From Thiomicrorhabdus aquaedulcis (GTDB lineage Bacteria; Pseudomonadota; Gammaproteobacteria; Thiomicrospirales; Thiomicrospiraceae): DNA of 64,000 bases. The notes beneath the pieces are model-generated. The model was not told the DNA's origin, ran no database searches, and saw only the letters and a program-made list of their open reading frames with translations. Positions 1 through 64,000 of the stretch are shown here, piece by piece (the stretch's first letter is position 1; each line of letters starts with the position of its first letter). The stretch lies in contig NZ_AP018722.1 in NCBI RefSeq assembly GCF_004001325.1, positions 1,984,001-2,048,000 of the forward strand, written 5' to 3'. Both the position numbers and the translations under genes were made by a program.

Positions 1-2767
1 CAATTTTTTTGATGCGCAGTCGGTCTGTTTCTAACACCAAAATGGTTTCAATCGGGCTTAACGGCATAGGCGTACCGGGTTTGAGCCAATGAACCAATTT
101 GGCGTACAGCACACTTTTTTCAATGGGTTTACTTAAATGGTCATTCATCCCCACTAAAAGCGCTTTATCACGATCCTCAACCATGGCCGCCGCGGTAAGC
201 GCAACAATAGGTATAAACGAATTAAACTGACGAATAAGTTTTGTGGCCTGATAACCGTCCATTATAGGCATTTGAATATCCATTAACACCAAATCAAATG
301 TGGCTTCTTTTAACTTATTTACCGCCTGTTCACCATTTGAGACTAACTCAAACGTCAACCCTAGTTGCTTAAGCATTTCGCTAGCAACCTCTTGATTAAT
401 TTCGTTATCCTCTACCAACAACACTTTTGCATTGCCAAAATCAGCTTGTTTTAGTACCAATGAGGGTTTGGTATTGGATGCCAGTTGCTGCATTTCTTTG
501 GCGTTAAGCATTTGAAAAGGCACACAAAAATAAAACAAACTGCCATGCCCAAGCTCTGATTTCAACTGTATGCCATCGCCGCCCATTAAACACACCAACT
601 TATCACTAATAACCAACCCCAAACCTGTGCCACCGTATTCGCGGGTAATAGAACCATCGGCTTGCGAAAAAGGTTTAAACAGCCTTTTTTGCTGTTCTAG
701 GCTAATGCCGCGACCGGTGTCTTGAATTTCGAATTTTAACCATACTTTTGACTCATTATCAGCGGCATTGGACGCATTAATATCCGCGTCACTGGCCATT
801 TTAATGCGTAAAATCACCGTGCCCCGCTGGGTAAATTTAATGGCATTGCCCAATAAATTAGTTAAAATTTGACGTAATCGTAAGTCATCGGCCGCGTACC
901 CCTTGGCCACAGAAGGGTCAATTTCTGCCAAAAATTCAATGCGCTTTTCATGCGCACCCAGACGATATACACCCATTAAATCGTTAACCAAATCGGTTAC
1001 GCTAAACGCATGCAACTCCAGCGATAAACGACCCGCTTCTATTTTAGAAATGTCTAAAATATCATTAATAATGCCCAACAATAAGCACCCCGAATAATGA
1101 ATTTTTTGCAGGCGCTTATGCAAACCAACCACATCTTGCTCTTTTAAGGCCAGTTCACTTAAGCCAATAATGCCATTCATGGGGGTGCGAATTTCATGGC
1201 TCATATTGGCTAAAAAATCAGACTTTGCTTTATTGGCTTGCCCAGCCAAATGAGTTTGCTCGGCTAAACATTGATTGCTGATTTCAAGCTCTGTTATATC
1301 AACCATTGTGATTAAGTAAAGACCTAAGCGATTGCTGAAAACCGCATTAACTTTAAAAAAGGTGAGTTTTCCATTAAAGCTTACAATCGCTTTATGCTCT
1401 GGCTGTGCTGTATTCATCAGTGCGGTTATCCACGACTGATTAGGATGGTTAAACAAATACCCTTCACGCAAAACAAATAATTCGCAGATGCATTTATGCT
1501 CTTGTTTAAACGCCGCTAAAGACTCAAAGTAACCTGCAAAAAACGTATAAAACCCGCCACTCACATCCACCAACTCATCGCCGCTGTTAATCAAAACAAT
1601 TTGCTCTTGTGATGCCAACAACTCATTACTGTACAGCCCCGCGGTGCGGACTTTTTTAAACCAAATGGCTAACAAGATTAACGCCAATATTAACGCCATT
1701 GCTAAACTCACTACCCAGGCAATGGCCAGGCCGTATTGTGCTTTTAAATCAACCCAAGTTATGGCTTCACGCTGCTCAAACGGCGGAACGCGCAATGTGC
1801 GTGAAAGAGATTCAACACTTAAATAATCCGCCGGAACACTAAATCCATAAATCATGTCTTGACCAATCACCAACTCTTCAAACTCAAGACTGAGCAATGC
1901 GGATGTAATGTGTCGTTTGGCTTTTTCTGACACATGCGACAATGCAAAAACCGGCCACTCGGGGTACAGTCTGGTCGAAACTACGTGGGGAAAATCTGAC
2001 CGATATTGCACGTTAATTACTTTTAATTCTGACCCATCCAGTTGACCAGAGTGCTGCATTTGCTCTAACAAACCGTCTCTAATAAAGCCCACTGCGGCCT
2101 GTTTATTAAGAACAGATTCGACAGTTGCCCGGTGTGACCCAGTAAACAAAATACGATTAACATCCTTAGGCAAGTCCACTCCCGCCAAATAAAGTTCGTA
2201 GGCTTGTGCACGATAACCCCCCATAAACTCATCACCGGGTGCCGCAATATTTTTACCCTGAATGTCGGTTAAGCTATTAACCTCATGGTTATCCGCTCTG
2301 GCAACAATAACCCCGCCTAAAGACTGTAGAGGCTTGCCTTGATGGTTTCTAACCAAGGTGGCTAAGGCGCCAGATACCTGATATTTGTGACGCGCCAACA
2401 AAAAATGCGTTGGGTTTGTCATTACAAAATCCAACGTTTGATTTTCTATGCCTTTGTAAATATCGGCCTGAGATAAAACCTGCAGTTCAATGCGCTCATG
2501 AATTAAATGCTTATTTAACAACGCCACCATGGGTGAAAATTCATTATAAGTACGCACATCGCCTTTGTACGAAAACACACCCAACTGATACGTTTTTTGT
2601 TTTTCGTCACTGGGTTGAGCGTGACCAGAGGTTGCAAAAGTCAGCAAAAAAACCACCCCAAACAAACCATACGCCCATGATTTAAGCCAACTTAATTTAA
2701 ATCTTAATTTAAATTTTAATGGCTCACATTGTTGGTGAGGATTGCCTATTGTTTTTAGCTTATGCAT
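1..2767 (-). CDS. Hybrid histidine kinase with PhnD-like periplasmic sensor domain (C-terminus beyond the window)
   Basis: The minus-strand frame is open from an ATG at 2767 to the window edge, about 922 visible residues. A basic, hydrophobic signal segment (about residues 20-50) precedes a phosphate/phosphonate-type periplasmic binding domain (about 55-320). A membrane helix, a short PAS-like stretch and a HisKA H-box ([10 protein letters not shown], about residue 525) follow. A HATPase with GTGLGLVIS (about 715) and a receiver come next: VLLVEDNE, phospho-acceptor Asp in LMDIQMP, Lys in LSKPI. The frame continues off the left edge, so a further HPt or receiver domain cannot be excluded. It lies directly downstream of a paralogue with the same sensor and probably shares its operon. 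The ligand is unknown; PhnD-like folds bind phosphonates, phosphite and other oxyanions. Domain assignment is by eye. Confidence 0.85.
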   Translation of the reverse strand, partial: MHKLKTIGNPHQQCEPLKFKLRFKLSWLKSWAYGLFGVVFLLTFATSGHAQPSDEKQKTYQLGVFSYKGDVRTYNEFSPMVALLNKHLIHERIELQVLSQADIYKGIENQTLDFVMTNPTHFLLARHKYQVSGALATLVRNHQGKPLQSLGGVIVARADNHEVNSLTDIQGKNIAAPGDEFMGGYRAQAYELYLAGVDLPKDVNRILFTGSHRATVESVLNKQAAVGFIRDGLLEQMQHSGQLDGSELKVINVQYRSDFPHVVSTRLYPEWPVFALSHVSEKAKRHITSALLSLEFEELVIGQDMIYGFSVPADYLSVESLSRTLRVPPFEQREAITWVDLKAQYGLAIAWVVSLAMALILALILLAIWFKKVRTAGLYSNELLASQEQIVLINSGDELVDVSGGFYTFFAGYFESLAAFKQEHKCICELFVLREGYLFNHPNQSWITALMNTAQPEHKAIVSFNGKLTFFKVNAVFSNRLGLYLITMVDITELEISNQCLAEQTHLAGQANKAKSDFLANMSHEIRTPMNGIIGLSELALKEQDVVGLHKRLQKIHYSGCLLLGIINDILDISKIEAGRLSLELHAFSVTDLVNDLMGVYRLGAHEKRIEFLAEIDPSVAKGYAADDLRLRQILTNLLGNAIKFTQRGTVILRIKMASDADINASNAADNESKVWLKFEIQDTGRGISLEQQKRLFKPFSQADGSITREYGGTGLGLVISDKLVCLMGGDGIQLKSELGHGSLFYFCVPFQMLNAKEMQQLASNTKPSLVLKQADFGNAKVLLVEDNEINQEVASEMLKQLGLTFELVSNGEQAVNKLKEATFDLVLMDIQMPIMDGYQATKLIRQFNSFIPIVALTAAAMVEDRDKALLVGMNDHLSKPIEKSVLYAKLVHWLKPGTPMPLSPIETILVLETDRLRIKKI

Positions 2768-2850
2768 ACATAAATTCTCTTAGTAACGCTGTTTTCTCAC
2801 AAAAAATGCTCTTATTTTTTGCTTTTTAATGTTTTTTTTAATTTTGTTTC

Positions 2851-5800
2851 TTAAAACATAACAACCTTATTACGGCCATTTTCTTTTGCTTTGTATAACG
2901 CTTTGTCAGCTTGTTTTAGTAGGGTTTTTGCGGCCGCTTCGCTGTCCACCGTTGCACTTATGCCCCCTATGCTAATGGTTACACGCTCAGCCACCGCCGA
3001 ATAGGCGTGGTTAAAATTTAACGCCCATACGGCGTGACGTATTTTTTCGGCCATAGTGCGCACGCCTTCGGCATCGGTTTCGGGCAAGAGCACAACAAAT
3101 TCTTCACCCCCATAACGGGCAAATAAATCGGCCGAACGTTGAAATACCGATCCAATAGCCTGCGCCACTTTAATCAAACATTCGTCCCCTTTGCCGTGTC
3201 CATAGTGATCGTTAAAGGGTTTAAAATAGTCAATGTCCAGCATTATTAAGCCCAACGGTTGCCCGTTACGCACAAGACGCTGACTCTCTTTTTTAAGGGT
3301 TTCATCAAACTGGCGGCGATTGGCGATGCCGGTTAAGCCGTCAAGGTGCGACTCTAATTCAAGCAAATCGGTTTTTATTTTTAAATTAATCTGGCTGCCC
3401 ACACGTACCTTAATAATGGGTAACTTGAAGGGCTTGGTAATATAGTCAACAGCGCCCAACTCTAAACCACGTTGCTCGTCAATAGAACCGTCCAAAGCGG
3501 TTACAAACATCACCGGAATATTTTGGGTTTGAGGGTTGTTTTTGAGTGTTTTAATCACCTCAAAGCCATCCATTTCAGGCATTACAACATCCAGTAAAAT
3601 AATATCGGGTTGCGGCAAGGCCTCGGCCAGTCGTAAGGCTTTTTTGCCTGAATCGGCGGCCTGAATTACATAATCGTCTTTTAGGCCATTGGCCAACACT
3701 TTAATATTGGTAGACTGATCATCAACGATTAACACACGTCCTTTACGCGCTATGCTATCGACTTTACCCACGTACTCTTGGGTATCGGACTGTACATTAG
3801 CCACACTGCCGTCACCTTTTTTAAAGACACTCTCAATATAGGGTTCTCCCAAAATACGTTTTAAACACGCAAACAATTCCGGTCGGCTTATGGGTTTGGT
3901 AAGGTGGTCATTCATGCCTGCGGCCAATGCTTTGGCTCGGTCTTCAACCGCCGCCGCGGTTAAAGCCACAATGGGCAAGGCACTGTTAAATTGACGTATG
4001 GCCTGACAGGCCTGGTAACCATCCATAATGGGCATTTGAATATCCATTAAAACCAAATCAAAGGCTTGAATTTTTGCTTTTTCAACGGCTTTTTCACCGT
4101 TTTCAGCCAGACTCACCTCTAAACCAAACTGGCGCAGTAGCTCAGTGGCCACTTCTTGATTAATGTCATTGTCCTCAACCAAAAGCACTCGTCCCTTAAA
4201 GACAATATGGCGCTGAGTTAATTGCGTGTCTTGTTCTAATAGCGTCCATTGTTGAGCGTCACTCAGCTTATCTAACGGCAAACAAAACGTAACGCAAGTG
4301 CCTTTGTTTTCTTCACTTATTATCGAAACCGCACCTCCGCCCATGGCGCGTACTAGGCTTTGGCAAATTGCCAACCCTAAACCAGAACCGCTGTAACGAC
4401 GTGTAATGGTGGTATCAACTTGGCTAAAGGCTTTAAAAAGCGTTGCTTGCTGTTGCTGGCTTATGCCTATTCCGGTGTCTTTAACCGCAAAACAAATACC
4501 GGCTGGACTATAAGGCGTTAAATGAACGCTGACCTGACCGTGCTGAGTAAACTTTATCGCATTAGCAATCACATTACTTAACGCCTGTTGTAGGCGAAGT
4601 TCGTCGCCCACATACCCTTTGGCTAATAGTAAATCGACCTCAAAAACTAATACAATGCCTTTTTGTTGCGCCAGAGGTTGGTAAAGGTCATTTAACCGCT
4701 TTATAAGTGATTGCAATAAAAATGGTTTAAATTCAATGGTTAGCTTGCCGGCTTCAATTTTAGAAAAATCTAAAATATCATTCAAAATGCCTAAAAGTAT
4801 TTGTGCAGAGTGATGTGCTTTTTTTACACGTTGTCGCATTTTTGGCAGACTATTTTCTTTAATAGCCAAGTCGGTTAAGCCCAGCACCCCGTTCATTGGC
4901 GTGCGAATTTCGTGGCTCATGTTGGCTAAAAAGTCAGATTTAGCCTGATTGGCTTCGTTAGCAATTTTTCGCTGTTTGTTTAAACGTTGATTTAAACCCA
5001 ATACGCTCATTAAACTTACGCTAAGAAGTCCTAACAACACCATTAAACTGATAATGTGCCAATGGTATTGGTACCAAATATCCAGCCATCCGGTTTTTAT
5101 AGGGGTATCAAACGGTTTAACGCGCAATTGCCGCATTAGGTGTTCAACATCATCGTAATTTTTGGGGCGTGTAAAACCAAAAACCCCCGCAGCCATTGCG
5201 GCTGGATGGTCCGATTTTAATTGCAACAGCGCAATTGTTAACGAATTAGCCTGGCGCTCGTTTACCGTTGATAAAGCCAAAATAGGCCACTCGGGATACA
5301 GCTTAGTTGAGTGTGCAAAAGGGTACGCTAAATCGCTTTGGGCATTAATAACTTTAATTTGCGACCAGTTAAGCTCACCCTGTGCAATCATCGCCTCTAA
5401 AACACCCGTGCGTACAAATCCCACGTCGGCCTCGCCACTTAACACTTTATGCACCACCCTGTCGTGCGGCATGCCCGTGATAAGCACACTCTGATGATCC
5501 GGCGCGGCTAATCCAGACTCCAGCATTTGATAAACCTGCATTTGATAACCGCCTAACGAACCGTGAGTAACGGCGGCAATGCGCTGATTGGGTAAATCCA
5601 GTAAGGTATTTATGTTATTTTGGTTTGCACGCGTAAAAATCACCCCACTAAACGTATTAATGGGTTTACCATGTTCTTGGCGTGTTAGCGTAACAAGTGG
5701 CCCTGACATCTGTAGATTTAAACGCTTACGCAATGAAACATAATGCGCTGGATTGGTCACCACCAAATCAAGCTCTCCGGCATGCAATTGCTGCTCTAAA

Positions 5801-6210
5801 GCCAAATAATCCAAAGCCCTTAATTCGACGTGACACGAATTGCATTCTACATTTTGCGTTAAATAGTCCACCAACGGTTGCCACTGCTGATGCGTTACGT
5901 CTTTAGGACGAAAAGACAAAACACCCAGCACTAACGTTGGTTTGCTTGCGGTCACTTGGTTGCTTGAATGAGTAGGTTGTGTACTGACCGACGCTTGCGC
6001 ATGAGGCAGTCCAACCCAACACCCCACAACCAATAAACTCATTAATTTAAATTTAAATTTAAATTTAAACTTAAACTTAAATTTCAACATAATGCTCATG
6101 GCATTTTTAATGCTAAAACGCTTATAAAAAGCCTGCACACGCGTAAATGTTTTAAGCCAATAATCCGCTCGTGCAAAAATTTGGCTATTCGCTGTATTGC
6201 CTAATTTCAT
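2851..6210 (-). CDS. Hybrid histidine kinase / diguanylate cyclase: PhnD-like sensor, HisKA, HATPase, two receivers, GGDEF
   Basis: 1119 residues. The signal segment ends near PHAQA. A PhnD-like periplasmic binding domain (about 88-345) is followed by a membrane helix (about 385-405), the HisKA H-box (about 433), a HATPase (GSGLGLAICQ), receiver 1 (VLLVEDND, about 677), receiver 2 (VLIVDDQS, about 827) and a C-terminal GGDEF domain with an intact GGEEF signature (about 1035). Receiver-GGDEF is the WspR/PleD-type output that makes c-di-GMP, so sensor, relay and cyclase sit in one chain. The start is uncertain: the ATG at 6210 is one base after the upstream stop, but an internal Met just before a Lys-Phe repeat would give a more normal signal peptide. 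The paralogous neighbour lacks the GGDEF domain. Confidence 0.88.
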   Translation of the reverse strand: MKLGNTANSQIFARADYWLKTFTRVQAFYKRFSIKNAMSIMLKFKFKFKFKFKFKLMSLLVVGCWVGLPHAQASVSTQPTHSSNQVTASKPTLVLGVLSFRPKDVTHQQWQPLVDYLTQNVECNSCHVELRALDYLALEQQLHAGELDLVVTNPAHYVSLRKRLNLQMSGPLVTLTRQEHGKPINTFSGVIFTRANQNNINTLLDLPNQRIAAVTHGSLGGYQMQVYQMLESGLAAPDHQSVLITGMPHDRVVHKVLSGEADVGFVRTGVLEAMIAQGELNWSQIKVINAQSDLAYPFAHSTKLYPEWPILALSTVNERQANSLTIALLQLKSDHPAAMAAGVFGFTRPKNYDDVEHLMRQLRVKPFDTPIKTGWLDIWYQYHWHIISLMVLLGLLSVSLMSVLGLNQRLNKQRKIANEANQAKSDFLANMSHEIRTPMNGVLGLTDLAIKENSLPKMRQRVKKAHHSAQILLGILNDILDFSKIEAGKLTIEFKPFLLQSLIKRLNDLYQPLAQQKGIVLVFEVDLLLAKGYVGDELRLQQALSNVIANAIKFTQHGQVSVHLTPYSPAGICFAVKDTGIGISQQQQATLFKAFSQVDTTITRRYSGSGLGLAICQSLVRAMGGGAVSIISEENKGTCVTFCLPLDKLSDAQQWTLLEQDTQLTQRHIVFKGRVLLVEDNDINQEVATELLRQFGLEVSLAENGEKAVEKAKIQAFDLVLMDIQMPIMDGYQACQAIRQFNSALPIVALTAAAVEDRAKALAAGMNDHLTKPISRPELFACLKRILGEPYIESVFKKGDGSVANVQSDTQEYVGKVDSIARKGRVLIVDDQSTNIKVLANGLKDDYVIQAADSGKKALRLAEALPQPDIILLDVVMPEMDGFEVIKTLKNNPQTQNIPVMFVTALDGSIDEQRGLELGAVDYITKPFKLPIIKVRVGSQINLKIKTDLLELESHLDGLTGIANRRQFDETLKKESQRLVRNGQPLGLIMLDIDYFKPFNDHYGHGKGDECLIKVAQAIGSVFQRSADLFARYGGEEFVVLLPETDAEGVRTMAEKIRHAVWALNFNHAYSAVAERVTISIGGISATVDSEAAAKTLLKQADKALYKAKENGRNKVVMF
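6044..6085. repeat. Hexanucleotide AAATTT microsatellite encoding a Lys-Phe run
   Basis: About seven imperfect AAATTT units encode six Lys-Phe pairs and a Lys-Leu in the n-region of the sensor kinase signal peptide. A related but degenerate stretch sits at the same place in the paralogue (about 2690-2717). Units of six keep the frame, so copy-number changes would alter the charge and length of the n-region, not switch the gene off. Confidence 0.8.
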
Positions 6211-6211
6211 C

Positions 6212-9200
6212 TTAAGCCGCGTTTAGTTGTGTCATAAGGCGGTGTAATACGCCTTGAGCCAAATCAAAATCAAACTCTTCGATGGCCAATTCAAAGGAAT
6301 GCCAAGTCGCCTGCAATGAACTGGGCATGCGCTGACTCAATAATTGCAACTCGCCCTCATCGATGTATTCGCTGGCGGCCACCCGCTGGGTTAAAACCTG
6401 CAGTTGAGCCAATAGCTCGTCTTTGGATGTTGTCTGCATGGCCATAACGCCTTCGTTGTTAACCTTGTCCTGAGCAAGGTACTCTCTAATTTGATGCTGC
6501 GTCATGGTCATCGCCTCGACCAATTGCGCATGCTGTTGCGCAGTAGGACATTGATGCTGTTTAATCAGGGTATCAATATCAGTCACTATCAACGCCAAAT
6601 TTTGAGCTGCTAAATTACCAGCAACGCCTTTTAAAGAGTGATTGAGTGTTTGTGCATTTAACCAGGCCTGGTCATCTGATTTTGACTTAAATTGCTTATT
6701 AACAAGGTTAAATTAGCAAACTCTTGCGTTAACTGTTCATCAAAGCGTTTTAGCAGTTTACGATACAACGCCTCATTGCCACCCAGCTGTGTTAAACCCT
6801 GCTGAATGTTTAGCATGTCGATCGAATGGTGATGATTTTGTTGCACAATTGGCTTGTCTATAGGCGCGTCACTCTTAGACTCGATTGGCTCAAAGTAATG
6901 ACCCAACGCCTTAAATAAAGCCTGGGAATCGAGGGGTTTACTTAAATGTTCATTCATTCCTGCCTTTAGGGCTTTTACGCGGTCTTCGACCATTACGGCG
7001 GCGGTTAGGGCAATAATAGGAATGTGTGGATTAAACTCACGAATGGCCAAACAGGCCTGGTAACCGTCCATAACAGGCATTTGAATGTCCATTAAAATCA
7101 GGTCAAAATGTTTATTTAGGGCTTTTTCTACCGCCACTTGACCGTTTTCAGCCAAGGTAACGTCCAAGCCAAGTCGGCGCAACTGTTCTTGAGCCACCTC
7201 TTGATTCACTTCATTGTCCTCAACCAACAACACGCTGCCTTGATAACGAATGTTTGTCTGCTGTTGCGGCAAATGATGCACCGCAAGTTGTGTTTGTTGC
7301 TGGAGCGAACAGTTGGCCAGTTCCAGCTCAAAATAAAATGTTGACCCTTTATTTAATTGGCTTTTAACCGCAATTTCACTGCCCATTAACGCCACTAATT
7401 TTGGCTAATCACCAAGCCTAAGCCTGTGCCGCCATGTTTTCGAGTAATACTGCTATCGGCCTGGCTAAAAGCGTGAAAAAGCTTTTGCAAATGCAGCTCA
7501 CTTAAACCAATGCCAGTATCGTGCACGGCAAACGTAACCTTAATTTTTTCATTTTGATCTATAGAATTTGTTTGGCTGTTTGTTTGACTGGCTGCAATTT
7601 TAATAGATAAGGTAACTTGACCTTGTGCCGTAAACTTAAGCCCGTTGCCAATCAGATTGGTTAATACTTGGCGCAGTCTTAATTCGTCGGCATACACGCA
7701 TATGTTTTCAACCCCCGCACAGTCCAATTGAAACGTAAGCCCTTTGGCGTGAGCGGTGCTAATAAATAAGCTGTAAAGATTATCGCTTAAAGTGTGCAAA
7801 TAAAACGGCTGGCAATCCAGCTCCATCTTGCTGGCCTCAATTTTAGAGAAATCAAGAATATCATTAATAATGCCCAGCAATAAACGCCCTGATTGATGCA
7901 CCTTATACAAATAATTTTGCAGTTTTTCTGGGTCTTTTTGCTTCAATCCCAACTCACTCAAACCAATAATAGCGTTCATAGGAGTACGAATTTCATGGCT
8001 CATATTGGCCAAAAACTCGGACTTTGCTTGATTAGCCGCTTCGGCTTTATCGCGAGCAATAAGCAGTTGTTGATTTTGTTGCTCTGTTTTAATTTGTAAC
8101 AGTTTTTGCTCCGCAATCACTAAATGACTGCCCATCATTTCAATGGGCTGACCTTGCTCATCGCTTTTGGTGGGATTGCCGCGCCCCTGAATCCAAACCC
8201 AATCACCTTGGGCACTTTTTAAACGAAACTCAACAATAAATGATTTTTTGTTGGCTATCTGTTGCTGAACTACCAAAAACATAGGCTCAGAATCATCGGG
8301 ATGCAACAACGTTGTAAACATCAATAAATCCAACTCAAACGCTTGCGGCTCATACCCTAATTGAACAAAGGCCTCGTCCGACCAATTTAAGCGATTGGTT
8401 TGCATATCCCATGTCCACAAACCTATTAATGCGGCTTGCATAGACAACTCAATGCGCCGACTGGTTTGCTCTAACTGAAGTTGTTGAGACTTTTGCTCTG
8501 TTATGTCTAAACCTGTTCCTCTGTAAGCAATTAACTCTCCGTGCTCTGAAAAAACAGGAACACCGCTGACTCGTTGCCAAACCCTAGTGCCATTTTGGTG
8601 AATAGAGCAATGTTCAAGATTACGAAATGGCGCTCTATTTGCGACTTTTTCTGCAAAAAAAGCCGCAGCTTTTTCTTGCTCGTTAGCCGGCATAAAGTCA
8701 AACGGGGTGTGGTTTAAGCACTGTTGCGGCGTAAGGCCTAAAATGTTTTGAATGGGATCGGACGCAAACAGATAACGCCCGTCCATGCCCACTTCCCACA
8801 CATACTCACCGGCCGCTTGCATTACATCTTGTAAGCGCTTTTCGGAGTCGATGCGCTTTTGTTGCTCTGATTTTTGTTCGGTTATGTCCAAAATAATGCC
8901 GCTTAAACAGCCAGGAACACCTTGCTCGTTATAATCTTGAGCTGACCCAGTTTCTGACACCCAAATAACGTGGCCGTCTTTATGCCAAATTCGATATTCG
9001 ATGCAATATTTTGTTTTATTCACTACGCCTTGTTGCACAGATTGTTCAACAAGCGCTAAGTCTTCTGCCAAAATAACGTCTGCCCAGGTAAGTCTGCCAT
9101 CTAAAAATGCTTGTGCCTCATAACCGCACAACCTTTGGGAATTTTGACTTACATGCAGCATTTGCCAAGGCGCATCAATTTGACAGCGATAAATCATAAC

Positions 9201-10817
9201 GGGCAAGTTCTCTACCAGTGTCCGATATTTATCCTCACTTTCTGCAATGGATTTTTGTGCTTGCTCAAGGGCTAATATTTGCTCTTTTTGCGTGGTGATA
9301 TCGTGCACAAAACCATGCCATAAAATCGAGTCATCTTCACGCTTAACCGGCATTGATTGGCCACTTAACCAACGCGTTAAACCGCTGGGTAAATTAACTC
9401 TAAACTCTTCAGACCACGGGGTAAGATATTCAGCTGATTGGCGAATAGCGTCTAAAACTTGCGCAACATCTTCGCTGTGTATGCGCTTAAATAAACTACT
9501 TGCATCGTATTTAACATCTTCAAAACTTAGGTCAAATAAGTCAACAATGGCCGGACTTACAAATGAAAACGCATAACGCTCACTGGGATAATAAACAAGT
9601 TCATAAATCATTCCTGGAATGTTTTTGGCCAGTTCGGCAAGCCGATGATGCGCCTGTTTTTCTTTGGTTTGGTCAATTAAATACCCTAACACCTCAACCA
9701 CTTCACCTTGTTTATTGTAAATGGGTCGAGAATAATCGTAAAACCAACGACACTCACCATTGGCACTGATCAGGCGATAATCTTGCTCCCAAAAGCTGCT
9801 TTTTTTAGCCAAGTATTCACTGACTTCTTGCGCCACCCTTTTAAGGTCATCGGGGTAAAACAGGCTTGAAAATCTAAATTCTTTGGCCACCATCGTGTGC
9901 GCCGAATAACCCAACACTTGCTTTACATTAGGCGAAACAAACCCAATAGGCCAACCGTCTTTTGGCAACCACTTAAACACCACCACTGGGCCACTAGAGA
10001 ATAAGTCGCGCTCGGTTTTTATAAGGTCTGTTTCATAAGACAGTTTCTTTCCCCATTCTTGATAAACCAGGCTCACCAAATCTTTTTGGTGCAACACGCC
10101 TATTGCTGCGCCGGTGTGTTCTTCAATAACCACCAAGCGTTTAATGTGATGTTTTCGGGCTACTTCTAATGCCTGACTTAGGGTTAAATGGCAAAAAAAG
10201 GTCTTAAGCGGTGCCGACATAACTGCATCGGCTAATTGCATTAAATCAGCCCCATGATCAAACAGCTTAATGATGTCGCTTTGGGTAATCAGTCCAACGG
10301 CCTTGTTGCCCTCAAAGACCACTGCGGCGGTTTGTTGTGCTCGACTAAGCTCAATAAACACCTGTTCTATTGTGTCGTGGCACTGCACTTTAACGCACGG
10401 CGAACCACTCACCACTTGAGCTAATGTTTTGGTGTGGGTTAAATTTTCTGGATTTAAACAACTTGCCAAATTGGTATAACTCACAATGCCAACCAACTGA
10501 TTGTTATCCAGCAGGCACAAATATTCATCTGGATGATTGCGAATAATCTCCAAGGCCTCTAATACCGTGGCTTGCGGTGAGAGGGTGGGCACCAAATTAA
10601 GATGCACATTTTTTAACGGCTGATTAAACCCAACACATTGCAAACGAAACCCAATTAACTCACGAGTGGTTAATATTCTTAACCCAGCTTCACCCGTAAC
10701 AATCACATCGCGCAAATCTTGCTCGGCCATCAAATGCACAGCCGCCTCAATAGTTTGTGTGTCGGCTATGGTGATAACGTTGGCAGTAGCAATGTCTGCT
10801 AGCTTGGGTAAGTACAT
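6212..10817 (-). CDS. Large hybrid histidine kinase: four CBS, several PAS, HisKA, HATPase, receiver, HPt (two apparent frameshifts)
   Basis: About 1535 residues once two single-base deletions are restored. Two CBS pairs lie at about 8-250 and about five PAS/PAC units at 280-905. The HisKA H-box is near 939, the HATPase ([10 protein letters not shown]) near 1130, the receiver ([20 protein letters not shown]) near 1197-1310, and an HPt domain with HSLKGVAGN near 1394. No membrane helix is evident, so it is probably cytosolic; CBS pairs often bind adenylates and PAS domains bind flavin, haem or small ligands. The first break is near 7398: four A on the coding strand where five restore ISQKLVALMG. 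The second is near 6685, again four A instead of five, rejoining the receiver to the HPt. The start ATG has GAGG upstream and follows the PAS-GGDEF gene by 11 bases. Confidence 0.8.
6661..6672. repeat. Palindrome ACCAGGCCTGGT, copy 1 (coding)
   Basis: Exact 12-bp copy. It encodes D-Q-A-W just before the HPt domain of the large hybrid kinase, about 13 bases from one of that gene's frameshifts. Confidence 0.95.
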
Positions 10818-10828
10818 TCTAACCTCGT

Positions 10829-11734
10829 TTAAAATAATTCAATGTCAACGTTAGCACTCACCACTTCGACTTGATTGCGCCCTTTTTGTTTGGCGCGATA
10901 AAGTGCCTCATCGGCGTACTTATAAATTTCGTCACTGGCGTATTGTACCCCAGGATTTAGTCCCATTAATCCCATCGATAAAGTGACACAATAAAAAGGT
11001 GGGTTGCCAGAGTGACTTATATTTACGTCTTGAAAGTGTTGGCGCGCTTGCTCAGCCCGGTGGCGAATTTCGTGGGGATTGGTTGCTCTCACCATAACGC
11101 AAAACTCTTCACCCCCTAACCGAAACACTAAGTCGTGTATTTGATTAAATGTACTCGTTAAGCTACTGCCAATGGTTCGTAACACATCATCGCCGGCGTG
11201 GTGACCATAACTGTCGTTGTATTTTTTAAAATTATCCGCATCAATCATTAAAAAACCAATCCAAAAGCCATTGGCACGATGTTTTTTAATATAAGGCTCT
11301 AATTGCTGATTAAAATAACGACGGTTATAAACTTGCGTTAACTCATCGGTATGCATCATCACTTCAATTAATTTTTGATCTGTAATATCTTGGCGCACTG
11401 CGCTATAACCGATAATACTCCCAAGTGCGTTAAAATTTGCATGAATGTGAACTTTGACCCAATAAAAACCACCGTCTTTTTTTAAGTTTTTAATTTCACC
11501 CGACCAGGCCTTACCTTGTTTAATGGTAGTCCATAAATCGTCATACAGTGCGGTAGGCATATCGGGATGGCGCACAATATTGTGACTTTTACCCACTAAC
11601 TCGTGTTGTGAATAGCCACTAATAATGCAAAAGGCTTTACTTACCGACGTAATCGTACCTTTGGTGTCGGTTGTTGAGGTAATAACATGCTCGTCCAGCA
11701 TTTGAATATAGTTCTTGCAGTCTTTAACAGACAT
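10829..11734 (-). CDS. PAS-GGDEF diguanylate cyclase
   Basis: 301 residues, soluble. The N-terminal PAS domain (about 10-125) is Aer-type: the stretch [14 protein letters not shown] is followed by IVRHPDMP, the signature of flavin-associated energy-taxis PAS domains. The GGDEF domain (about 135-295) has an intact GGEEF and a C-terminal [14 protein letters not shown] typical of active cyclases. It probably makes c-di-GMP in response to cellular redox or energy state; the flavin is inferred from the motif family. The gene directly precedes the large CBS-PAS kinase. The nearby chemoreceptor carries a closely similar PAS, so the two proteins may read the same cue. Confidence 0.88.
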
Positions 11735-11808
11735 TAAAACGTTCCTGCTTTATTTTGGGCGTTGCGCCATTTCATGCCGTTAAACAGAACCGTTTATTTT
11801 TTAAGCCG

Positions 11809-11953
11809 CCTTTGCACGAGTGAAATATCGGCCTAGGCAACCCCTGAGATAATAAACTTGGTTAACATTTTACGACTTACCGTTACACCCTAAGAGAGAC
11901 CTTGCGTTCATTTTTATATCGACCTACGCGTGCGTAAACCATGCATAGGTCTT
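11809..11953. repeat. Degenerate MITE-like element with CTTTGCACG-type ends
   Basis: The left end reads CCTTTGCACGAGTG. The right end, read inward on the other strand, starts AGACCTATGCATGG. A third related stretch (AGAGACCTTGCG) lies inside. These match the better-preserved copies elsewhere in the window. The element fills most of the gap between the chemoreceptor and the PAS-GGDEF gene and has no coding potential. Confidence 0.5.
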
Positions 11954-11957
11954 TACA

Positions 11958-14354
11958 TTAAAACTCGGCCCATTCTTTCTCATTAAGGGCTTTTGCTGGA
12001 GTAGCGGGTTTTGCGGACAAGGCATTTTCTACTTTTTGGGGCATCCGCGCATTAGGCTGAACCCTGGGTTTTGGCGGACTTGCACTCGCAGAAACCGCAG
12101 AATGAGCAGAACGATTAATATGATGAGTCAACGGTATGGCCGCTGGTGCGGTGCGTGACGTTTTAAAGAAGCTCATTTCTTTGCTTAAATTAGTAGACTG
12201 ATCACGCATGTTTTCTGAGGCAGCGGCGGTTTCTTCAACCAGTGCGGCATTTTGCTGGGTAATTTGATCAATGCTCGTTATAGCGTCATGCACCTGATTA
12301 ATGCCTTGCGCTTGCTCGTAGGTTGCTTTTGAAATTTGCTCAATCATGCTGGTGACTTCATCAATTGAAATGGTGATACCCTTTAGAACTTCACCCGATT
12401 GATCTGCTAGCTTTGTCCCTTGTTCGACTTGAGTCACACTTTGACCAATGAGTTTTTTAATGTCTTTGGCGGCTTCTGCCGACTTTTGCGCTAATCCGCG
12501 CACTTCTCCGGCCACTACGGCAAAACCACGACCGTGCTCTCCCGCTCGCGCCGCTTCTACCGCCGCATTAAGTGCCAGCAAATTGGTTTGAAAAGCAATG
12601 CCATCAATCAGCGAAACAATGTCTACAATTTTGTGACTTGATTCCTGAATGGCTTGCATCGCGTCTATGGTTTGACGCATAACAAGCGTGCCATGCTGGG
12701 CTTTTTGCTGAACAGCTCGTGCAACTTCTGACGCCTGATGCGTATTTTGAGTGTTGTTTTGAATCGTTGAGCTCATTTGATCCATCGTGGCGGACGTTTC
12801 TTCCAGCGATGCCGCTTGTTCTTGCACTCGGTCGCTTAAATCGTGCGAACCTTTTAAGACTTCACGCGCGGCACCGTCCACTATAACAGCCGCTTCAACG
12901 GCGACCATAATGGTGCTCTCTAACCGAACAATAGAACTATTAATGGCTTCTTTTAACTCGCCCAGTTCACCATCAAAATTATTTTCTATTTTTTGGGTTA
13001 AGTCGCCCTTAGACATGGCATTAGTTACCCTAATAACATCACCCATAGCCCCTTGAATTGCATCCATCAGCTCATTAATTGAGCCACTAAGATCATGAGC
13101 AACCCCTTCTAACTGCGACACATCAATACGTTCACCTAAATAACCTTGTTGGGCTTTTTTAACGGTACTGCCTACGTTTTCAAGCAGTTGAACCTCTTGC
13201 GTTCTATCACGCCACTCCACCAATGTGGCGGTGCGTATACCCGCACGATTTTTAATGGGCAGTATGGCCAATTCAAAATAATAGCCAGCCACCTCAATAT
13301 TTGCGTTCATAGGCTTATCTAACGCCGCTAACATTGCACGTTGATGCGATGGGTTTTTATGAAAAATGTCTATATTTTGTCCTATTAACTTACTGGCATT
13401 AAAGTTTGGCAAAACCTGTTTAAGCCTGTCTTCTCGACTGGTAAGAAACGTGTGAATATTTTCATTCATATACATAATGTTGTAGTTAGCGTCTGCCATC
13501 ATTACATTACTTTTTAGCTTATCCAGAGCCATCTTAAGCTGCCGAGCTTGATCGAGTTGAAATGCACTTTCTTCAATATTTTCTTGAAAGGCCAAATTGG
13601 CTGAAATCGTCGCATTACGCAATTTTCCGCTGTACGATTCAGGATCGTAAACATGATTAATAAGCGCTTGGCCGCTCGCCATTTTTTGCAACGCGCGCAC
13701 AGCAAACTCATTGGCTCTTTTTAAGCGATAGCCGTAAAGGGTCATGCTGATTACAAGCATAAAAGACAACACCAACAACAAAGTGTCAGACACGCTGGCC
13801 GAAACCATTGACGATACAATCAGGGGAATAAATGAGAATAAAAGGGTTGCAAGACCCAGTTGAAAAGGTGGGCTTATGTGTGCAAATACATTAAGTTTAG
13901 TTTTGTTAATACCGCTGTAAACCTGACCGTGTTTTATCTTAGCCTGACCAGAGGCAATCGCTTGGTAAGCCGCCATGGCCGCTTTTTTTTCAGCGTCGCT
14001 AATCGCTGACCGTATAGACATGTAACCTACAATATTACTGTCTTTATATATGGGAGTAGCGTTTGCTCGTACCCAATAAAAACCACCTGACTTGCATCTA
14101 TTTTTAACAATTTGCGTCCAAGGAACGCCATTTTTTAAATCTGCCCACATATCAGCAAACACGGCTGGGGGAACATCTGGATGTCGAATCATGTTATGCG
14201 GTTGGCCAATGAGTTCGGCGCGCGAATATCCACTCGCGGCTTCAAAAGCATCATTACACTCTGTAATATTTCCAGATAAATCTGTTTTTGAGACCAGAGT
14301 TTGCCCTTCTAACACCACGTATTCTTCATTATTAATTGGTTGATTATTTCGCAT
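11958..14354 (-). CDS. Aer-like methyl-accepting chemotaxis protein
   Basis: 798 residues. An N-terminal Aer-type PAS (about 12-115, with [11 protein letters not shown]) is followed by two membrane helices (about 165-215) and a second PAS-like region (about 275-380, with a YFELAILPI stretch). HAMP-like segments precede the MCP signalling domain, whose hairpin tip sequence [20 protein letters not shown] is intact. The C-terminal tail is Pro/Ala-rich and ends EWAEF, not a classical CheR/CheB pentapeptide. PAS plus MCP suggests energy or redox taxis. I chose the ATG at 14354 (MRNNQ) because GGGGAG lies five bases upstream; an ATG 14 codons earlier has no such site. The kinases it signals through (CheA/CheW) are not in the window. 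Confidence 0.9.
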
Positions 14355-14535
14355 GCAGGCTCCCCAAACACTAAACGTTAAATTTTGTGAAAACAAATGT
14401 TAACATTCCGTTTTATGGGAACCTTGCTAAACCTTTCAATAATAAGATTCTTTACTTATATGCATGCAGTTTTTTATTTTTTATTTTTTCTGAGGTCTGT
14501 GTTTGAGCGGGGTGCGATAAAAAATGGCTTAAAAC

Positions 14536-15237
14536 TTAAGTCCTCTCATCTGACAATACAATACTGATGGGCAATTGATAACCATGAACACGAATGGACT
14601 TTATTGACTCGGTCTGCCCAGTTAAATGGGTTAACTTATGCCGAAGACGAGAAATCATTACTTCTAGTTGCTTACGACCTTTTTCATCAAAGGTAAACTG
14701 GTTGAGTTCTAATAACTGCCAGTATTCAAGCGTTTGTTCTTCGGCCTGTATAAACGCTTTTAGCACCTTGCTTTCCTTAAAACTAAGCACTTCAACGCTG
14801 TGCTCATCAAAAAATAATTTTTGCTTAATAACATCCAAATAAAGAATCTTTTGAGAGCCTGCATCGCTTAATCCAAGCCGTTTATTAAGGGCTTTTATGG
14901 CTGCTAAAAGTTCTAATGACTCTAATGGCTTCGTTAAATAAAGGTCGGCACCCGATTCGTAACCCTGGACTTTTTTATCAATTGTATCGTGCATGGTTAA
15001 CATAATAATCCCCATGCCCGGACACGCTTGTCGCAATTTTTGCGCTATTTCAAAACCATTCATGCCCGGCAAAGACACATCTAAAATAGCAATCTGCCAG
15101 TGCATGTAGGTTTGATGCACCGCGCACAACGCTTCTGCTGATTCAAAAGCAGAAACTTCATAATCCGCACTTTCCAAACAATTTATTAAGATTTCGCGAA
15201 TTAACAGCTGATCTTCAACAATAAGCACTCTAAGCAT
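14536..15237 (-). CDS. OmpR/PhoB-type response regulator
   Basis: 233 residues. The receiver (about 1-120) starts MLRVLIVEDQ, with phospho-acceptor Asp in AILDVSLPGMNG and Lys in LTKPLES. A winged-helix DNA-binding region follows (about 140-230), with the late VRGYQ-like motif seen as IRVHGYQLPI. The start at 15237 is preceded by GAAGAA and begins the receiver exactly where the family begins. A longer frame from 15324 would translate a MITE-like repeat and is unlikely. This is the only DNA-binding regulator in the sensory block, so it may be the output for one of the neighbouring kinases; no partner is proven. Confidence 0.85.
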   Translation of the reverse strand: MLRVLIVEDQLLIREILINCLESADYEVSAFESAEALCAVHQTYMHWQIAILDVSLPGMNGFEIAQKLRQACPGMGIIMLTMHDTIDKKVQGYESGADLYLTKPLESLELLAAIKALNKRLGLSDAGSQKILYLDVIKQKLFFDEHSVEVLSFKESKVLKAFIQAEEQTLEYWQLLELNQFTFDEKGRKQLEVMISRLRHKLTHLTGQTESIKSIRVHGYQLPISIVLSDERT

Positions 15238-15638
15238 AAAATTCTTCAAATCCAAACAAGGTGCACTCTTTGCACAAATAAAAGCAGCAATATGGCCTTT
15301 TAAAGTCATGTGAATAACACGCAACTCACTGCATTTTTGGCCTTACATCTACTCGTGCATAGGTCTCATCAAGGCAATACAAAAATACTTATTTTAAATT
15401 AAACCATCTAATTTTTAGGGGTATATTTTAAAAAAATACATCAACCTGTTTAAAAATGCGAACCATAAAGATTTTTAGAGTCAATAAACCGGTAAAAAAA
15501 AGCGGTAAAAATAAACCTAATTAAATATAAATACTTATTTAATTTCTTAATAACGCACCAATTACGCTTTTATTTGCTATTATGAAGTTCGCTTTGCCTT
15601 TAAAAGCGCACGCAATATTATGCATTGGAGCAATTACC
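15238..15638. other. Intergenic region, AT-rich, with a MITE-like remnant
   Basis: Non-coding between the divergent response regulator and the comEA-like gene. 15263-15362 resembles the dispersed GAGACCTTTGCA family. The remainder is very AT-rich, including an ATACTTATTT motif at about 15384 and again near 15529, and probably holds both divergent promoters. No promoter could be placed with confidence. Confidence 0.5.
15263..15362. repeat. MITE-like repeat copy
   Basis: The right end, read on the minus strand, starts GAGACCTATGCACGAGT and continues with a GGCCAAAAATG block shared with the well-preserved copy at 24207-24290. The left end carries CTCTTTGCAC. It separates the response regulator from its upstream DNA and creates a spurious N-terminal extension of that reading frame. 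Confidence 0.5.
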
Positions 15639-15929
15639 ATGTTATTAAAAAGTATATTTAAAAGTGGTTTTTTAGTGGCGTTACTGTCAATCAGTAGCGG
15701 TGTTCTAGCCAGTCCCATTAACGTCAATACTGCAACACCGGCTCAAATATCCGAGGCATTAAACGGCATTGGACCGGCTAAGGCCGAGGCAATTTCAGCC
15801 CTTTGCAAAGCAACCCCATGCACCAAACCCGAAGACTTATTAGCGGTAAAAGGCATTGGTGAGAAAACGCTAGAAAAAATTAAAGCCGACCTTTTATTTA
15901 CCGACGCACCTGTAAAAGCCAAGCCTTAA
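15639..15929 (+). CDS. Exported ComEA-like helix-hairpin-helix protein
   Basis: 96 residues. A signal peptide (about 1-24, ending VLASP) is followed by a ComEA-type tandem helix-hairpin-helix region: INVNTATPAQISEALNGIG, then LLAVKGIGEKTLEKI. The two G-I-G hairpins that bind the DNA backbone are present. Proteins of this size are the soluble periplasmic ComEA of Gram-negative bacteria, which ratchets incoming DNA during transformation. GGAG eight bases before the ATG at 15639 decides the start; an in-frame upstream ATG would add a non-signal leader. Two Cys flank a short loop (CKATPC) and could form a disulfide. No other competence gene lies nearby. Similar HhH proteins of unknown role are common, so competence is an inference. 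Confidence 0.8.
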   Translation: MLLKSIFKSGFLVALLSISSGVLASPINVNTATPAQISEALNGIGPAKAEAISALCKATPCTKPEDLLAVKGIGEKTLEKIKADLLFTDAPVKAKP

Positions 15930-15937
15930 ACAATATA

Positions 15938-16018
15938 AAATCTTTGCATGGGTAAGGTGCCGAAAAAATCAGGAGAATTTTAACCATTTTTTTCGAGCCT
16001 TCACGCGTGCAAAGATTT
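15938..16018. repeat. MITE-like repeat copy, 81 nt
   Basis: Arms AAATCTTTGCA and TGCAAAGATTT enclose a core that, on the minus strand, contains AAAAATGGTTAAAATT, matching the core of the copy at 24207-24290. It lies just past the comEA-like stop codon and could act as its terminator hairpin. Confidence 0.6.
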
Positions 16019-16299
16019 AAAAACATTACTAACCTTTAACCAGGCCTGGTCAATCATCAGGCTTGCTATCCAACATTAGCCAAAGCGTCACTCGAGCAAA
16101 AGCATCCTTCGCCCCTCTCTCAAAGCATCCATTAGTAAAAATACTTTATTTGATTTTTAACGCATCTCTTTAATGCCTAAACTGTTAAGCAGCCTCAGTG
16201 AAGCCGATAAACGCAATCTAGCCTTACATCTAATGAACCAAAGCCAAGCGGTCTAAATTTCTTCCAACGCCAAATAAATGTAGGTACAATAATTATTCG
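16019..16299. other. Intergenic region without a recognisable gene
   Basis: Contains one exact ACCAGGCCTGGT (16039-16050) and a short ATG-started frame of 27 codons from 16173. I see no ribosome-binding site or family resemblance for that frame and do not call it. Confidence 0.5.
16039..16050. repeat. Palindrome ACCAGGCCTGGT, copy 2 (intergenic)
   Basis: Exact copy flanked by TTA and CAA, downstream of the comEA-like gene and its repeat. Confidence 0.95.
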
Positions 16300-16569
16300 A
16301 TGAATATACAATATGACGAACAGAAACGGCAAATTACGCTAGAACAGCGCGGCCTTGATTTTGCGGACGCATGGCAAATATTTGAAGGCACTCATTACAC
16401 TCTTGAAGATGATAGACAGAATTATGGCGAACAGCGGCTTATCTCTATCGGGCTGATAAATAAGCGTATGGCTGTTGCGGTATGGACACCCCGAGCCGAA
16501 GATAAATGAATAATCTCACTGAGAAAGGCGAATGATCGTGAACAAGCAAGATTTAAACAATACCTTTGA
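16300..16569 (+). pseudogene. brnT: BrnT-type toxin, interrupted by an in-frame TGA
   Basis: The first 69 codons have BrnT features: an N-terminal YDEQKRQ, then LDFADAWQIFEG, NYGEQRLISIG and AVAVWTP. A TGA at 16507-16509 stops translation. The same frame continues with IISLRKANDREQARFKQYL, the usual BrnT C-terminus (RIISARKA in most members), to a second stop at 16567. One base change would restore an 89-residue protein of normal size. BrnT is a RelE-fold ribonuclease. Its partner antitoxin is also broken, so the module is probably inactive unless both lesions are sequence errors. Confidence 0.75.
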
Positions 16570-16791
16570 TGATGTACCGGAATTAGAGGACGATTTTTTC
16601 AACGTGCCGAACTCAAGGACGGTGAAACGCTGATTAGAGCCGGCAGACCAAAATTAGTCCATCCCAAAGAGAAAGTAACCATTCGCTTTGATGCTGAAGT
16701 CGTCAATTACTTTAAAAGCACTGGCAAAGGCTGGCAAACTCGAATGAATGACGCGCTCAATGAATGGATGAAAGAACACGCCAAAGCCTGA
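16532..16791 (+). pseudogene. brnA: BrnA-type antitoxin, frameshifted
   Basis: The ATG at 16532 overlaps the brnT C-terminus, the usual brnT-brnA arrangement. The frame begins MIVNKQDLNN and ends prematurely. Adding one C near 16603 joins it to ELKDGETLIRAGRP, KEKVTIRFDAEVVNYF, GWQTRMNDALNEWMKEH and a stop at 16791, giving about 86 residues. The second half is the BrnA ribbon-helix-helix region (VTIRFDAEVVNYFK, GWQTRMNDAL). BrnA normally neutralises BrnT and represses the operon. Confidence 0.72.
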
Positions 16792-17200
16792 ACAGAATTT
16801 GCATTGCCTTGGTTCGTTTCCACAAAACGGTGAATGCGAAAATAAACAGGCCAGCTCATTAGATGGTGCGAATTCGCGCCATTACCAACGAAAACCATGA
16901 TGGGAAGTTTTGAGAGTGCTGAGAGACGAAGATAAGTCACTCAATGAATATGTGCAACGACTTTCCAAAGAACATATTACAAAAAAACTTGGGCGAAGAT
17001 ACACCAAATATCATTCATCAAAAAATGGATGACGATGGCCTAGGATATGAAGCAGATGATTTATGGCGCTTAAACGGCGAAATCAAGAGATAAACAAACG
17101 CTGTATTTTGACATAGTGTTATCTAGGCGCTATCTAGAAAATTAACAGGCAAGCTAAAGCCCTAACAAGGTTCAACATACTGTAAATAAAGGATTTTAAA
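16792..17200. other. Decayed intergenic stretch
   Basis: No intact recognisable gene. The bases after brnA contain short fragments in several frames (for example SLNEYVQRLSKEHI around 16935-16980) that look like remains of small accessory genes. One 47-codon frame is listed separately. Confidence 0.45.
16950..17093 (+). CDS. Small unrecognised ORF, possibly a gene remnant
   Basis: 47 codons from ATG to TAA, beginning MCNDFPKN and ending DDLWRLNGEIKR. It is acidic in the middle (QKMDDDGLGYEADD). There is no clear ribosome-binding site and no family recognised. A different frame over its first part reads like a protein fragment, so it may be the tail of a frameshifted gene. It sits among toxin-antitoxin remains. 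Confidence 0.2.
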   Translation: MCNDFPKNILQKNLGEDTPNIIHQKMDDDGLGYEADDLWRLNGEIKR

Positions 17201-17277
17201 TGGTGGGCCCTCACGGACTTGAACCGTGGACCTAACGATTATGAGTCGTGTGCTCTAACCAACTGAGCTAAGGGCCC
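17201..17277 (-). tRNA. tRNA with CAU anticodon, probably tRNA-Ile2 (lysidine type)
   Basis: 77 nt with encoded CCA. The acceptor stem starts GGGCCCT, the D-loop is AGCTCAGTTGGTTAGAGC, the anticodon loop is ACTCATAAT, and the T-arm has GGTTCAAGTCC. The anticodon CAU could be Met or Ile2. The acceptor pair GGGCCC and the D and anticodon stems (CACGA / TCGTT) resemble bacterial tRNA-Ile2, which TilS modifies to read AUA, more than elongator tRNA-Met. It lies downstream of rpoD. Confidence 0.9.
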
Positions 17278-17311
17278 TTATAGAAAGGAGTGTTGCGGTA
17301 AAACTGTAAAA

Positions 17312-17339
17312 CTTAAACAACCAGGCCTGGTTGTTTAAG
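17312..17339 (-). terminator. rpoD terminator-like 28-bp perfect palindrome around ACCAGGCCTGGT
   Basis: Perfect inverted repeat with arms CTTAAACAACCAGG / CCTGGTTGTTTAAG. The 12-bp iterated palindrome (17320-17331) is the exact centre. In the rpoD direction it is followed by TTTTACAGTTTT, so the RNA hairpin could terminate rpoD before the tRNA. Confidence 0.75.
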
Positions 17340-17450
17340 CGGCGCTTATTATAGCGCCTGTTTAATATTTTTTAAATCTTTATGGTCAATATATACGTTT
17401 AAAACTGGCCTAAAATGCGTTTTAAACCAACTTTAAACCACGGGTAATCG

Positions 17451-19238
17451 TTAATCTAAAAAGCTTTTTAAACGCTCGGCACGACTTGGGTGACGCAGTT
17501 TGCGTAATGCCTTGGCTTCAATTTGACGAATACGCTCACGCGTCACATCAAACTGTTTACCTACTTCTTCTAGCGTGTGATCGGTGTTCATGCTTAGGCC
17601 AAAACGCATACGCAATACTTTGGCTTCGCGAGGCGTTAAGGTGTTTAACATTTCACGCACCGTTTCGCTCATGCCTTCGGCATCGGCGGCATCTTGCGGC
17701 GACAATATATTGGAATCTTCAATAAAATCACCCAATGAAGAATCTTCATCGTCCCCGATAGGCGTTTCCATAGAAATCGGTTCTTTGGCGATTTTCATCA
17801 CTTTACGAATCTTGTCCTCGGGCATTTCCATCTCAATCGCCAACTCTTCTGGTGTGGGTTCACGACCCATTTTTTGCAAAAGTTGACGTTGAATACGATT
17901 GAGTTTATTGATGGTTTCAATCATATGCACCGGAATACGGATAGTACGCGCTTGGTCGGCAATGGAGCGCGTAATGGCCTGACGAATCCACCACGTGGCG
18001 TAGGTTGAAAATTTGTAACCACGACGGTATTCAAATTTATCCACCGCTTTCATCAAACCAATGTTACCTTCTTGAATTAAGTCCAAAAACTGCAGGCCAC
18101 GGTTGGTGTATTTTTTGGCAATTGAAATCACCAAACGTAAGTTGGCCTCAATCATTTCACGCTTTGCCACGCGCGCCAAAGTCTCAGCCTTACTCAAATC
18201 TTTATAAATGGATTTGTACAAGGTGATGGGCATTTTTTCAGCTTTAGAAATCATCGCCAAACGCTTTTGAGCACGTTTAATGTCAGAGCGAACCGATTCT
18301 AATTGCTCGGCATGCTTAGGGCTGGCCAACATAAGGCGATCAATCATTTCGTAATCGGTTTCAGAACCTACAAACGCTTCTAAAAACACCGAGCGTGGAA
18401 CTTTAATCTTACGCATGATGATGTCAACAATGACTTTTTCTTGCTCACGAATCGAGGCAATACGCGTTTTAATGGCGCGAATAATGCGAGTTGAAAACGC
18501 GGGCGTAATTTTAGCACCTTGCAAATGCTCAACCACGGCACGACGTTTTTTAACGGCTTTTTCATCCGTTGAGCCATATTTGGCCTCGGCGGCTAAGGCG
18601 GCGTTATTTAATTTTTCAAGCTGGGCTAAGAAGGCCGCTAACTCTTCAGGATTAATACCATCTTCTTTGGGTGCAGCATCGGCATCGGCATCGGGCGATA
18701 ACTCGTCCACGGGCACATCATCCAAATCGCCAGGACGCACAAACCCTTGAACTACGTCGGCGATTTTACCTTCGCCGTCGTCCATTTTGCCAAAGGTATT
18801 TAAAATCGAATCGGTAAAAATAGGGTACAAAGACAAGGCGTTAAGCATGTCACGAATGCCCCATTCGATGCGTTTGGCAATTTCAATTTCGCCCGTACGC
18901 GTCAACAGCTCAACCGAACCCATCTCACGCATGTACATACGCACCGGATCGGTGGTACGACCAAATTCTGCATCCACTTCAGACAAGGCGCTTAAAGCGG
19001 CTTCGGCGGCGGCATCGTCAAACGCTTCGCCATCTTGCGCCAGCAATTCGTCTTCGTCTGGTGGTGTGTCAAACAGCTTAATACCAAAGTCTTTTAATAT
19101 GGTGAGTACTTGACCCAACTGGTCTTCTTCAATGTCATCAGGCAAAACATCATTTACGTCAGCAAAGGTTAGATACCCTAACTCTTTTGCGCGTTCAATC
19201 AAATCCATTAACTGCTGTTTTCTTTCGACTTTTGTCAT
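17451..19238 (-). CDS. rpoD: RNA polymerase primary sigma factor (sigma-70)
   Basis: 595 residues. Region 1.1 is at the N-terminus ([20 protein letters not shown]), and region 1.2 reads [19 protein letters not shown] long acidic non-conserved region follows. Regions 2.1-2.4 are [40 protein letters not shown] and [15 protein letters not shown]; region 3 is [13 protein letters not shown]; region 4.2 is [21 protein letters not shown] five bases upstream supports the ATG at 19238; an upstream in-frame start lacks a site. Order rpsU-yqeY-dnaG-rpoD matches the macromolecular synthesis operon of other Gammaproteobacteria, with yqeY inserted. Confidence 0.97.
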
Positions 19239-19411
19239 TTTTGCCTCGATACAAAGAATAAAAACCCAATTTTTGCTTAACAACCACCCTTAAAAAGAGG
19301 GGCTAATGTCAAAAATTCAGAGCCAAGTATTATACTAAATTTAATTTAAACCGTGGGGTTAAATAACCCAACCTAACCTTTTAAAAAGATTAGATTTTTA
19401 GACTGTACGCT

Positions 19412-21268
19412 TTACCAGACCGTGCCAAATACCCAGTACTTTGACCTTGATATTAAGACCTTTTTTAATCTTAACCAGGCCTGGTCATTTATTTTTGTAA
19501 AATGCTGAAGCTTGCGCATTTCATCAACATTCCAGCCAAATTGGCCAATTTTTCGTCCGTCTAAATCCAAGGCCAGTGCTGTTATAGCTACTTCAAACTC
19601 GGCCATTAAAAAGCTTTCATCATTTGGCAGTTCAGACTGTCCAATCAAATTTAGCTCGACCGAATAACCATTTCGCACCATCCAATCGGTAGCCGCCTGA
19701 GCCACAAACTGCTGATGTTTTAAGACTTTTATAACCGCACCCAATACAACATAGTCACGCTCAGGAAGTTTTAAAAGGTCATCGGCGAGTTCATTTGTAA
19801 AAAACTCTGCCCAGTTGGGACGCTTTAGCAAAATTCTGACCAATTTAAGTGACAAAGTAACTAATTTGCTGGCCGACTCACCTGTTGATAATCCAAATTG
19901 AGCACCTGTTTTGGCTGGCTCTTTAAACGTGGCAAAACCCGAACGGACATTCATTTGCTTTTCTAAACGCCACGTGGGCAAATTGACCAATGCAGCAATA
20001 CCTTCCACCAGTAAAAACTGATACAACCCTTGCGCCAACTGCACATAAGGCTGTGCTAAAGACACCAATTGTTGACGACCTTCAATAGAGTGAATAGAAA
20101 AACCGAGCTTGCCTTGCAAGCCTTGCATTAAAAAGGCCGACAAAGATAAGGCACTGGCCGCACGCTGTTCAAACCCGGTTGCACCTTCTTTGCGCACCAC
20201 CGAATCAGGGTCTTCGCCTTGCGGTAAAAACAGAAACTTAACCGACCGGGTTTTTTCCATTAATGGCAAGGCCAACTCTAAAGCCTTCCACGCTGCTTTT
20301 AACCCAGCTGCGTCACCATCAAAGCAAAAAACAATCTCATCTACTTGCCTAAATAACATGTGCAAATGATCAATGGTGGTTGCAGTGCCCAAAGTAGCGA
20401 CGACGTTGCGAATTCCAAATTGCGCTAAGGCCACCACGTCCATATAGCCTTCAACCACCACAATGTGATCAAACTTAACCCGCGATTGGCGCATTTCGTA
20501 CAAGCCGTAAAGCGCATAACTTTTGTGAAAAATAGGTGTTTCAGGTGAGTTTAAATACTTAGGCTGCTCATCGTTCATTACTCGACCACCAAAGGCCACC
20601 ACTCGACCACGACCATCCCTAATAGGAAACATAATGCGATGCCTAAAGCGATCATAAAACTTGTCGGTGTCTTTTTGCACCAATAAACCCACGTCGACCA
20701 ACTGCTGTTTTAATAAGGCATCGGCTTTTAAACCACTCACCAAACTGTCCCAACCAGGCGGAGCAAAGCCAATTACAAATGTTTTGGCAACCTCGGCACT
20801 TAAACCGCGATTTTTTAAATAGGCTTGCGCTTCACTCGCCAACGGATGGTCGCGCAATTGGTGCCGATAAAACTTGGCCGCCAAATGCATGACATCGTAT
20901 AAATCACGTTGTTGCTTTTGTTTAACTTCTTGTGCCTGTTGCTTTCCCGGTGAAAGTTTTTCACGTGGCACTTGCATGCCGTACTGTGCCGCTAAGGACT
21001 CGACTGCCTCTACAAACGAAAGGCCGTCGTACTCCATTAAAAACTTAAGCGCGTCACCACTCGCGCCACACCCAAAGCAGTGATAAAACTGTTTGACCGG
21101 ACTGACGTTAAACGAAGGGGATTTTTCTTGATGAAAAGGGCAGCAGGCTTTGTAGGTGGCACCGGCTTTTTTAAGCGGTACACGCTGATTGATAACCTGC
21201 ACCAAATCGGCTCTAGACAATAATGTCTCTATAAACGAACGCGGAATGGACCCTGTTGCACTTGTCAT
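19412..21268 (-). CDS. dnaG: DNA primase
   Basis: 618 residues. The N-terminal zinc-binding domain shows the CHC2 pattern CCPFHQEKSPSFNV with CFGCGASGD (Cys-His-Cys-Cys). The TOPRIM region contains VVVEGYMDVVAL and FCFDGDAAG with the metal-binding acidic residues. The C-terminal part is the helicase-binding domain, less conserved. It makes RNA primers at the replication fork with DnaB. AAGG seven bases before the ATG at 21268 decides the start over a GTG two codons earlier. The last 20 codons (19412-19480) include an in-frame ACCAGGCCTGGT, so the extreme C-terminus may have been shaped by that repeat. Confidence 0.96.
   Translation of the reverse strand: MTSATGSIPRSFIETLLSRADLVQVINQRVPLKKAGATYKACCPFHQEKSPSFNVSPVKQFYHCFGCGASGDALKFLMEYDGLSFVEAVESLAAQYGMQVPREKLSPGKQQAQEVKQKQQRDLYDVMHLAAKFYRHQLRDHPLASEAQAYLKNRGLSAEVAKTFVIGFAPPGWDSLVSGLKADALLKQQLVDVGLLVQKDTDKFYDRFRHRIMFPIRDGRGRVVAFGGRVMNDEQPKYLNSPETPIFHKSYALYGLYEMRQSRVKFDHIVVVEGYMDVVALAQFGIRNVVATLGTATTIDHLHMLFRQVDEIVFCFDGDAAGLKAAWKALELALPLMEKTRSVKFLFLPQGEDPDSVVRKEGATGFEQRAASALSLSAFLMQGLQGKLGFSIHSIEGRQQLVSLAQPYVQLAQGLYQFLLVEGIAALVNLPTWRLEKQMNVRSGFATFKEPAKTGAQFGLSTGESASKLVTLSLKLVRILLKRPNWAEFFTNELADDLLKLPERDYVVLGAVIKVLKHQQFVAQAATDWMVRNGYSVELNLIGQSELPNDESFLMAEFEVAITALALDLDGRKIGQFGWNVDEMRKLQHFTKINDQAWLRLKKVLISRSKYWVFGTVW
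19474..19485. repeat. Palindrome ACCAGGCCTGGT, copy 4 (coding)
   Basis: Exact copy close to the 3' end of dnaG, encoding D-Q-A-W. Confidence 0.95.
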
Positions 21269-21310
21269 ATTCACACCTTATCCACAGAAAAATACACCGC
21301 CCTTAAACGC

Positions 21311-21342
21311 AAAAAACCCGCCAGTTAAAAACGGACGGGTTT
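21311..21342 (-). terminator. Rho-independent terminator upstream of dnaG
   Basis: On the minus strand an AAACCCGTCCG arm pairs with GGCGGGTTTT across a short loop and runs into TTTTTTGCG. It lies between yqeY and dnaG, so dnaG probably has its own promoter or depends on partial read-through. Confidence 0.75.
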
Positions 21343-21458
21343 ATTTGAGCGTGTTTAGCGTAATTGTTTAAACACCGTGACAGAGTATTTTAAGACCTCC
21401 TGAACTATTAAAAATTATTTAATATAAATTATATTATTTAATAGCATCTAATAGTCTT

Positions 21459-21470
21459 ACCAGGCCTGGT
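21459..21470. repeat. Palindrome ACCAGGCCTGGT, copy 5 (intergenic)
   Basis: Exact copy 13 bases past the yqeY stop codon. Confidence 0.95.
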
Positions 21471-21482
21471 CACAACAAAGTA

Positions 21483-21932
21483 TTACGTTAATTTAGCTTT
21501 AATGAGCTTACTAACCTCAGCCATATCAGCACGACCTTGCATTTGCGGTTTGAGTATAGCCATGACTTTACCCATATCCTGCATATTGGCCGCACCGGTT
21601 TCAAGCATAGCGGCGTCAAGCAAAGTAACAATTTCAGCTTGAGTGAGTGCTTGTGGCATAAAGTCCTGAATGACCGTCATCTCATAGGCTTCTTGCTCAG
21701 CTAAATCAGGACGCTCTGCGGCCACAAATTGCTGATGAGAATCTCGACGTTGCTTCATTGCCTTGTCTAAAATAGCCAAGACACCTGCATCATCTACAGT
21801 AATTTGATTATCAATCTCAACCTGTTTGATGGCGGCTAACATTGTGCGGACTACTAAAAGTCGCTCTTTGTTTTTGGCCTTCATGCAGGTTTTCATTTCA
21901 TCGCTTAATTGTGTTTTTAGATCAATTGACAC
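21483..21932 (-). CDS. yqeY: GatB/YqeY domain protein
   Basis: 149 residues, the standard YqeY length. The helical domain resembles the tail domain of GatB. Conserved features are an N-terminal DEMKTCMKAKNKERL, AIKQVEIDN, and a C-terminal DMGKVMAILKPQMQGRADM followed by KLIKAKL. It is thought to act near tRNA-dependent amidation, but its own function is not established. It sits between rpsU and dnaG, as in many Gammaproteobacteria, and probably shares the rpsU promoter. Confidence 0.93.
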   Translation of the reverse strand: MSIDLKTQLSDEMKTCMKAKNKERLLVVRTMLAAIKQVEIDNQITVDDAGVLAILDKAMKQRRDSHQQFVAAERPDLAEQEAYEMTVIQDFMPQALTQAEIVTLLDAAMLETGAANMQDMGKVMAILKPQMQGRADMAEVSKLIKAKLT

Positions 21933-21987
21933 TTAAACACTGCTCCTAGCTTGGGTTAACACGTTTTATTAATGATTTTTTAAACAA

Positions 21988-22203
21988 TTAATATAAACGA
22001 GTTCCACGACGGTTGTCGCGTGACAAACGCTTAGCCAAACGCTTAACAGCCGCAGCTTTCATACGTTTTTTAACCCAGGTAGGCTTTTCATAAAATTCAC
22101 GTTTACGTGTTTCGGTTAACACGCCGGCTTTTTCACAAGCACGTTTAAAACGACGCAATGCGACGTCAAATGGTTCAGTATCTCTGATCTTTACGCTTGG
22201 CAT
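21988..22203 (-). CDS. rpsU: 30S ribosomal protein S21
   Basis: 71 residues, the normal S21 length. It is highly basic, with conserved [30 protein letters not shown] and an Arg-rich C-terminus. It is a small-subunit protein involved in initiation. It is the first gene of the rpsU-yqeY-dnaG-rpoD group and has a strong sigma-70 promoter about 70 bases upstream. Confidence 0.97.
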
Positions 22204-22277
22204 AATTCTACCTATTAAAATTTTTGAATTCTGTTACGCACCCAACGCAAGAAATGGGGGAACAGTGGAAACGACGA

Positions 22278-22306
22278 ATTATAATTTTCTCAACCCACAT
22301 TTGCAA
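22278..22306 (-). promoter_or_regulatory. Sigma-70 promoter of rpsU
   Basis: On the minus strand, TTGCAA (-35, 22306-22301) and a consensus TATAAT (-10, 22283-22278) are separated by 17 bases. Transcription would begin near 22271, leaving a leader of about 68 bases before the rpsU ATG. Confidence 0.8.
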
Positions 22307-22376
22307 ACCTTTTTTACAATTAACCCTAAGATAATTTGTTAAAATTCAGTCACTTTTGAATGAATGAGTTTAAATA

Positions 22377-23402
22377 ATGCTAGTACTGGGAATAGAAAGC
22401 TCTTGTGATGAAACCGGCATTGCCCTGTACGACACCAATGCAGGTCTATTAACGCACACCTTATACACACAAATTGAACTGCACGCGCAATACGGCGGCG
22501 TAGTGCCCGAACTCGCATCGCGTGACCACATTCGTAAACTCAGCCCGTTAATTAAGCAGTCTTTGGCACAAGCCAATGTAAGCTTTACGCAATTAAATGG
22601 CATTGCTTACACCGCGGGCCCAGGCTTAATGGGCGCATTATTAGCTGGGGCTTCCGTGGCGCGCAGTCTAGCGTATGCGCTTAATATTCCGGCCATTGGC
22701 GTGCATCACATGGAAGGCCATTTACTTGCCCCCATGCTAGAACCTAGTCCGCCGGCGTTCCCATTTGTCTGTTTATTGGTATCGGGTGGCCACAGCATGA
22801 TTGTTAGAGTGGATGGCATTGGCCAGTACACTTTATTAGGCGATACACTCGACGACGCGGCGGGTGAGGCGTTTGATAAAACTGCCAAGCTGTTAGATTT
22901 AGGTTACCCAGGCGGCCCCAACGTGTCTAACCTGGCGTTAAAAGGGGTGGCTACGCGCTATCATTTTCCGCGTCCTATGGTTGACCGCCCCGGATTAGAC
23001 ATGAGTTTTAGTGGCTTAAAAACCTTTACCTTAAACACCTGGCAAGCGGCGGTTAAAGCCGGTGACGACTCCGAACAGACCAAGGCTGATATTTGTAGGG
23101 CGTTTGAGTTGGCGGTGGCCGACACCCTTGCGGTTAAATGCAAACGCGCTTTAGAGCAAGTAGGGTTTAATCGCTTGGTAGTGGCCGGAGGCGTCAGCGC
23201 CAACCGTGAAATCAGAGCCAAACTTAATGCGCTTATGCTCAAACGCGGCGGCGAAGTGTTTTATCCGCGCCTTGAGTTTTGCACCGACAACGGTGCCATG
23301 ATTGCCTACGCCGGCGCGCAACGCTTACTGGCTGGGCAGCATAACAATTTAAGCTTTGCCACTACGCCGCGCTGGTCATTAGAAGATTTGCCGGCGGTGT
23401 AA
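22377..23402 (+). CDS. tsaD: tRNA N6-adenosine threonylcarbamoyltransferase
   Basis: 341 residues. TsaD transfers threonylcarbamoyl from its adenylate to A37 of ANN-decoding tRNAs, working with TsaB and TsaE. N-terminal [12 protein letters not shown] and the metal-binding HxxxH (HHMEGHL) are present. [18 protein letters not shown] and a C-terminal [13 protein letters not shown] and TDNGAMIA complete the ASKHA-fold signature. It is divergent from rpsU, as in many Gammaproteobacteria. Its 3' end abuts the large hairpin at 23407-23442. Confidence 0.97.
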
Positions 23403-23406
23403 ACAA

Positions 23407-23442
23407 AAAATCGTTTTGACCAGGCCTGGTCAAAACGATTTT
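23407..23442. terminator. 36-bp perfect palindrome centred on ACCAGGCCTGGT, bidirectional terminator
   Basis: Arms of 18 bases (AAAATCGTTTTGACCAGG and its complement) are perfect. The iterated 12-mer is at 23419-23430. It lies between the convergent tsaD and plsY, five bases past the tsaD stop. T-rich tails on both strands (CGATTTT) suit a two-way terminator. Confidence 0.8.
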
Positions 23443-23472
23443 AGTGGGTCAAATTTGGCTTTAACCATGGTA

Positions 23473-24099
23473 CTATTTGGCTTTAATTAAACTCTCTTCA
23501 CCGCTTATTAAGCGTTCAATATTACCCCGATGACGCCAAAATAAAAGCATGGTCATTAAGCCTGAAACCAAAATCCAACTCACTTCATCGGCTAAAAAGT
23601 AAATATACAATGGCGCTAAAAAGCTCGCTATTAAAGCCGACAACGACGAAATTTTAAGCACCTTTGCCGCAAACAACCACGTAGCGGCTACCGCCAAACC
23701 AATGGGTAACGACAACCCAAACATCACCCCCAGCATAGTGGCCACGCCTTTGCCGCCTTTAAAACCAAAAAACACTGGATAAAGATGCCCAATAAACGCC
23801 GCAAACCCCACCAACACAATGACCAGGCCTGGTAGGTTAAACGCGTGCGCCACCAATACTGGCAATAAGCCTTTTAACATGTCGCCCACTAGAGTAATCG
23901 CCGCCGCTTTTTTGCCTTTATCGCCGCCAATTCGCAACACATTAGTAGCACCCGGATTGCCCGAACCACCCTCTCGTGGGTCACCCAACCCCATGACTTT
24001 ACACACAATAATAGCCGTTGAAACAGAGCCTAACACATAGGCCGCCGCAATAAATCCAAGTGCCTGAAAATCCATTATCGTGTGTATCAATGTGTCCAT
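23473..24099 (-). CDS. plsY: Glycerol-3-phosphate acyltransferase PlsY
   Basis: 208 residues, integral membrane. PlsY acylates glycerol-3-phosphate from acyl-phosphate at the inner membrane, the first step of phospholipid synthesis. The three conserved cytosolic motifs are visible: GSGNPGATNVLR (the G-S-G-N-x-G-x-T-N signature), GHLYPVFFGFKGGKGVAT, and a third region after the fourth helix. Hydrophobic segments match the usual five helices. An in-frame ACCAGGCCTGGT supplies Leu-Pro-Gly-Leu-Val in a membrane segment. Confidence 0.95.
   Translation of the reverse strand: MDTLIHTIMDFQALGFIAAAYVLGSVSTAIIVCKVMGLGDPREGGSGNPGATNVLRIGGDKGKKAAAITLVGDMLKGLLPVLVAHAFNLPGLVIVLVGFAAFIGHLYPVFFGFKGGKGVATMLGVMFGLSLPIGLAVAATWLFAAKVLKISSLSALIASFLAPLYIYFLADEVSWILVSGLMTMLLFWRHRGNIERLISGEESLIKAK
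23822..23833. repeat. Palindrome ACCAGGCCTGGT, copy 7 (coding)
   Basis: Exact copy inside plsY, read as L-P-G-L-V, a different frame from the D-Q-A-W copies. Confidence 0.95.
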
Positions 24100-24206
24100 A
24101 ACTGCCTTTTTAAACTGTAAAAATGATTAATTTGTGCGAATTTTACTAGAAGTCACCCGCAAGAAGTAGATAATGATGCGCTAAAATCACTGGATGACAC
24201 TCACAA

Positions 24207-24290
24207 AGACCTTTGCACGAGTGGATGCACGGCCAAAAATGGTTAAATTTTTCCATATTTTTTTCTCGTACCCCACTCGTGCAAAGGTCT
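24207..24290. repeat. Best-preserved MITE-like element, 84 nt
   Basis: Perfect 18-bp terminal inverted repeats start AGACCTTTGCACGAGTGG. The core contains GGCCAAAAATGGTTAAATT and a run of T. There is no coding capacity. It lies between the divergent plsY and folB, 20 bases before the folB start. The ends resemble inverted repeats of IS elements, but the parent transposase is not in the window. Confidence 0.75.
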
Positions 24291-24309
24291 CTCGCAAAAG
24301 GAATTTAAT

Positions 24310-24684
24310 GTGAGCAAACTGTTAATGGACACCATTTTTATTCAAGGCTTACATACGCAGGCCATTATTGGCATTTACGATTGGGAGCGGGCGCAACCGC
24401 AACCGCTTATTTTTGACATTGACATGCGACTTGCCATTGCAAAAGCCGCCCAAAGTGATGCTATTAGCGATACGGTAGATTACAAACAGGTGGCCGATGA
24501 AGTGATTGAACTGGTAAACCAAAGTCGATTTGAACTACTAGAAAGTTTATGTGAGGCCATTTGTGCGCACATTTTAGCGCACCATTTGCCCGTGCAATCG
24601 CTGCGCTTGCGCGTAAGCAAACCACAAGCCGTACCGCAAGCCACCACAGTAGGATTAATCATTAAGCGGCATAGGGCGGCATAA
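24310..24684 (+). CDS. folB: Dihydroneopterin aldolase
   Basis: 124 residues. FolB cleaves 7,8-dihydroneopterin in folate synthesis. The conserved pattern is present: LHTQAIIGIYDWERAQPQPL, a DYKQV segment, LLESLCEAI, and SLRLRVSKPQAV near the C-terminus with the catalytic Lys. The GTG at 24310 is preceded by AAGGA with a seven-base spacer; an ATG five codons later has no site. Its neighbourhood with plsY and tsaD is common in Gammaproteobacteria. Confidence 0.94.
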   Translation: MSKLLMDTIFIQGLHTQAIIGIYDWERAQPQPLIFDIDMRLAIAKAAQSDAISDTVDYKQVADEVIELVNQSRFELLESLCEAICAHILAHHLPVQSLRLRVSKPQAVPQATTVGLIIKRHRAA

Positions 24685-24692
24685 GCCAATAA

Positions 24693-25157
24693 TCACCCCA
24701 TACTTGCGTGATACTGCTTTTGCTCTTGAGCGGCGCGTTTTATGGTGGGCACGAGTTGCTCCATGTAAAGACAGGCGTGTTGCTCGGTAATTTTATTGAG
24801 TTGTGCGTAATCTTCTTCAAACTGACGGCGATTTTGTTGCGATAAGTTGCGCAATACTTTGTTGTACAGCACGTCACCCTGAGCCAAACGCACTATGGTG
24901 ACCAATTGTTCTGGGGTGACTTTAGTGGCAAACTTTTGTACCACGCGGTCATCGACACTGGCCATTTTTGTGGCCAAGGTGCGATAAGCTTCTAGCTTAC
25001 GTTTTAAGTTTTCGGCGTCCACTTCACTGGGCTGATTTATTCGCTGTTCAATCACCTGTTGCAAAGCCTTTACCACCTCAACCGGCAACGTAAACACCAC
25101 TGGCCCTAGCTCTATTTGAAACTCACCACTGGCATCTCTTCTGGCTAAAATTTCCAT
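24693..25157 (-). CDS. FliG C-terminal-like protein A (unassigned)
   Basis: 154 residues, no signal or membrane segment. I do not recognise a named family for the full protein. Its second half looks like the FliG middle/C-terminal helical repeat: MASVDDRVVQKFATKVTPEQL, then NKVLRNLSQQNRRQFEEDY, matching the FliG pattern of a D-D-R helix, a REVD-like loop and an N-(M/L)-S-x-R-x-x-E-x-x-x-E-D helix. The N-terminal 45 residues (GEFQIELGPVVF) align with the next gene upstream, so the two are tandem paralogues. AGGA six bases upstream supports the ATG at 25157. No flagellar genes are nearby. Confidence 0.6.
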   Translation of the reverse strand: MEILARRDASGEFQIELGPVVFTLPVEVVKALQQVIEQRINQPSEVDAENLKRKLEAYRTLATKMASVDDRVVQKFATKVTPEQLVTIVRLAQGDVLYNKVLRNLSQQNRRQFEEDYAQLNKITEQHACLYMEQLVPTIKRAAQEQKQYHASMG

Positions 25158-25261
25158 TTTTATTCCTATTCGCCTACGCACGTGGCATTAAATAACATTT
25201 TTGTACAAGTGAACTGTTGGCTTATTATTGGCTTATTAATTAACTCACCATAAAGTTTGAG

Positions 25262-25726
25262 TTAAATGTATTGCGTGCGATCATTCACAAACTCAATCTG
25301 CCCCAATCCCTCTAGCTCAAACAGCTTTTCGACCACGCGTTTAATGGCTTCTTTAGCGGTTTCTTCGCTGGGCATGGTCGCTTTTTGTAAATCTTCATGC
25401 AGTTGTTTGGCCATAATGCCGCCAATATTACTGATAACGCTGTCGGATAAACCAGCATCACGTGCCACCATCATTAGCACTAGCACGTCTTGATTGTCTA
25501 CTTCTCTTAAAAGCTTTTGCAGTTCAAGCGGCTTTAACTCTTTAAGCCGCAAACCTAATTTAATATAACTTTTTAAGGTTGAATGGCTTTCACCCCGCTC
25601 CAGTGCTAATAAATGTTCTAAGGTAATGCTTAACAGCTCTACCGCAAAACGATCCATTTTTACCGCACCACAACCTATGTGCACTAACCATTCATTTTCT
25701 TGCTGTTTTTTTATGCCCACTTTCAT
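25262..25726 (-). CDS. FliG C-terminal-like protein B (unassigned)
   Basis: 154 residues, soluble. It has a stronger FliG resemblance than its neighbour: LKELKPLELQKLLREVDNQD, then SDSVISNIGGIMAKQLHEDL, then EAIKRVVEKLFELEGLGQIEF. These match in order the FliG segments around LLREVD, the N-M-S-x-R helix and the final E-A-G-E-I strand. The N-terminal part (NEWLVHIGCGAV) matches the paralogue. The ATG at 25726 begins MKVGIKK; a longer frame lacks support. The function is unknown. FliG C-terminal repeats bind FliM and the stator, so a role in protein assembly is possible but unproven. Confidence 0.62.
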   Translation of the reverse strand: MKVGIKKQQENEWLVHIGCGAVKMDRFAVELLSITLEHLLALERGESHSTLKSYIKLGLRLKELKPLELQKLLREVDNQDVLVLMMVARDAGLSDSVISNIGGIMAKQLHEDLQKATMPSEETAKEAIKRVVEKLFELEGLGQIEFVNDRTQYI

Positions 25727-25881
25727 GCGGTTTTCTCGCCTTAAAATCAAAGATGCGGTTATTTTTAGTTCTAGCAATTATACTGCCAATCTTGCTATTC
25801 AACACACTGAATAACCTCTGTTCGTTTACTGGGGTTTATAGCATAATACGCATCTTAATTAACAAGTGCTGCTGCCCCTCT

Positions 25882-27017
25882 ATGAAAGCCCACAATCAAT
25901 TACCCGAACCCTGTGAATCTGCAAAACAGCAAAGCGCGCAATTAAGCCAAAAAATAAAGACTGCCTTGGCGCGCCACAAACATCTAAGCTTTGCCCAATA
26001 CATGCAAATGGCACTGTATTCACCAGGCCTGGGGTATTACGCATCGCACTTGCCTAAAATTGGCCAAAGCGGCGATTTTATCACCGCCCCCGAAGTATCG
26101 CCCTTGTTTTCGCGCTGTTTAGCACGCCAAGCCGCGCAAGTATTAGCGCAACTTAGCACCCCCAACATTGTAGAATTTGGTGCCGGTAAAGGCACCATGG
26201 CCAAAGACATCTTATTGGAGTTGGCGCGCCTTAACCAACCATTAGAGCGTTACTATATTATGGAGCTGAGCGGCGATTTAAAACAACGCCAACAAGACCT
26301 ATTACAAAACAGCCTGCCGAGCGAACTGTTTGCCAAAGTGGTGTGGTTAAGTGAACTGCCTAAAACCCCTATTTCGGCTGTCATATTGGCCAACGAAGTG
26401 CTTGACGCCATGCCTTTTGAACGCCTGCGCATCGAACCCCAGCACGCCTTAAAAGGCGATGTGGTTTACAACCCGCAACACAATCGCTTTGAATGGGACT
26501 ATCAACCCATTACCCAACGCCCATTGCAACAGTTTGCTAACCAGCTCATTCAATACATTGGTCAACCGTCCCATTTAGGATATGAAACCGAAATTAATTT
26601 ACACCTAGACCCTTGGTTAAAATCCGTTAGTCAGATTTTATCTGAAGGCGCGTTACTGGTCGTCGACTACGGTTACACGCGCAACGAATACTATCAACCT
26701 GCGCGAGTTATGGGCACATTACGATGCCACTACCAACACCGTGCGCACAGCAATCCCTTTTTTACCCCGGCCTGCAAGACATAACCGCACACGTTGACTT
26801 TACCGCCGTGGCCGAAGCAGGCTACAAACATGGATTTAAAGTGGCAGGGTTTAGTACCCAAGCGCATTTTTTAATGTCGACAGGCTTGCTTGATATGGTT
26901 AATAACTTGGATACCACCGTCACCGAACAGATACAATTAGCCCAACAAATTAAAACCCTAACCTTACCCAATGAAATGGGCGAAACCTTTAAAGTCATCG
27001 CGCTGACTAAAAAATAG
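25882..27017 (+). CDS. SAM-dependent methyltransferase, MidA/NDUFAF7 family (one apparent frameshift)
   Basis: About 378 residues after restoring one base. The family includes mitochondrial NDUFAF7, which methylates an arginine of complex I; the bacterial role is not settled. Features: FAQYMQMALYSPGLGYY, GDFITAPEVSPLFSR, the SAM-binding EFGAGKGTMAKDIL, a VILANEVLDAMPFER motif and ALLVVDYGY. Near 26758 a run of six T replaces the seven needed to read HSNPFFYPGLQDITAHVDF; the frame then runs normally to 27017. The start is uncertain: ATG 25882 lacks a clear ribosome-binding site, and upstream in-frame starts would add an unnatural hydrophobic leader. Confidence 0.82.
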
Positions 27018-27102
27018 AACAGCCATTGATGGGCTTTGCCATTCGCGACTTAAGACATCAATTGTAATCACCGCACTAAAACAAGCATACTAAGGCATTT
27101 TC

Positions 27103-27929
27103 ATGGAAGAGATAAGCGTTATACAACCCACCCTAGACTGGCTACAAATTGTCTTTTTGGCCTTAGTACAGGGCATTACCGAATTTTTGCCTATTTCCAG
27201 TTCTGGACATTTGGTGTTGGTGCCCCAAATATTTGGCTGGCCTGACCAAGGTTTGGCATTTGATGTAGCGGTACACATTGGAACTTTATCGGCCGTAATT
27301 TGGTATTTTAAACACGACATTTGGTTAATGACGCGCGAGTGGAGTACCTCATTGGTAACCCGCCAGCCCACCTCAAACAGTCGTTTGGCGTGGTGGGTTA
27401 TTTTAGCCACCTTACCCGCGGTGGGCGTTGGATTAATGATTAACAATGGCATAGAAGAAAGCTTACGCAACCCCCTGATTATTGCCGCTACCACCATCGT
27501 GTTTGGCGCGTTACTGTGGTGGTCGGACGTAAAAGGCCAAAAATCCGAGACGAATACAGCTTAAGCTTTAAAGACATATTTATTATTGGCGTAGCACAAG
27601 CCATTGCACTTATTCCTGGCACCTCGCGCTCGGGCATTACCATCACCGCCGCTTTAATGGTTGGTTTAACCCGCGAAGCCGCCGCACGATTCTCATTTTT
27701 ACTGTCCATTCCCATTATATTAGGAGCAGGCCTGGTTAAGTTTAAAGACCTGCTTGAAAGCACCGTGCCGGTTCAGTGGGAAGCCATGTTTTGGGGTGCT
27801 CTGCTGTCGGGCATAAGCGCCTACATTATTATTGCTTTGTTTTTAAAATGGATTAGCGCCATTGGCATGGCACCGTTTGCCTGGTATCGTTTTGCACTGG
27901 GGGCGCTGCTTATTTACTTATTTATTTAA
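27103..27929 (+). CDS. uppP: Undecaprenyl-diphosphatase UppP/BacA (one apparent frameshift)
   Basis: About 275 residues after restoring one base. It recycles undecaprenyl pyrophosphate for peptidoglycan synthesis at the inner membrane. The conserved motifs are EFLPISSSGHLVL near the N-terminus and PGTSRSGITITAALM in the second half, with several membrane helices. Near 27538 five A occur where six would give KGQKIRDEYSLSFKD. AAGG seven bases upstream supports the ATG at 27103. A broken uppP would be costly unless a second phosphatase exists, which favours sequence error. Confidence 0.88.
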
Positions 27930-27987
27930 GACCGCAGAGCACCTCTATTAAGCCCATGCTTAAAAGGCTATCAAAAGCCAAAACCGA

Positions 27988-31381
<3,394 letters not shown>

Positions 31382-31403
31382 CCACCGACTAGAGGTTAAC
31401 CGT

Positions 31404-32947
31404 ATGCTTAACTTTTACACCGCTCAACAAAGCCAGCGCATTGACCAATATGTCACCTCCAACTTAAGCATCTCAAGTCTGCTGCTGCTTAAACGTGCGG
31501 CGCTGTTTGCCTTTAACACCTTAACTTTGCACTACCCCAAAGCTCAAAAATACATTGTTTGTGCGGCGTTGGGCACAACGGTGGTGATGCTTTAATGGTA
31601 GCGCAATTGGCCAAAATGGCGGGATTAGACGTAAGCGTTACCCTGTTTGGCACACAAGCACAGCTTAAAGACGATGTGTTAACCGTGTATAACGAAGCAC
31701 TTGCGCTTGGAATTACCGTTGAATTCTGGCCAATGCCTAAGCCTTTAAACAACTTGCTTGTTGATGCCGACGTGCTGGTGGATGGCCTGTTTGGTACTGG
31801 CTTAAACCGCGACATTACTGGAAATCTTGCTGAATTTATTACGGCTCTTAACCACGCAAAAATGTCTGTTTTAGCGTTGGATGTTCCCAGTGGTTTAGAT
31901 GCCAACACCGGCCAACCAAAAGGGGTTGCCCTTAACGCCCAACATACCTGCAGTTTTATTACCCGAAAAATTGGTTTATACACAGCGCTTGGCGTGCAAT
32001 ACGCAGGCGTGCGCCATTTTAGCGATTTGTTTATTCCCCATGACGCCTATAACGCAGCGCATTACACACCGCAGCCTTCTTTGCCATTTTCAATGCACCC
32101 CATTGCTCAACATCACCCCCTTAAGCACTGGTTAAGCACTCTACCCCCAATGCAACCCAGCCGTCATAAAGGCGATGCCGGCACAGTGTGTTTAATTGGT
32201 GGCGACACCAGTATGATGGGTGCCCTGCAACTCGCGGGTTTAAGCAGTTTAAAAACGGGAGCAGGCCTGGTTAAACTGCTCAGTCATGCCCAGCACAGCA
32301 TTGCCATCACCCAAGCCATTCCAGAACTTATGTGTTATGACACCACGCAATTAAGCACACAAGTCGCTCACGCCAAAGTCATTGCCATTGGGCCTGGCTT
32401 AGGCATTCAAGAATGGGGACAAACGTTATGGCAGCAAGTTAACAACCTAACAACCCCCAAAGTGGTAGACGCTGACGCGCTCAAACTTTTAGCAATGCAT
32501 GCCGGGCAGACCAAATCGCAGGTTAATTTACCCTTGAATTCAACTAACAATTGGGTACTCACACCCCACCCTGGCGAAGCCGCACAACTCTTGGGCACAA
32601 CCGCGCAAACGGTGCAAGCGGATCGAATAGCGGCGGTTAAACAACTGCAGCACCGTTATGGCGGTGTTGTGGTGCTTAAAGGCAATGGTACGTTAGTGTA
32701 TGACGGACAACGCTTAGAGGTGTGTTTAGCCGGAAACGCGGGCATGGCAGTAGGTGGAATGGGCGATGTGTTGACCGGCTGTATTGCCAGTTTAATCGCT
32801 CAAGGCGCGACATTGTTTGACGCGGCGTGTTTAGGCGTAGCCTTACACGCCCACGCAGGGGATATTTTGGCCGAACAACAAGGACAAAAAGGCATTTTAC
32901 CCTCTGACCTTCCGCCCGTAATTCGCCAACTTTTGCAGTACGCTTAG
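31404..32947 (+). CDS. nnrDE: Bifunctional NAD(P)H-hydrate epimerase / dehydratase (one apparent frameshift)
   Basis: About 514 residues after restoring one base. It repairs hydrated NAD(P)H. The N-terminal epimerase half (YjeF_N) has LLLLKRAALFAF, CGVGHNGGDALMVAQLA and DGLFGTGLNR. The C-terminal ADP-dependent dehydratase half has HKGDAGTVCLIGGD, AIGPGLGIQ, LTPHPGEAAQLL, VLKGNGTLV and GNAGMAVGGMGDVLTGCIA. Near 31560 three T occur where four read YIVLCGVGHNGGDA; this lies in the epimerase nucleotide loop. GAGG precedes the ATG at 31404. A second E. coli-like combined gene (yjeF) is the nearest model. Confidence 0.9.
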
Positions 32948-32972
32948 CTAAAAATACTCATACTTAACTGAC

Positions 32973-35623
32973 CTAGCCTAGCCATTTTGTGAGTTTTTGC
33001 GCCATAATATTGGGGTTAACCGGCTTGGTAAGGTAGTCACTCATGCCAGAGGCATAACATTTTTCTTCATCGCCTTGCATAGCGTTGGCGGTCATGGCAA
33101 TAACCGGTATATCTTTATTGGCTAAATTAGACGCTCTAAGCTCCTGAGTAGCCTGGTAGCCGTCTTTAATAGGCATTTGACAATCCATAAGCACCACATC
33201 AAACGGCTGCTGCGCCAAAAACTCTAACGCCTCTTGACCATTTTGAGCAACAGTGGCGCTTAATCCCATTTTTTTAAGTAACGCTAGCGCCAGTTTTTGA
33301 TTTACCAAATTATCTTCTACCAACAAAATTTTGGCCGTTTGATTGGCTGACAAAGCCATATCTTGGGTTAAAAACGTGGTGACACTCTCTTTTGGCGAAC
33401 CACAACTGTTTATCCAATGACTGATATTGGCGTACTTTATTGGCTTAATGCGCATTTTCACATCCAGCACTTGCATTTGCTCACGCCACTCACTGGCTTG
33501 CTTATGCGACACCAATAAAGTCACGCACTCATGCTGGGTTTTAAAGTCGTTAATTAAGCTTAAAGGCTGTTCGTAAATTCGTTGTATCTCGTCCATGTCC
33601 AACCAAACAGGAAGGCGCGCGTCTAAATCAGCCTCGTTTACCCCCACTAAATCGTAAGGTTTTACCACCACATTAAGTTTGGCAAATTGCGCCACATACC
33701 GCTCACATAAAGCGTCCTTAGGCATAACCCATATCAGTGTTTTGGGCTCTACCAACGGTTGTAAGCAAGGCACAAAGCCCTGCGATGACTCATTAAGCGC
33801 ATCACATTCAATCGAAAAATAAAACACGACCCTTGCCCTAACTCACTTTTCACGGCAATGTCGCCGCCCAACAACGCTACTAATTGACGCGAAATAGCCA
33901 AGCCCAATCCCGTGCCACCAAATTGACGCGAAGACGAACTGTCTACCTGGCTAAAAACACCAAACAATTTACTTTGGCCTTCTAGCGAAATACCCATGCC
34001 AGTATCCACCACCTCAAAACATATTTTTTGAGACCCTTCGGCGGCTTTGATTACGTTTAAATACACGCTTCCCTGTTGGGTAAACTTAATAGAGTTACCC
34101 AACAAGTTAATTAACACCTGACGTAACCTAACGGGATCGGTATTAAAATGCGCCGGCAATTGCGGATCAATAAAATAAGCAAAGTTAAGGCCTTTGGCCT
34201 GTGCGGCGGGAGCCACCATATCCACAATACTGTCAAGCAAACTGACCAACGCCACCTCTTCAATCGACAAGTCGAGTTTACCGGCCTCAATTTTTGAAAA
34301 GTCTAAAATATCATTGATAATTCCCAACAGCGACTTAGCACTGCTTTCAACGGTTAAACTTAACTCTCTTTGTTCGGCGCTCAGGGCTGTATCGAGCAAT
34401 AAACCGGTCATGCCAATCACACCGTTCATGGGCGTTCTAATTTCATGGCTCATATTGGCCAAAAATTCAGACTTCATTCGCACCGACTCTAAAGCAATAT
34501 CACGGGATTTTTCGATGGCTAATTCGGCACTTCTTCGCTCGCGTCCGTCACGAATAATACCGGTAAAATTACGTTCTCGACCATTCCAAACTTCGCTCAC
34601 CGCCAAATCAATGGGCACTAACTGACCTTCTTTATTAACCGCTTCAAGCTGACGAGTAAAGCCAATAACACGGGGTTCTCCCTCGGCTAAATAGCGCCTG
34701 AGGTATTCATCATGCTTTGAACGATGCGGCTCAGGCGTAATTAGGCTAATATTATTGCCCACTAAATCTTCTGCACTGTAACCCAATATTTTAGTAATGG
34801 CTTTGTTGACTTCAAGCACCACACCGTTTTCATTAATCACCACAATAGCGTCAACCACCGAATCCATGATGGCTTGGGTTTTAGCCTGCTGCAATTTTGC
34901 TTCAGCCACCGCTTTTTTATTACGATGCACCACCACTCCCAGCAGTAACAAAGCCAAAACAGCCATGCCCACCATGGCTAAAAAGGTAGTCCAAGCCGCC
35001 GCTTTGCTGTGTTCCTGTACCGCCGAAATAGGCCGTATTACCTCTAATACTCCGCGGACATCGCCTTCTTTCCAATCGGTTTTGGGAGAGCCTGTGTACG
35101 TGTTGTGACATCCTACACAAGTAGCTTTCATTACATCGGCCACAGCAAAGCGCAACACGCTTTGACCATTAACAATTTCGTACCGTGAAAACGATTCGGT
35201 GGGATTATCACGCAAATAGTTCATGGCTTGACGCTCAAAATCGTCACGCACACCACCGTCTTTGCGCCAGGTAAAAGGCATGTCGCTGTACAAACGCACT
35301 TTGTACTGGCTGTTAGCCGATAATTTATCGCCAAAATCAATCGCAAACGTGGCCGGCAATGGCACACTGCCGGGTTGTTTTAAATAGTTGTGAGTCACCG
35401 GCACATTGTATTGCTTCAGTGCCGGTAAAATAGTGCCGGCGTAAAAATTTCGAAACTGCGCCACCGAGCCCGAAAAATTGCGTGCGTCTTCAATGGCAAT
35501 TTCATGGGCATGTTCTTCCGATTCTTGATAATGCAGCCAAAACACCAACGACACACCAGCCACTAAACCGATTGCCAAAATAGCAAACAGCGAATCCATT
35601 ACCCACAAAAATAAGCGTTTCAT
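32973..35623 (-). CDS. Hybrid histidine kinase with periplasmic DUF3365-like CxxCH domain (one apparent frameshift)
   Basis: About 883 residues after restoring one base. Membrane helix (5-28), periplasmic domain (about 30-205) with a haem-c-type CVGCH near residue 169 preceded by ADVMKAT, a second helix (about 212-232), PAS (about 245-365), HisKA H-box (about 393), HATPase (GGTGLGLAIS), a degenerate receiver-like segment, then a receiver (ILLVEDNL, LMDCQMPIKDGY, YLTKPV). The periplasmic part matches the DUF3365/Tll0287 type, which senses redox, NO or small gases through haem. Near 33828 a single G where GG restores GSVFYFSIECDA. Its haem would require Ccm or ResBC-type maturation, not seen here. 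Confidence 0.83.
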
Positions 35624-35664
35624 AGTGTCTGTTCCAAATAATCATGTGGTCGTTTAGATGTGTG

Positions 35665-35676
35665 ACCAGGCCTGGT
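35665..35676. repeat. Palindrome ACCAGGCCTGGT, copy 8 (intergenic)
   Basis: Exact copy 41 bases upstream of the CxxCH kinase start, flanked TGTG / GAAT. Confidence 0.95.
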
Positions 35677-35728
35677 GAATTCTATTTTTTTGCTTTACGG
35701 AGAATGCCGTCAGCAAAAACGAAAACAA

Positions 35729-35750
35729 AAAACCACTTTAAAGTGGTTTT
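35729..35750 (-). terminator. Terminator of the zinc-finger gene / ilvE unit
   Basis: Perfect 22-bp palindrome, arms AAAACCACTTT / AAAGTGGTTTT, followed on the minus strand by TTTTTTGTTTT. It lies 34 bases past the zinc-finger stop. Confidence 0.85.
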
Positions 35751-35783
35751 AGGGGATCAGGTCAACTCATCACACCGCGCATA

Positions 35784-35987
35784 TTAATGCCCAGTATGAT
35801 GCGGATTCCAATCCTTGAGTACATATTCAGCGCCGCAATAAGGACATTTAGCGTGCCCAGTTTGCTCTATGGGCAAAAACACCCGTGGATGCGAGTCCCA
35901 CAAACTCATGTCGTCGGTTGGACAGTGCAAAGGCAAGTCGTCGTACGTCACTTGACGTGGTGCTTTGACCGGTCGTGTTTCTGTCAT
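35784..35987 (-). CDS. Small zinc-finger protein (CHCC type)
   Basis: 67 residues. The C-terminus holds the zinc ligands: LHCPTDDMSLWDSHPRVFL, then H-x-x-CPYCGAEYVL, then a final H-H-T-G-H. This is the zf-CHCC arrangement shared with the NDUFS6 subunit of complex I; bacterial members are small accessory proteins of unknown role. GGAG six bases before the ATG at 35987 places the start at MTETRPV. It is cotranscribed downstream of ilvE (15 bases), an arrangement common in Gammaproteobacteria. Confidence 0.85.
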   Translation of the reverse strand: MTETRPVKAPRQVTYDDLPLHCPTDDMSLWDSHPRVFLPIEQTGHAKCPYCGAEYVLKDWNPHHTGH

Positions 35988-36002
35988 AGGGTTCTCCAAA
36001 AA

Positions 36003-36929
36003 TTAAGCAACCGGGGTTAACCAGTTTAAGTGCGGCGCAGAACGACCGTGCACAATGTCAAAATACAGTGTTTGCAGTTTTTCGGTAATAGGCCCACGCG
36101 AACCAATGCCAATTGGACGATTGTCTAGTTCACGAATGGGCGTTACTTCGGCCGCTGTACCAGTAAAAAAAGCTTCGTCGGCAATGTACACTTCGTCACG
36201 GGTAATGCGTTTTTCAACTACTTGCATGCCCAGCTCACGCGCCATGTGCATAATGGTTTTACGCGTAATCCCGTCCAAAGCCGATGTAAGTTCAGGGGTG
36301 TATAACACGCCGTCACGTATCATAAAGAAGTTTTCGCCCGAACCTTCGGCCACATAGCCTTCAGTGTCCAGCAACAACGCCTCGTCACAGCCGTGACTAA
36401 TGGCTTCTTGCAAGGCCAGCATCGAGTTCATGTATGCGCCGTTGGCTTTGGCTTTGGTCATGGTAATGTTAGGGTGATGACGCGTGTAAGACGACGTAGC
36501 CACTTTAATACCGCGCGTTAGGTTTTCTTCGCCCATGTACGCGCCCCATTCCCAAGCGGCCACCATCACGTGCACTTTAAGATTGTCGGCACGCAACCCC
36601 ATGCCCTCTGATCCGTAAAATGCCATAGGGCGAATATAGCCCGATTTTAAATTATTGGCGCTGACCGACATGCGATGCGCTTCGTTTACGGTGGCTTTAT
36701 CGAACGGCATGGCCATGTTCATGATTTTGGCCGAATTAAACAGACGATCAGTATGCGCTTCTAACCTAAAAATAGACGTGCCTTGCGTGGCATCGTATGC
36801 GCGCACGCCTTCAAACACACCCATTCCATAATGTAATGTGTGTGTTAAAACGTGTACTTTTGCTTCGCGCCAAGGCACCATTTCACCGTCTAACCAAATC
36901 AGTCCGTCTCTGTCCGACATTGTACGCAT
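36003..36929 (-). CDS. ilvE: Branched-chain amino acid aminotransferase
   Basis: 308 residues, fold type IV PLP enzyme. It interconverts Leu, Ile and Val with their keto acids. The catalytic Lys lies in NITMTKAKANGAYMNSMLAL. Conserved HYGMGVFEGVRAYD, EGSGENFFMIRDGVLYTP and GTAAEVTPIREL are intact. GGAG eight bases upstream supports the ATG at 36929; a TTG one codon earlier is less likely. It is divergent from the argD/argF region across a 440-base regulatory gap. Confidence 0.96.
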   Translation of the reverse strand: MRTMSDRDGLIWLDGEMVPWREAKVHVLTHTLHYGMGVFEGVRAYDATQGTSIFRLEAHTDRLFNSAKIMNMAMPFDKATVNEAHRMSVSANNLKSGYIRPMAFYGSEGMGLRADNLKVHVMVAAWEWGAYMGEENLTRGIKVATSSYTRHHPNITMTKAKANGAYMNSMLALQEAISHGCDEALLLDTEGYVAEGSGENFFMIRDGVLYTPELTSALDGITRKTIMHMARELGMQVVEKRITRDEVYIADEAFFTGTAAEVTPIRELDNRPIGIGSRGPITEKLQTLYFDIVHGRSAPHLNWLTPVA

Positions 36930-37083
36930 CAAATTTACTCCACCGTAATGTATTTGCCATAATTAAGTCGGTCATTTTATCCTAAAATAAATATCCTTTA
37001 TCGCTCTTTATGACTGTTTTTATAATTTTTTAATCCTTATTGTCGCTAAACGCATCCTAAAAGAGGTCAAAAAGTTAATTTAC

Positions 37084-37111
37084 TTGATATTTTATGGGGT
37101 TGCGCTAGAAT
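37084..37111 (+). promoter_or_regulatory. Sigma-70-like promoter reading into the structured leader
   Basis: TTGATA (37084-37089), 16-base spacer, TAGAAT (37106-37111). A start near 37118 would begin the structured RNA listed next. Confidence 0.55.
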
Positions 37112-37117
37112 TACTTT

Positions 37118-37238
37118 TTTGAAAATTTCGCTTCAAAAAGCAACCGCTGTGGGCACATTCTTTGCGTATATTAAATAAGACCTTAAAAGGCCTCTAAATA
37201 TGCGTTGATGCTGACCTAATAACCCGGTTGCTTTTTTT
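37118..37238 (+). ncRNA. Candidate small RNA or attenuating leader upstream of argD
   Basis: About 120 nt. AAAAAGCAACCG (37135-37146) pairs with CGGTTGC and a run of T (37225-37238), closing a long stem with a terminator-like T tail. Inside, TGCGTATATTA (37162-37172) can pair with TAAATATGCG (37195-37204) around a CCTTAAAAGG hairpin. An alternative 5' hairpin (TTTTGAA / TTCAAAA, 37117-37138) overlaps and would compete with the closing stem. That is compatible with either a stand-alone sRNA or a switchable leader. No known RNA family was recognised. Confidence 0.45.
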
Positions 37239-37336
37239 GTTTATGCTGGGTTGACCTTTAAATTTAAACCGCGTAAACACATCTCTAACCCTTGGCACCC
37301 AAACTTACACAAAACAAACAAAACAACACACATGTC

Positions 37337-37348
37337 ACCAGGCCTGGT
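37337..37348. repeat. Palindrome ACCAGGCCTGGT, copy 9 (5' leader of argD)
   Basis: Exact copy ending 18 bases before the argD ATG, beside the likely ribosome-binding site (AAGGA at 37355-37359), where a hairpin could influence translation. Confidence 0.9.
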
Positions 37349-37366
37349 AAGAATAAGGATTAAAAA

Positions 37367-38547
37367 ATGTCTGACCATTTAATGAACACCTATGCAAGAC
37401 TCCCCGTTACCTTTGAAAAAGGCGACGGTGCAACGCTGCAAGACTCAAATGGAAAAACGTATTTAGACGCTGTCAGCGGCATTGCCGTGTGCAGCCTTGG
37501 GCACGCGCACCCCGCCATTGCTGAGGCCATTTGCCACCAAGCGCATCAACTTATTCACACCTCTAACTTATACCATGTGGCCAATCAACAAAAACTGGCC
37601 GACAAACTCATTGAGTTGTCCAATATGGACCGAGTGTTTTTTAGTAATTCGGGTGCCGAAGCCAATGAAGCGGCCATTAAAATTGCCAAAAAGTTTGGCC
37701 ACCATAAAGGCATCAACGAACCGGCTATTATTGTGATGGAAAACAGCTTTCACGGTCGCACCATGGCCACGCTGTCTGCCACGGGTAATAAAAAATTCAG
37801 GAAGGTTTTGAGCCGTTGGTGGGCGGATTTGTTCGCGTACCGTTTAACGATGTTGCTGCGGTAACAGCCCACAGCCAAAACTCTAATATTGTGGCCATTT
37901 TAGTAGAGCCCATTCAAGGTGAAGGCGGAGTTTTTGTACCCGATGCAGGCTATTTAAAGGCCTTAAAAACCATCTGTGAAGCCAACGACTGGTTGCTTAT
38001 GATTGATGAAATTCAAACCGGTGTAGGACGCACTGGCAAATGGTTTGCCCATCAACACGACGGCATTGTACCCGACGTAATGACCCTAGCCAAAGCCTTG
38101 GGCAATGGTGTACCCATTGGGGCGTGTTTGGCCAAAGGCCAAGCGGCTCAAGTGTTTGTACCTGGCAACCACGGCACTACATTTGGCGGCAATCCGTTAG
38201 CCTGTGCGGCCGGTTTAGCCGTGATTAACGTGCTTGAAGTGCATAATCACATTGCCGCCGTAGCGCACAAAGGTGAACAGCTTTTGTCAGATTTTAAACA
38301 CGCTTTAGCCAATTTACCAGGCCTGGTCGAAGTGCGCGGCAAAGGCTACATGATAGGCATACAACTTGACCGCCCTTGTGGTGAGTTAGTCGGCCAGGCT
38401 TTAGAGCAAGGGTTGCTCATAAACGTCACTCGTGGCGACACCATTCGTTTGTTACCTTCGTTTGTGATGAGCACGCAACAGAGCCACCAATTAGTTGAAA
38501 CCTTATCAAAATTAGTGCGCGAATTTTTAACTAAAAACGCTGCGTAA
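37367..38547 (+). CDS. argD: Acetylornithine/succinyldiaminopimelate aminotransferase (one apparent frameshift)
   Basis: About 393 residues after restoring one base. PLP enzyme of arginine synthesis. Conserved: YLDAVSGIAVCSLGHAHP, FFSNSGAEANEAAIK, FHGRTMATLSATG, then VEPIQGEGGVF, the Asp of MIDEIQTGVGRTGK, the PLP Lys in MTLAKALGNGVPIG, and TTFGGNPLACAAGL. Near 37796 two T occur where three restore NKKFQEGFEPLVGGF. AAGGAT lies seven bases upstream of the ATG. argF follows 41 bases later, so the two are probably one transcript. Confidence 0.92.
38316..38327. repeat. Palindrome ACCAGGCCTGGT, copy 10 (coding)
   Basis: Exact copy inside argD, read L-P-G-L-V. Confidence 0.95.
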
Positions 38548-38588
38548 TTAAACGGCAAACTTTCAAAAAATAACTCAAAGAATCCTTT

Positions 38589-39499
38589 ATGACCGTTAGA
38601 CATTTTTTAAAATTAACCGATTTAACGCCAGCGGAACTCAATCACATTCTGTTACGTGGCATTGAGTTAAAAGCCATGCACAAAGCCGGCGAGGCCTATG
38701 AACCCTTGCTGAACCAAACCTTGGCGATGATTTTTGAAAATCTTCTACTCGCACGCGCATCTCATTTGAAACGGGCATGACTCAACTTGGGGGTCACGCG
38801 ATTTTTCTATCGTCTAACGACACCCAGCTAGGCCGTGGCGAACCCATCGAAGACAGCGCACGCGTTATTTCGAGCATGGTGGACGGCATTATGGTGCGCA
38901 CCTTTGAGCACGACATTGTCGAAACCATGGCCAAACATTCCAGCGTGCCCGTCATTAACGCCTTAACCGATGATTTTCACCCCTGCCAACTGTTGGCCGA
39001 CATGCAAACCTACCACGAACACCGTGGCAGTATAAAAGGCAAAACCGTGGTATGGGTGGGTGACGGCAATAATATGTGCCAGTCGTACATTAACGCCGCA
39101 CGCCAATACGGTTTTAACTTACGCATTGCCTGCCCGGTAGGTTACGAGCCTGACATGCAACTGGTTGAAGCCAATAAAAGCTTTGTTGAGATTATTCACA
39201 ACAGTTTAGAAGCCGCCACAGGCGCCGATTTAATTGCCACTGACGTATGGGCCAGCATGGGACAAGAAGAAGAGCAAAAATTGCGTGTAAAAGCCTTTGC
39301 TAATTTTCAGGTCAACAGCAACGTCATGCATCAAGCCAACCCAGACGCGCTGTTTATGCACTGCCTACCCGCTCACCGTGGCGAAGAAGTCAGCGCCGAA
39401 GTCATGGACAATCCCGATTCGGTGGTGTGGGACGAAGCCGAAAACCGTCTGCATTCACAAAAAGCCTTGCTTGAATTTTTAATGGCTAAGAATAACTAA
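38589..39499 (+). CDS. argF: Ornithine carbamoyltransferase (one apparent frameshift)
   Basis: About 303 residues after restoring one base. It makes citrulline from ornithine and carbamoyl phosphate. Near 38741 four A occur where five restore the carbamoyl-phosphate loop [13 protein letters not shown]; both halves are otherwise normal, including [30 protein letters not shown] (HPCQ), [14 protein letters not shown], and the C-terminal [17 protein letters not shown] with the catalytic Cys. The frameshift falls in the most essential motif. Immediately downstream are tandem repeats and a terminator. Confidence 0.93.
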
Positions 39500-39503
39500 A
39501 AGT

Positions 39504-39558
39504 AACTTAAGAACAACTTAAGAACAACTTAAGAACAACTTAAGAGTAACTTAAGAGT
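39504..39558. repeat. Five tandem 11-bp repeats AACTTAAGAAC
   Basis: Five contiguous 11-base units starting five bases after the argF stop. Three are exact AACTTAAGAAC and the last two read AACTTAAGAGT. Each carries CTTAAG. The period is close to one helical turn. Confidence 0.9.
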
Positions 39559-39560
39559 AA

Positions 39561-39589
39561 AAAAAGCTCTAACACGTTAGAGCGCTTTT
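39561..39589 (+). terminator. argF terminator
   Basis: GCTCTAAC / GTTAGAGC stem with a two-base AC centre, flanked by A-run and followed by GCTTTT. The A-rich left flank makes it plausible in both directions. Confidence 0.8.
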
Positions 39590-39696
39590 AAAACCGCAAA
39601 CTGCCTTAATGTTTGTTAAAACACCTCTCAAAATACATTTCAAAACACATCTGAAACACCTCTCAAAACACCCATTCAACCCTAAAATAAATATTA

Positions 39697-39708
39697 ACCA
39701 GGCCTGGT
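39697..39708. repeat. Palindrome ACCAGGCCTGGT, copy 11 (intergenic)
   Basis: Exact copy 41 bases upstream of the FNR-type box. Confidence 0.95.
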
Positions 39709-39748
39709 CATATTTGTTTTTCACTTTAAATCGACAATAAATAAGCCA

Positions 39749-39762
39749 TTGATTTAAATCAA
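39749..39762. promoter_or_regulatory. FNR/ANR-type operator TTGATTTAAATCAA
   Basis: Perfect match to the TTGAT-N4-ATCAA consensus of FNR-family oxygen/redox regulators. It lies 188 bases before the ATG of the JDVT-CTERM protein. A TATCTA at 39791-39796 could be the -10, though the spacing is not the classical -41.5. The inner TTTAAA also makes it a plain AT palindrome, so function is inferred. Confidence 0.6.
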
Positions 39763-39950
39763 GTTAAACACCATTAACCACTCAAAACCTTATCTAAATC
39801 AACTCAAGCACCACTCAATCACCCTTGTGGGTGATACCTATTTTAGGGTGTTTTTTTCACAATAAAGCTGTACCAAAAATCGTTTAAATCAGTCTGAATT
39901 GTTCTGAATTGTTTTAAACCCTGTATTTGCTTTATCGTGAGGAACCCAAA

Positions 39951-42047
39951 ATGAAACTACAAAAAAAAGCCCTGCTACTTGCCATGACTGCCACCTTTGC
40001 GATTCCAATGGCGCAAGCAGAGACTGCCCCAACTCAATTACAATTTAGTGACCCTATTCGCGTTAACGACCGCGCCCCTGCAGACTTTGGCCAAGGCAAT
40101 AAAGTTAAATTAGATTTGCTGGGCAACGGCATGCTCATCAGCACCTTTGGCGAAGCGGTAGACGGCACAAAATTAGTTTACGACCCAAAAGACCAAGTTG
40201 AACGTCCAGCCAGTGATATTTTTGTGCGCACTTGCAATACCATTACCGCAGACTGCTCGGTAGAGAGTAATTGGAGTAACCCTGTTAACCTATCCAACAC
40301 CGCCACCCGAAGCAGCATGAACGCCGATTGGCAAGGAATCAATGGTGAACCTTCTGCCTTTTGGGGCGATTCAGACAAACCCAACGTTTCGACCGGTGGC
40401 ACTAACGTCATGGTCAGCTGGACGGATAAATTTTGCCCCGCTATGGACGGTGATACGGATGGCACCAATCAGCGTGCGGTGACTTATTTAACCCGCGAAA
40501 ACCGCGAAATCCCGTTTAGCTGTACTTATGTAAGCCAATCCAGCGATGGTGGAATGACATGGAGTGTGGCCAAGCAATTATCAGATGGCTCGCGTGACGC
40601 CAAACAAGACGTTAACAAAGTAGCCCTTGATGGCAAAGCTGTTGTCACCTGGCAAGAAGACCCATTAGGACTGTCGCTAGGCGAGGGTGATGGGCCAGGC
40701 GATGGTGCGTCAGGTGCTACGGCCTCACACGGAACCGATATTTGGATCAGTACCAAAACGGCGGCAACCGATTTTAGCGCAGGCGTTCGCATTACAGACA
40801 ATTATGGCACTCAGAGCGCCTCGGGACAGCATGACCCTATAAAAGATGCCACTGGCAACTTAGTGGACGATGCTAACATCGAAAGCGGTCAAGTCGCCGC
40901 TACTCGTGCTAACACCAACTTAGTAGGCCCCAACATAGTGGTGGCCTATGAAGAAAGCAAAGGTTCAGAAGGCTTAGACGATGGCAAGTACGTGCGTTAT
41001 CACGCCATTCCATTTGCTAACCCTCTTAATCCAACTACGGTCACCGGCCAAGCCGCTGGTTGTATTATCTCGAACCCCACTGAAAACGCACGTCGCGTGC
41101 GTTTTATTCCACAAGCCATTCCAGGCACCGAAAGTGGTGTGCAAATGGGTATCTTTTGGAAAGAGGGTGAAAACACCAACGGTGGACCGTCGGACATTAT
41201 GGTGCGTTTAGCCAAAAATGGCGTACAACCCGCTAACATGACCCCTGCGGTAGACCCAAACTGCGCCACCTCTGATTTTGCCACCGCACAGGCGTTAACC
41301 AGCGTAAGAGCATCAAACTTAAGCAGTAACACCAAGGCCGGCACCAATAACTTAACCGATGCCACCGACACCAACCCGTACGAAAATGCCTTGGCGCATC
41401 GCGGAGCCATTGTGGGGGACGATGTGTACGTAGGTTACAGTTACACCACCGACTGGGCGTTGGCCACTTATACCGACCAAGTGATATACGATTTTTGGCT
41501 ACGTCACTACGACGGCACCACCGACACTTGGTCAGCGGCTAAAAACCTGTCTAACCTTCCCACCAACGAGTTTGACGTGCGTGAACCACGTTTTGTTAAA
41601 ACCCCAGCAGGAGATGGATACAATCCCAACGCCTTTATTGTGGCTTGGGGCTTACAAACCAACGTACCTACGCACATAGAATCGCCAGAAGATGTCGATA
41701 TTATGTACACGCGTAGCTTTGACAAAGGCCAAACCTTTGAGCCTGTGGTCAGCATTACCAACCCAGAAGGTGTCGGACGATTTGAGTCACAACTGCGCCC
41801 AACCCCTGACGGGTTAACGTTGTACGCCGCTTGGAACGAAAGCACCATCGATGGCAAAACCAAAGCGATGATTGCGGTTGCCGAAACCATTGATGCGCCA
41901 GTACCAGAACCTTTGCCAGCGGTGGCAACCAGTTCCAGCTCGGGTGGGTGCAGCTTAAACCAACAAGCCAAGTTTGACCCTCTCTTGCCCGCGCTGTTGC
42001 TGGCGGCCTTAGGGTTCTTAGGGTTTAGACGTTTTAGCAAAAAATAA
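39951..42047 (+). CDS. Choice-of-anchor-O-type surface protein with JDVT-CTERM sorting signal
   Basis: 698 residues. Signal peptide 1-23 (LLLAMTATFAIPMAQA). The body has repeated Asp-box/sialidase-like beta blades (SSDGGMTWS, SFDKGQTFEPV) and VMVSWTDKFC. The C-terminus is tripartite: a Ser run then GGCSLNQQAKFDPLLP, a hydrophobic helix (LLLAALGFLGF), and basic RRFSKK. This matches the JDVT-CTERM sorting signal with an invariant Gly-Cys, and choice-of-anchor O is the usual partner domain. It is probably exported, cleaved by the adjacent protease and perhaps lipidated at the Cys. GAGG before the ATG at 39951 sets the start. Ligand and role are unknown. Confidence 0.8.
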   Translation: MKLQKKALLLAMTATFAIPMAQAETAPTQLQFSDPIRVNDRAPADFGQGNKVKLDLLGNGMLISTFGEAVDGTKLVYDPKDQVERPASDIFVRTCNTITADCSVESNWSNPVNLSNTATRSSMNADWQGINGEPSAFWGDSDKPNVSTGGTNVMVSWTDKFCPAMDGDTDGTNQRAVTYLTRENREIPFSCTYVSQSSDGGMTWSVAKQLSDGSRDAKQDVNKVALDGKAVVTWQEDPLGLSLGEGDGPGDGASGATASHGTDIWISTKTAATDFSAGVRITDNYGTQSASGQHDPIKDATGNLVDDANIESGQVAATRANTNLVGPNIVVAYEESKGSEGLDDGKYVRYHAIPFANPLNPTTVTGQAAGCIISNPTENARRVRFIPQAIPGTESGVQMGIFWKEGENTNGGPSDIMVRLAKNGVQPANMTPAVDPNCATSDFATAQALTSVRASNLSSNTKAGTNNLTDATDTNPYENALAHRGAIVGDDVYVGYSYTTDWALATYTDQVIYDFWLRHYDGTTDTWSAAKNLSNLPTNEFDVREPRFVKTPAGDGYNPNAFIVAWGLQTNVPTHIESPEDVDIMYTRSFDKGQTFEPVVSITNPEGVGRFESQLRPTPDGLTLYAAWNESTIDGKTKAMIAVAETIDAPVPEPLPAVATSSSSGGCSLNQQAKFDPLLPALLLAALGFLGFRRFSKK

Positions 42048-42094
42048 CCCAAATCCTTTAGCTATCCGCTAAAGGTAAAGGGCTCGCTCTGTAA

Positions 42095-42127
42095 AAGGCA
42101 TTCACCCTAAATGAGTGCCTTTTTTTT
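42095..42127 (+). terminator. Terminator after the JDVT-CTERM protein
   Basis: AAGGCATTCA pairs with TGAGTGCCTT (one G-T) across CCCTAAA, followed by eight T. It leaves the protease gene with its own start region. Confidence 0.85.
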
Positions 42128-42150
42128 GCCTTAAAAGCGGAGAAAACATC

Positions 42151-42681
42151 ATGCCGCACACCTCGCACAGTTCTAACTCTTTAGACTCCTTACACACCTT
42201 TAACCCAATTGGGGCACATTGCTCGGGTTATTTTTTAACCCAAAAATGGTTTTATCTCGCCCTGCTCTTCGCGCCGTTGAGCTTAAGCACGATTGCATTT
42301 ATAGCGCCCAATTTACTGCAACACCAGCCCTGGCATTGGCCCGCGTGGTTTATTTTGATTGTTTGGCAACCGGTGCTTGAAGAACTTATATTTAGAGGAC
42401 TAATACAACAAAAACTAACTCACCAGGCCTGGTTAACTCGTTTTTTTAACACAAACACGGCATTAAACACCCTGTGCATTGGCGGCATTAGCGCGGCAAA
42501 CCTAGTCACCAGTTTACTGTTTACCAGCCTGCATTTTTTGTATCATCCACCCCTTTTAGCCTTGGGTGTGTTGGTGCCTTCGCTTATTTTTGGCTGGTTT
42601 TTTGACCGTTATCATTGCGTTGTGCCGGCCATACTGCTGCACAGCGTCTATAACGCGGTGCTACTGTTTAGCTTCTTTTAA
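42151..42681 (+). CDS. mrtJ: CPBP-family intramembrane glutamic protease, JDVT-CTERM sorting type
   Basis: 176 residues, several membrane helices. CPBP/Abi motifs are intact: EELIFRG (the E-E-x-x-x-R glutamate pair), a later FTSLHFLYH with the conserved His, and LHSVYNAVL (H-x-x-x-N). The position directly after a single JDVT-CTERM protein is typical of the dedicated protease called MrtJ, expected to process that one substrate. GGAG eight bases upstream supports the ATG at 42151; an in-frame GTG at 42115 would start inside the terminator. An in-frame ACCAGGCCTGGT encodes H-Q-A-W. Confidence 0.82.
   Translation: MPHTSHSSNSLDSLHTFNPIGAHCSGYFLTQKWFYLALLFAPLSLSTIAFIAPNLLQHQPWHWPAWFILIVWQPVLEELIFRGLIQQKLTHQAWLTRFFNTNTALNTLCIGGISAANLVTSLLFTSLHFLYHPPLLALGVLVPSLIFGWFFDRYHCVVPAILLHSVYNAVLLFSFF
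42422..42433. repeat. Palindrome ACCAGGCCTGGT, copy 12 (coding)
   Basis: Exact copy in the protease gene, in the loop after the catalytic EELIFRG. Confidence 0.95.
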
Positions 42682-42684
42682 TGC

Positions 42685-42717
42685 AAAAAAAAGCGTAACT
42701 TTCGTTACGCTTTTTTT
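42685..42717. terminator. Bidirectional terminator between the protease and galU
   Basis: AAAAAGCGTAAC / GTTACGCTTTTT stem with a short TTTC loop and T runs on both strands, between convergent genes. Confidence 0.9.
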
Positions 42718-42781
42718 CAAATGACCTTCTAATTCCTTATTAGGTCGCTCTACTGTCTAAAACAGCTGGTCAATTAAGCTC

Positions 42782-43681
42782 TTACTCTTTTTTCTTTTTA
42801 AGCGGCTTTAATTCTAAACTGGCTAAATAGTCATTAAACGCCGCCCCCAAATTTGGATCACGCAATGCATATTCTATATTGGCGCGTAAAAAGCCTAGTT
42901 TATCGCCACAGTCGTAACTTTTGCCGTCTTTAAATTCAAACCCAAACATAACCTCTTCGTTTAACAAAGTGGCCATCGCGTCGGTTAACTGAATTTCACC
43001 CCCCACACCCGCTTTAGTCGTCTTTAACAACTCCATTAAGCGCGGGGTAAAAATGTAACGACCCACTACCGATAGATTAGACGGTGCTTCTTCAGGCTTA
43101 GGTTTTTCGACCAACTGATGCACGCGCAAATCGACTTCGCTTACCCCTGCAATGCCGTATTTATTCACCTGATCCATTGGCACTTGCTCTAATGCAATGA
43201 CGCTGGTGTGCACGGTTTCGTAGTATTCGGCCATTTGCGCCAAACAGCCCTTGCGCGGATGGTGCATCAATACATCAGGCAACAACACCGCAAACGGCTC
43301 ATTTGGGGCAATAATGTGTGCGGCACACAAAATAGCGTGACCCAAACCCAACGCTTCTGGCTGACGTACCGACACAAAATTTACATTGGGTGGCGTAATG
43401 GCTTTCATGGTGGCCAAACGATCCAGCTTGCCCCCTTCAATCAATTTAGCCTCAAGCTCGTAATGCGAGTCAAAGTGGTTTTCGATGGCGCCTTTGCTTG
43501 AATGCGTGACAAAAATAATGTCGGTAATGCCCGCTTCGGCCGCTTCATGAATAATGTATTGAATCAATGGCTTATCCACCACCGTCAACATCTCTTTTGG
43601 GATGGCTTTAGTGGCCGGTAAAAAGCGCGTTCCCAACCCTGCTACCGGAATAATCGCCTTAGTTAACTTTGCATAAATCAC
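42782..43681 (-). CDS. galU: UTP-glucose-1-phosphate uridylyltransferase
   Basis: 299 residues. It makes UDP-glucose for envelope polysaccharides. The nucleotidyltransferase signature is intact: KAIIPVAGLGTRFLPATKAIPKEML, QYIIHEAAEAG, RQPEALGLGHAI, VLLPDVLMHH, GIAGVSEVDL and VEKPKPEEAPSNL. It starts with GTG at 43681, preceded by AGGAG with a seven-base spacer. A basic KKKKE tail ends the protein. It follows the hybrid kinase by 38 bases. Confidence 0.96.
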   Translation of the reverse strand: MIYAKLTKAIIPVAGLGTRFLPATKAIPKEMLTVVDKPLIQYIIHEAAEAGITDIIFVTHSSKGAIENHFDSHYELEAKLIEGGKLDRLATMKAITPPNVNFVSVRQPEALGLGHAILCAAHIIAPNEPFAVLLPDVLMHHPRKGCLAQMAEYYETVHTSVIALEQVPMDQVNKYGIAGVSEVDLRVHQLVEKPKPEEAPSNLSVVGRYIFTPRLMELLKTTKAGVGGEIQLTDAMATLLNEEVMFGFEFKDGKSYDCGDKLGFLRANIEYALRDPNLGAAFNDYLASLELKPLKKKKE

Positions 43682-43719
43682 AATAACACTCCTAAAACCA
43701 TCAAAAATACGTGCCTCTA

Positions 43720-45957
43720 TTAAGGCAAATTTGTGGCGGCTATTCTATCCGAATCCGCATTTAGGATGGCATTAAATAATCGCTTTACATCAATGGGTTT
43801 GCTTAAAAAGTCATCCATACCCGCGGCTTTGCAGGCCGCCTGATCGTCGGAAAACGCGTTGGCGGTAAGCGCAATGATTTTGGGCTGTTTAATAGACAGC
43901 TTACGAATCTCTCGCGTGGCGGTAAGTCCGTCCATATTGGGCATTTGCATGTCCATTAAAATAACATCGTAATCACGCGCATTAACGGCAATTAGGGCTT
44001 CTAGACCATCGTTGGCGGTGTCAACCGTTACCCCAATTTTTTCTAACAACTTACTGGCCAGCATGCGATTAATTAAGTTGTCTTCTACCAATAACACGCT
44101 TAAATGACTTAACGATTGAGTATTGGGCGTGCTGACGTATTGACCAGGCCTGGTGATCTCGGTGGCTTGAGCAAAAAACGTAAAATGAAACGTTGAACCA
44201 ACGTGCTCGGTGCTGTCAATCCAAATGGTTCCTTGCATCAGTTCAGCCAGTTTTTGACAAATAATCAACCCCAATCCTGTGCCACCGTATTTGCGGGTAA
44301 TAGAGGCGTCGGCTTGGCTAAAGGGTTTAAATAATTTATCAATGGCGCAGGCCGATAAGCCAATTCCGGTGTCGCTTACGGTGGCATGAAAACGGTTTTT
44401 AGCGTTGTCTTGCTCAACCTTAAGCGTGACCGCGCCTTGATGTGTAAACTTGATGGCGTTGGACAGTAAATTAAAAAAGACTTGTTTAATGCGCGTTGCA
44501 TCGCCTTGTAAAAATTGAGGAAAATCAGGCGGATAATGCACACTAAACGCCAAATCTTTTTGCTTGGCTTGCAGTGAAAAAATACTGTAAAGCTCGTTAA
44601 ATAACTGGTGCGCATCAAAGGCGACCTGTTCTAATTCTAACTTGCCGGCTTCTATTTTAGAAAAATCCAACACGTCATTAATAATGCTCAGCAGAGTTTG
44701 CCCACTGCTTTGCAACACGTCTACATAATGACGTTGCTCTGGGCTTAACGGCGTATCCATAAGCAGGTTTGACATGCCTAATACGCCGTTCATGGGGGTT
44801 CTTATTTCGTGACTCATGGTGGCCAAAAATTCACTTTTGGCCACGGTGGCGGCTTGGGCTTTTTGCAAGGCGCAAGCCAGTTCTTGGGTGCGCAATGCCA
44901 CTTTTTGCTCTAGGCTATCGGCAAAATTTTCGAGCTCTTGGTTTCTAACGTTAAGTTCTTGCGTGGCTTGTTCGGCTAAATTTTTGGCTCTTAGCAACTC
45001 TTGCTCTAAACCAATACGTTGCGTCATGTCTTTAGCGGTTACTAAAATGCGTTGTTTATCGCTCATTAAAACCATGGCCATGTTAACCACAATTTCTTTT
45101 TGGTCTTTAACCAAACAGGTTTTAATAAGGTCTTTAACAAAGCCTAAATCCATCACAGCATCAATGGCTTGATAGGTAATATCAAGATCTTCTGGACGCG
45201 TTAAGCTAATGCAACTGGTGCGTTTGAGCTCGACCAAACTAAACCCTGTTAACTCTAAATACGCTGGATTGGCGTCTAAAAAGGCGGTTGTGTGCACGTC
45301 TAAAATAGCAATGCCGTCTTTTGCGCTGCTGTAAATGGCTTCAAAACTGTTTTTTTGCTCTAAGAGTTCTTGGGTTCGAATGGCAATATTTTCATTTAAA
45401 CTGGATTTTTCGAGTGACCAGGCCTGGTAAAAGTGCGCGTTGTTTACCGCGTGCGATAGGCTAGAAATTAAATTCATCACACAAGTTTTTAACACAGGAT
45501 TGGCCACACAGCGCGTTGGATTAGGCGCGCTGTTGCCCACAACAATTAAGCCATAAGGCGCTTCTTGATCGCCGGCAAACAATTGCAAGTGCGCTTCTTG
45601 CAACCCCAACGAGCTTAAAAACTTTTGCGCCATTAACACCGGTTCGCTAGAAGTGTGAGTAATGGCTTGTTGGCTTAGACGCAAAGACTCAATGATTTCG
45701 CCCGACAACAATAGGTTAATTATGGGTAATATTTTTTGCTGTGCGGTGTTTTCATACCCACCGTGCGAATGCACTTTAAACAAACCGCTGCGGTCGTCGT
45801 GTACAAAAATTAAACACCGTTCAAACCCTAACTGCGTGCGGGTAAAATCAATGGCCAACGCATACATTTCTTCAACTTGGCTTTGCTCATTTACCCGGCT
45901 CCAGAGCTGGTAAAGTTGTTGATAAATTTGATTAAGCGCATCAATTTGGTAAGGCAT
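43720..45957 (-). CDS. Soluble hybrid histidine kinase: GAF-like, PAS, HisKA, HATPase, receiver
   Basis: 745 residues without membrane segments. GAF-like sensor (about 20-175), coiled coil (175-205), PAS (about 205-325), a second coiled coil (about 325-370), HisKA H-box [12 protein letters not shown], HATPase ([19 protein letters not shown]) and receiver ([31 protein letters not shown]). Its start overlaps the stop of the upstream gene (ATG shares bases with TAA), indicating translational coupling. The partner upstream is a V4R-like protein, so it is likely the output of that sensor. Two ACCAGGCCTGGT copies lie in the linkers. Confidence 0.88.
44143..44154. repeat. Palindrome ACCAGGCCTGGT, copy 13 (coding)
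   Basis: Exact copy in the HATPase-receiver linker of the hybrid kinase, read T-R-P-G-Q. Confidence 0.95.
45417..45428. repeat. Palindrome ACCAGGCCTGGT, copy 14 (coding)
   Basis: Exact copy at the end of the GAF-like domain, read Y-Q-A-W. Confidence 0.95.
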
Positions 45958-47198
45958 TATAAAAACACTTCTACTTCTAAATAATCGTCGCCCATGGCGA
46001 TGCTTTTGGTCATTTTAGTTTGGTATTTAGCCGTTGAGCGGCGCATTTGTCTAAAGCCTTCTTCGGAGTCAATGCGTTCGCCTTCTACCAAACGAGTGCT
46101 GTAAATAAGTTGCATTAAACCAGTAAAACCGCCGCTGTTAGCCCAATGCACTGGGTAGGTACTTTGGCCGTACATGCGTTGATAACTTAAATCTTCAAAG
46201 TCGTTGTAGTTACGAAATACCGCGCGTTCTGGCGATAATTCTACCGCCGTGTGATAGCCCCAACCCATGGTATTAATTAATGCGGCTAAGCCTTTTACCC
46301 AGTCTTCTTTAGAATGTAAATACGGCTTAACGGCCATGCGCCACTCTTCTGACGTCATAATTCCGGCGTAGGTAAAAAACCCACACGCGTGACCGGCTTC
46401 TAACAGCAGTTCGGACGCTAAAGTTTCACCGTATTCACCCGCCACATCGCTCATGGCGCGCATAAATTCAAACTGCAAGCGGTTTACATAATCACTTTGA
46501 TTGCGAACTAAATACACGCCAAACGCGGAAATATAGCCTTCTTCATTGCCCACAAAATGGGCGTGCGCGCCCAAAAATGCTTGGGTAATAGTGGCTTCAT
46601 GCTCCCAATTTAACGATTGTTTTGGCACCTCTACAAAGCGTGTGGGTGCTTTGGGTGGATAGGTGGCAAAGTTGCCTGTTTGAGGACTGTGTGCGCGTGA
46701 AATTTTATGGGTATTAAAGGCGTCTCCGCAGGCCATGCACATGGTTTGCTGTGCGGTAACCTGCGCCAACGGCACTTGGTAAATCACTGCGTAAACAGCG
46801 GCTAAATAACCGCGCGTGTAATAATCGACTGGCTTTATAGCTTTACCAAACTTCATTAACCAGGTTTTAGAAAAAAATGATTTATAGGTAATCAATTCAA
46901 TGCCTTCGGCATTGAGCGTGGATAAATCAATTAAGCCATAACCAAAGGCTTTGTAAACGTCTTGCGCCATTTGCTTGGATTGATTTTCGTCTAACCCTGC
47001 ACACAACTGGGTTAACTGGTGGTAAACCGCATCGGCGGCCGAACCTATTAAAAAGGGTTCGCTGTCAATATAGTGGGCGTCTAAAATAGAGCGTTGCAAA
47101 TAATTAATATAATGGTGACAGTGAAAAACCATTGCCTCGCCGCCAATGTCCAGAGCGTTGTGCTGTTCGTCAAACGTGTATTGGTGAATATCAAACAT
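45957..47198 (-). CDS. Two-domain V4R-like putative sensor protein
   Basis: 413 residues, no membrane segment or signal. It has two related halves. The first (about 20-165) ends [12 protein letters not shown] with a Cys pair. The second (about 225-365) has [19 protein letters not shown], then [22 protein letters not shown]. Both show the GYG/GWGY turn and closing strands of V4R (4-vinyl reductase) domains, which bind hydrocarbons or metals in other signalling proteins (XylR-type). The family may correspond to DUF5943; I cannot verify that. GAGG before the ATG at 47198 sets the start. It sits between a 72-residue protein and the soluble kinase and overlaps the kinase start. Confidence 0.6.
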
Positions 47199-47215
47199 AA
47201 TAACCTCGCATAACA

Positions 47216-47434
47216 CTACTTAAAAGACTGGCCAACCAGGTCTTGAGCGGTGCTTAACACCTGTTGATATAGTTCAGCCGGCACATCAATCACCTGGGCA
47301 TTAGTAATGTCTTCTGGGGTCAACTTTAAACCTGCGTTTAAAAACTGGGGCAGTAAAGTAACTAAAATTCGATCGATGATTTTAGCCTCGCCATTGGCTT
47401 GCGCCCAGCGCAAAATAGGAACGATATTTTTCAC
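47216..47434 (-). CDS. Small conserved-looking protein of the V4R/kinase operon
   Basis: 72 residues, GTG start. Predicted mainly helical, with IVPILRWAQANGEAKII at the N-terminus and a final QVLSTAQDLVGQSFK. I do not recognise the family. It is 17 bases upstream of the V4R-like start and is therefore probably cotranscribed with it and the kinase. It may be an accessory or adaptor, but nothing in the sequence shows this. Confidence 0.6.
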   Translation of the reverse strand: MKNIVPILRWAQANGEAKIIDRILVTLLPQFLNAGLKLTPEDITNAQVIDVPAELYQQVLSTAQDLVGQSFK

Positions 47435-47536
47435 GGCTTTTCTCTGCTTTTGAGTTTTGATGAGTCTGTAAATGAGTCTAACTTGCTTAGTTTAGTTTAT
47501 GTAGTTTTAGAGGCATTTTAAAGGTCTCTAATAGTA

Positions 47537-47548
47537 ACCAGGCCTGGT
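47537..47548. repeat. Palindrome ACCAGGCCTGGT, copy 15 (intergenic)
   Basis: Exact copy flanked AGTA / TATT, between folM and the small-protein gene. Confidence 0.95.
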
Positions 47549-47565
47549 TATTACACAATCGATAA

Positions 47566-47632
47566 CTTAGGTTAGAACCTGCGACAGTTCTTAGGTTAAA
47601 ACCTGCAACGGTAAGAGTACTTAGGTTGCTGG
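47566..47632. repeat. 24-bp direct repeat CTTAGGTTA..ACCTGC
   Basis: Two adjacent 24-base copies (47566-47589 and 47590-47613) with four differences, then a partial third from 47620. Each contains a small AGGTT / AACCT inverted repeat. Confidence 0.7.
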
Positions 47633-47652
47633 CTGATTTTAATTTGTTTAGA

Positions 47653-48372
47653 TTACATCAAACCTCGGCCACCGTCCAAATTTAATACGGTTCCAGTGGT
47701 GTAATTATTGTTCATTAAATACTCTACGGCTTGCCATACCACCTCAGCTCCCGGCTCAATGCCCAGCGCCGACTGCGCTAAACGCTTGGTTTTATAGTCA
47801 GCACTGTCGCCTTCATTAAATAAAATTAACGCCGGAGCTAGGTCGTTTACCTTAATATGCGGGGCGTATTTTTTAGCGAATCCTTTACTCATCGATTGCA
47901 TGGCGGCTTTGCTGGCCAAATAGGCAATGTGGTCAACCGAGGGGCGCGCGACACTAAAGTCCGAAATTGAAATAATGTCTTTTAACGGGCTGGAGCTGGC
48001 CAACAACAGCCCATGCAACGCTTGATTAAGCGCGTAAGGCACTTCAACGTGCACCTTAAACAGTTGGGTGTAGGCGTTTAATAACGGCCAATCGTCGTCG
48101 CTCAACCATTGCGAGGCGTTGTGAATTACACAACGCAAACTGTCAACCTGGTTGTGCAGTTGCGTCAACATCGCCTCTATGGCATGGGGTTGGTTAAAAT
48201 CCACCTGAATACCCACCGCCCCCATGGCTTGCAATTGCGCCACTTGTGGGTGGGCGGTGCGATAGGTAAATACCACCGGATAATTGGTGTGGGTTAAAAA
48301 TTGTTGTACCAAAAATGCGCCAATACGTTGCCCTGCGCCGGTAATAAACACCCCATTTTGCAAACGATTCAT
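47653..48372 (-). CDS. folM: Dihydromonapterin reductase, FolM-type SDR
   Basis: 239 residues, short-chain dehydrogenase fold. The N-terminal ITGAGQRIGAFL is the dinucleotide site, followed by the FolM-like RTAHPQVAQL and VIHNASQW. The catalytic Tyr and Lys are in HIAYLASKAAMQSM. It ends with APALILFNEGD and TGTVLNLDGGRGLM. The match to E. coli FolM along the chain is good. The enzyme reduces dihydromonapterin and dihydrofolate. AAGGG lies eight bases before the ATG. With folB and folE2 in the same window it adds to a pterin theme. Confidence 0.85.
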   Translation of the reverse strand: MNRLQNGVFITGAGQRIGAFLVQQFLTHTNYPVVFTYRTAHPQVAQLQAMGAVGIQVDFNQPHAIEAMLTQLHNQVDSLRCVIHNASQWLSDDDWPLLNAYTQLFKVHVEVPYALNQALHGLLLASSSPLKDIISISDFSVARPSVDHIAYLASKAAMQSMSKGFAKKYAPHIKVNDLAPALILFNEGDSADYKTKRLAQSALGIEPGAEVVWQAVEYLMNNNYTTGTVLNLDGGRGLM

Positions 48373-48540
48373 GGTTAACGCCCTTTGTAGTGGGTTGGAC
48401 TGGATTGTATTGAGTTGTATTAAATTGCGCAGATGACTGCCAAGCGGCGATGAATGGATAACCCTTAATAAAATACATTATCCCTTTTTGCTTTATTCCA
48501 TCTAAAATACCTAATTACTCTTTATAAAAGCGCTTTTACG

Positions 48541-49650
48541 ATGACAGACGCATTTTACCCATTCTTGTTACTGTTAATAGGCGGATTATTGGGTGCCAGT
48601 TTAAATTATTTTCAATATGGCTTTAGCAGCAGTTTTAGAAATTTAATGGTACAACAGCGCACCGCAGGCGTTAGAGCCTTGCTGTGGATGCTGGCGCTGG
48701 CGGTACTGCTGTTTACCCCTATACTGGCTTGGCAACCCTTTGCGCCCTTTTTGCCTTTAGACCACTGGGGCGCACAAAGTCATCAAGGATTTATTAGACC
48801 GCTTAGCCTAGCGGTTCCGGTGGGCGCGTTTTTATTTGGCATTGGCATGCAAATTGGCTGTGGTTGCACATCGGGCACGCTTAATCGCGTGGGACAATTG
48901 CAACCGCTGTCGTTTATTACCTTGCTGTTTATTATAGTGGGTGGCACCTTAGCCGCGTTTAGCTTTACCCACTGGCAAAGTTGGCCAACCTTAAATGCGG
49001 TGGCGTTTCAAACCACATTTGGGGTATTACCAGGCCTGGTCATTCAACTGGCGCTGTTTTTTGGACTGTATAAAGGATTGTTGTGGCTTGAACACCAGCG
49101 CCATCACCACATTGAACCGCTTATAAGCACACCACTCAACGCGCATAAACGCCGACTGACACTTCACCCTTTTTTATTGGCTGGCCTAGCGCTCGCCTTA
49201 TTAAACACGCTGTTGCTGCTGGTATTAGGCTCGCCGTGGGCGATCAGTGGCGCGTTTGTGTATTGGGGCACGGCATTAATAGAGTTGTTTAGCCTGCCCA
49301 TTGACTGGCGCTATTGGGATTACACCCTAGAAAACGCCACTCGTTTGCAACAAGTTTGGTACCAAAACCCCGTAGTGCTTACCACCGTGGGATTAGTTTT
49401 GGGCGCGCTTGCGGTGACGCTGTTGCATCCAACACCGCGCGTTAAAGTGACCCGCTCGGGTTTTTTAGCCAGCGTAATGGGCGGCACCATTATGGGCGTG
49501 GGCGCGGTCATGGCGGCCGGTTGTAACATTGGCGCGCTGTTTAGCGGCATCGCCTCGGGCAGCTTACACGGCTGGCTGTGGCTGGTCTTTGCCCTGCTAG
49601 GCAACGGCGTAGGCGTTTACCTCAAGCAACGGTTTTTTAATAAACCTTAA
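48541..49650 (+). CDS. YeeE/YedE-type (TsuA-like) sulfur-compound transporter
   Basis: 369 residues with about nine membrane helices. The two conserved Cys motifs of the family are present: MQIGCGCTSGTLNRVG in the first half and AAGCNIGALFSGI in the second. In TsuA these cysteines pass thiosulfate across the inner membrane. The fusion of two YeeE halves gives the usual length. Thiosulfate use would suit a sulfur oxidiser. No TsuB/YeeD gene is adjacent. One ACCAGGCCTGGT lies in a membrane segment (L-P-G-L-V). Confidence 0.88.
   Translation: MTDAFYPFLLLLIGGLLGASLNYFQYGFSSSFRNLMVQQRTAGVRALLWMLALAVLLFTPILAWQPFAPFLPLDHWGAQSHQGFIRPLSLAVPVGAFLFGIGMQIGCGCTSGTLNRVGQLQPLSFITLLFIIVGGTLAAFSFTHWQSWPTLNAVAFQTTFGVLPGLVIQLALFFGLYKGLLWLEHQRHHHIEPLISTPLNAHKRRLTLHPFLLAGLALALLNTLLLLVLGSPWAISGAFVYWGTALIELFSLPIDWRYWDYTLENATRLQQVWYQNPVVLTTVGLVLGALAVTLLHPTPRVKVTRSGFLASVMGGTIMGVGAVMAAGCNIGALFSGIASGSLHGWLWLVFALLGNGVGVYLKQRFFNKP
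49029..49040. repeat. Palindrome ACCAGGCCTGGT, copy 16 (coding)
   Basis: Exact copy in the transporter gene. Confidence 0.95.
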
Positions 49651-49682
49651 ACCTGTTTAACCACATTTTTCGCTTAAACAGA

Positions 49683-49702
49683 CTTAACCAGGCCTGGTTA
49701 AG
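49683..49702. repeat. 20-bp palindrome centred on ACCAGGCCTGGT, copy 17
   Basis: CTTAACCAGG / CCTGGTTAAG, perfect, with the 12-mer at 49687-49698, 33 bases past the transporter stop. No T run follows, so termination is uncertain. Confidence 0.9.
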
Positions 49703-49787
49703 CCTAAATTTAGTTATACGCCACACAGAGCGCAAAAGTTTTATATAATTAGCGTTTACTAATGAACCCATGCTAAAGAGTCTAAAA

Positions 49788-51140
49788 ATGAATAATCGAA
49801 TGTTTGATGTGGTGATTGTCGGCGGTGGCATTTCCGGTAGCGCGCTTACCTATATTTTATCTAAATACACCGACGTCAAATCCATTGCCATTTTAGAAAA
49901 ATACGGCTCGTTAGCACCGCTTAACTCTAATGCGCGCGCCAACAGTCAAACCCTGCATTGCGGCGACATTGAAACTAATTATTCGCTTGAAAAAGCCATT
50001 ATTGTTAAGCGCCAAGCCAATATGTTGGTGAACTACGCCAAAACAGTCGATAAGAACGATTTTTTATACAAATACCCCAAAATGATTTTAGCGGTGGGCG
50101 ACGACGAATGCGCGCGGTTAGAGCAACGTCACCACCAATTTGCCGAGGCGTTTCCGTACATGGAACTGTGGGACGCCGAGCGCATTGCCGAAGTAGAACC
50201 GGCGGTGGCGTACAAAAACGGCAAACTGCGCCCAGAAAAGATTTTGGCGTCGGGTTGCACGGACGAATACAGCGCGGTGAATTACGGCAATTTGTCTAGA
50301 TCGTTTATACATCATGCCCGCGATAACGGCACCGAAATTCAGGTGTCGTTAAGCTCAGAGGTTAAAAAAATTCAACGGTTTGACGACCATTACGAACTCA
50401 CCACCCCGCAAGGCACCTTTATGGCGCAGTTTATTGTGGTGTCGGCTGGCGCGCACAGTTTGTTGCTGGCCAATCAATTGGGGCACGGTTTAGACTTGTC
50501 TATTTTGCCTATGGCGGGGAGCTTTTATTACATTCCTAAAACCCTTAACGGCAAAGTGTACACTATGCAAAACGACAAATTGCCGTTTGCCGCTCTGCAC
50601 GGTGACCCCGATTTGGTGGAGCTTAGCAAAACCCGTTTAGGCCCAACAGCCTTGGTATTGCCCAAGTTAGAGCGTTACACCGGCGGCACCTATTGGGATT
50701 TTTGGAAGAGCTTAAAGCTTGACCGCAAAGTGGTGCGGGTGTTTTGGGATTTAATGAAAGACCGCACCATTCGCAACTACATTTTTAGAAATTTTGCGTT
50801 TGAAATTCCGTGGTTGCGCACCCGCATGTTTGCCAAAGACGCGCAAAAAATCATTCCGGACTTAACCCCGGCCGACCTAGAATACGCCAACGGCATTGGC
50901 GGTTTGCGCCCACAGGTGATTGATAAAACCCACATGGTGCTTAAATTGGGTGAGGCGAGCATAAACCCCGAAAACGAAAATCTTATTTTTAACATGACCC
51001 CTTCGCCCGGTGCGACCACGTGTTTGGGCAACGCGTATCGTGACGCGCAAATAGTGGTCGAACGTTTAGGGTTAAACATCGACAAAGAGCGTTTGGTAAA
51101 CGACTTGTTGGACGGTGAAGATTTGTTGTTTTTTAAATAA
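49788..51140 (+). CDS. mqo: Malate:quinone oxidoreductase, Helicobacter type
   Basis: 450 residues. The N-terminal FDVVIVGGGISGSALTY is the FAD Rossmann motif, followed by ANSQTLHCGDIETNY. It matches the epsilonproteobacterial Mqo closely along its length: LPMAGSFYYIPK, GKVYTMQNDKLPFAALHGDP, LGPTALVLPKLER, and the C-terminal FNMTPSPGATTCLGNA. It oxidises malate to oxaloacetate and feeds electrons to quinone, replacing NAD-malate dehydrogenase. I prefer the ATG at 49788 (MNNRMF), which has AAGAG upstream; an ATG six codons earlier is possible. Confidence 0.88.
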   Translation: MNNRMFDVVIVGGGISGSALTYILSKYTDVKSIAILEKYGSLAPLNSNARANSQTLHCGDIETNYSLEKAIIVKRQANMLVNYAKTVDKNDFLYKYPKMILAVGDDECARLEQRHHQFAEAFPYMELWDAERIAEVEPAVAYKNGKLRPEKILASGCTDEYSAVNYGNLSRSFIHHARDNGTEIQVSLSSEVKKIQRFDDHYELTTPQGTFMAQFIVVSAGAHSLLLANQLGHGLDLSILPMAGSFYYIPKTLNGKVYTMQNDKLPFAALHGDPDLVELSKTRLGPTALVLPKLERYTGGTYWDFWKSLKLDRKVVRVFWDLMKDRTIRNYIFRNFAFEIPWLRTRMFAKDAQKIIPDLTPADLEYANGIGGLRPQVIDKTHMVLKLGEASINPENENLIFNMTPSPGATTCLGNAYRDAQIVVERLGLNIDKERLVNDLLDGEDLLFFK

Positions 51141-51166
51141 CTTTCACGCACGCAACCACGTTATCC

Positions 51167-52345
51167 ATGACCACGCCCCTGCCCATTCATCTGATTACCG
51201 GATTGTTGGGCAGTGGCAAAACCACCACGTTAAAACAGCTCATCGCCCAAAAACCCCAAAATGAACACTGGGGCATCATCATTAACGAGTTTGGCGAAAT
51301 TGACATTGACGCCGCCTCGGTGAGCGCCGATACGACCAACGACAACAACCAAACGACCAGGCCTGGTCAATCGTCTATTCAAGTGCTTTCGGTAGCGGGC
51401 GGTTGCGTGTGTTGCAACGCCCAACTTGGCCTAACCCAAGCGTTGCACCAACTGTTACACCCCACAAACTCAACAAACCCAACCCAAAAAACCCCGCCAC
51501 TGCACCGCATTTGGATAGAGCCTACCGGCTTAGGGCATCCGGCCAAAATCATTGACACGCTGACCCGCACCCCGTTTAGCCGCCCATTGGCCTTGCAAAA
51601 AATTCTGTGCGTCATCACGCCCGCCCAATTAACCCAAGCACGTTGGCAAAAATCAAATGTGATGCGCGACTTGGTTACCTTGGCCGACGTCATTTTATTC
51701 ACCAAAACCGACTTAAGCACCCCAGAGGCCGTGCACGACGCACGCACATTACTCAGTAATTTATACCCACCCAAAACCGACGTTTGGGTAAATGAAGCAA
51801 TCAGTCACTCAAGCAATCACTCAAACTTTAAACTCCCCTTGAGCGCCGTGCTGGGCATGCGCCGCGTTGCACCGTTTGCACTGTTATCGGGCGTGGTAAA
51901 CCCCTCAAACCCCGCCAGCGCGATACGGCAAAACTCGCACCCGCAACATCAACAAGACGTAACCTACCAGGCCTGCTCAATCACCAGCACACTGCCAGGA
52001 GTGGTAACGTGCATTGCCCAATACGGCAATCGCCATGACGACCAAAATACTACTCAAACAACCACCTTAAAATCCATTGGCTGGGTCTTTACCCCAAAGA
52101 CCCAATTTAGTCGGGTTGCCTTGCAAAGACTGTTTAGTCAAATTAGCCCCACACTCAGTCGCGCCAAAGGATTGCTCAAAACAGGATTAGAATGGCAACT
52201 GGTCAATTGGGCCGATAATCAACTCACGTTTAACGACATTGCCTGGCGCACCGACAGCCGTTTAGAGTTAATTTTTTCAGCCGACGTTGCCTTAGAAATC
52301 ACGGCACTGGAAGCTCAACTGCTTGGCTGTATCTGCAAACAATAA
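51167..52345 (+). CDS. CobW/COG0523-type metal-chaperone GTPase
   Basis: 392 residues. GTPase domain: Walker A GLLGSGKTTTLK, the metal-binding CVCC (GGCVCCNAQ), an IEPTGLGHP motif and LFTKTDL for guanine. A CobW C-terminal domain follows (from about residue 260). Members deliver metal, often zinc or cobalt. It directly precedes folE2, and the pair COG0523-folE2 is a known signature of zinc limitation under Zur control. No clear Zur box was seen. A ACCAGGCCTGGT copy encodes T-R-P-G-Q in the loop before CVCC. The gene starts 26 bases after mqo. Confidence 0.88.
   Translation: MTTPLPIHLITGLLGSGKTTTLKQLIAQKPQNEHWGIIINEFGEIDIDAASVSADTTNDNNQTTRPGQSSIQVLSVAGGCVCCNAQLGLTQALHQLLHPTNSTNPTQKTPPLHRIWIEPTGLGHPAKIIDTLTRTPFSRPLALQKILCVITPAQLTQARWQKSNVMRDLVTLADVILFTKTDLSTPEAVHDARTLLSNLYPPKTDVWVNEAISHSSNHSNFKLPLSAVLGMRRVAPFALLSGVVNPSNPASAIRQNSHPQHQQDVTYQACSITSTLPGVVTCIAQYGNRHDDQNTTQTTTLKSIGWVFTPKTQFSRVALQRLFSQISPTLSRAKGLLKTGLEWQLVNWADNQLTFNDIAWRTDSRLELIFSADVALEITALEAQLLGCICKQ
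51356..51367. repeat. Palindrome ACCAGGCCTGGT, copy 18 (coding)
   Basis: Exact copy in the CobW-family gene, in a low-complexity Asn/Gln/Thr loop. A second one-mismatch copy is at 51966-51977 in the same gene. Confidence 0.95.
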
Positions 52346-52514
52346 GCGCACTCACGGCTGGACGCTCAAACTGCCCGCATAAAAACCTAGTAAAATAGTC
52401 AGGTATTAAGTTAACGTGACCTGGGTTTTTTTGGTAAAATCGCCAATCACTTAATCGCTGTTGTGTTTACATCGCGTTACACCGAGTAAAACAACCTTAG
52501 CCGAAGGAAATTGC

Positions 52515-53465
52515 ATGACCAAGCACATGCCCGATATCGCGTGTCAACCGCACCAAAGCCCTCAGGGAAAACTTAACTGGGTTGGCATGAGCGGGATAGA
52601 ACTCCCCATTTTAATTCAGCAAGGCCTTAACCCCGAAAACAGCGTACGCTTGTCTTCACAAACCCAAGCCTACGTTGACCTAAACGACCCTTTAAGCAAA
52701 GGCATTCACATGTCGCGCTTGTATTTGCTGCTCGACCAAATGGCCACGCAACAACCGTTAACCCCTTTGCGCGTTAAAGCCATTTTAGAGGCGTTTATTG
52801 ACTCGCATCAAACCCTAAGCACTCAAGCGTTTGTGGAATTTAAATTTGATTATTACGAACGCCGTAACTCACTCAAAAGCGACAACAGCGGCTGGAAACA
52901 CTACCCCAGCACACTGCGCGGTGAACTGCGTAACGGTCAGTTTGAATGCGAAGTCTCCATTGAAGTGCCTTACTCGTCTACGTGTCCTTGCTCGGCCGCG
53001 TTATCGCGCCAGTTAATTCAACAAGCGTTTGAAGCCCAATTTTCGGGCAAAGCACTCGACTACACTCAGGTAATGGATTGGCTCGGCACCCCCGAAGGCA
53101 TTTGCGCCACTCCACACAGTCAACGGTCGTACGCACAAGTTAAGGTTAAATTAAACCAATTAGAGCATTTAGAACTCTCTAAACTCATTAACCAAATTGA
53201 AGACGCCGTACAAACCCCCGTGCAAGCGGCGGTAAAACGCGAAGACGAACAAGAGTTTGCACGCTTAAACGCCTCTAACCTGATGTTTTGCGAAGACGCC
53301 GGTCGCCGTTTACAAAGCCAGTTTGACCAGTGTCCTGAATACCAAGATTACTGGGTGCGCATCAATCACCTAGAAAGTCTGCATCCGCACGACGCCGTGG
53401 CCGTAATCACCAAAGGCGTTCCACAGGGCTACCGTGACGAACCTAACTTGATGGACAGAATGTAA
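52515..53465 (+). CDS. folE2: GTP cyclohydrolase FolE2 (type IB)
   Basis: 316 residues. FolE2 converts GTP to dihydroneopterin triphosphate without needing zinc. Signatures: GMSGIELPI near the N-terminus, ISHVSRLYLLLD-like MSRLYLLLDQ, the active-site VPYSSTCPCSAALSRQ with the conserved Cys, CATPHSQRSYAQV, and NHLESLHPHDAVAV. AAGGA six bases upstream supports the ATG at 52515; upstream in-frame starts are unnatural. It lies after the CobW gene with a 170-base gap, so it may have its own promoter. Confidence 0.94.
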   Translation: MTKHMPDIACQPHQSPQGKLNWVGMSGIELPILIQQGLNPENSVRLSSQTQAYVDLNDPLSKGIHMSRLYLLLDQMATQQPLTPLRVKAILEAFIDSHQTLSTQAFVEFKFDYYERRNSLKSDNSGWKHYPSTLRGELRNGQFECEVSIEVPYSSTCPCSAALSRQLIQQAFEAQFSGKALDYTQVMDWLGTPEGICATPHSQRSYAQVKVKLNQLEHLELSKLINQIEDAVQTPVQAAVKREDEQEFARLNASNLMFCEDAGRRLQSQFDQCPEYQDYWVRINHLESLHPHDAVAVITKGVPQGYRDEPNLMDRM

Positions 53466-53550
53466 CCAGAACCCGCTGGTTACAACGGGTTTCAAGGGGC
53501 TTAAACTCCCACTTGCCAATCTAAACCTTCAAACTGAACCTTCAAAAACC

Positions 53551-53587
53551 AAAAAGCCGATTTAAGAAATTCTTAAATCGGCTTTTT
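53551..53587. terminator. Bidirectional terminator between folE2 and the helicase
   Basis: Perfect 18-base arms (AAAAAGCCGATTTAAGAA and complement) with a one-base centre and T runs both ways, between convergent genes. Confidence 0.92.
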
Positions 53588-53612
53588 GGGTTCCAACTAC
53601 TGTAAAACCGAT

Positions 53613-53630
53613 TTGACCAGGCCTGGTCAA
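53613..53630. repeat. 18-bp palindrome around ACCAGGCCTGGT, copy 19
   Basis: TTGACCAGG / CCTGGTCAA, a second hairpin between the terminator and the helicase stop (53685). The 12-mer is 53616-53627. Confidence 0.92.
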
Positions 53631-53684
53631 GTGGGTTTTAAAAAGGTTTTAAAGTGTTTTTAAAGGCTTTAAAAGCGTTGGGGA

Positions 53685-54986
53685 TTATTCGTCGTCCCAA
53701 TCTTCTTCTATGATGGGTTGTTCTTGTCTTACTTTAGGTATGCGCTTTTTGGCGGCTTTTAGGTCAGCGGCTTTTTTGGCGGCGGCCATTCTTGGGGTGA
53801 CTTTGACTTTTTTCTTCTTTTGCACTTTTTTGATGGTGTCGGTCATTTTAAAGTGCGGCTCAAGTCCGGCGATTTTTTCGACGGGCAATTTGAGCTTTAA
53901 ATGGTATTCAATGCGCTCTAAATTCACTAGATCGTGGCGTTCTACTAAGTTGACCGCAATGCCCACTTGCTGAGCGCGTCCGGTGCGGCCGATGCGGTGA
54001 ATGTAAATATCGCCTCTAAACGGAATATCATAGTTAATCACGTGAGTAATTTGCAACATGTCCAGTCCACGCGCCGCCACGTCCGAGGCCACAAGCACTT
54101 TGATTTTGCCGTTTTTAAATTTGTTCATTTTATCCATGCGCACCGCTTGAATAAAATCGCCGTGCAACACTTGTGCCGAGACATTGCGCGATTGCAACCA
54201 GTCGGTTAGCTCTACTGCGCGCTCTTTTTTGTTGCAAAATACAATGGCGCTTTGGCAAGTTGGGTCTTTTAAAATGTTTTCAAGCAGCGCTTGTTTGTGG
54301 GCTTTGTCGTCGGCTAAATACACCACTTGCTGAATTTGCTCAGACTTTTGATTGGGTGCGTCTACTTGCACCACAATAGGGTTGTCCAAAATCTCTTCGG
54401 CAAAGCGGGCTACACCGGTGCCCGCCAACGTGGCCGAAAACAGTCCCGCCTGAAAGTTTCCGGGCGTGGCTTCTAATAACGCCAACACATCGGGGCCTTG
54501 ACCCATGTCCAGCATGCGGTCGGCCTCGTCGATGATGACGATTTCCAAATAGGTTAAATCGACCGCGTCTTCTTCAATCATTTTAAGCAAACGCCCAGGG
54601 GTGGCCACCAAAATGTCGCACGGCTCATTAAGCCGATTCATCTGTTCGCCTTGCTTAAACCCACCGGTAAGAATAACCGAAGGGAAATTGCAGTTGTGAC
54701 CCAACTGCTTCACCACCTTGTGAATTTGAAACGCGAGTTCTCGCGTCGGTGCCAACATGAGCACGCGCGGATTGCTAGGGCGCTTGGGTTCGTCCAGTAA
54801 ATATTGCAATACGGGCAACACAAACGCGGCGGTTTTGCCGGTGCCGGTGGCGGCACCCGCCAAAATATCTTGGCGTTCGAGCATCACCGGAATGGCTTGC
54901 GCTTGAATGGGCGTGGGTTTGTTGTACCCTTGTTTGTGAATGGCCGTTAACAGCGCGGGGTCTAGGTCAAAATCTTCAAATGTCAT
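53685..54986 (-). CDS. DEAD-box RNA helicase, SrmB-like
   Basis: 433 residues. Motifs: Q motif GYNKPTPIQAQAIP, I AATGTGKT, Ia PTRELAFQ, II DEAD, III SAT, and V/VI VLVASDVAARGLD, HRIGRTGRA. It has a basic Lys-rich C-terminal tail (KKVQKKKKVKV). The N-terminal part is closest to SrmB, which assembles the large ribosomal subunit, but RhlE-type cannot be excluded. The enzyme unwinds RNA using ATP. It precedes ppnN by 14 bases. Confidence 0.9.
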   Translation of the reverse strand: MTFEDFDLDPALLTAIHKQGYNKPTPIQAQAIPVMLERQDILAGAATGTGKTAAFVLPVLQYLLDEPKRPSNPRVLMLAPTRELAFQIHKVVKQLGHNCNFPSVILTGGFKQGEQMNRLNEPCDILVATPGRLLKMIEEDAVDLTYLEIVIIDEADRMLDMGQGPDVLALLEATPGNFQAGLFSATLAGTGVARFAEEILDNPIVVQVDAPNQKSEQIQQVVYLADDKAHKQALLENILKDPTCQSAIVFCNKKERAVELTDWLQSRNVSAQVLHGDFIQAVRMDKMNKFKNGKIKVLVASDVAARGLDMLQITHVINYDIPFRGDIYIHRIGRTGRAQQVGIAVNLVERHDLVNLERIEYHLKLKLPVEKIAGLEPHFKMTDTIKKVQKKKKVKVTPRMAAAKKAADLKAAKKRIPKVRQEQPIIEEDWDDE

Positions 54987-55000
54987 ACAACTCTCTGGGC

Positions 55001-56374
55001 TTAATCGCGAATAATTTTATAGCAGGGATTATACGTGCTTGCATCGAGTTTCATGCGTTTTTGTTCAACAAAGCTCTGCAATAGCGTGTCCATTTCGGCC
55101 ATTATTTTTGGGTCACCGTGCAGTTCAAACGGGCCGTGCAGGGCAATTTCGCGTAAGCCATCGGCTTTTACATTGCCGGCCACAATGCCCGAAAACGCTT
55201 TGCGCAATTGACTGGCCAACAAATGCACCGGTTGATTACGGTGCAAGTTAAGCGCGGCCATGCTCTGATGGGTGGGAATAAACGGCGTTTGCTGGTCAAT
55301 GTCCACCAACAATCGCCAGTTGTAATAATATGCGTCACTGCTGGCTTTGCGATCTTGATGGATTTGCGCCATGCAAGCTTTCATGTGACTGGCCACATCA
55401 CGCGGACGGTCTACCATAACCGTGAGCAAACGACTGGCCTCTTCGCCCAGCGTAATGTCTATAAAACGCATAATGCCTTCAAAGTACGTTTGGCTTTGGG
55501 CATTGCCCGTTAACACCACCGGAAACGGCAAGGCCTGGTTGGCCGGATGCAATAAAATACTCAGTAAATACAGCAACTCTTCCATGGTGCCCGCCCCACC
55601 CGGAAAAATCACAATGCCGTGACCCAAGCGCACAAAGGCCTCTAAGCGTTTTTCGATGTCGGGGAAAATACACAGTTCGTTGACAATGGCGTTGGGGGCT
55701 TCGGCGGCGATAATACCGGGTTCGGTAATGCCAATGTAACGCCCCACTTTATAACGCTGTTTGCCGTGGCCTAATACCGCGCCTTTCATCGGGCCTTTCA
55801 TGGCGCCGGGGCCGCACCCAGTGCACACGTCTAAATTGCGTAAGCCCAGTTCGTACCCCAAATGTTTGCTGTATTTGTACTCTTCGAGCCCAATGGAGTG
55901 CCCGCCCCAACACACCACCACATTGGGCACGGTGTTGGCGCGCAATAATCCAGCGTTGCGGGCAATGTGAAAAATAGCGTTGGTAATGCCGTGGCTGTGG
56001 TTTAAATTAAATTGTGGATTGTCTAAAATTTCGTCGCGTGCGTATACCAAGTCGCGAATCACCGCAAACAGGTGCTCTTTAAGCCCCACAATCATTTGAT
56101 TGTCTACAAATGCGTGGCGCGGCGGATTTTTAATAACTAACTGCACGCCGCGGCCTTTAACGGCCACCTTAATGTCAAAATCGTGATATTTTTGCAATAA
56201 CGCCAAGCCGTTATCCTCTTTGGCGCCGGTGTTAAGCACCGCCAAAGCGCACTGGCGCAACAGGTCGTTTAAGCCGCTGGCCGACACATCACACAACTGT
56301 TCAGCCTCTTTATACGACAAAATTTGTAACGAACCTTCTGGGCGAATGATGACTTCTGAAATATCGGTATTCAT
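55001..56374 (-). CDS. ppnN: Nucleotide 5'-monophosphate nucleosidase, PpnN (YgdH) type
   Basis: 457 residues. A LOG-family enzyme that cleaves nucleotide monophosphates to base and ribose-5-phosphate and is regulated by (p)ppGpp in E. coli. The lysine-decarboxylase-like fold shows GGHSIGLEEYKY, CTGCGPGAMKGPMKG and the catalytic PGGAGTMEELLYLL. A C-terminal domain follows (AFSGIVAGNVKADGLR, PCYKI). AAGGAG lies upstream of the ATG at 56374 (MNTDIS); a longer frame back to 56548 overlaps the divergent transporter and is rejected. Confidence 0.93.
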   Translation of the reverse strand: MNTDISEVIIRPEGSLQILSYKEAEQLCDVSASGLNDLLRQCALAVLNTGAKEDNGLALLQKYHDFDIKVAVKGRGVQLVIKNPPRHAFVDNQMIVGLKEHLFAVIRDLVYARDEILDNPQFNLNHSHGITNAIFHIARNAGLLRANTVPNVVVCWGGHSIGLEEYKYSKHLGYELGLRNLDVCTGCGPGAMKGPMKGAVLGHGKQRYKVGRYIGITEPGIIAAEAPNAIVNELCIFPDIEKRLEAFVRLGHGIVIFPGGAGTMEELLYLLSILLHPANQALPFPVVLTGNAQSQTYFEGIMRFIDITLGEEASRLLTVMVDRPRDVASHMKACMAQIHQDRKASSDAYYYNWRLLVDIDQQTPFIPTHQSMAALNLHRNQPVHLLASQLRKAFSGIVAGNVKADGLREIALHGPFELHGDPKIMAEMDTLLQSFVEQKRMKLDASTYNPCYKIIRD

Positions 56375-56423
56375 ATTAAGGTAAACTCCTTGCACAATTG
56401 CACACGTTAACGAGGGTCTAATT

Positions 56424-57527
56424 ATGCTTGCAAATCGCTCCCATGAAGAGGGATTTTTAATTCTTTTACTGCTGGCGGCCGTCGCCGGATTAATTTGGCT
56501 GTTTTCGCCGTTTTTAGAGGCGCTGTTTTTTGCGATGATTTTGGCCACCGCCAGTTACAGTCTTTACCAAAAATTGTTGCCGCGCTTTAACGGCTCAACC
56601 ACCTTAGCGGCCTCGGCCATGAGCACGTTGGTGTTTGTGGGCGTTATAGCACCCGTAACCTACTTGCTGATTGAAGCCAGCTTGCAAGTGGGTCATTTGT
56701 ACAATAGTGCCCAGGCCTGGTTAAGCACGCAAAACCCCGAAAGTTTAGCCCAGCTTAACCAAACGTTGTTGGCGTATCTTCCACTGAGTGAATCGGCGCA
56801 AATCAACGCGCTTGAACAGCTTAAAGCCAACTCTGAAAAGATGATTGAGTTTGCCCAAAAAGCCACCATTTTCTTACTTGAAGGGGTGATTGGCAGCACG
56901 TCTTCGTTTATTACTTTTTTAGGGTTATCGGTGTTTGCGTTGTTCTTTTTTTACCGTGATGGCCATACTATCGCCAACCACATTAAAATTTTATCGCCGC
57001 TTGAAAACTACTACGATCAGATGATTATGACCCGTTTTACCAATCTTTCCTCGGTGCTGACCTTAAGCGTATTAGGCATCGCCCTTTTGCAAGGCGTGTC
57101 GTTTGCCATTGTGGCCTGGATTTTGGGTTTACCAGGCCTGTTCATTGGCATGGCCATTGCCGTAGCGTCGTTTATCCCCATTGTGGGCGCGGCGTTGGTG
57201 TGGGTACCCTTAACGGTGTACGCCGTGGTGCAAGGCGATTATGTTACCGCCGCCATCTTAACGTTTTGGGGCGTAGTGGTAACCGGGTTTATCATTGACA
57301 ACATTATGCGCCCGATGATGATTAAAAAAATCACCCGCTTAATCGGCTCAAGTGCCGACAGCTTTGATGTCGCCAATCACACGCTGATTACCGTGCTGTC
57401 AACCTTTGCCGGATTAATTCATTTTGGCGTAATTGGCCTGTTTTTTGGCCCCGTTATTGCCGCCATGGCCATCACCATTTTTGACGTTTACGAGCATAAA
57501 AATTCTAATACCCTTGATAGAACTTAG
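56424..57527 (+). CDS. AI-2E family transporter
   Basis: 367 residues with about seven or eight membrane helices. It has the family pattern: N-terminal FSPFLEALFFAMILA, a central FFYRDG followed by HIKILSPL, and the C-terminal GLFIGMAIAVASFIPIVGAALVWVPL and FIIDNIMRPMMI. Members have been linked to autoinducer-2 export, sodium/proton exchange or other efflux; no substrate can be assigned here. GAGGG seven bases upstream supports the ATG at 56424. Two near-matches of the iterated palindrome occur inside it. Confidence 0.9.
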   Translation: MLANRSHEEGFLILLLLAAVAGLIWLFSPFLEALFFAMILATASYSLYQKLLPRFNGSTTLAASAMSTLVFVGVIAPVTYLLIEASLQVGHLYNSAQAWLSTQNPESLAQLNQTLLAYLPLSESAQINALEQLKANSEKMIEFAQKATIFLLEGVIGSTSSFITFLGLSVFALFFFYRDGHTIANHIKILSPLENYYDQMIMTRFTNLSSVLTLSVLGIALLQGVSFAIVAWILGLPGLFIGMAIAVASFIPIVGAALVWVPLTVYAVVQGDYVTAAILTFWGVVVTGFIIDNIMRPMMIKKITRLIGSSADSFDVANHTLITVLSTFAGLIHFGVIGLFFGPVIAAMAITIFDVYEHKNSNTLDRT

Positions 57528-57589
57528 TGATAATGAACGCCGGTTAAACATGCTACGATAAAGGTTCTTTCAACGAGGAGAGCCTTTAA

Positions 57590-58759
57590 ATGAACCTTAA
57601 AATAAACCTTAAATTAAACATCCAAAGCCCATCTCATCGCCCGCACCGCGTCTTTAAAAAAACCGCTTTATCCTTAGCCTTACTCAGCGGTTTATTACTA
57701 AACAGTGTTAACGCCGTAGCCGCCAGTGCCAGCGAAGAAGACCCCTACATTAAAAGCTTTAAAACCTACGCCAATGAAGTCAATTCTAGCAGTGGCATTT
57801 TAAAAAAATCGGCCGAAGCCTACGCCGACGATGTCTTTAAAACCGAACGTTCGGTCGGTTATATTGGTAAAGAACTCGCCATTCCCAAAGCCATTAACGT
57901 CACCGATGACGTGTACACCGTGGTGGGCAGTATGATTTGGCACACCCCAGACAATTTTGGTTTAAACAACAACCTGAGTTTTATGATTTTTAAAGACGGC
58001 GTATTTGTGTTTAATGCCGGTGCAAACCCAGCCATCGCCTACTCATTGCACAAGCAAATTAAACGCGTTACCGATAAACCCGTTAAATGGGTTGCCGTTG
58101 AAAACAGCCAAGGCCACGCCTATTTAGGCGCCAGTTATTGGGTGGATGTTGGGGTTAAAAATCTGTATTCCAGCACGCTGGCCAACCAACAATTTCACGA
58201 AGGCTATGCCGAAATAAAAGAAGAATGGGCGTCACGCGTGGGTCGTGACATTACCAAAACCGCTCGCGATGTATCCGATAAATTTACCACCTACGACAAC
58301 GAGCTGACCATTGACGTTGGCGGCGGCGAAACCGTGATATTAAAAGACTTTGGCCCAGGACACACCCCCGCGTCCACCAGCGTGTATGTGCCGTCTAAAA
58401 AGGTGATTTTAACTGGCGATTTGGGCTTTAACGAACGCATGCCGGTGTTTTTTGCCTACACCGACTCGTTTGCCTGGAAAGCCTCATACAAACGCATGCT
58501 CGATGAAATACCTGCCGACACTATTGTAGTGCCCGGCCACGGTACGCCCACTGACATGGCCACGGGCAAACGACAAATGTACGATTATTTAGACTATATG
58601 CACACCCAAATTCAAAAAATTGTCGACGCCAATGGCACTGAAGAACAAGCGTTATTGGTCGATCAATCTATGTACAAAGATCGCCCCGTATTTGACCAAG
58701 CCGCCCCCAACAACGCGCAACACATTTACCGCGAAATTACCGGCGGCAGTTTTAAATAA
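57590..58759 (+). CDS. Exported metallo-beta-lactamase-fold protein with altered HxHxDH motif
   Basis: 389 residues. A long basic signal segment (ending AVAASA, about residues 20-45) precedes an MBL-fold domain (about 85-350). The usual zinc motif H-x-H-x-D-H is replaced: the position reads VENSQGHAYLG, keeping one His. The later ligands look intact: GPGHTPASTSV, ILTGDLGFNE and VVPGHGTP. It may bind a single metal or none, so enzyme activity is uncertain. GGAG upstream of the ATG is clear. It follows the AI-2E gene by 62 bases and may have its own promoter (a GCTACGATAAAGG stretch). Substrate unknown. Confidence 0.78.
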   Translation: MNLKINLKLNIQSPSHRPHRVFKKTALSLALLSGLLLNSVNAVAASASEEDPYIKSFKTYANEVNSSSGILKKSAEAYADDVFKTERSVGYIGKELAIPKAINVTDDVYTVVGSMIWHTPDNFGLNNNLSFMIFKDGVFVFNAGANPAIAYSLHKQIKRVTDKPVKWVAVENSQGHAYLGASYWVDVGVKNLYSSTLANQQFHEGYAEIKEEWASRVGRDITKTARDVSDKFTTYDNELTIDVGGGETVILKDFGPGHTPASTSVYVPSKKVILTGDLGFNERMPVFFAYTDSFAWKASYKRMLDEIPADTIVVPGHGTPTDMATGKRQMYDYLDYMHTQIQKIVDANGTEEQALLVDQSMYKDRPVFDQAAPNNAQHIYREITGGSFK

Positions 58760-58773
58760 ACACACTTTTACAC

Positions 58774-58821
58774 TTAACCAGGCCTGGTTAAACCTCATCT
58801 GATCAGGCCTGGTCACTTTTT
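58774..58821. terminator. Paired palindromes after the MBL-fold gene
   Basis: First TTAACCAGG / CCTGGTTAA (58774-58791, exact 12-mer copy 20 at 58777-58788). Then a one-mismatch copy (58802-58813) followed by a run of T at 58817-58823. They lie between the convergent MBL-fold and EI24 genes and could terminate the first. Confidence 0.75.
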
Positions 58822-58858
58822 TTAGCGTCATGTCTTTTAACCACTGACCAATTACCTA

Positions 58859-59650
58859 TTAATCACTTACTTTATTAACACACGCATCAACCAACGGTTG
58901 CGGTTGTTGTGATAGCGCATCAAAAAAATAATGCGCTAAGGCAATCACCGCCAACACGGGGGCAAACAGGCTGAACAACGGCATTAAACTTAGCCCAAAA
59001 AAGCCTGCCAGCGTTAAGGTTGGTGTCCAGTTGGTTAAGGGTTGCAGTTTTATAAACTGCTTTTTGGGCAAAATCACCTGCCCTACGTCTAATACCAGCG
59101 CGTATCTAAAAAACACAAACCCCAACAGTCCAAACCACACCACGTTAATCAACGGAATAAACAGCATGGGAATGGTGACCAAAAACAGCAGCAGCAGTAA
59201 CAAACCAAATTTGAGCATTTTCCATAACATGCCCAGCATCGAGCCATGGCCATGATAAGCCGTGTGCGGATAATGTTTATCGTGCACCGCTTTAACTAAG
59301 CTGTCGGTCATAAAACCGGTGATAATCATCGCAAACAGCAAAATTAAATAACTGCCCAACAACAATCCCAGCACACCCGCAATCACCGCCACCACTATGC
59401 CAAGCGTCCACAACAGCACCCCGCCTACCAGCGGAATCGCGCCAATCGTTTGTTCAGCTTGGCTTGACCATGCATAAAACTCCGTAACCGCTGGGCTTTG
59501 AGTAAAGACATCACTTAATAAGAACACCCCAAAAAATCCGTAGCCCATTAACGACACCAAGACTATGGCGGCCAGTAACGGCACAAACAAACGCCATAAA
59601 ATAGCCGGCTCTTTTAAGTCGGCTAGGGTTTTTAAAAACAGAGTCATCAT
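58859..59650 (-). CDS. EI24-domain membrane protein (CysZ-like)
   Basis: 263 residues with several membrane helices. The EI24 pattern is present: N-terminal FLKTLADLKEPAIL, a long hydrophobic pair, PHTAYHGHGSM in a cytosolic loop and a VWFGLLGFVFFRYALVLDVGQ segment. CysZ members move sulfate in other bacteria, but many EI24 proteins have no assigned role. AAGG eight bases before the ATG at 59650 (MMTLFLK) decides the start over a GTG three codons earlier. It is downstream of the aldehyde dehydrogenase by 56 bases. Confidence 0.75.
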   Translation of the reverse strand: MMTLFLKTLADLKEPAILWRLFVPLLAAIVLVSLMGYGFFGVFLLSDVFTQSPAVTEFYAWSSQAEQTIGAIPLVGGVLLWTLGIVVAVIAGVLGLLLGSYLILLFAMIITGFMTDSLVKAVHDKHYPHTAYHGHGSMLGMLWKMLKFGLLLLLLFLVTIPMLFIPLINVVWFGLLGFVFFRYALVLDVGQVILPKKQFIKLQPLTNWTPTLTLAGFFGLSLMPLFSLFAPVLAVIALAHYFFDALSQQPQPLVDACVNKVSD

Positions 59651-59706
59651 GGAGTACACCTTGCTTAACGTAAACTTGCTTAATTAAAGACGACTTAACG
59701 CAGAGT

Positions 59707-61077
59707 TTACTTAATCCAAATGGCTTTAATGTTGGTAAACTCGCGAATACCGTGTTGCGCCAATTCACGACCGTAACCCGAATTTTTAACCCCACCAAAA
59801 GGCATGCGCGGATCTGAAAAACTGTAACTGTTAATAAACGTTGCGCCCGATTCCATGCCGCGCGCCATGGTTTCGGCGGTGGCCATATCACGGGTCCAAA
59901 TCGAACCCGCCAAACCAAAGTCCACCGCATTGGCAATACCCAAGGCGTGTGCAGGTTCGGTGGCTTTAATAACAATGGCCACCGGGCCAAAAAACTCTTC
60001 GTTGTAGGCGGGCATATTACTGCTAACGTTGGTTAAAATGGTCGGCGCATAATAATACCCAGGGCGATCCAACTGATAACCGCCAGTGACAATCACCGCA
60101 CCCAAATCAACCGATTCCATGACTTGCTCGTGCAGTTCGTCCAGTAAATCTTGCCGCGCCATAGGTGCCAAAGTGGTGGTTTTGTCCATAGGGTCGCCGG
60201 CCACAAAATGGTTTTCGATGGCGGTTTTAAATTGCTCAATAAAGCCTTCACAAAGCGTTTGATCGACAATAAAACGTTTGGCGGCAATGCAACTTTGCCC
60301 CATGTTTTGAAAGCGTCCGGTCATCGCGGCTTTAATGGCCGCGTTTATGTCGGCGTCGTCCAGCACAATAAACGCGTCTGACCCGCCCAATTCCAACACC
60401 ACTTTTTTAAGCTCCGAACCGGCAATGCTCGCCACCGTGCGCCCAGCATGTTCACTGCCGGTTAACGCCACGCCTTTTACAAACGGGTGACGAATAACGC
60501 TTTCAACCTGCTCTGAGGTAATCATCAAACTGGTAAAAATGTAGTCTGGAAAACCGGCTTTTCTAAAGACTTCTTCTAAAGCCAAGGCGCATTGTGGCAC
60601 ATTAGAAGCGTGCTTTAATACCGCTGTATTGCCGGCAATAAGCGCGGGCACGGCAAATCGAAACACTTGCCAAAATGGGTAGTTCCACGGCATAACCCCT
60701 AAAATAACGCCCAATGGCAAATAGGCGACGTAACTTTTTTTGGCGTGGGTTTCAACCGGCTCGTCGGCTAAAAAGCCCGGGCCGTTTTCAGCGTAAAACT
60801 CGCACAACATGGCGCATTTTTCAATTTCGGCGCTGGCCTCAACAAAGGTTTTACCCATTTCTAGGGTAATAAGCTCGGCCAGTAAATCGCTGTCGTCGCG
60901 CAGCACATCGGCCACGCGTTTTATCATGGTGCAACGATCTTCAATGGGCGTGAGCTTAGACCAGTCGCTAAACATATAGCCGGCTTGAGTAATCACGTCG
61001 TCTAAAATTTCAGAATCCCAGGTTTCAAATTCGCCCAAAAGAGTGTCGTTTGCGGGATTGATGGATTGCATGACCAT
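59707..61077 (-). CDS. NAD(P)-dependent succinate-semialdehyde dehydrogenase
   Basis: 456 residues, aldehyde dehydrogenase superfamily. Visible: PWNYPFWQVFRFAVPALIAG, the catalytic Glu in VVLELGGSDAF, catalytic Cys in NMGQSCIAAKRF, FNEEFFGPV-like YNEEFFGPVAIV and the C-terminal MPFGGVKNSGYGREL. The short form and ERC... pattern match the SSADH subgroup. It probably oxidises succinate semialdehyde to succinate; substrate choice is by family only. AAGG precedes the ATG at 61077. An inverted repeat lies upstream (61121-61169). Confidence 0.9.
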   Translation of the reverse strand: MVMQSINPANDTLLGEFETWDSEILDDVITQAGYMFSDWSKLTPIEDRCTMIKRVADVLRDDSDLLAELITLEMGKTFVEASAEIEKCAMLCEFYAENGPGFLADEPVETHAKKSYVAYLPLGVILGVMPWNYPFWQVFRFAVPALIAGNTAVLKHASNVPQCALALEEVFRKAGFPDYIFTSLMITSEQVESVIRHPFVKGVALTGSEHAGRTVASIAGSELKKVVLELGGSDAFIVLDDADINAAIKAAMTGRFQNMGQSCIAAKRFIVDQTLCEGFIEQFKTAIENHFVAGDPMDKTTTLAPMARQDLLDELHEQVMESVDLGAVIVTGGYQLDRPGYYYAPTILTNVSSNMPAYNEEFFGPVAIVIKATEPAHALGIANAVDFGLAGSIWTRDMATAETMARGMESGATFINSYSFSDPRMPFGGVKNSGYGRELAQHGIREFTNIKAIWIK

Positions 61078-61120
61078 ATTAGGATGACCTTTTAAATAAA
61101 AAATAACTGTGCACAATTAA

Positions 61121-61169
61121 AGGACACCTCTATAACCCCAGATTGATTCTGAGGTTAATAGAAGTGCCT
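61121..61169 (-). terminator. Imperfect inverted repeat, probable terminator of the EAL-HDOD gene
   Basis: AGGCACTTCTATTAACCTCA pairs with most of the AGGACACCTCTATAACCCCA arm across a nine-base loop, followed on the minus strand by TTTAATTG. Confidence 0.5.
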
Positions 61170-61200
61170 AAATTATTGGCAAAAAATGAAGGGGTAAACT

Positions 61201-62436
61201 TTAACCCGAAACAACTTGATGAGCCCAAACATTGGCTGACATAAAACGACTGCTTAAATCGCTAATTGTAAGTGCATTGTAAGTGAGCTGTTCTATGGGA
61301 TGGTTGGCAAGTTCAAGGGCTTCAAGCACATTAATAGCCTCACCCATTGCACCTTTTTTGGTTAATAACGACTCACGCAGCACTTCACCCAATGGCAATT
61401 GCTGTAAAACAGTTTGCATGGGCACTTTAAAAAACCCGTCTAAATTAGAAAACAAACCCACTAAAAAATAGCTGTCTTTGTCGCGTGATAAGCCTGTCGA
61501 TTCGGCCAACAACTCGCAAAATTTAGCGCGTGCTAACGAGCTAATCAACAACTCGGCTGGCACACCTTCCATGCCCGACAGCATAAGCATATTAACCCAA
61601 AACTTTAACCGTTTAAGCCCCATGTATTTTAACCCATCGGCCACGGTGTGGACTTGCACCGGTATTTGGGTGGCCGGATGATTAATGGCCACTAACAATT
61701 TATGACTCAAGCCAACATCGTGCTTAATAATATTGGACAGTTCAACAAAATCGGTATTAGGATCGTTAACCTTGGCCAACAATTGCAGCAAAGTAAGTTG
61801 ATTGCCTGAGAGCACATGGTTTTCACGCATAATGGGTTTGGTAAAAAAATAGCCTTGAAAATAATCAAAGCCTAGTTTTTTAAAAAACTCAAACCGCTCT
61901 TCAGTTTCGACCTTTTCGGCAATGACCTTTACGCCGCGAGCGTGCAGGGTATCCAACATGGTTTTAAGTTGCAACTCGCTTTGCAATTCACTGTTAATTT
62001 TTGCAAATTCGCTGATACTGGCCAGTTTAATGCTCGTTGCTTCGCCATTAAAATCGCTTAACGCCACAGCATGACCTTGGGCTTTTAGCGTTTTTAAATT
62101 TTTAAGCACCTCAATGTCTTTACTGACCGTATTGGGAATTTGCAACACCATTTGATGGGCGTGCGACTCGCCAAAACACGCCAAATGTTCGGGCGTTAGC
62201 AGCTCTTTAGGCACGTTTAAAAACGCCGTTTGCGTTGGCGATCCGGCCATCAAGGCAAAGCCCATTTGCGCGTACGCCTGCTGCATTAAGTCGGCAATTT
62301 CCTGAGTAGATTGTGCACTGGGTACATCGCCACTGTAAAAACACAACTCGTAGGCAAAGACTTGCATGTGGCGATCTAAAATGGGTTGCCGACCCATAAA
62401 TACGGCAGGCGTTGTCGCCAAAGAAGCATTAGACAT
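61201..62436 (-). CDS. EAL-HDOD domain signalling protein (YuxH-like)
   Basis: 411 residues. A degenerate EAL domain (about 10-205) has AYELCFYSG where the EAL signature lies, then VALSDFNGE and ISEFAKINSEL, so it probably lacks c-di-GMP phosphodiesterase activity. The HDOD domain (about 205-400) begins LLQLLAKVNDPN and contains LSNIIKHDVGLSHKLLVAIN. Members act as adaptors between c-di-GMP and motility or chemotaxis. AAGGA precedes the ATG at 62436. It is downstream of pyrC, separated by a palindrome. Confidence 0.9.
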   Translation of the reverse strand: MSNASLATTPAVFMGRQPILDRHMQVFAYELCFYSGDVPSAQSTQEIADLMQQAYAQMGFALMAGSPTQTAFLNVPKELLTPEHLACFGESHAHQMVLQIPNTVSKDIEVLKNLKTLKAQGHAVALSDFNGEATSIKLASISEFAKINSELQSELQLKTMLDTLHARGVKVIAEKVETEERFEFFKKLGFDYFQGYFFTKPIMRENHVLSGNQLTLLQLLAKVNDPNTDFVELSNIIKHDVGLSHKLLVAINHPATQIPVQVHTVADGLKYMGLKRLKFWVNMLMLSGMEGVPAELLISSLARAKFCELLAESTGLSRDKDSYFLVGLFSNLDGFFKVPMQTVLQQLPLGEVLRESLLTKKGAMGEAINVLEALELANHPIEQLTYNALTISDLSSRFMSANVWAHQVVSG

Positions 62437-62477
62437 AAAGCAATCCTTTAAGATTTTTAAGACCTTTAAAGCCTAAA

Positions 62478-62507
62478 AGAGACCTTTGCACACGTGCAAA
62501 GATCTCT
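62478..62507. repeat. Near-perfect palindrome, minimal GAGACCTTTGCA repeat
   Basis: The two ends of the MITE-like family joined without a core (AGAGACCTTTGCACA / CGTGCAAAGATCTCT). On the minus strand it is followed by TTTAGG and may serve as the pyrC terminator. Confidence 0.75.
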
Positions 62508-62534
62508 AAAAATATAACGTATTGATACACGAGA

Positions 62535-63890
62535 TTAACGATTAAACAACATTCTTTGCCCTGGCGTAAAATCGGCAAACTGCCCTTGGTGATATTTTAA
62601 TTGACCTGACACAATGGTGCTTACCACCGTTGATTTAAAGGTATGACCTTCCCAGGGTGACCACTGACACTTATACAAGTTATGCGCTTTATCGTCCACA
62701 TGCGGCTTATTCATGTCCACCAGCACTAAATCGGCCCAATACCCTTCACGAATAAACCCACGGTCTTCAATTTGATAGCGAATAGCCACGTTGTGCGCCA
62801 TTTTTTGCACAATGGTTTCTATGTCAAATACACCGTCGTGCACCATATCAAGCAATGCCACTACGGCCTGCTGAACCTGCGGCAAACCGGCGGGGGCACT
62901 AAAGTAAGTATTGGCTTTTTCAGCCTGAGTGTGGGGTGCGTGATCCGTTGCAATAATGTCAATACGGCCTTCGCGAACTGCTTGGCGAATGGCGTCTCTA
63001 TCCGACTGTTTTTTAATGGCTGGATTGCACTTAATTAAATGCCCAGAAGTGGCGTAATCTTCTTCGCTAAACCACAAATGATGCACACAGGCTTCAGCGG
63101 TAATTTTTTTGCCTTCGACCGGGCCTGGCTCAAACAACGCCAACTCTTCGGCCGTGGTAATGTGTAACACATGCAAATTAGCCCCGGTTTCTTTGGCCAA
63201 TTCAATCGCCATGGACGATGATTTGTAACAAGCCTCTCTGCAACGAATATTGGGATGCTCAAACGCAGGAATGTCGTCACCGTATTGTTGACGATAAACA
63301 GCCTCTTGCGCTTGAATCATGGGCGTGTCTTCGCAATGCGTGGCGATTAACGTGGGGCTGTGGGTAAATATGTCGCGCAAAGCTTGCTCGCGGTCAACCA
63401 ACATATTGCCGGTTGACGCACCCATAAACACCTTTACCCCACACACGTTGCGTGGATTAACTTGTTTTAGCTCTTCAACATTGTCGTTGGTGGCACCAAA
63501 ATAAAACGAATAGTTTATCCACGATTTTTGCGCGCCAATTTGGTATTTGGCCTCTAAATTCTCAATTGTGGTGGTGGTTGGCTTCACATTGGGCATGTCC
63601 ATAAAAGCGGTAATACCCCCAACCAAAGCCGCTTTAGACTCGGTAGAAATATCGCCTTTTTGAGTAAGCCCTGGGTCTCTAAAGTGTACTTGATCGTCAA
63701 TCATGCCCGGAATTAAAAATAAGCCCGTCGCATCAATAATTTGATCATCGTCACCGGCTTCAAATTCAATGTGTTGAGCAATTTTTACAATACGGCCATC
63801 TTGCACCAATACATCGGCCACCCAAGTTTTATGTTCGTTAACCAACGTAGCATTTGAAATAAACAGTCTATTAGTTTGTGCCATGTTCAC
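62535..63890 (-). CDS. pyrC: Dihydroorotase
   Basis: 451 residues, amidohydrolase fold. It closes carbamoyl aspartate to dihydroorotate in pyrimidine synthesis. The metal region reads IDDQVHFRDPGLTQKGD: the first ligand of the usual H-x-H is Gln, as in one dihydroorotase subgroup. FMDMPNVKPTTTT, an internal Lys in VCGVKVFMGASTG and TDHAPHTQAEK complete the site. A GTG start at 63890 has AGGA seven bases upstream; an ATG two codons later is the alternative. The upstream side carries two further copies of the GAGACCTTTGCA palindrome. Confidence 0.92.
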   Translation of the reverse strand: MNMAQTNRLFISNATLVNEHKTWVADVLVQDGRIVKIAQHIEFEAGDDDQIIDATGLFLIPGMIDDQVHFRDPGLTQKGDISTESKAALVGGITAFMDMPNVKPTTTTIENLEAKYQIGAQKSWINYSFYFGATNDNVEELKQVNPRNVCGVKVFMGASTGNMLVDREQALRDIFTHSPTLIATHCEDTPMIQAQEAVYRQQYGDDIPAFEHPNIRCREACYKSSSMAIELAKETGANLHVLHITTAEELALFEPGPVEGKKITAEACVHHLWFSEEDYATSGHLIKCNPAIKKQSDRDAIRQAVREGRIDIIATDHAPHTQAEKANTYFSAPAGLPQVQQAVVALLDMVHDGVFDIETIVQKMAHNVAIRYQIEDRGFIREGYWADLVLVDMNKPHVDDKAHNLYKCQWSPWEGHTFKSTVVSTIVSGQLKYHQGQFADFTPGQRMLFNR

Positions 63891-63913
63891 AGTAACGTCC
63901 TTTTAGTTTACTA

Positions 63914-63947
63914 AGAGACCTTTGCATTCACTCGTGCAAAGGTCTCT
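63914..63947. repeat. GAGACCTTTGCA-type palindrome upstream of pyrC
   Basis: AGAGACCTTTGCA and TGCAAAGGTCTCT arms around an eight-base centre, 24 bases before the pyrC start. Confidence 0.8.
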
Positions 63948-63974
63948 AAATTTATAAATTTATATTGATATGAT

Positions 63975-63996
63975 GAAACCTTTGCGCAAAAGTCTC
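63975..63996. repeat. Degenerate GAGACCTTTGCA-type palindrome at the window edge
   Basis: GAAACCTTTGC / GCAAAAGTCTC, about 27 bases from the previous copy; with it, it may form one longer element cut by the window end. Confidence 0.5.
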
Positions 63997-64000
63997 ATAA

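Follow-up and report, generated by a model that had tools for sequence, protein, structure and literature searches.

The 12-letter word ACCAGGCCTGGT, a palindrome that recurs throughout the genome of Thiomicrorhabdus aquaedulcis, on balance seems to work like a DNA uptake sequence that has been co-opted as the core of RNA hairpins. The wider proposal, that it belongs to a third, independent lineage of uptake sequences near Thiomicrospira, in which the commonest dialects are palindromic and suited to a two-sided receptor, species switch between palindromic and non-palindromic words, and words are recycled as terminator and tRNA-leader stems, stands in our judgment at about even odds. One hairpin built on the word is the 28-bp palindrome at 17312–17339 of the window (the whole 64-kb stretch of DNA that was analyzed), which a sequence-only reading had taken for a terminator and which proves to be the 5' leader hairpin of a tRNA-Met transcript.

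The window contains 20 perfect copies of ACCAGGCCTGGT, eight of them genic according to a home-made gene caller, and 29 matches with at most one mismatch, compared with 0.09 in shuffles. The perfect copies start at the following positions.

Copies 1 to 10: 6661 (6661–6672), 16039, 17320, 19474, 21459, 23419, 23822, 35665, 37337, 38316
Copies 11 to 20: 39697, 42422, 44143, 45417, 47537, 49029, 49687, 51356, 53616, 58777

The genome (G000; 2,537,035 bases in 2 contigs) has 718 copies, about one per 3.5 kb, and no copy of the reversed-word control. The consensus is comprised of an inner 8-mer core, CAGGCCTG, and a softer symmetric flank, tNA..TNa. Placement was determined in 20 stretches of 20 kb together with the window (464 of 2,537 kb, about a fifth of the genome), with genes called by a simple home-made script that misses some open reading frames. 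This sample has 132 copies, 68 intergenic, 62 genic, and 2 across a gene edge; copies overlapping a gene edge (these 2 and 1 in the relative G030) were dropped. Gaps have 93 copies per 100 kb and genes have 16. Among the gaps, convergent ones have 235 copies per 100 kb, tandem ones 77, and divergent ones 57, and 33 of the 40 copies in tandem gaps lie closer to the upstream stop, with tails that are only mildly T-rich (3.75 T versus 3.30 A per 10 nt). Placement is similar in G030 (27 intergenic and 23 genic copies), the word of another relative, G023, is less gap-biased (61 intergenic and 98 genic copies; 113, 64, and 80 per 100 kb), and all six sampled copies in G035 are genic. The second contig of G000 (C2, L267; 96.8 kb) has only 5 copies against 28 expected (p about 1e-7). 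Its genes (9 ORFs of the first 20 kb) include a Rep3 initiator, ParA/ParB-like proteins, an F-type TraN, RecT, and an EcoRI-like methylase beside a GmrSD/HNH protein, and the Rep3, ParA/ParB-like, and TraN genes identify the contig as a plasmid. A word-free region is seen in G036 (C1:209038–292354), where 83 kb lack the 12-mer in a genome that otherwise has it every few kilobases; this is perhaps a recently acquired island. The window also has four plus-strand sites of a 15-mer, AATTTCATGGCTCAT (1190, 4906 with one mismatch, 7989, and 34439; 0.17 expected), of which at least those at 4906, 7989, and 34439 lie inside large minus-strand ORFs and perhaps reflect a shared protein motif.

Copy numbers of the core CAGGCCTG are bimodal in 37 genomes of the family, with 236–1173 copies in 18 genomes and at most 74 in 19; genomes are called motif-bearing by CAGGCCTG and motif-poor where no word was seen, and several of the relatives' genomes are incomplete. 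Outside the family, each of 365 genomes from a class sample of 370 has at most five copies of the 12-mer. A DnaG scan returned two Thiomicrospira records (64% and 56% identity) with 7 (L031) and 1 (L032) perfect copies and 11 and 9 copies of the 8-mer in 21.7 kb each, and the other 78 loci of that scan have no perfect copy and at most three of the 8-mer. These two nearest named relatives place the host among the gammaproteobacteria near Thiomicrospira, and by this kinship it is probably a sulfur oxidizer. Some relatives use other words. The palindrome ACCGGCCGGT occurs 1025 times in G023, which has 0 copies of ACCAGGCCTGGT, and the non-palindrome ACAGGCCGGGT occurs 503 times in G020 and 293 times in G004, with at most four copies per other genome, both strands together. 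The G020 word was found by searching 5–40 kb of each of 16 CAGGCCTG-poor genomes, a search that may miss weak dialects, and the G023 word was found by the same kind of scan. Some copies of ACAGGCCGGGT are paired head-to-head: the 100 listed places in G020 (99 neighbor pairs) include seven +− pairs at 21–25 bp and no −+ pair within 60 bp, with about 0.5 pairs expected within 30 bp. In G005, G008, G018, and G025, where the search key was the inner 8-mer, the two positions flanking it are looser than in G000. Modeling of orientation suggested that the word is asymmetric in G025 and G035, with a marginal signal in G005; it also gave a small gain over the null in G000 and G036, and none in G008, G023, and G030. 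In two motif-poor relatives (L254 of G029 and L255 of G017), runs of at least eight G or C are strongly enriched and are possibly phase-variable tracts.

The region around the 28-bp palindrome reads, on the minus strand, rpoD stop, terminator-like hairpin, promoter, palindrome, and tRNA-Met.

17397–17438, minus strand: terminator-like hairpin that follows rpoD and precedes the tRNA promoter (consensus scan)
17348–17376, minus strand: sigma-70-like promoter TTTAAA-17-TATAAT before tRNA-Met (consensus scan)
17312–17339, minus strand: 28-bp palindrome, the 5' leader hairpin of the tRNA-Met transcript, 8 nt after TATAAT, with arms that covary in 13 species
17201–17277, minus strand: tRNA-Met (CAT), called by ARAGORN and Rfam RF00005, the only match in an Rfam scan of the window

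The terminator reading of this site is rejected, as the palindrome adjoins the tRNA-Met promoter and sits at the start of the transcript, 8 nt after the −10 box. The rpoD-tRNA gap was searched with RpoD in 30 genomes, of which 26 were readable and four (G006, G022, G023, and G032) were not. TATAAT precedes tRNA-Met in all 26 readable gaps, G000 included, and a GC-rich, T-tailed hairpin, read by eye, is found in the same rpoD-tRNA order in several relatives (e.g. G003, G009, G016, G021, and G030). The core is present in the leader of 13 of 17 motif-bearing species compared with 0 of 9 others (p 0.0002). Alignment of the 13 leaders on the core agrees with the earlier description of arms that vary around a fixed core, since the core is kept across species and 9 of the 12 arm pairs change on both sides. 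The arm cells are paired in 88.4% of cases; column shuffles give 68.8%, with none of 500 reaching the observed value, and sliding the partner gives no more than 43%. Since related species share ancestry, the 13 leaders do not amount to 13 independent events. The arms also contain G-U pairs, as in G005 and G007, which is more consistent with a hairpin in RNA than with a palindrome in DNA. Single leader folds exceed simple shuffles at the 5% level in only 8 of the 13 word-bearing leaders and in 3 of the 13 that lack the word, and the case for the hairpin therefore rests on covariation. Twelve of the 13 leaders without the word fold with at least four pairs, suggesting that the leader hairpin exists also without it. 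As to its role, 5'-end protection or timing of RNase P cleavage are guesses, and we know of no described function for a covarying hairpin at the start of an rpoD-linked tRNA-Met transcript. The leader presents a genome-wide word fitted into an RNA structure, with the core frozen and the arms, G-U pairs included, covarying.

The five palindromes of 28, 36, 20, 18, and 18 bp centered on ACCAGGCCTGGT were correctly recognized from the sequence, and each equals its own reverse complement. Hairpins at the four sites other than the leader are as follows.

23407–23442, unstranded: 36-bp palindrome, predicted bidirectional terminator hairpin between convergent tsaD and plsY (fold −21.0/−20.6 kcal/mol, z −6.3/−6.4)
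49683–49702, plus strand: 20-bp palindrome in a gap between tandem genes (−10.0 kcal/mol, a value matched by 20 of 200 shuffles)
53603–53640, unstranded: hairpin around the 18-bp palindrome 53613–53630 (plus strand −22.7 kcal/mol, z −4.6; minus strand −14.9 kcal/mol, z −2.8)
58777–58813, plus strand: two copies 25 bp apart, the second (at 58802) with one mismatch, in one 14-pair hairpin (−23.4 kcal/mol, z −5.6)

By the ORF list, three of the sites lie between convergent genes and not two as first counted: 23407 (tsaD/plsY) and 53613 (folE2/SrmB-like helicase), with neighbors named by NCBIfam, and 58774, between a metallo-hydrolase-like gene and a weak match to a sulfate-transporter family. The placement of most sites just past stop codons is correct for three, which are within 35 bp of a stop (4, 32, and 14 bp), and incorrect for 17312 and 53613, which are separated from the rpoD and folE2 stops by 111 and 147 bp, respectively. 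Likewise, the description as terminator-like hairpins applies to 23407, 53613, and 58774, where a stable fold and a T-rich tail fit termination as predicted from the folds, and fails for the leader at 17312 and for 49683, whose weak fold is not beyond shuffles. The stem at 23407 has 16 pairs on either strand. At 53613 the RNA stem is longer than the DNA palindrome, and an ordinary terminator-like hairpin (53548–53592; 19 pairs, T5, −27.9 kcal/mol) lies just upstream. The single palindrome at 58774 folds at only −6.1 kcal/mol versus −23.4 kcal/mol for the two-copy hairpin, which is followed by T7 at 58817–58823.

Comparison of the tsaD-plsY gap with that of relatives shows motif hairpins at a place where some relatives have ordinary ones. 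Folding gave ordinary T-tailed hairpins in G003, G013, and G019; G007 and G009 have a palindrome with different arms, and G005, G006, and G008 have a hairpin with one copy per arm (one of them degenerate in G006). The core is found in this gap, in hairpins, in 6 of 12 motif-bearing compared with 0 of 8 other genomes. Inverted pairs of copies forming hairpins are seen at single sites, namely 58777, the tsaD gap of G005, G006, and G008, and the rpoD gap of G023, where the rpoD terminator, read by eye, consists of two inverted copies of that genome's own word and a T-rich tail. Behind tsaD in G012, G016, and G020 (L225, L216, and L219) lies a repeat that by eye ends in GAGACCTTTGCACGAG or a sequence near it, looking like an IS end or a MITE.

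Perfect arms of at least 6 bp around ACCAGGCCTGGT are found at 7 of 68 intergenic and 0 of 62 genic copies in G000, and at 11 of 95 versus 0 of 85 when G030 is included (p = 0.0007). Perfect arms of 3–5 bp have an equal share in G000 (9 of 68 copies in gaps, 8 of 62 in genes). Equal extension inside genes, which the sequence-only reading had named as the observation that would speak against its hairpins, is therefore seen for the 3–5-bp arms, and arms of at least 6 bp are confined to gaps. Because only the long arms are gap-restricted, the 28- and 36-bp palindromes stand out, whereas arms as short as those of the two 18-bp palindromes, and almost of the 20-bp one, are nothing out of the ordinary; the 18-mer TTGACCAGGCCTGGTCAA is found inside genes too. 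The long-arm effect is missing in G023 (1 of 61 intergenic versus 1 of 98 genic copies). With G-U pairs and one mismatch allowed, RNA extension by at least eight pairs is found in G000 at 13 of 61 copies in convergent or tandem gaps versus 3 of 62 genic copies (p 0.006); the same comparison is not significant in G030 (5 of 25 versus 2 of 23, p 0.24) or G023 (3 of 49 versus 5 of 96, p 0.55), nor are RNA arms significantly longer in the gaps of G030 (p 0.13). In G000, copies in gaps and copies in genes are alike in local-window folding energy (p 0.53).

What maintains the word has several conceivable answers other than uptake. It may be the binding site of a homodimeric chromosome-organizing or regulatory protein, present once per few kilobases, to which we give a small but real chance. 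The perfect dyad symmetry and symmetric flank consensus agree with such a site, as does the depletion on the plasmid, and in the 20 spaced stretches the 12-mer is under-dispersed (index 0.30, p 0.0016). This even spacing is significant by one of four measures; the other three give 0.66 (p 0.14) for the 8-mer over those 20 stretches, 0.73 (p 0.20) for the G023 word, and 0.79 at 20 kb (p 0.31) for the first 100 copies, which span 311 kb. G000 has no surplus of close pairs (4 versus 5.2 expected), nor do G030 (2 versus 2.4) and G023 (3 versus 5.3); the counts are 3 versus 1.6 expected in G005 and 4 versus 1.2 in G025. A homodimer site is difficult to reconcile with a non-palindromic dialect that forms head-to-head pairs, with copies that gather behind genes and are sparsest in divergent gaps, and with the patchy gain and loss of the word between sister species, the motif-bearing label changing at least 4–5 times on the rpoD tree (a quick tree, with G020 and G023 scored negative despite their other dialects).

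A slim chance remains for a HIP1-like word that a DNA methyltransferase, together with biased mismatch repair, keeps in place, that plays no part in uptake, and whose hairpins are a by-product. The available part of PMC4390886 describes for cyanobacterial HIP1 a palindrome with hundreds of copies in genes and gaps and alternate palindromes in relatives, as found here, and also a concentration of one-mismatch copies at outer positions; in our data, one-mismatch copies number 51 versus 0.7 expected, and 45 of the 51 differ at the two outer positions. Of the two methyltransferase families searched, however, neither tracks the word, which argues against the cyanobacterial mechanism: C5 methyltransferases (PF00145, above cut-off) are present in 7 of 18 motif-bearing versus 8 of 19 other genomes, N4/N6 methyltransferases (PF01555) in 5 of 18 versus 5 of 19, and 9 of the 18 motif-bearing genomes have neither. 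G000 itself has one C5 methyltransferase. Outside the core, the embedded sites AGGCCT, CCWGG, and GGCC occur at 0.7- to 1.4-fold of expectation, with AGGCCT the only one above it (1.4-fold), and the ACAGGCCGGGT dialect is not a palindrome.

It is very unlikely that the word is simply a terminator hairpin that multiplied on account of its terminating function, the genic copies being spill-over, although the earlier placement of the word within terminators at gene ends is partly supported by our data. Copies are densest in convergent gaps and enriched behind stops, and a fifth of the predicted terminators in G000 (11 of 55) carry ACCAGGCCTGGT. These were obtained by a simple hairpin-plus-T search behind genes, in which a bidirectional hairpin may count for both genes. 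The word is likewise present in 6 of 37 predicted terminators in G030, 6 of 30 in G005, and 6 of 56 in G023 (own dialect), with low values in G025 (1 of 22), G035 (0 of 13), and G036 (1 of 8); together, seven motif-bearing species have it in 31 of 221 and eight motif-poor relatives in 0 of 48. The word is in 0 of 4 predicted terminators in the 40 kb sampled from G020. Some of this excess is to be expected, as each copy contributes a 4-bp stem. Against a terminator family, 62 of the 132 sampled copies are genic, 52 of the 68 gap copies in G000 have arms shorter than 3 bp, motif-poor relatives are not short of terminators (48 per 165 gene ends versus 55 per 271 in G000), and the site at 17312 is a leader.

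A short mobile repeat (REP/MITE-like) inserted 718 times would explain the copy number and the high identity over 12 bp, but is barely credible given that the flanks share little sequence beyond about 12 bp from the center, that the arms covary at an orthologous place, and that insertion is rejected at the one genic site examined.

23822–23833, unstranded: genic copy in plsY, made by substitutions (no gap in 24 of 24 aligned plsY sequences)

The alignment is comprised of sequences from 24 of 30 loci, and at this one site the copy arose by substitution and not by insertion, since the alignment is gap-free and the 23 other sequences have other codons.

An uptake word fits the data best, because of the dialects, one of which is asymmetric and paired, the half-site flank GGT-n-R-w-w (with A or G at position 8 in 92% of 200 copies), the plasmid depletion, the presence of ComEC, and the absence of C5 or N4/N6 methyltransferases that track the word. 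The features shared with DUS and USS are a copy number in the hundreds, well beyond chance and spread over both genes and gaps, the existence of dialects, a competence channel, and plasmid depletion; a non-palindromic unit is found in the G020/G004 dialect and not in G000, where the word is a palindrome. ComEC is present in 33 of 37 genomes, G000 included, and has no discriminating power, as it is found in genomes with and without the word. N-methyl pilins number 6–15 in each of 24 genomes, with no clear link to the word. ComP is a minor pilin that acts as a DNA uptake receptor, and by analogy with it the receptor here is most likely a minor pilin. Such a surface receptor would prefer DNA holding ACCAGGCCTGGT, and repeated uptake and recombination would spread the word, where it is tolerated, to a density near one copy every 3.5 kb, mainly in gaps behind genes. 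Being self-complementary, the word is a ready-made stem-loop (ACCA/TGGT stem, GGCC loop). Where an RNA hairpin was already wanted, as in terminators and the tRNA-Met leader, point mutations in the flanks could lengthen this stem, and selection would then keep the extended arms paired.

We liken ACCAGGCCTGGT to an uptake sequence and do not class it as one, since ComEC occurs also in word-free species and known uptake words are, according to the available part of PMC1939737, non-palindromic. A palindromic uptake word would consequently need a dimeric or two-sided receptor, and would constrain how the pilus tip reads DNA. Also weighing against an uptake word are the inconsistent spacing, the lack of surplus close pairs in G000, G030, and G023, the missing long-arm effect in G023, the all-genic sample of G035, the few word-bearing terminators in G025, G035, G036, and G020, the folding energies of G000 and RNA arms of G030 that do not set gap copies apart, and the mildly T-rich tails. 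With several related words in close species, such a family would open the origin, switching, and loss of uptake specificity to experiment in harmless bacteria that grow in the laboratory. A search of open-licence PMC text found no report of uptake or competence in this organism, no mention of the 12-mer or 8-mer, and, among the matches listed, no uptake sequence in this group; the word is not mentioned in the available part of PMC5217627.

Among known systems, Rho-independent terminators resemble the sites at 23407, 53613, and 58777–58813 in having a stem-loop and a T-rich tail. They differ from our sites in that a fixed core occupies the stem and loop here, and in that 17312 lacks the placement and 49683 the stability. 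Cyanobacterial HIP1 (GCGATCGC) and the alternate HIPs are likewise iterated palindromes swapped for other palindromes in some relatives (PMC4390886, in part). The word differs from HIP1 in having no tie to the two methyltransferase families tested, one non-palindromic dialect, and a strong bias to gaps behind genes. In the literature examined, as far as the excerpts extend, uptake words are described only for Neisseriaceae and Pasteurellaceae. The Pasteurellaceae USS (AAGTGCGGT n r w w w w w) has a copy density of the same order and is found in terminators (PMC1852404, in part). The half-site end GGT-n-R-w-w also resembles the Haemophilus extended motif AAGTGCGGTnrwwwww (same source, in part), a likeness that implies no descent. 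USS is asymmetric with A/T tracts on one side, whereas the flanks here are on both sides. The share of likely operon ends with a word-bearing terminator is 16–29% in Pasteurellaceae and 54–57% in Neisseria according to the available part of PMC1852404; a more recent survey (PMC13020248, in part) puts these shares at up to 22% and 37%.

The proposed analogy with the paired uptake sequences of Neisseria and Haemophilus gains from the dialects, one of which is non-palindromic and paired as in Neisseria. Its premise of a palindromic unit holds for some dialects only, and, because ACAGGCCGGGT is non-palindromic, the palindromic unit is a property of those dialects and not of the system. Like the Neisseriaceae DUS (GCCGTCTGAA), the words occur in hundreds to thousands of copies, in genes and in gaps, with dialects in related species; related Neisseriaceae reportedly use altered DUS dialects. 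DUS copies are paired head-to-head in terminators, most often between convergent genes, and the available part of PMC1852404 gives a bias of 226 +− against 5 −+ pairs in Neisseria; here a likeness to this pairing is clear in the listed places of G020 and at single sites, and not in the close-pair counts of G000, G030, and G023. In contrast to DUS, the words belong to another bacterial family, uptake and its receptor are what we infer from the pattern of copies, and the commonest unit is palindromic, so that one copy makes a hairpin core.
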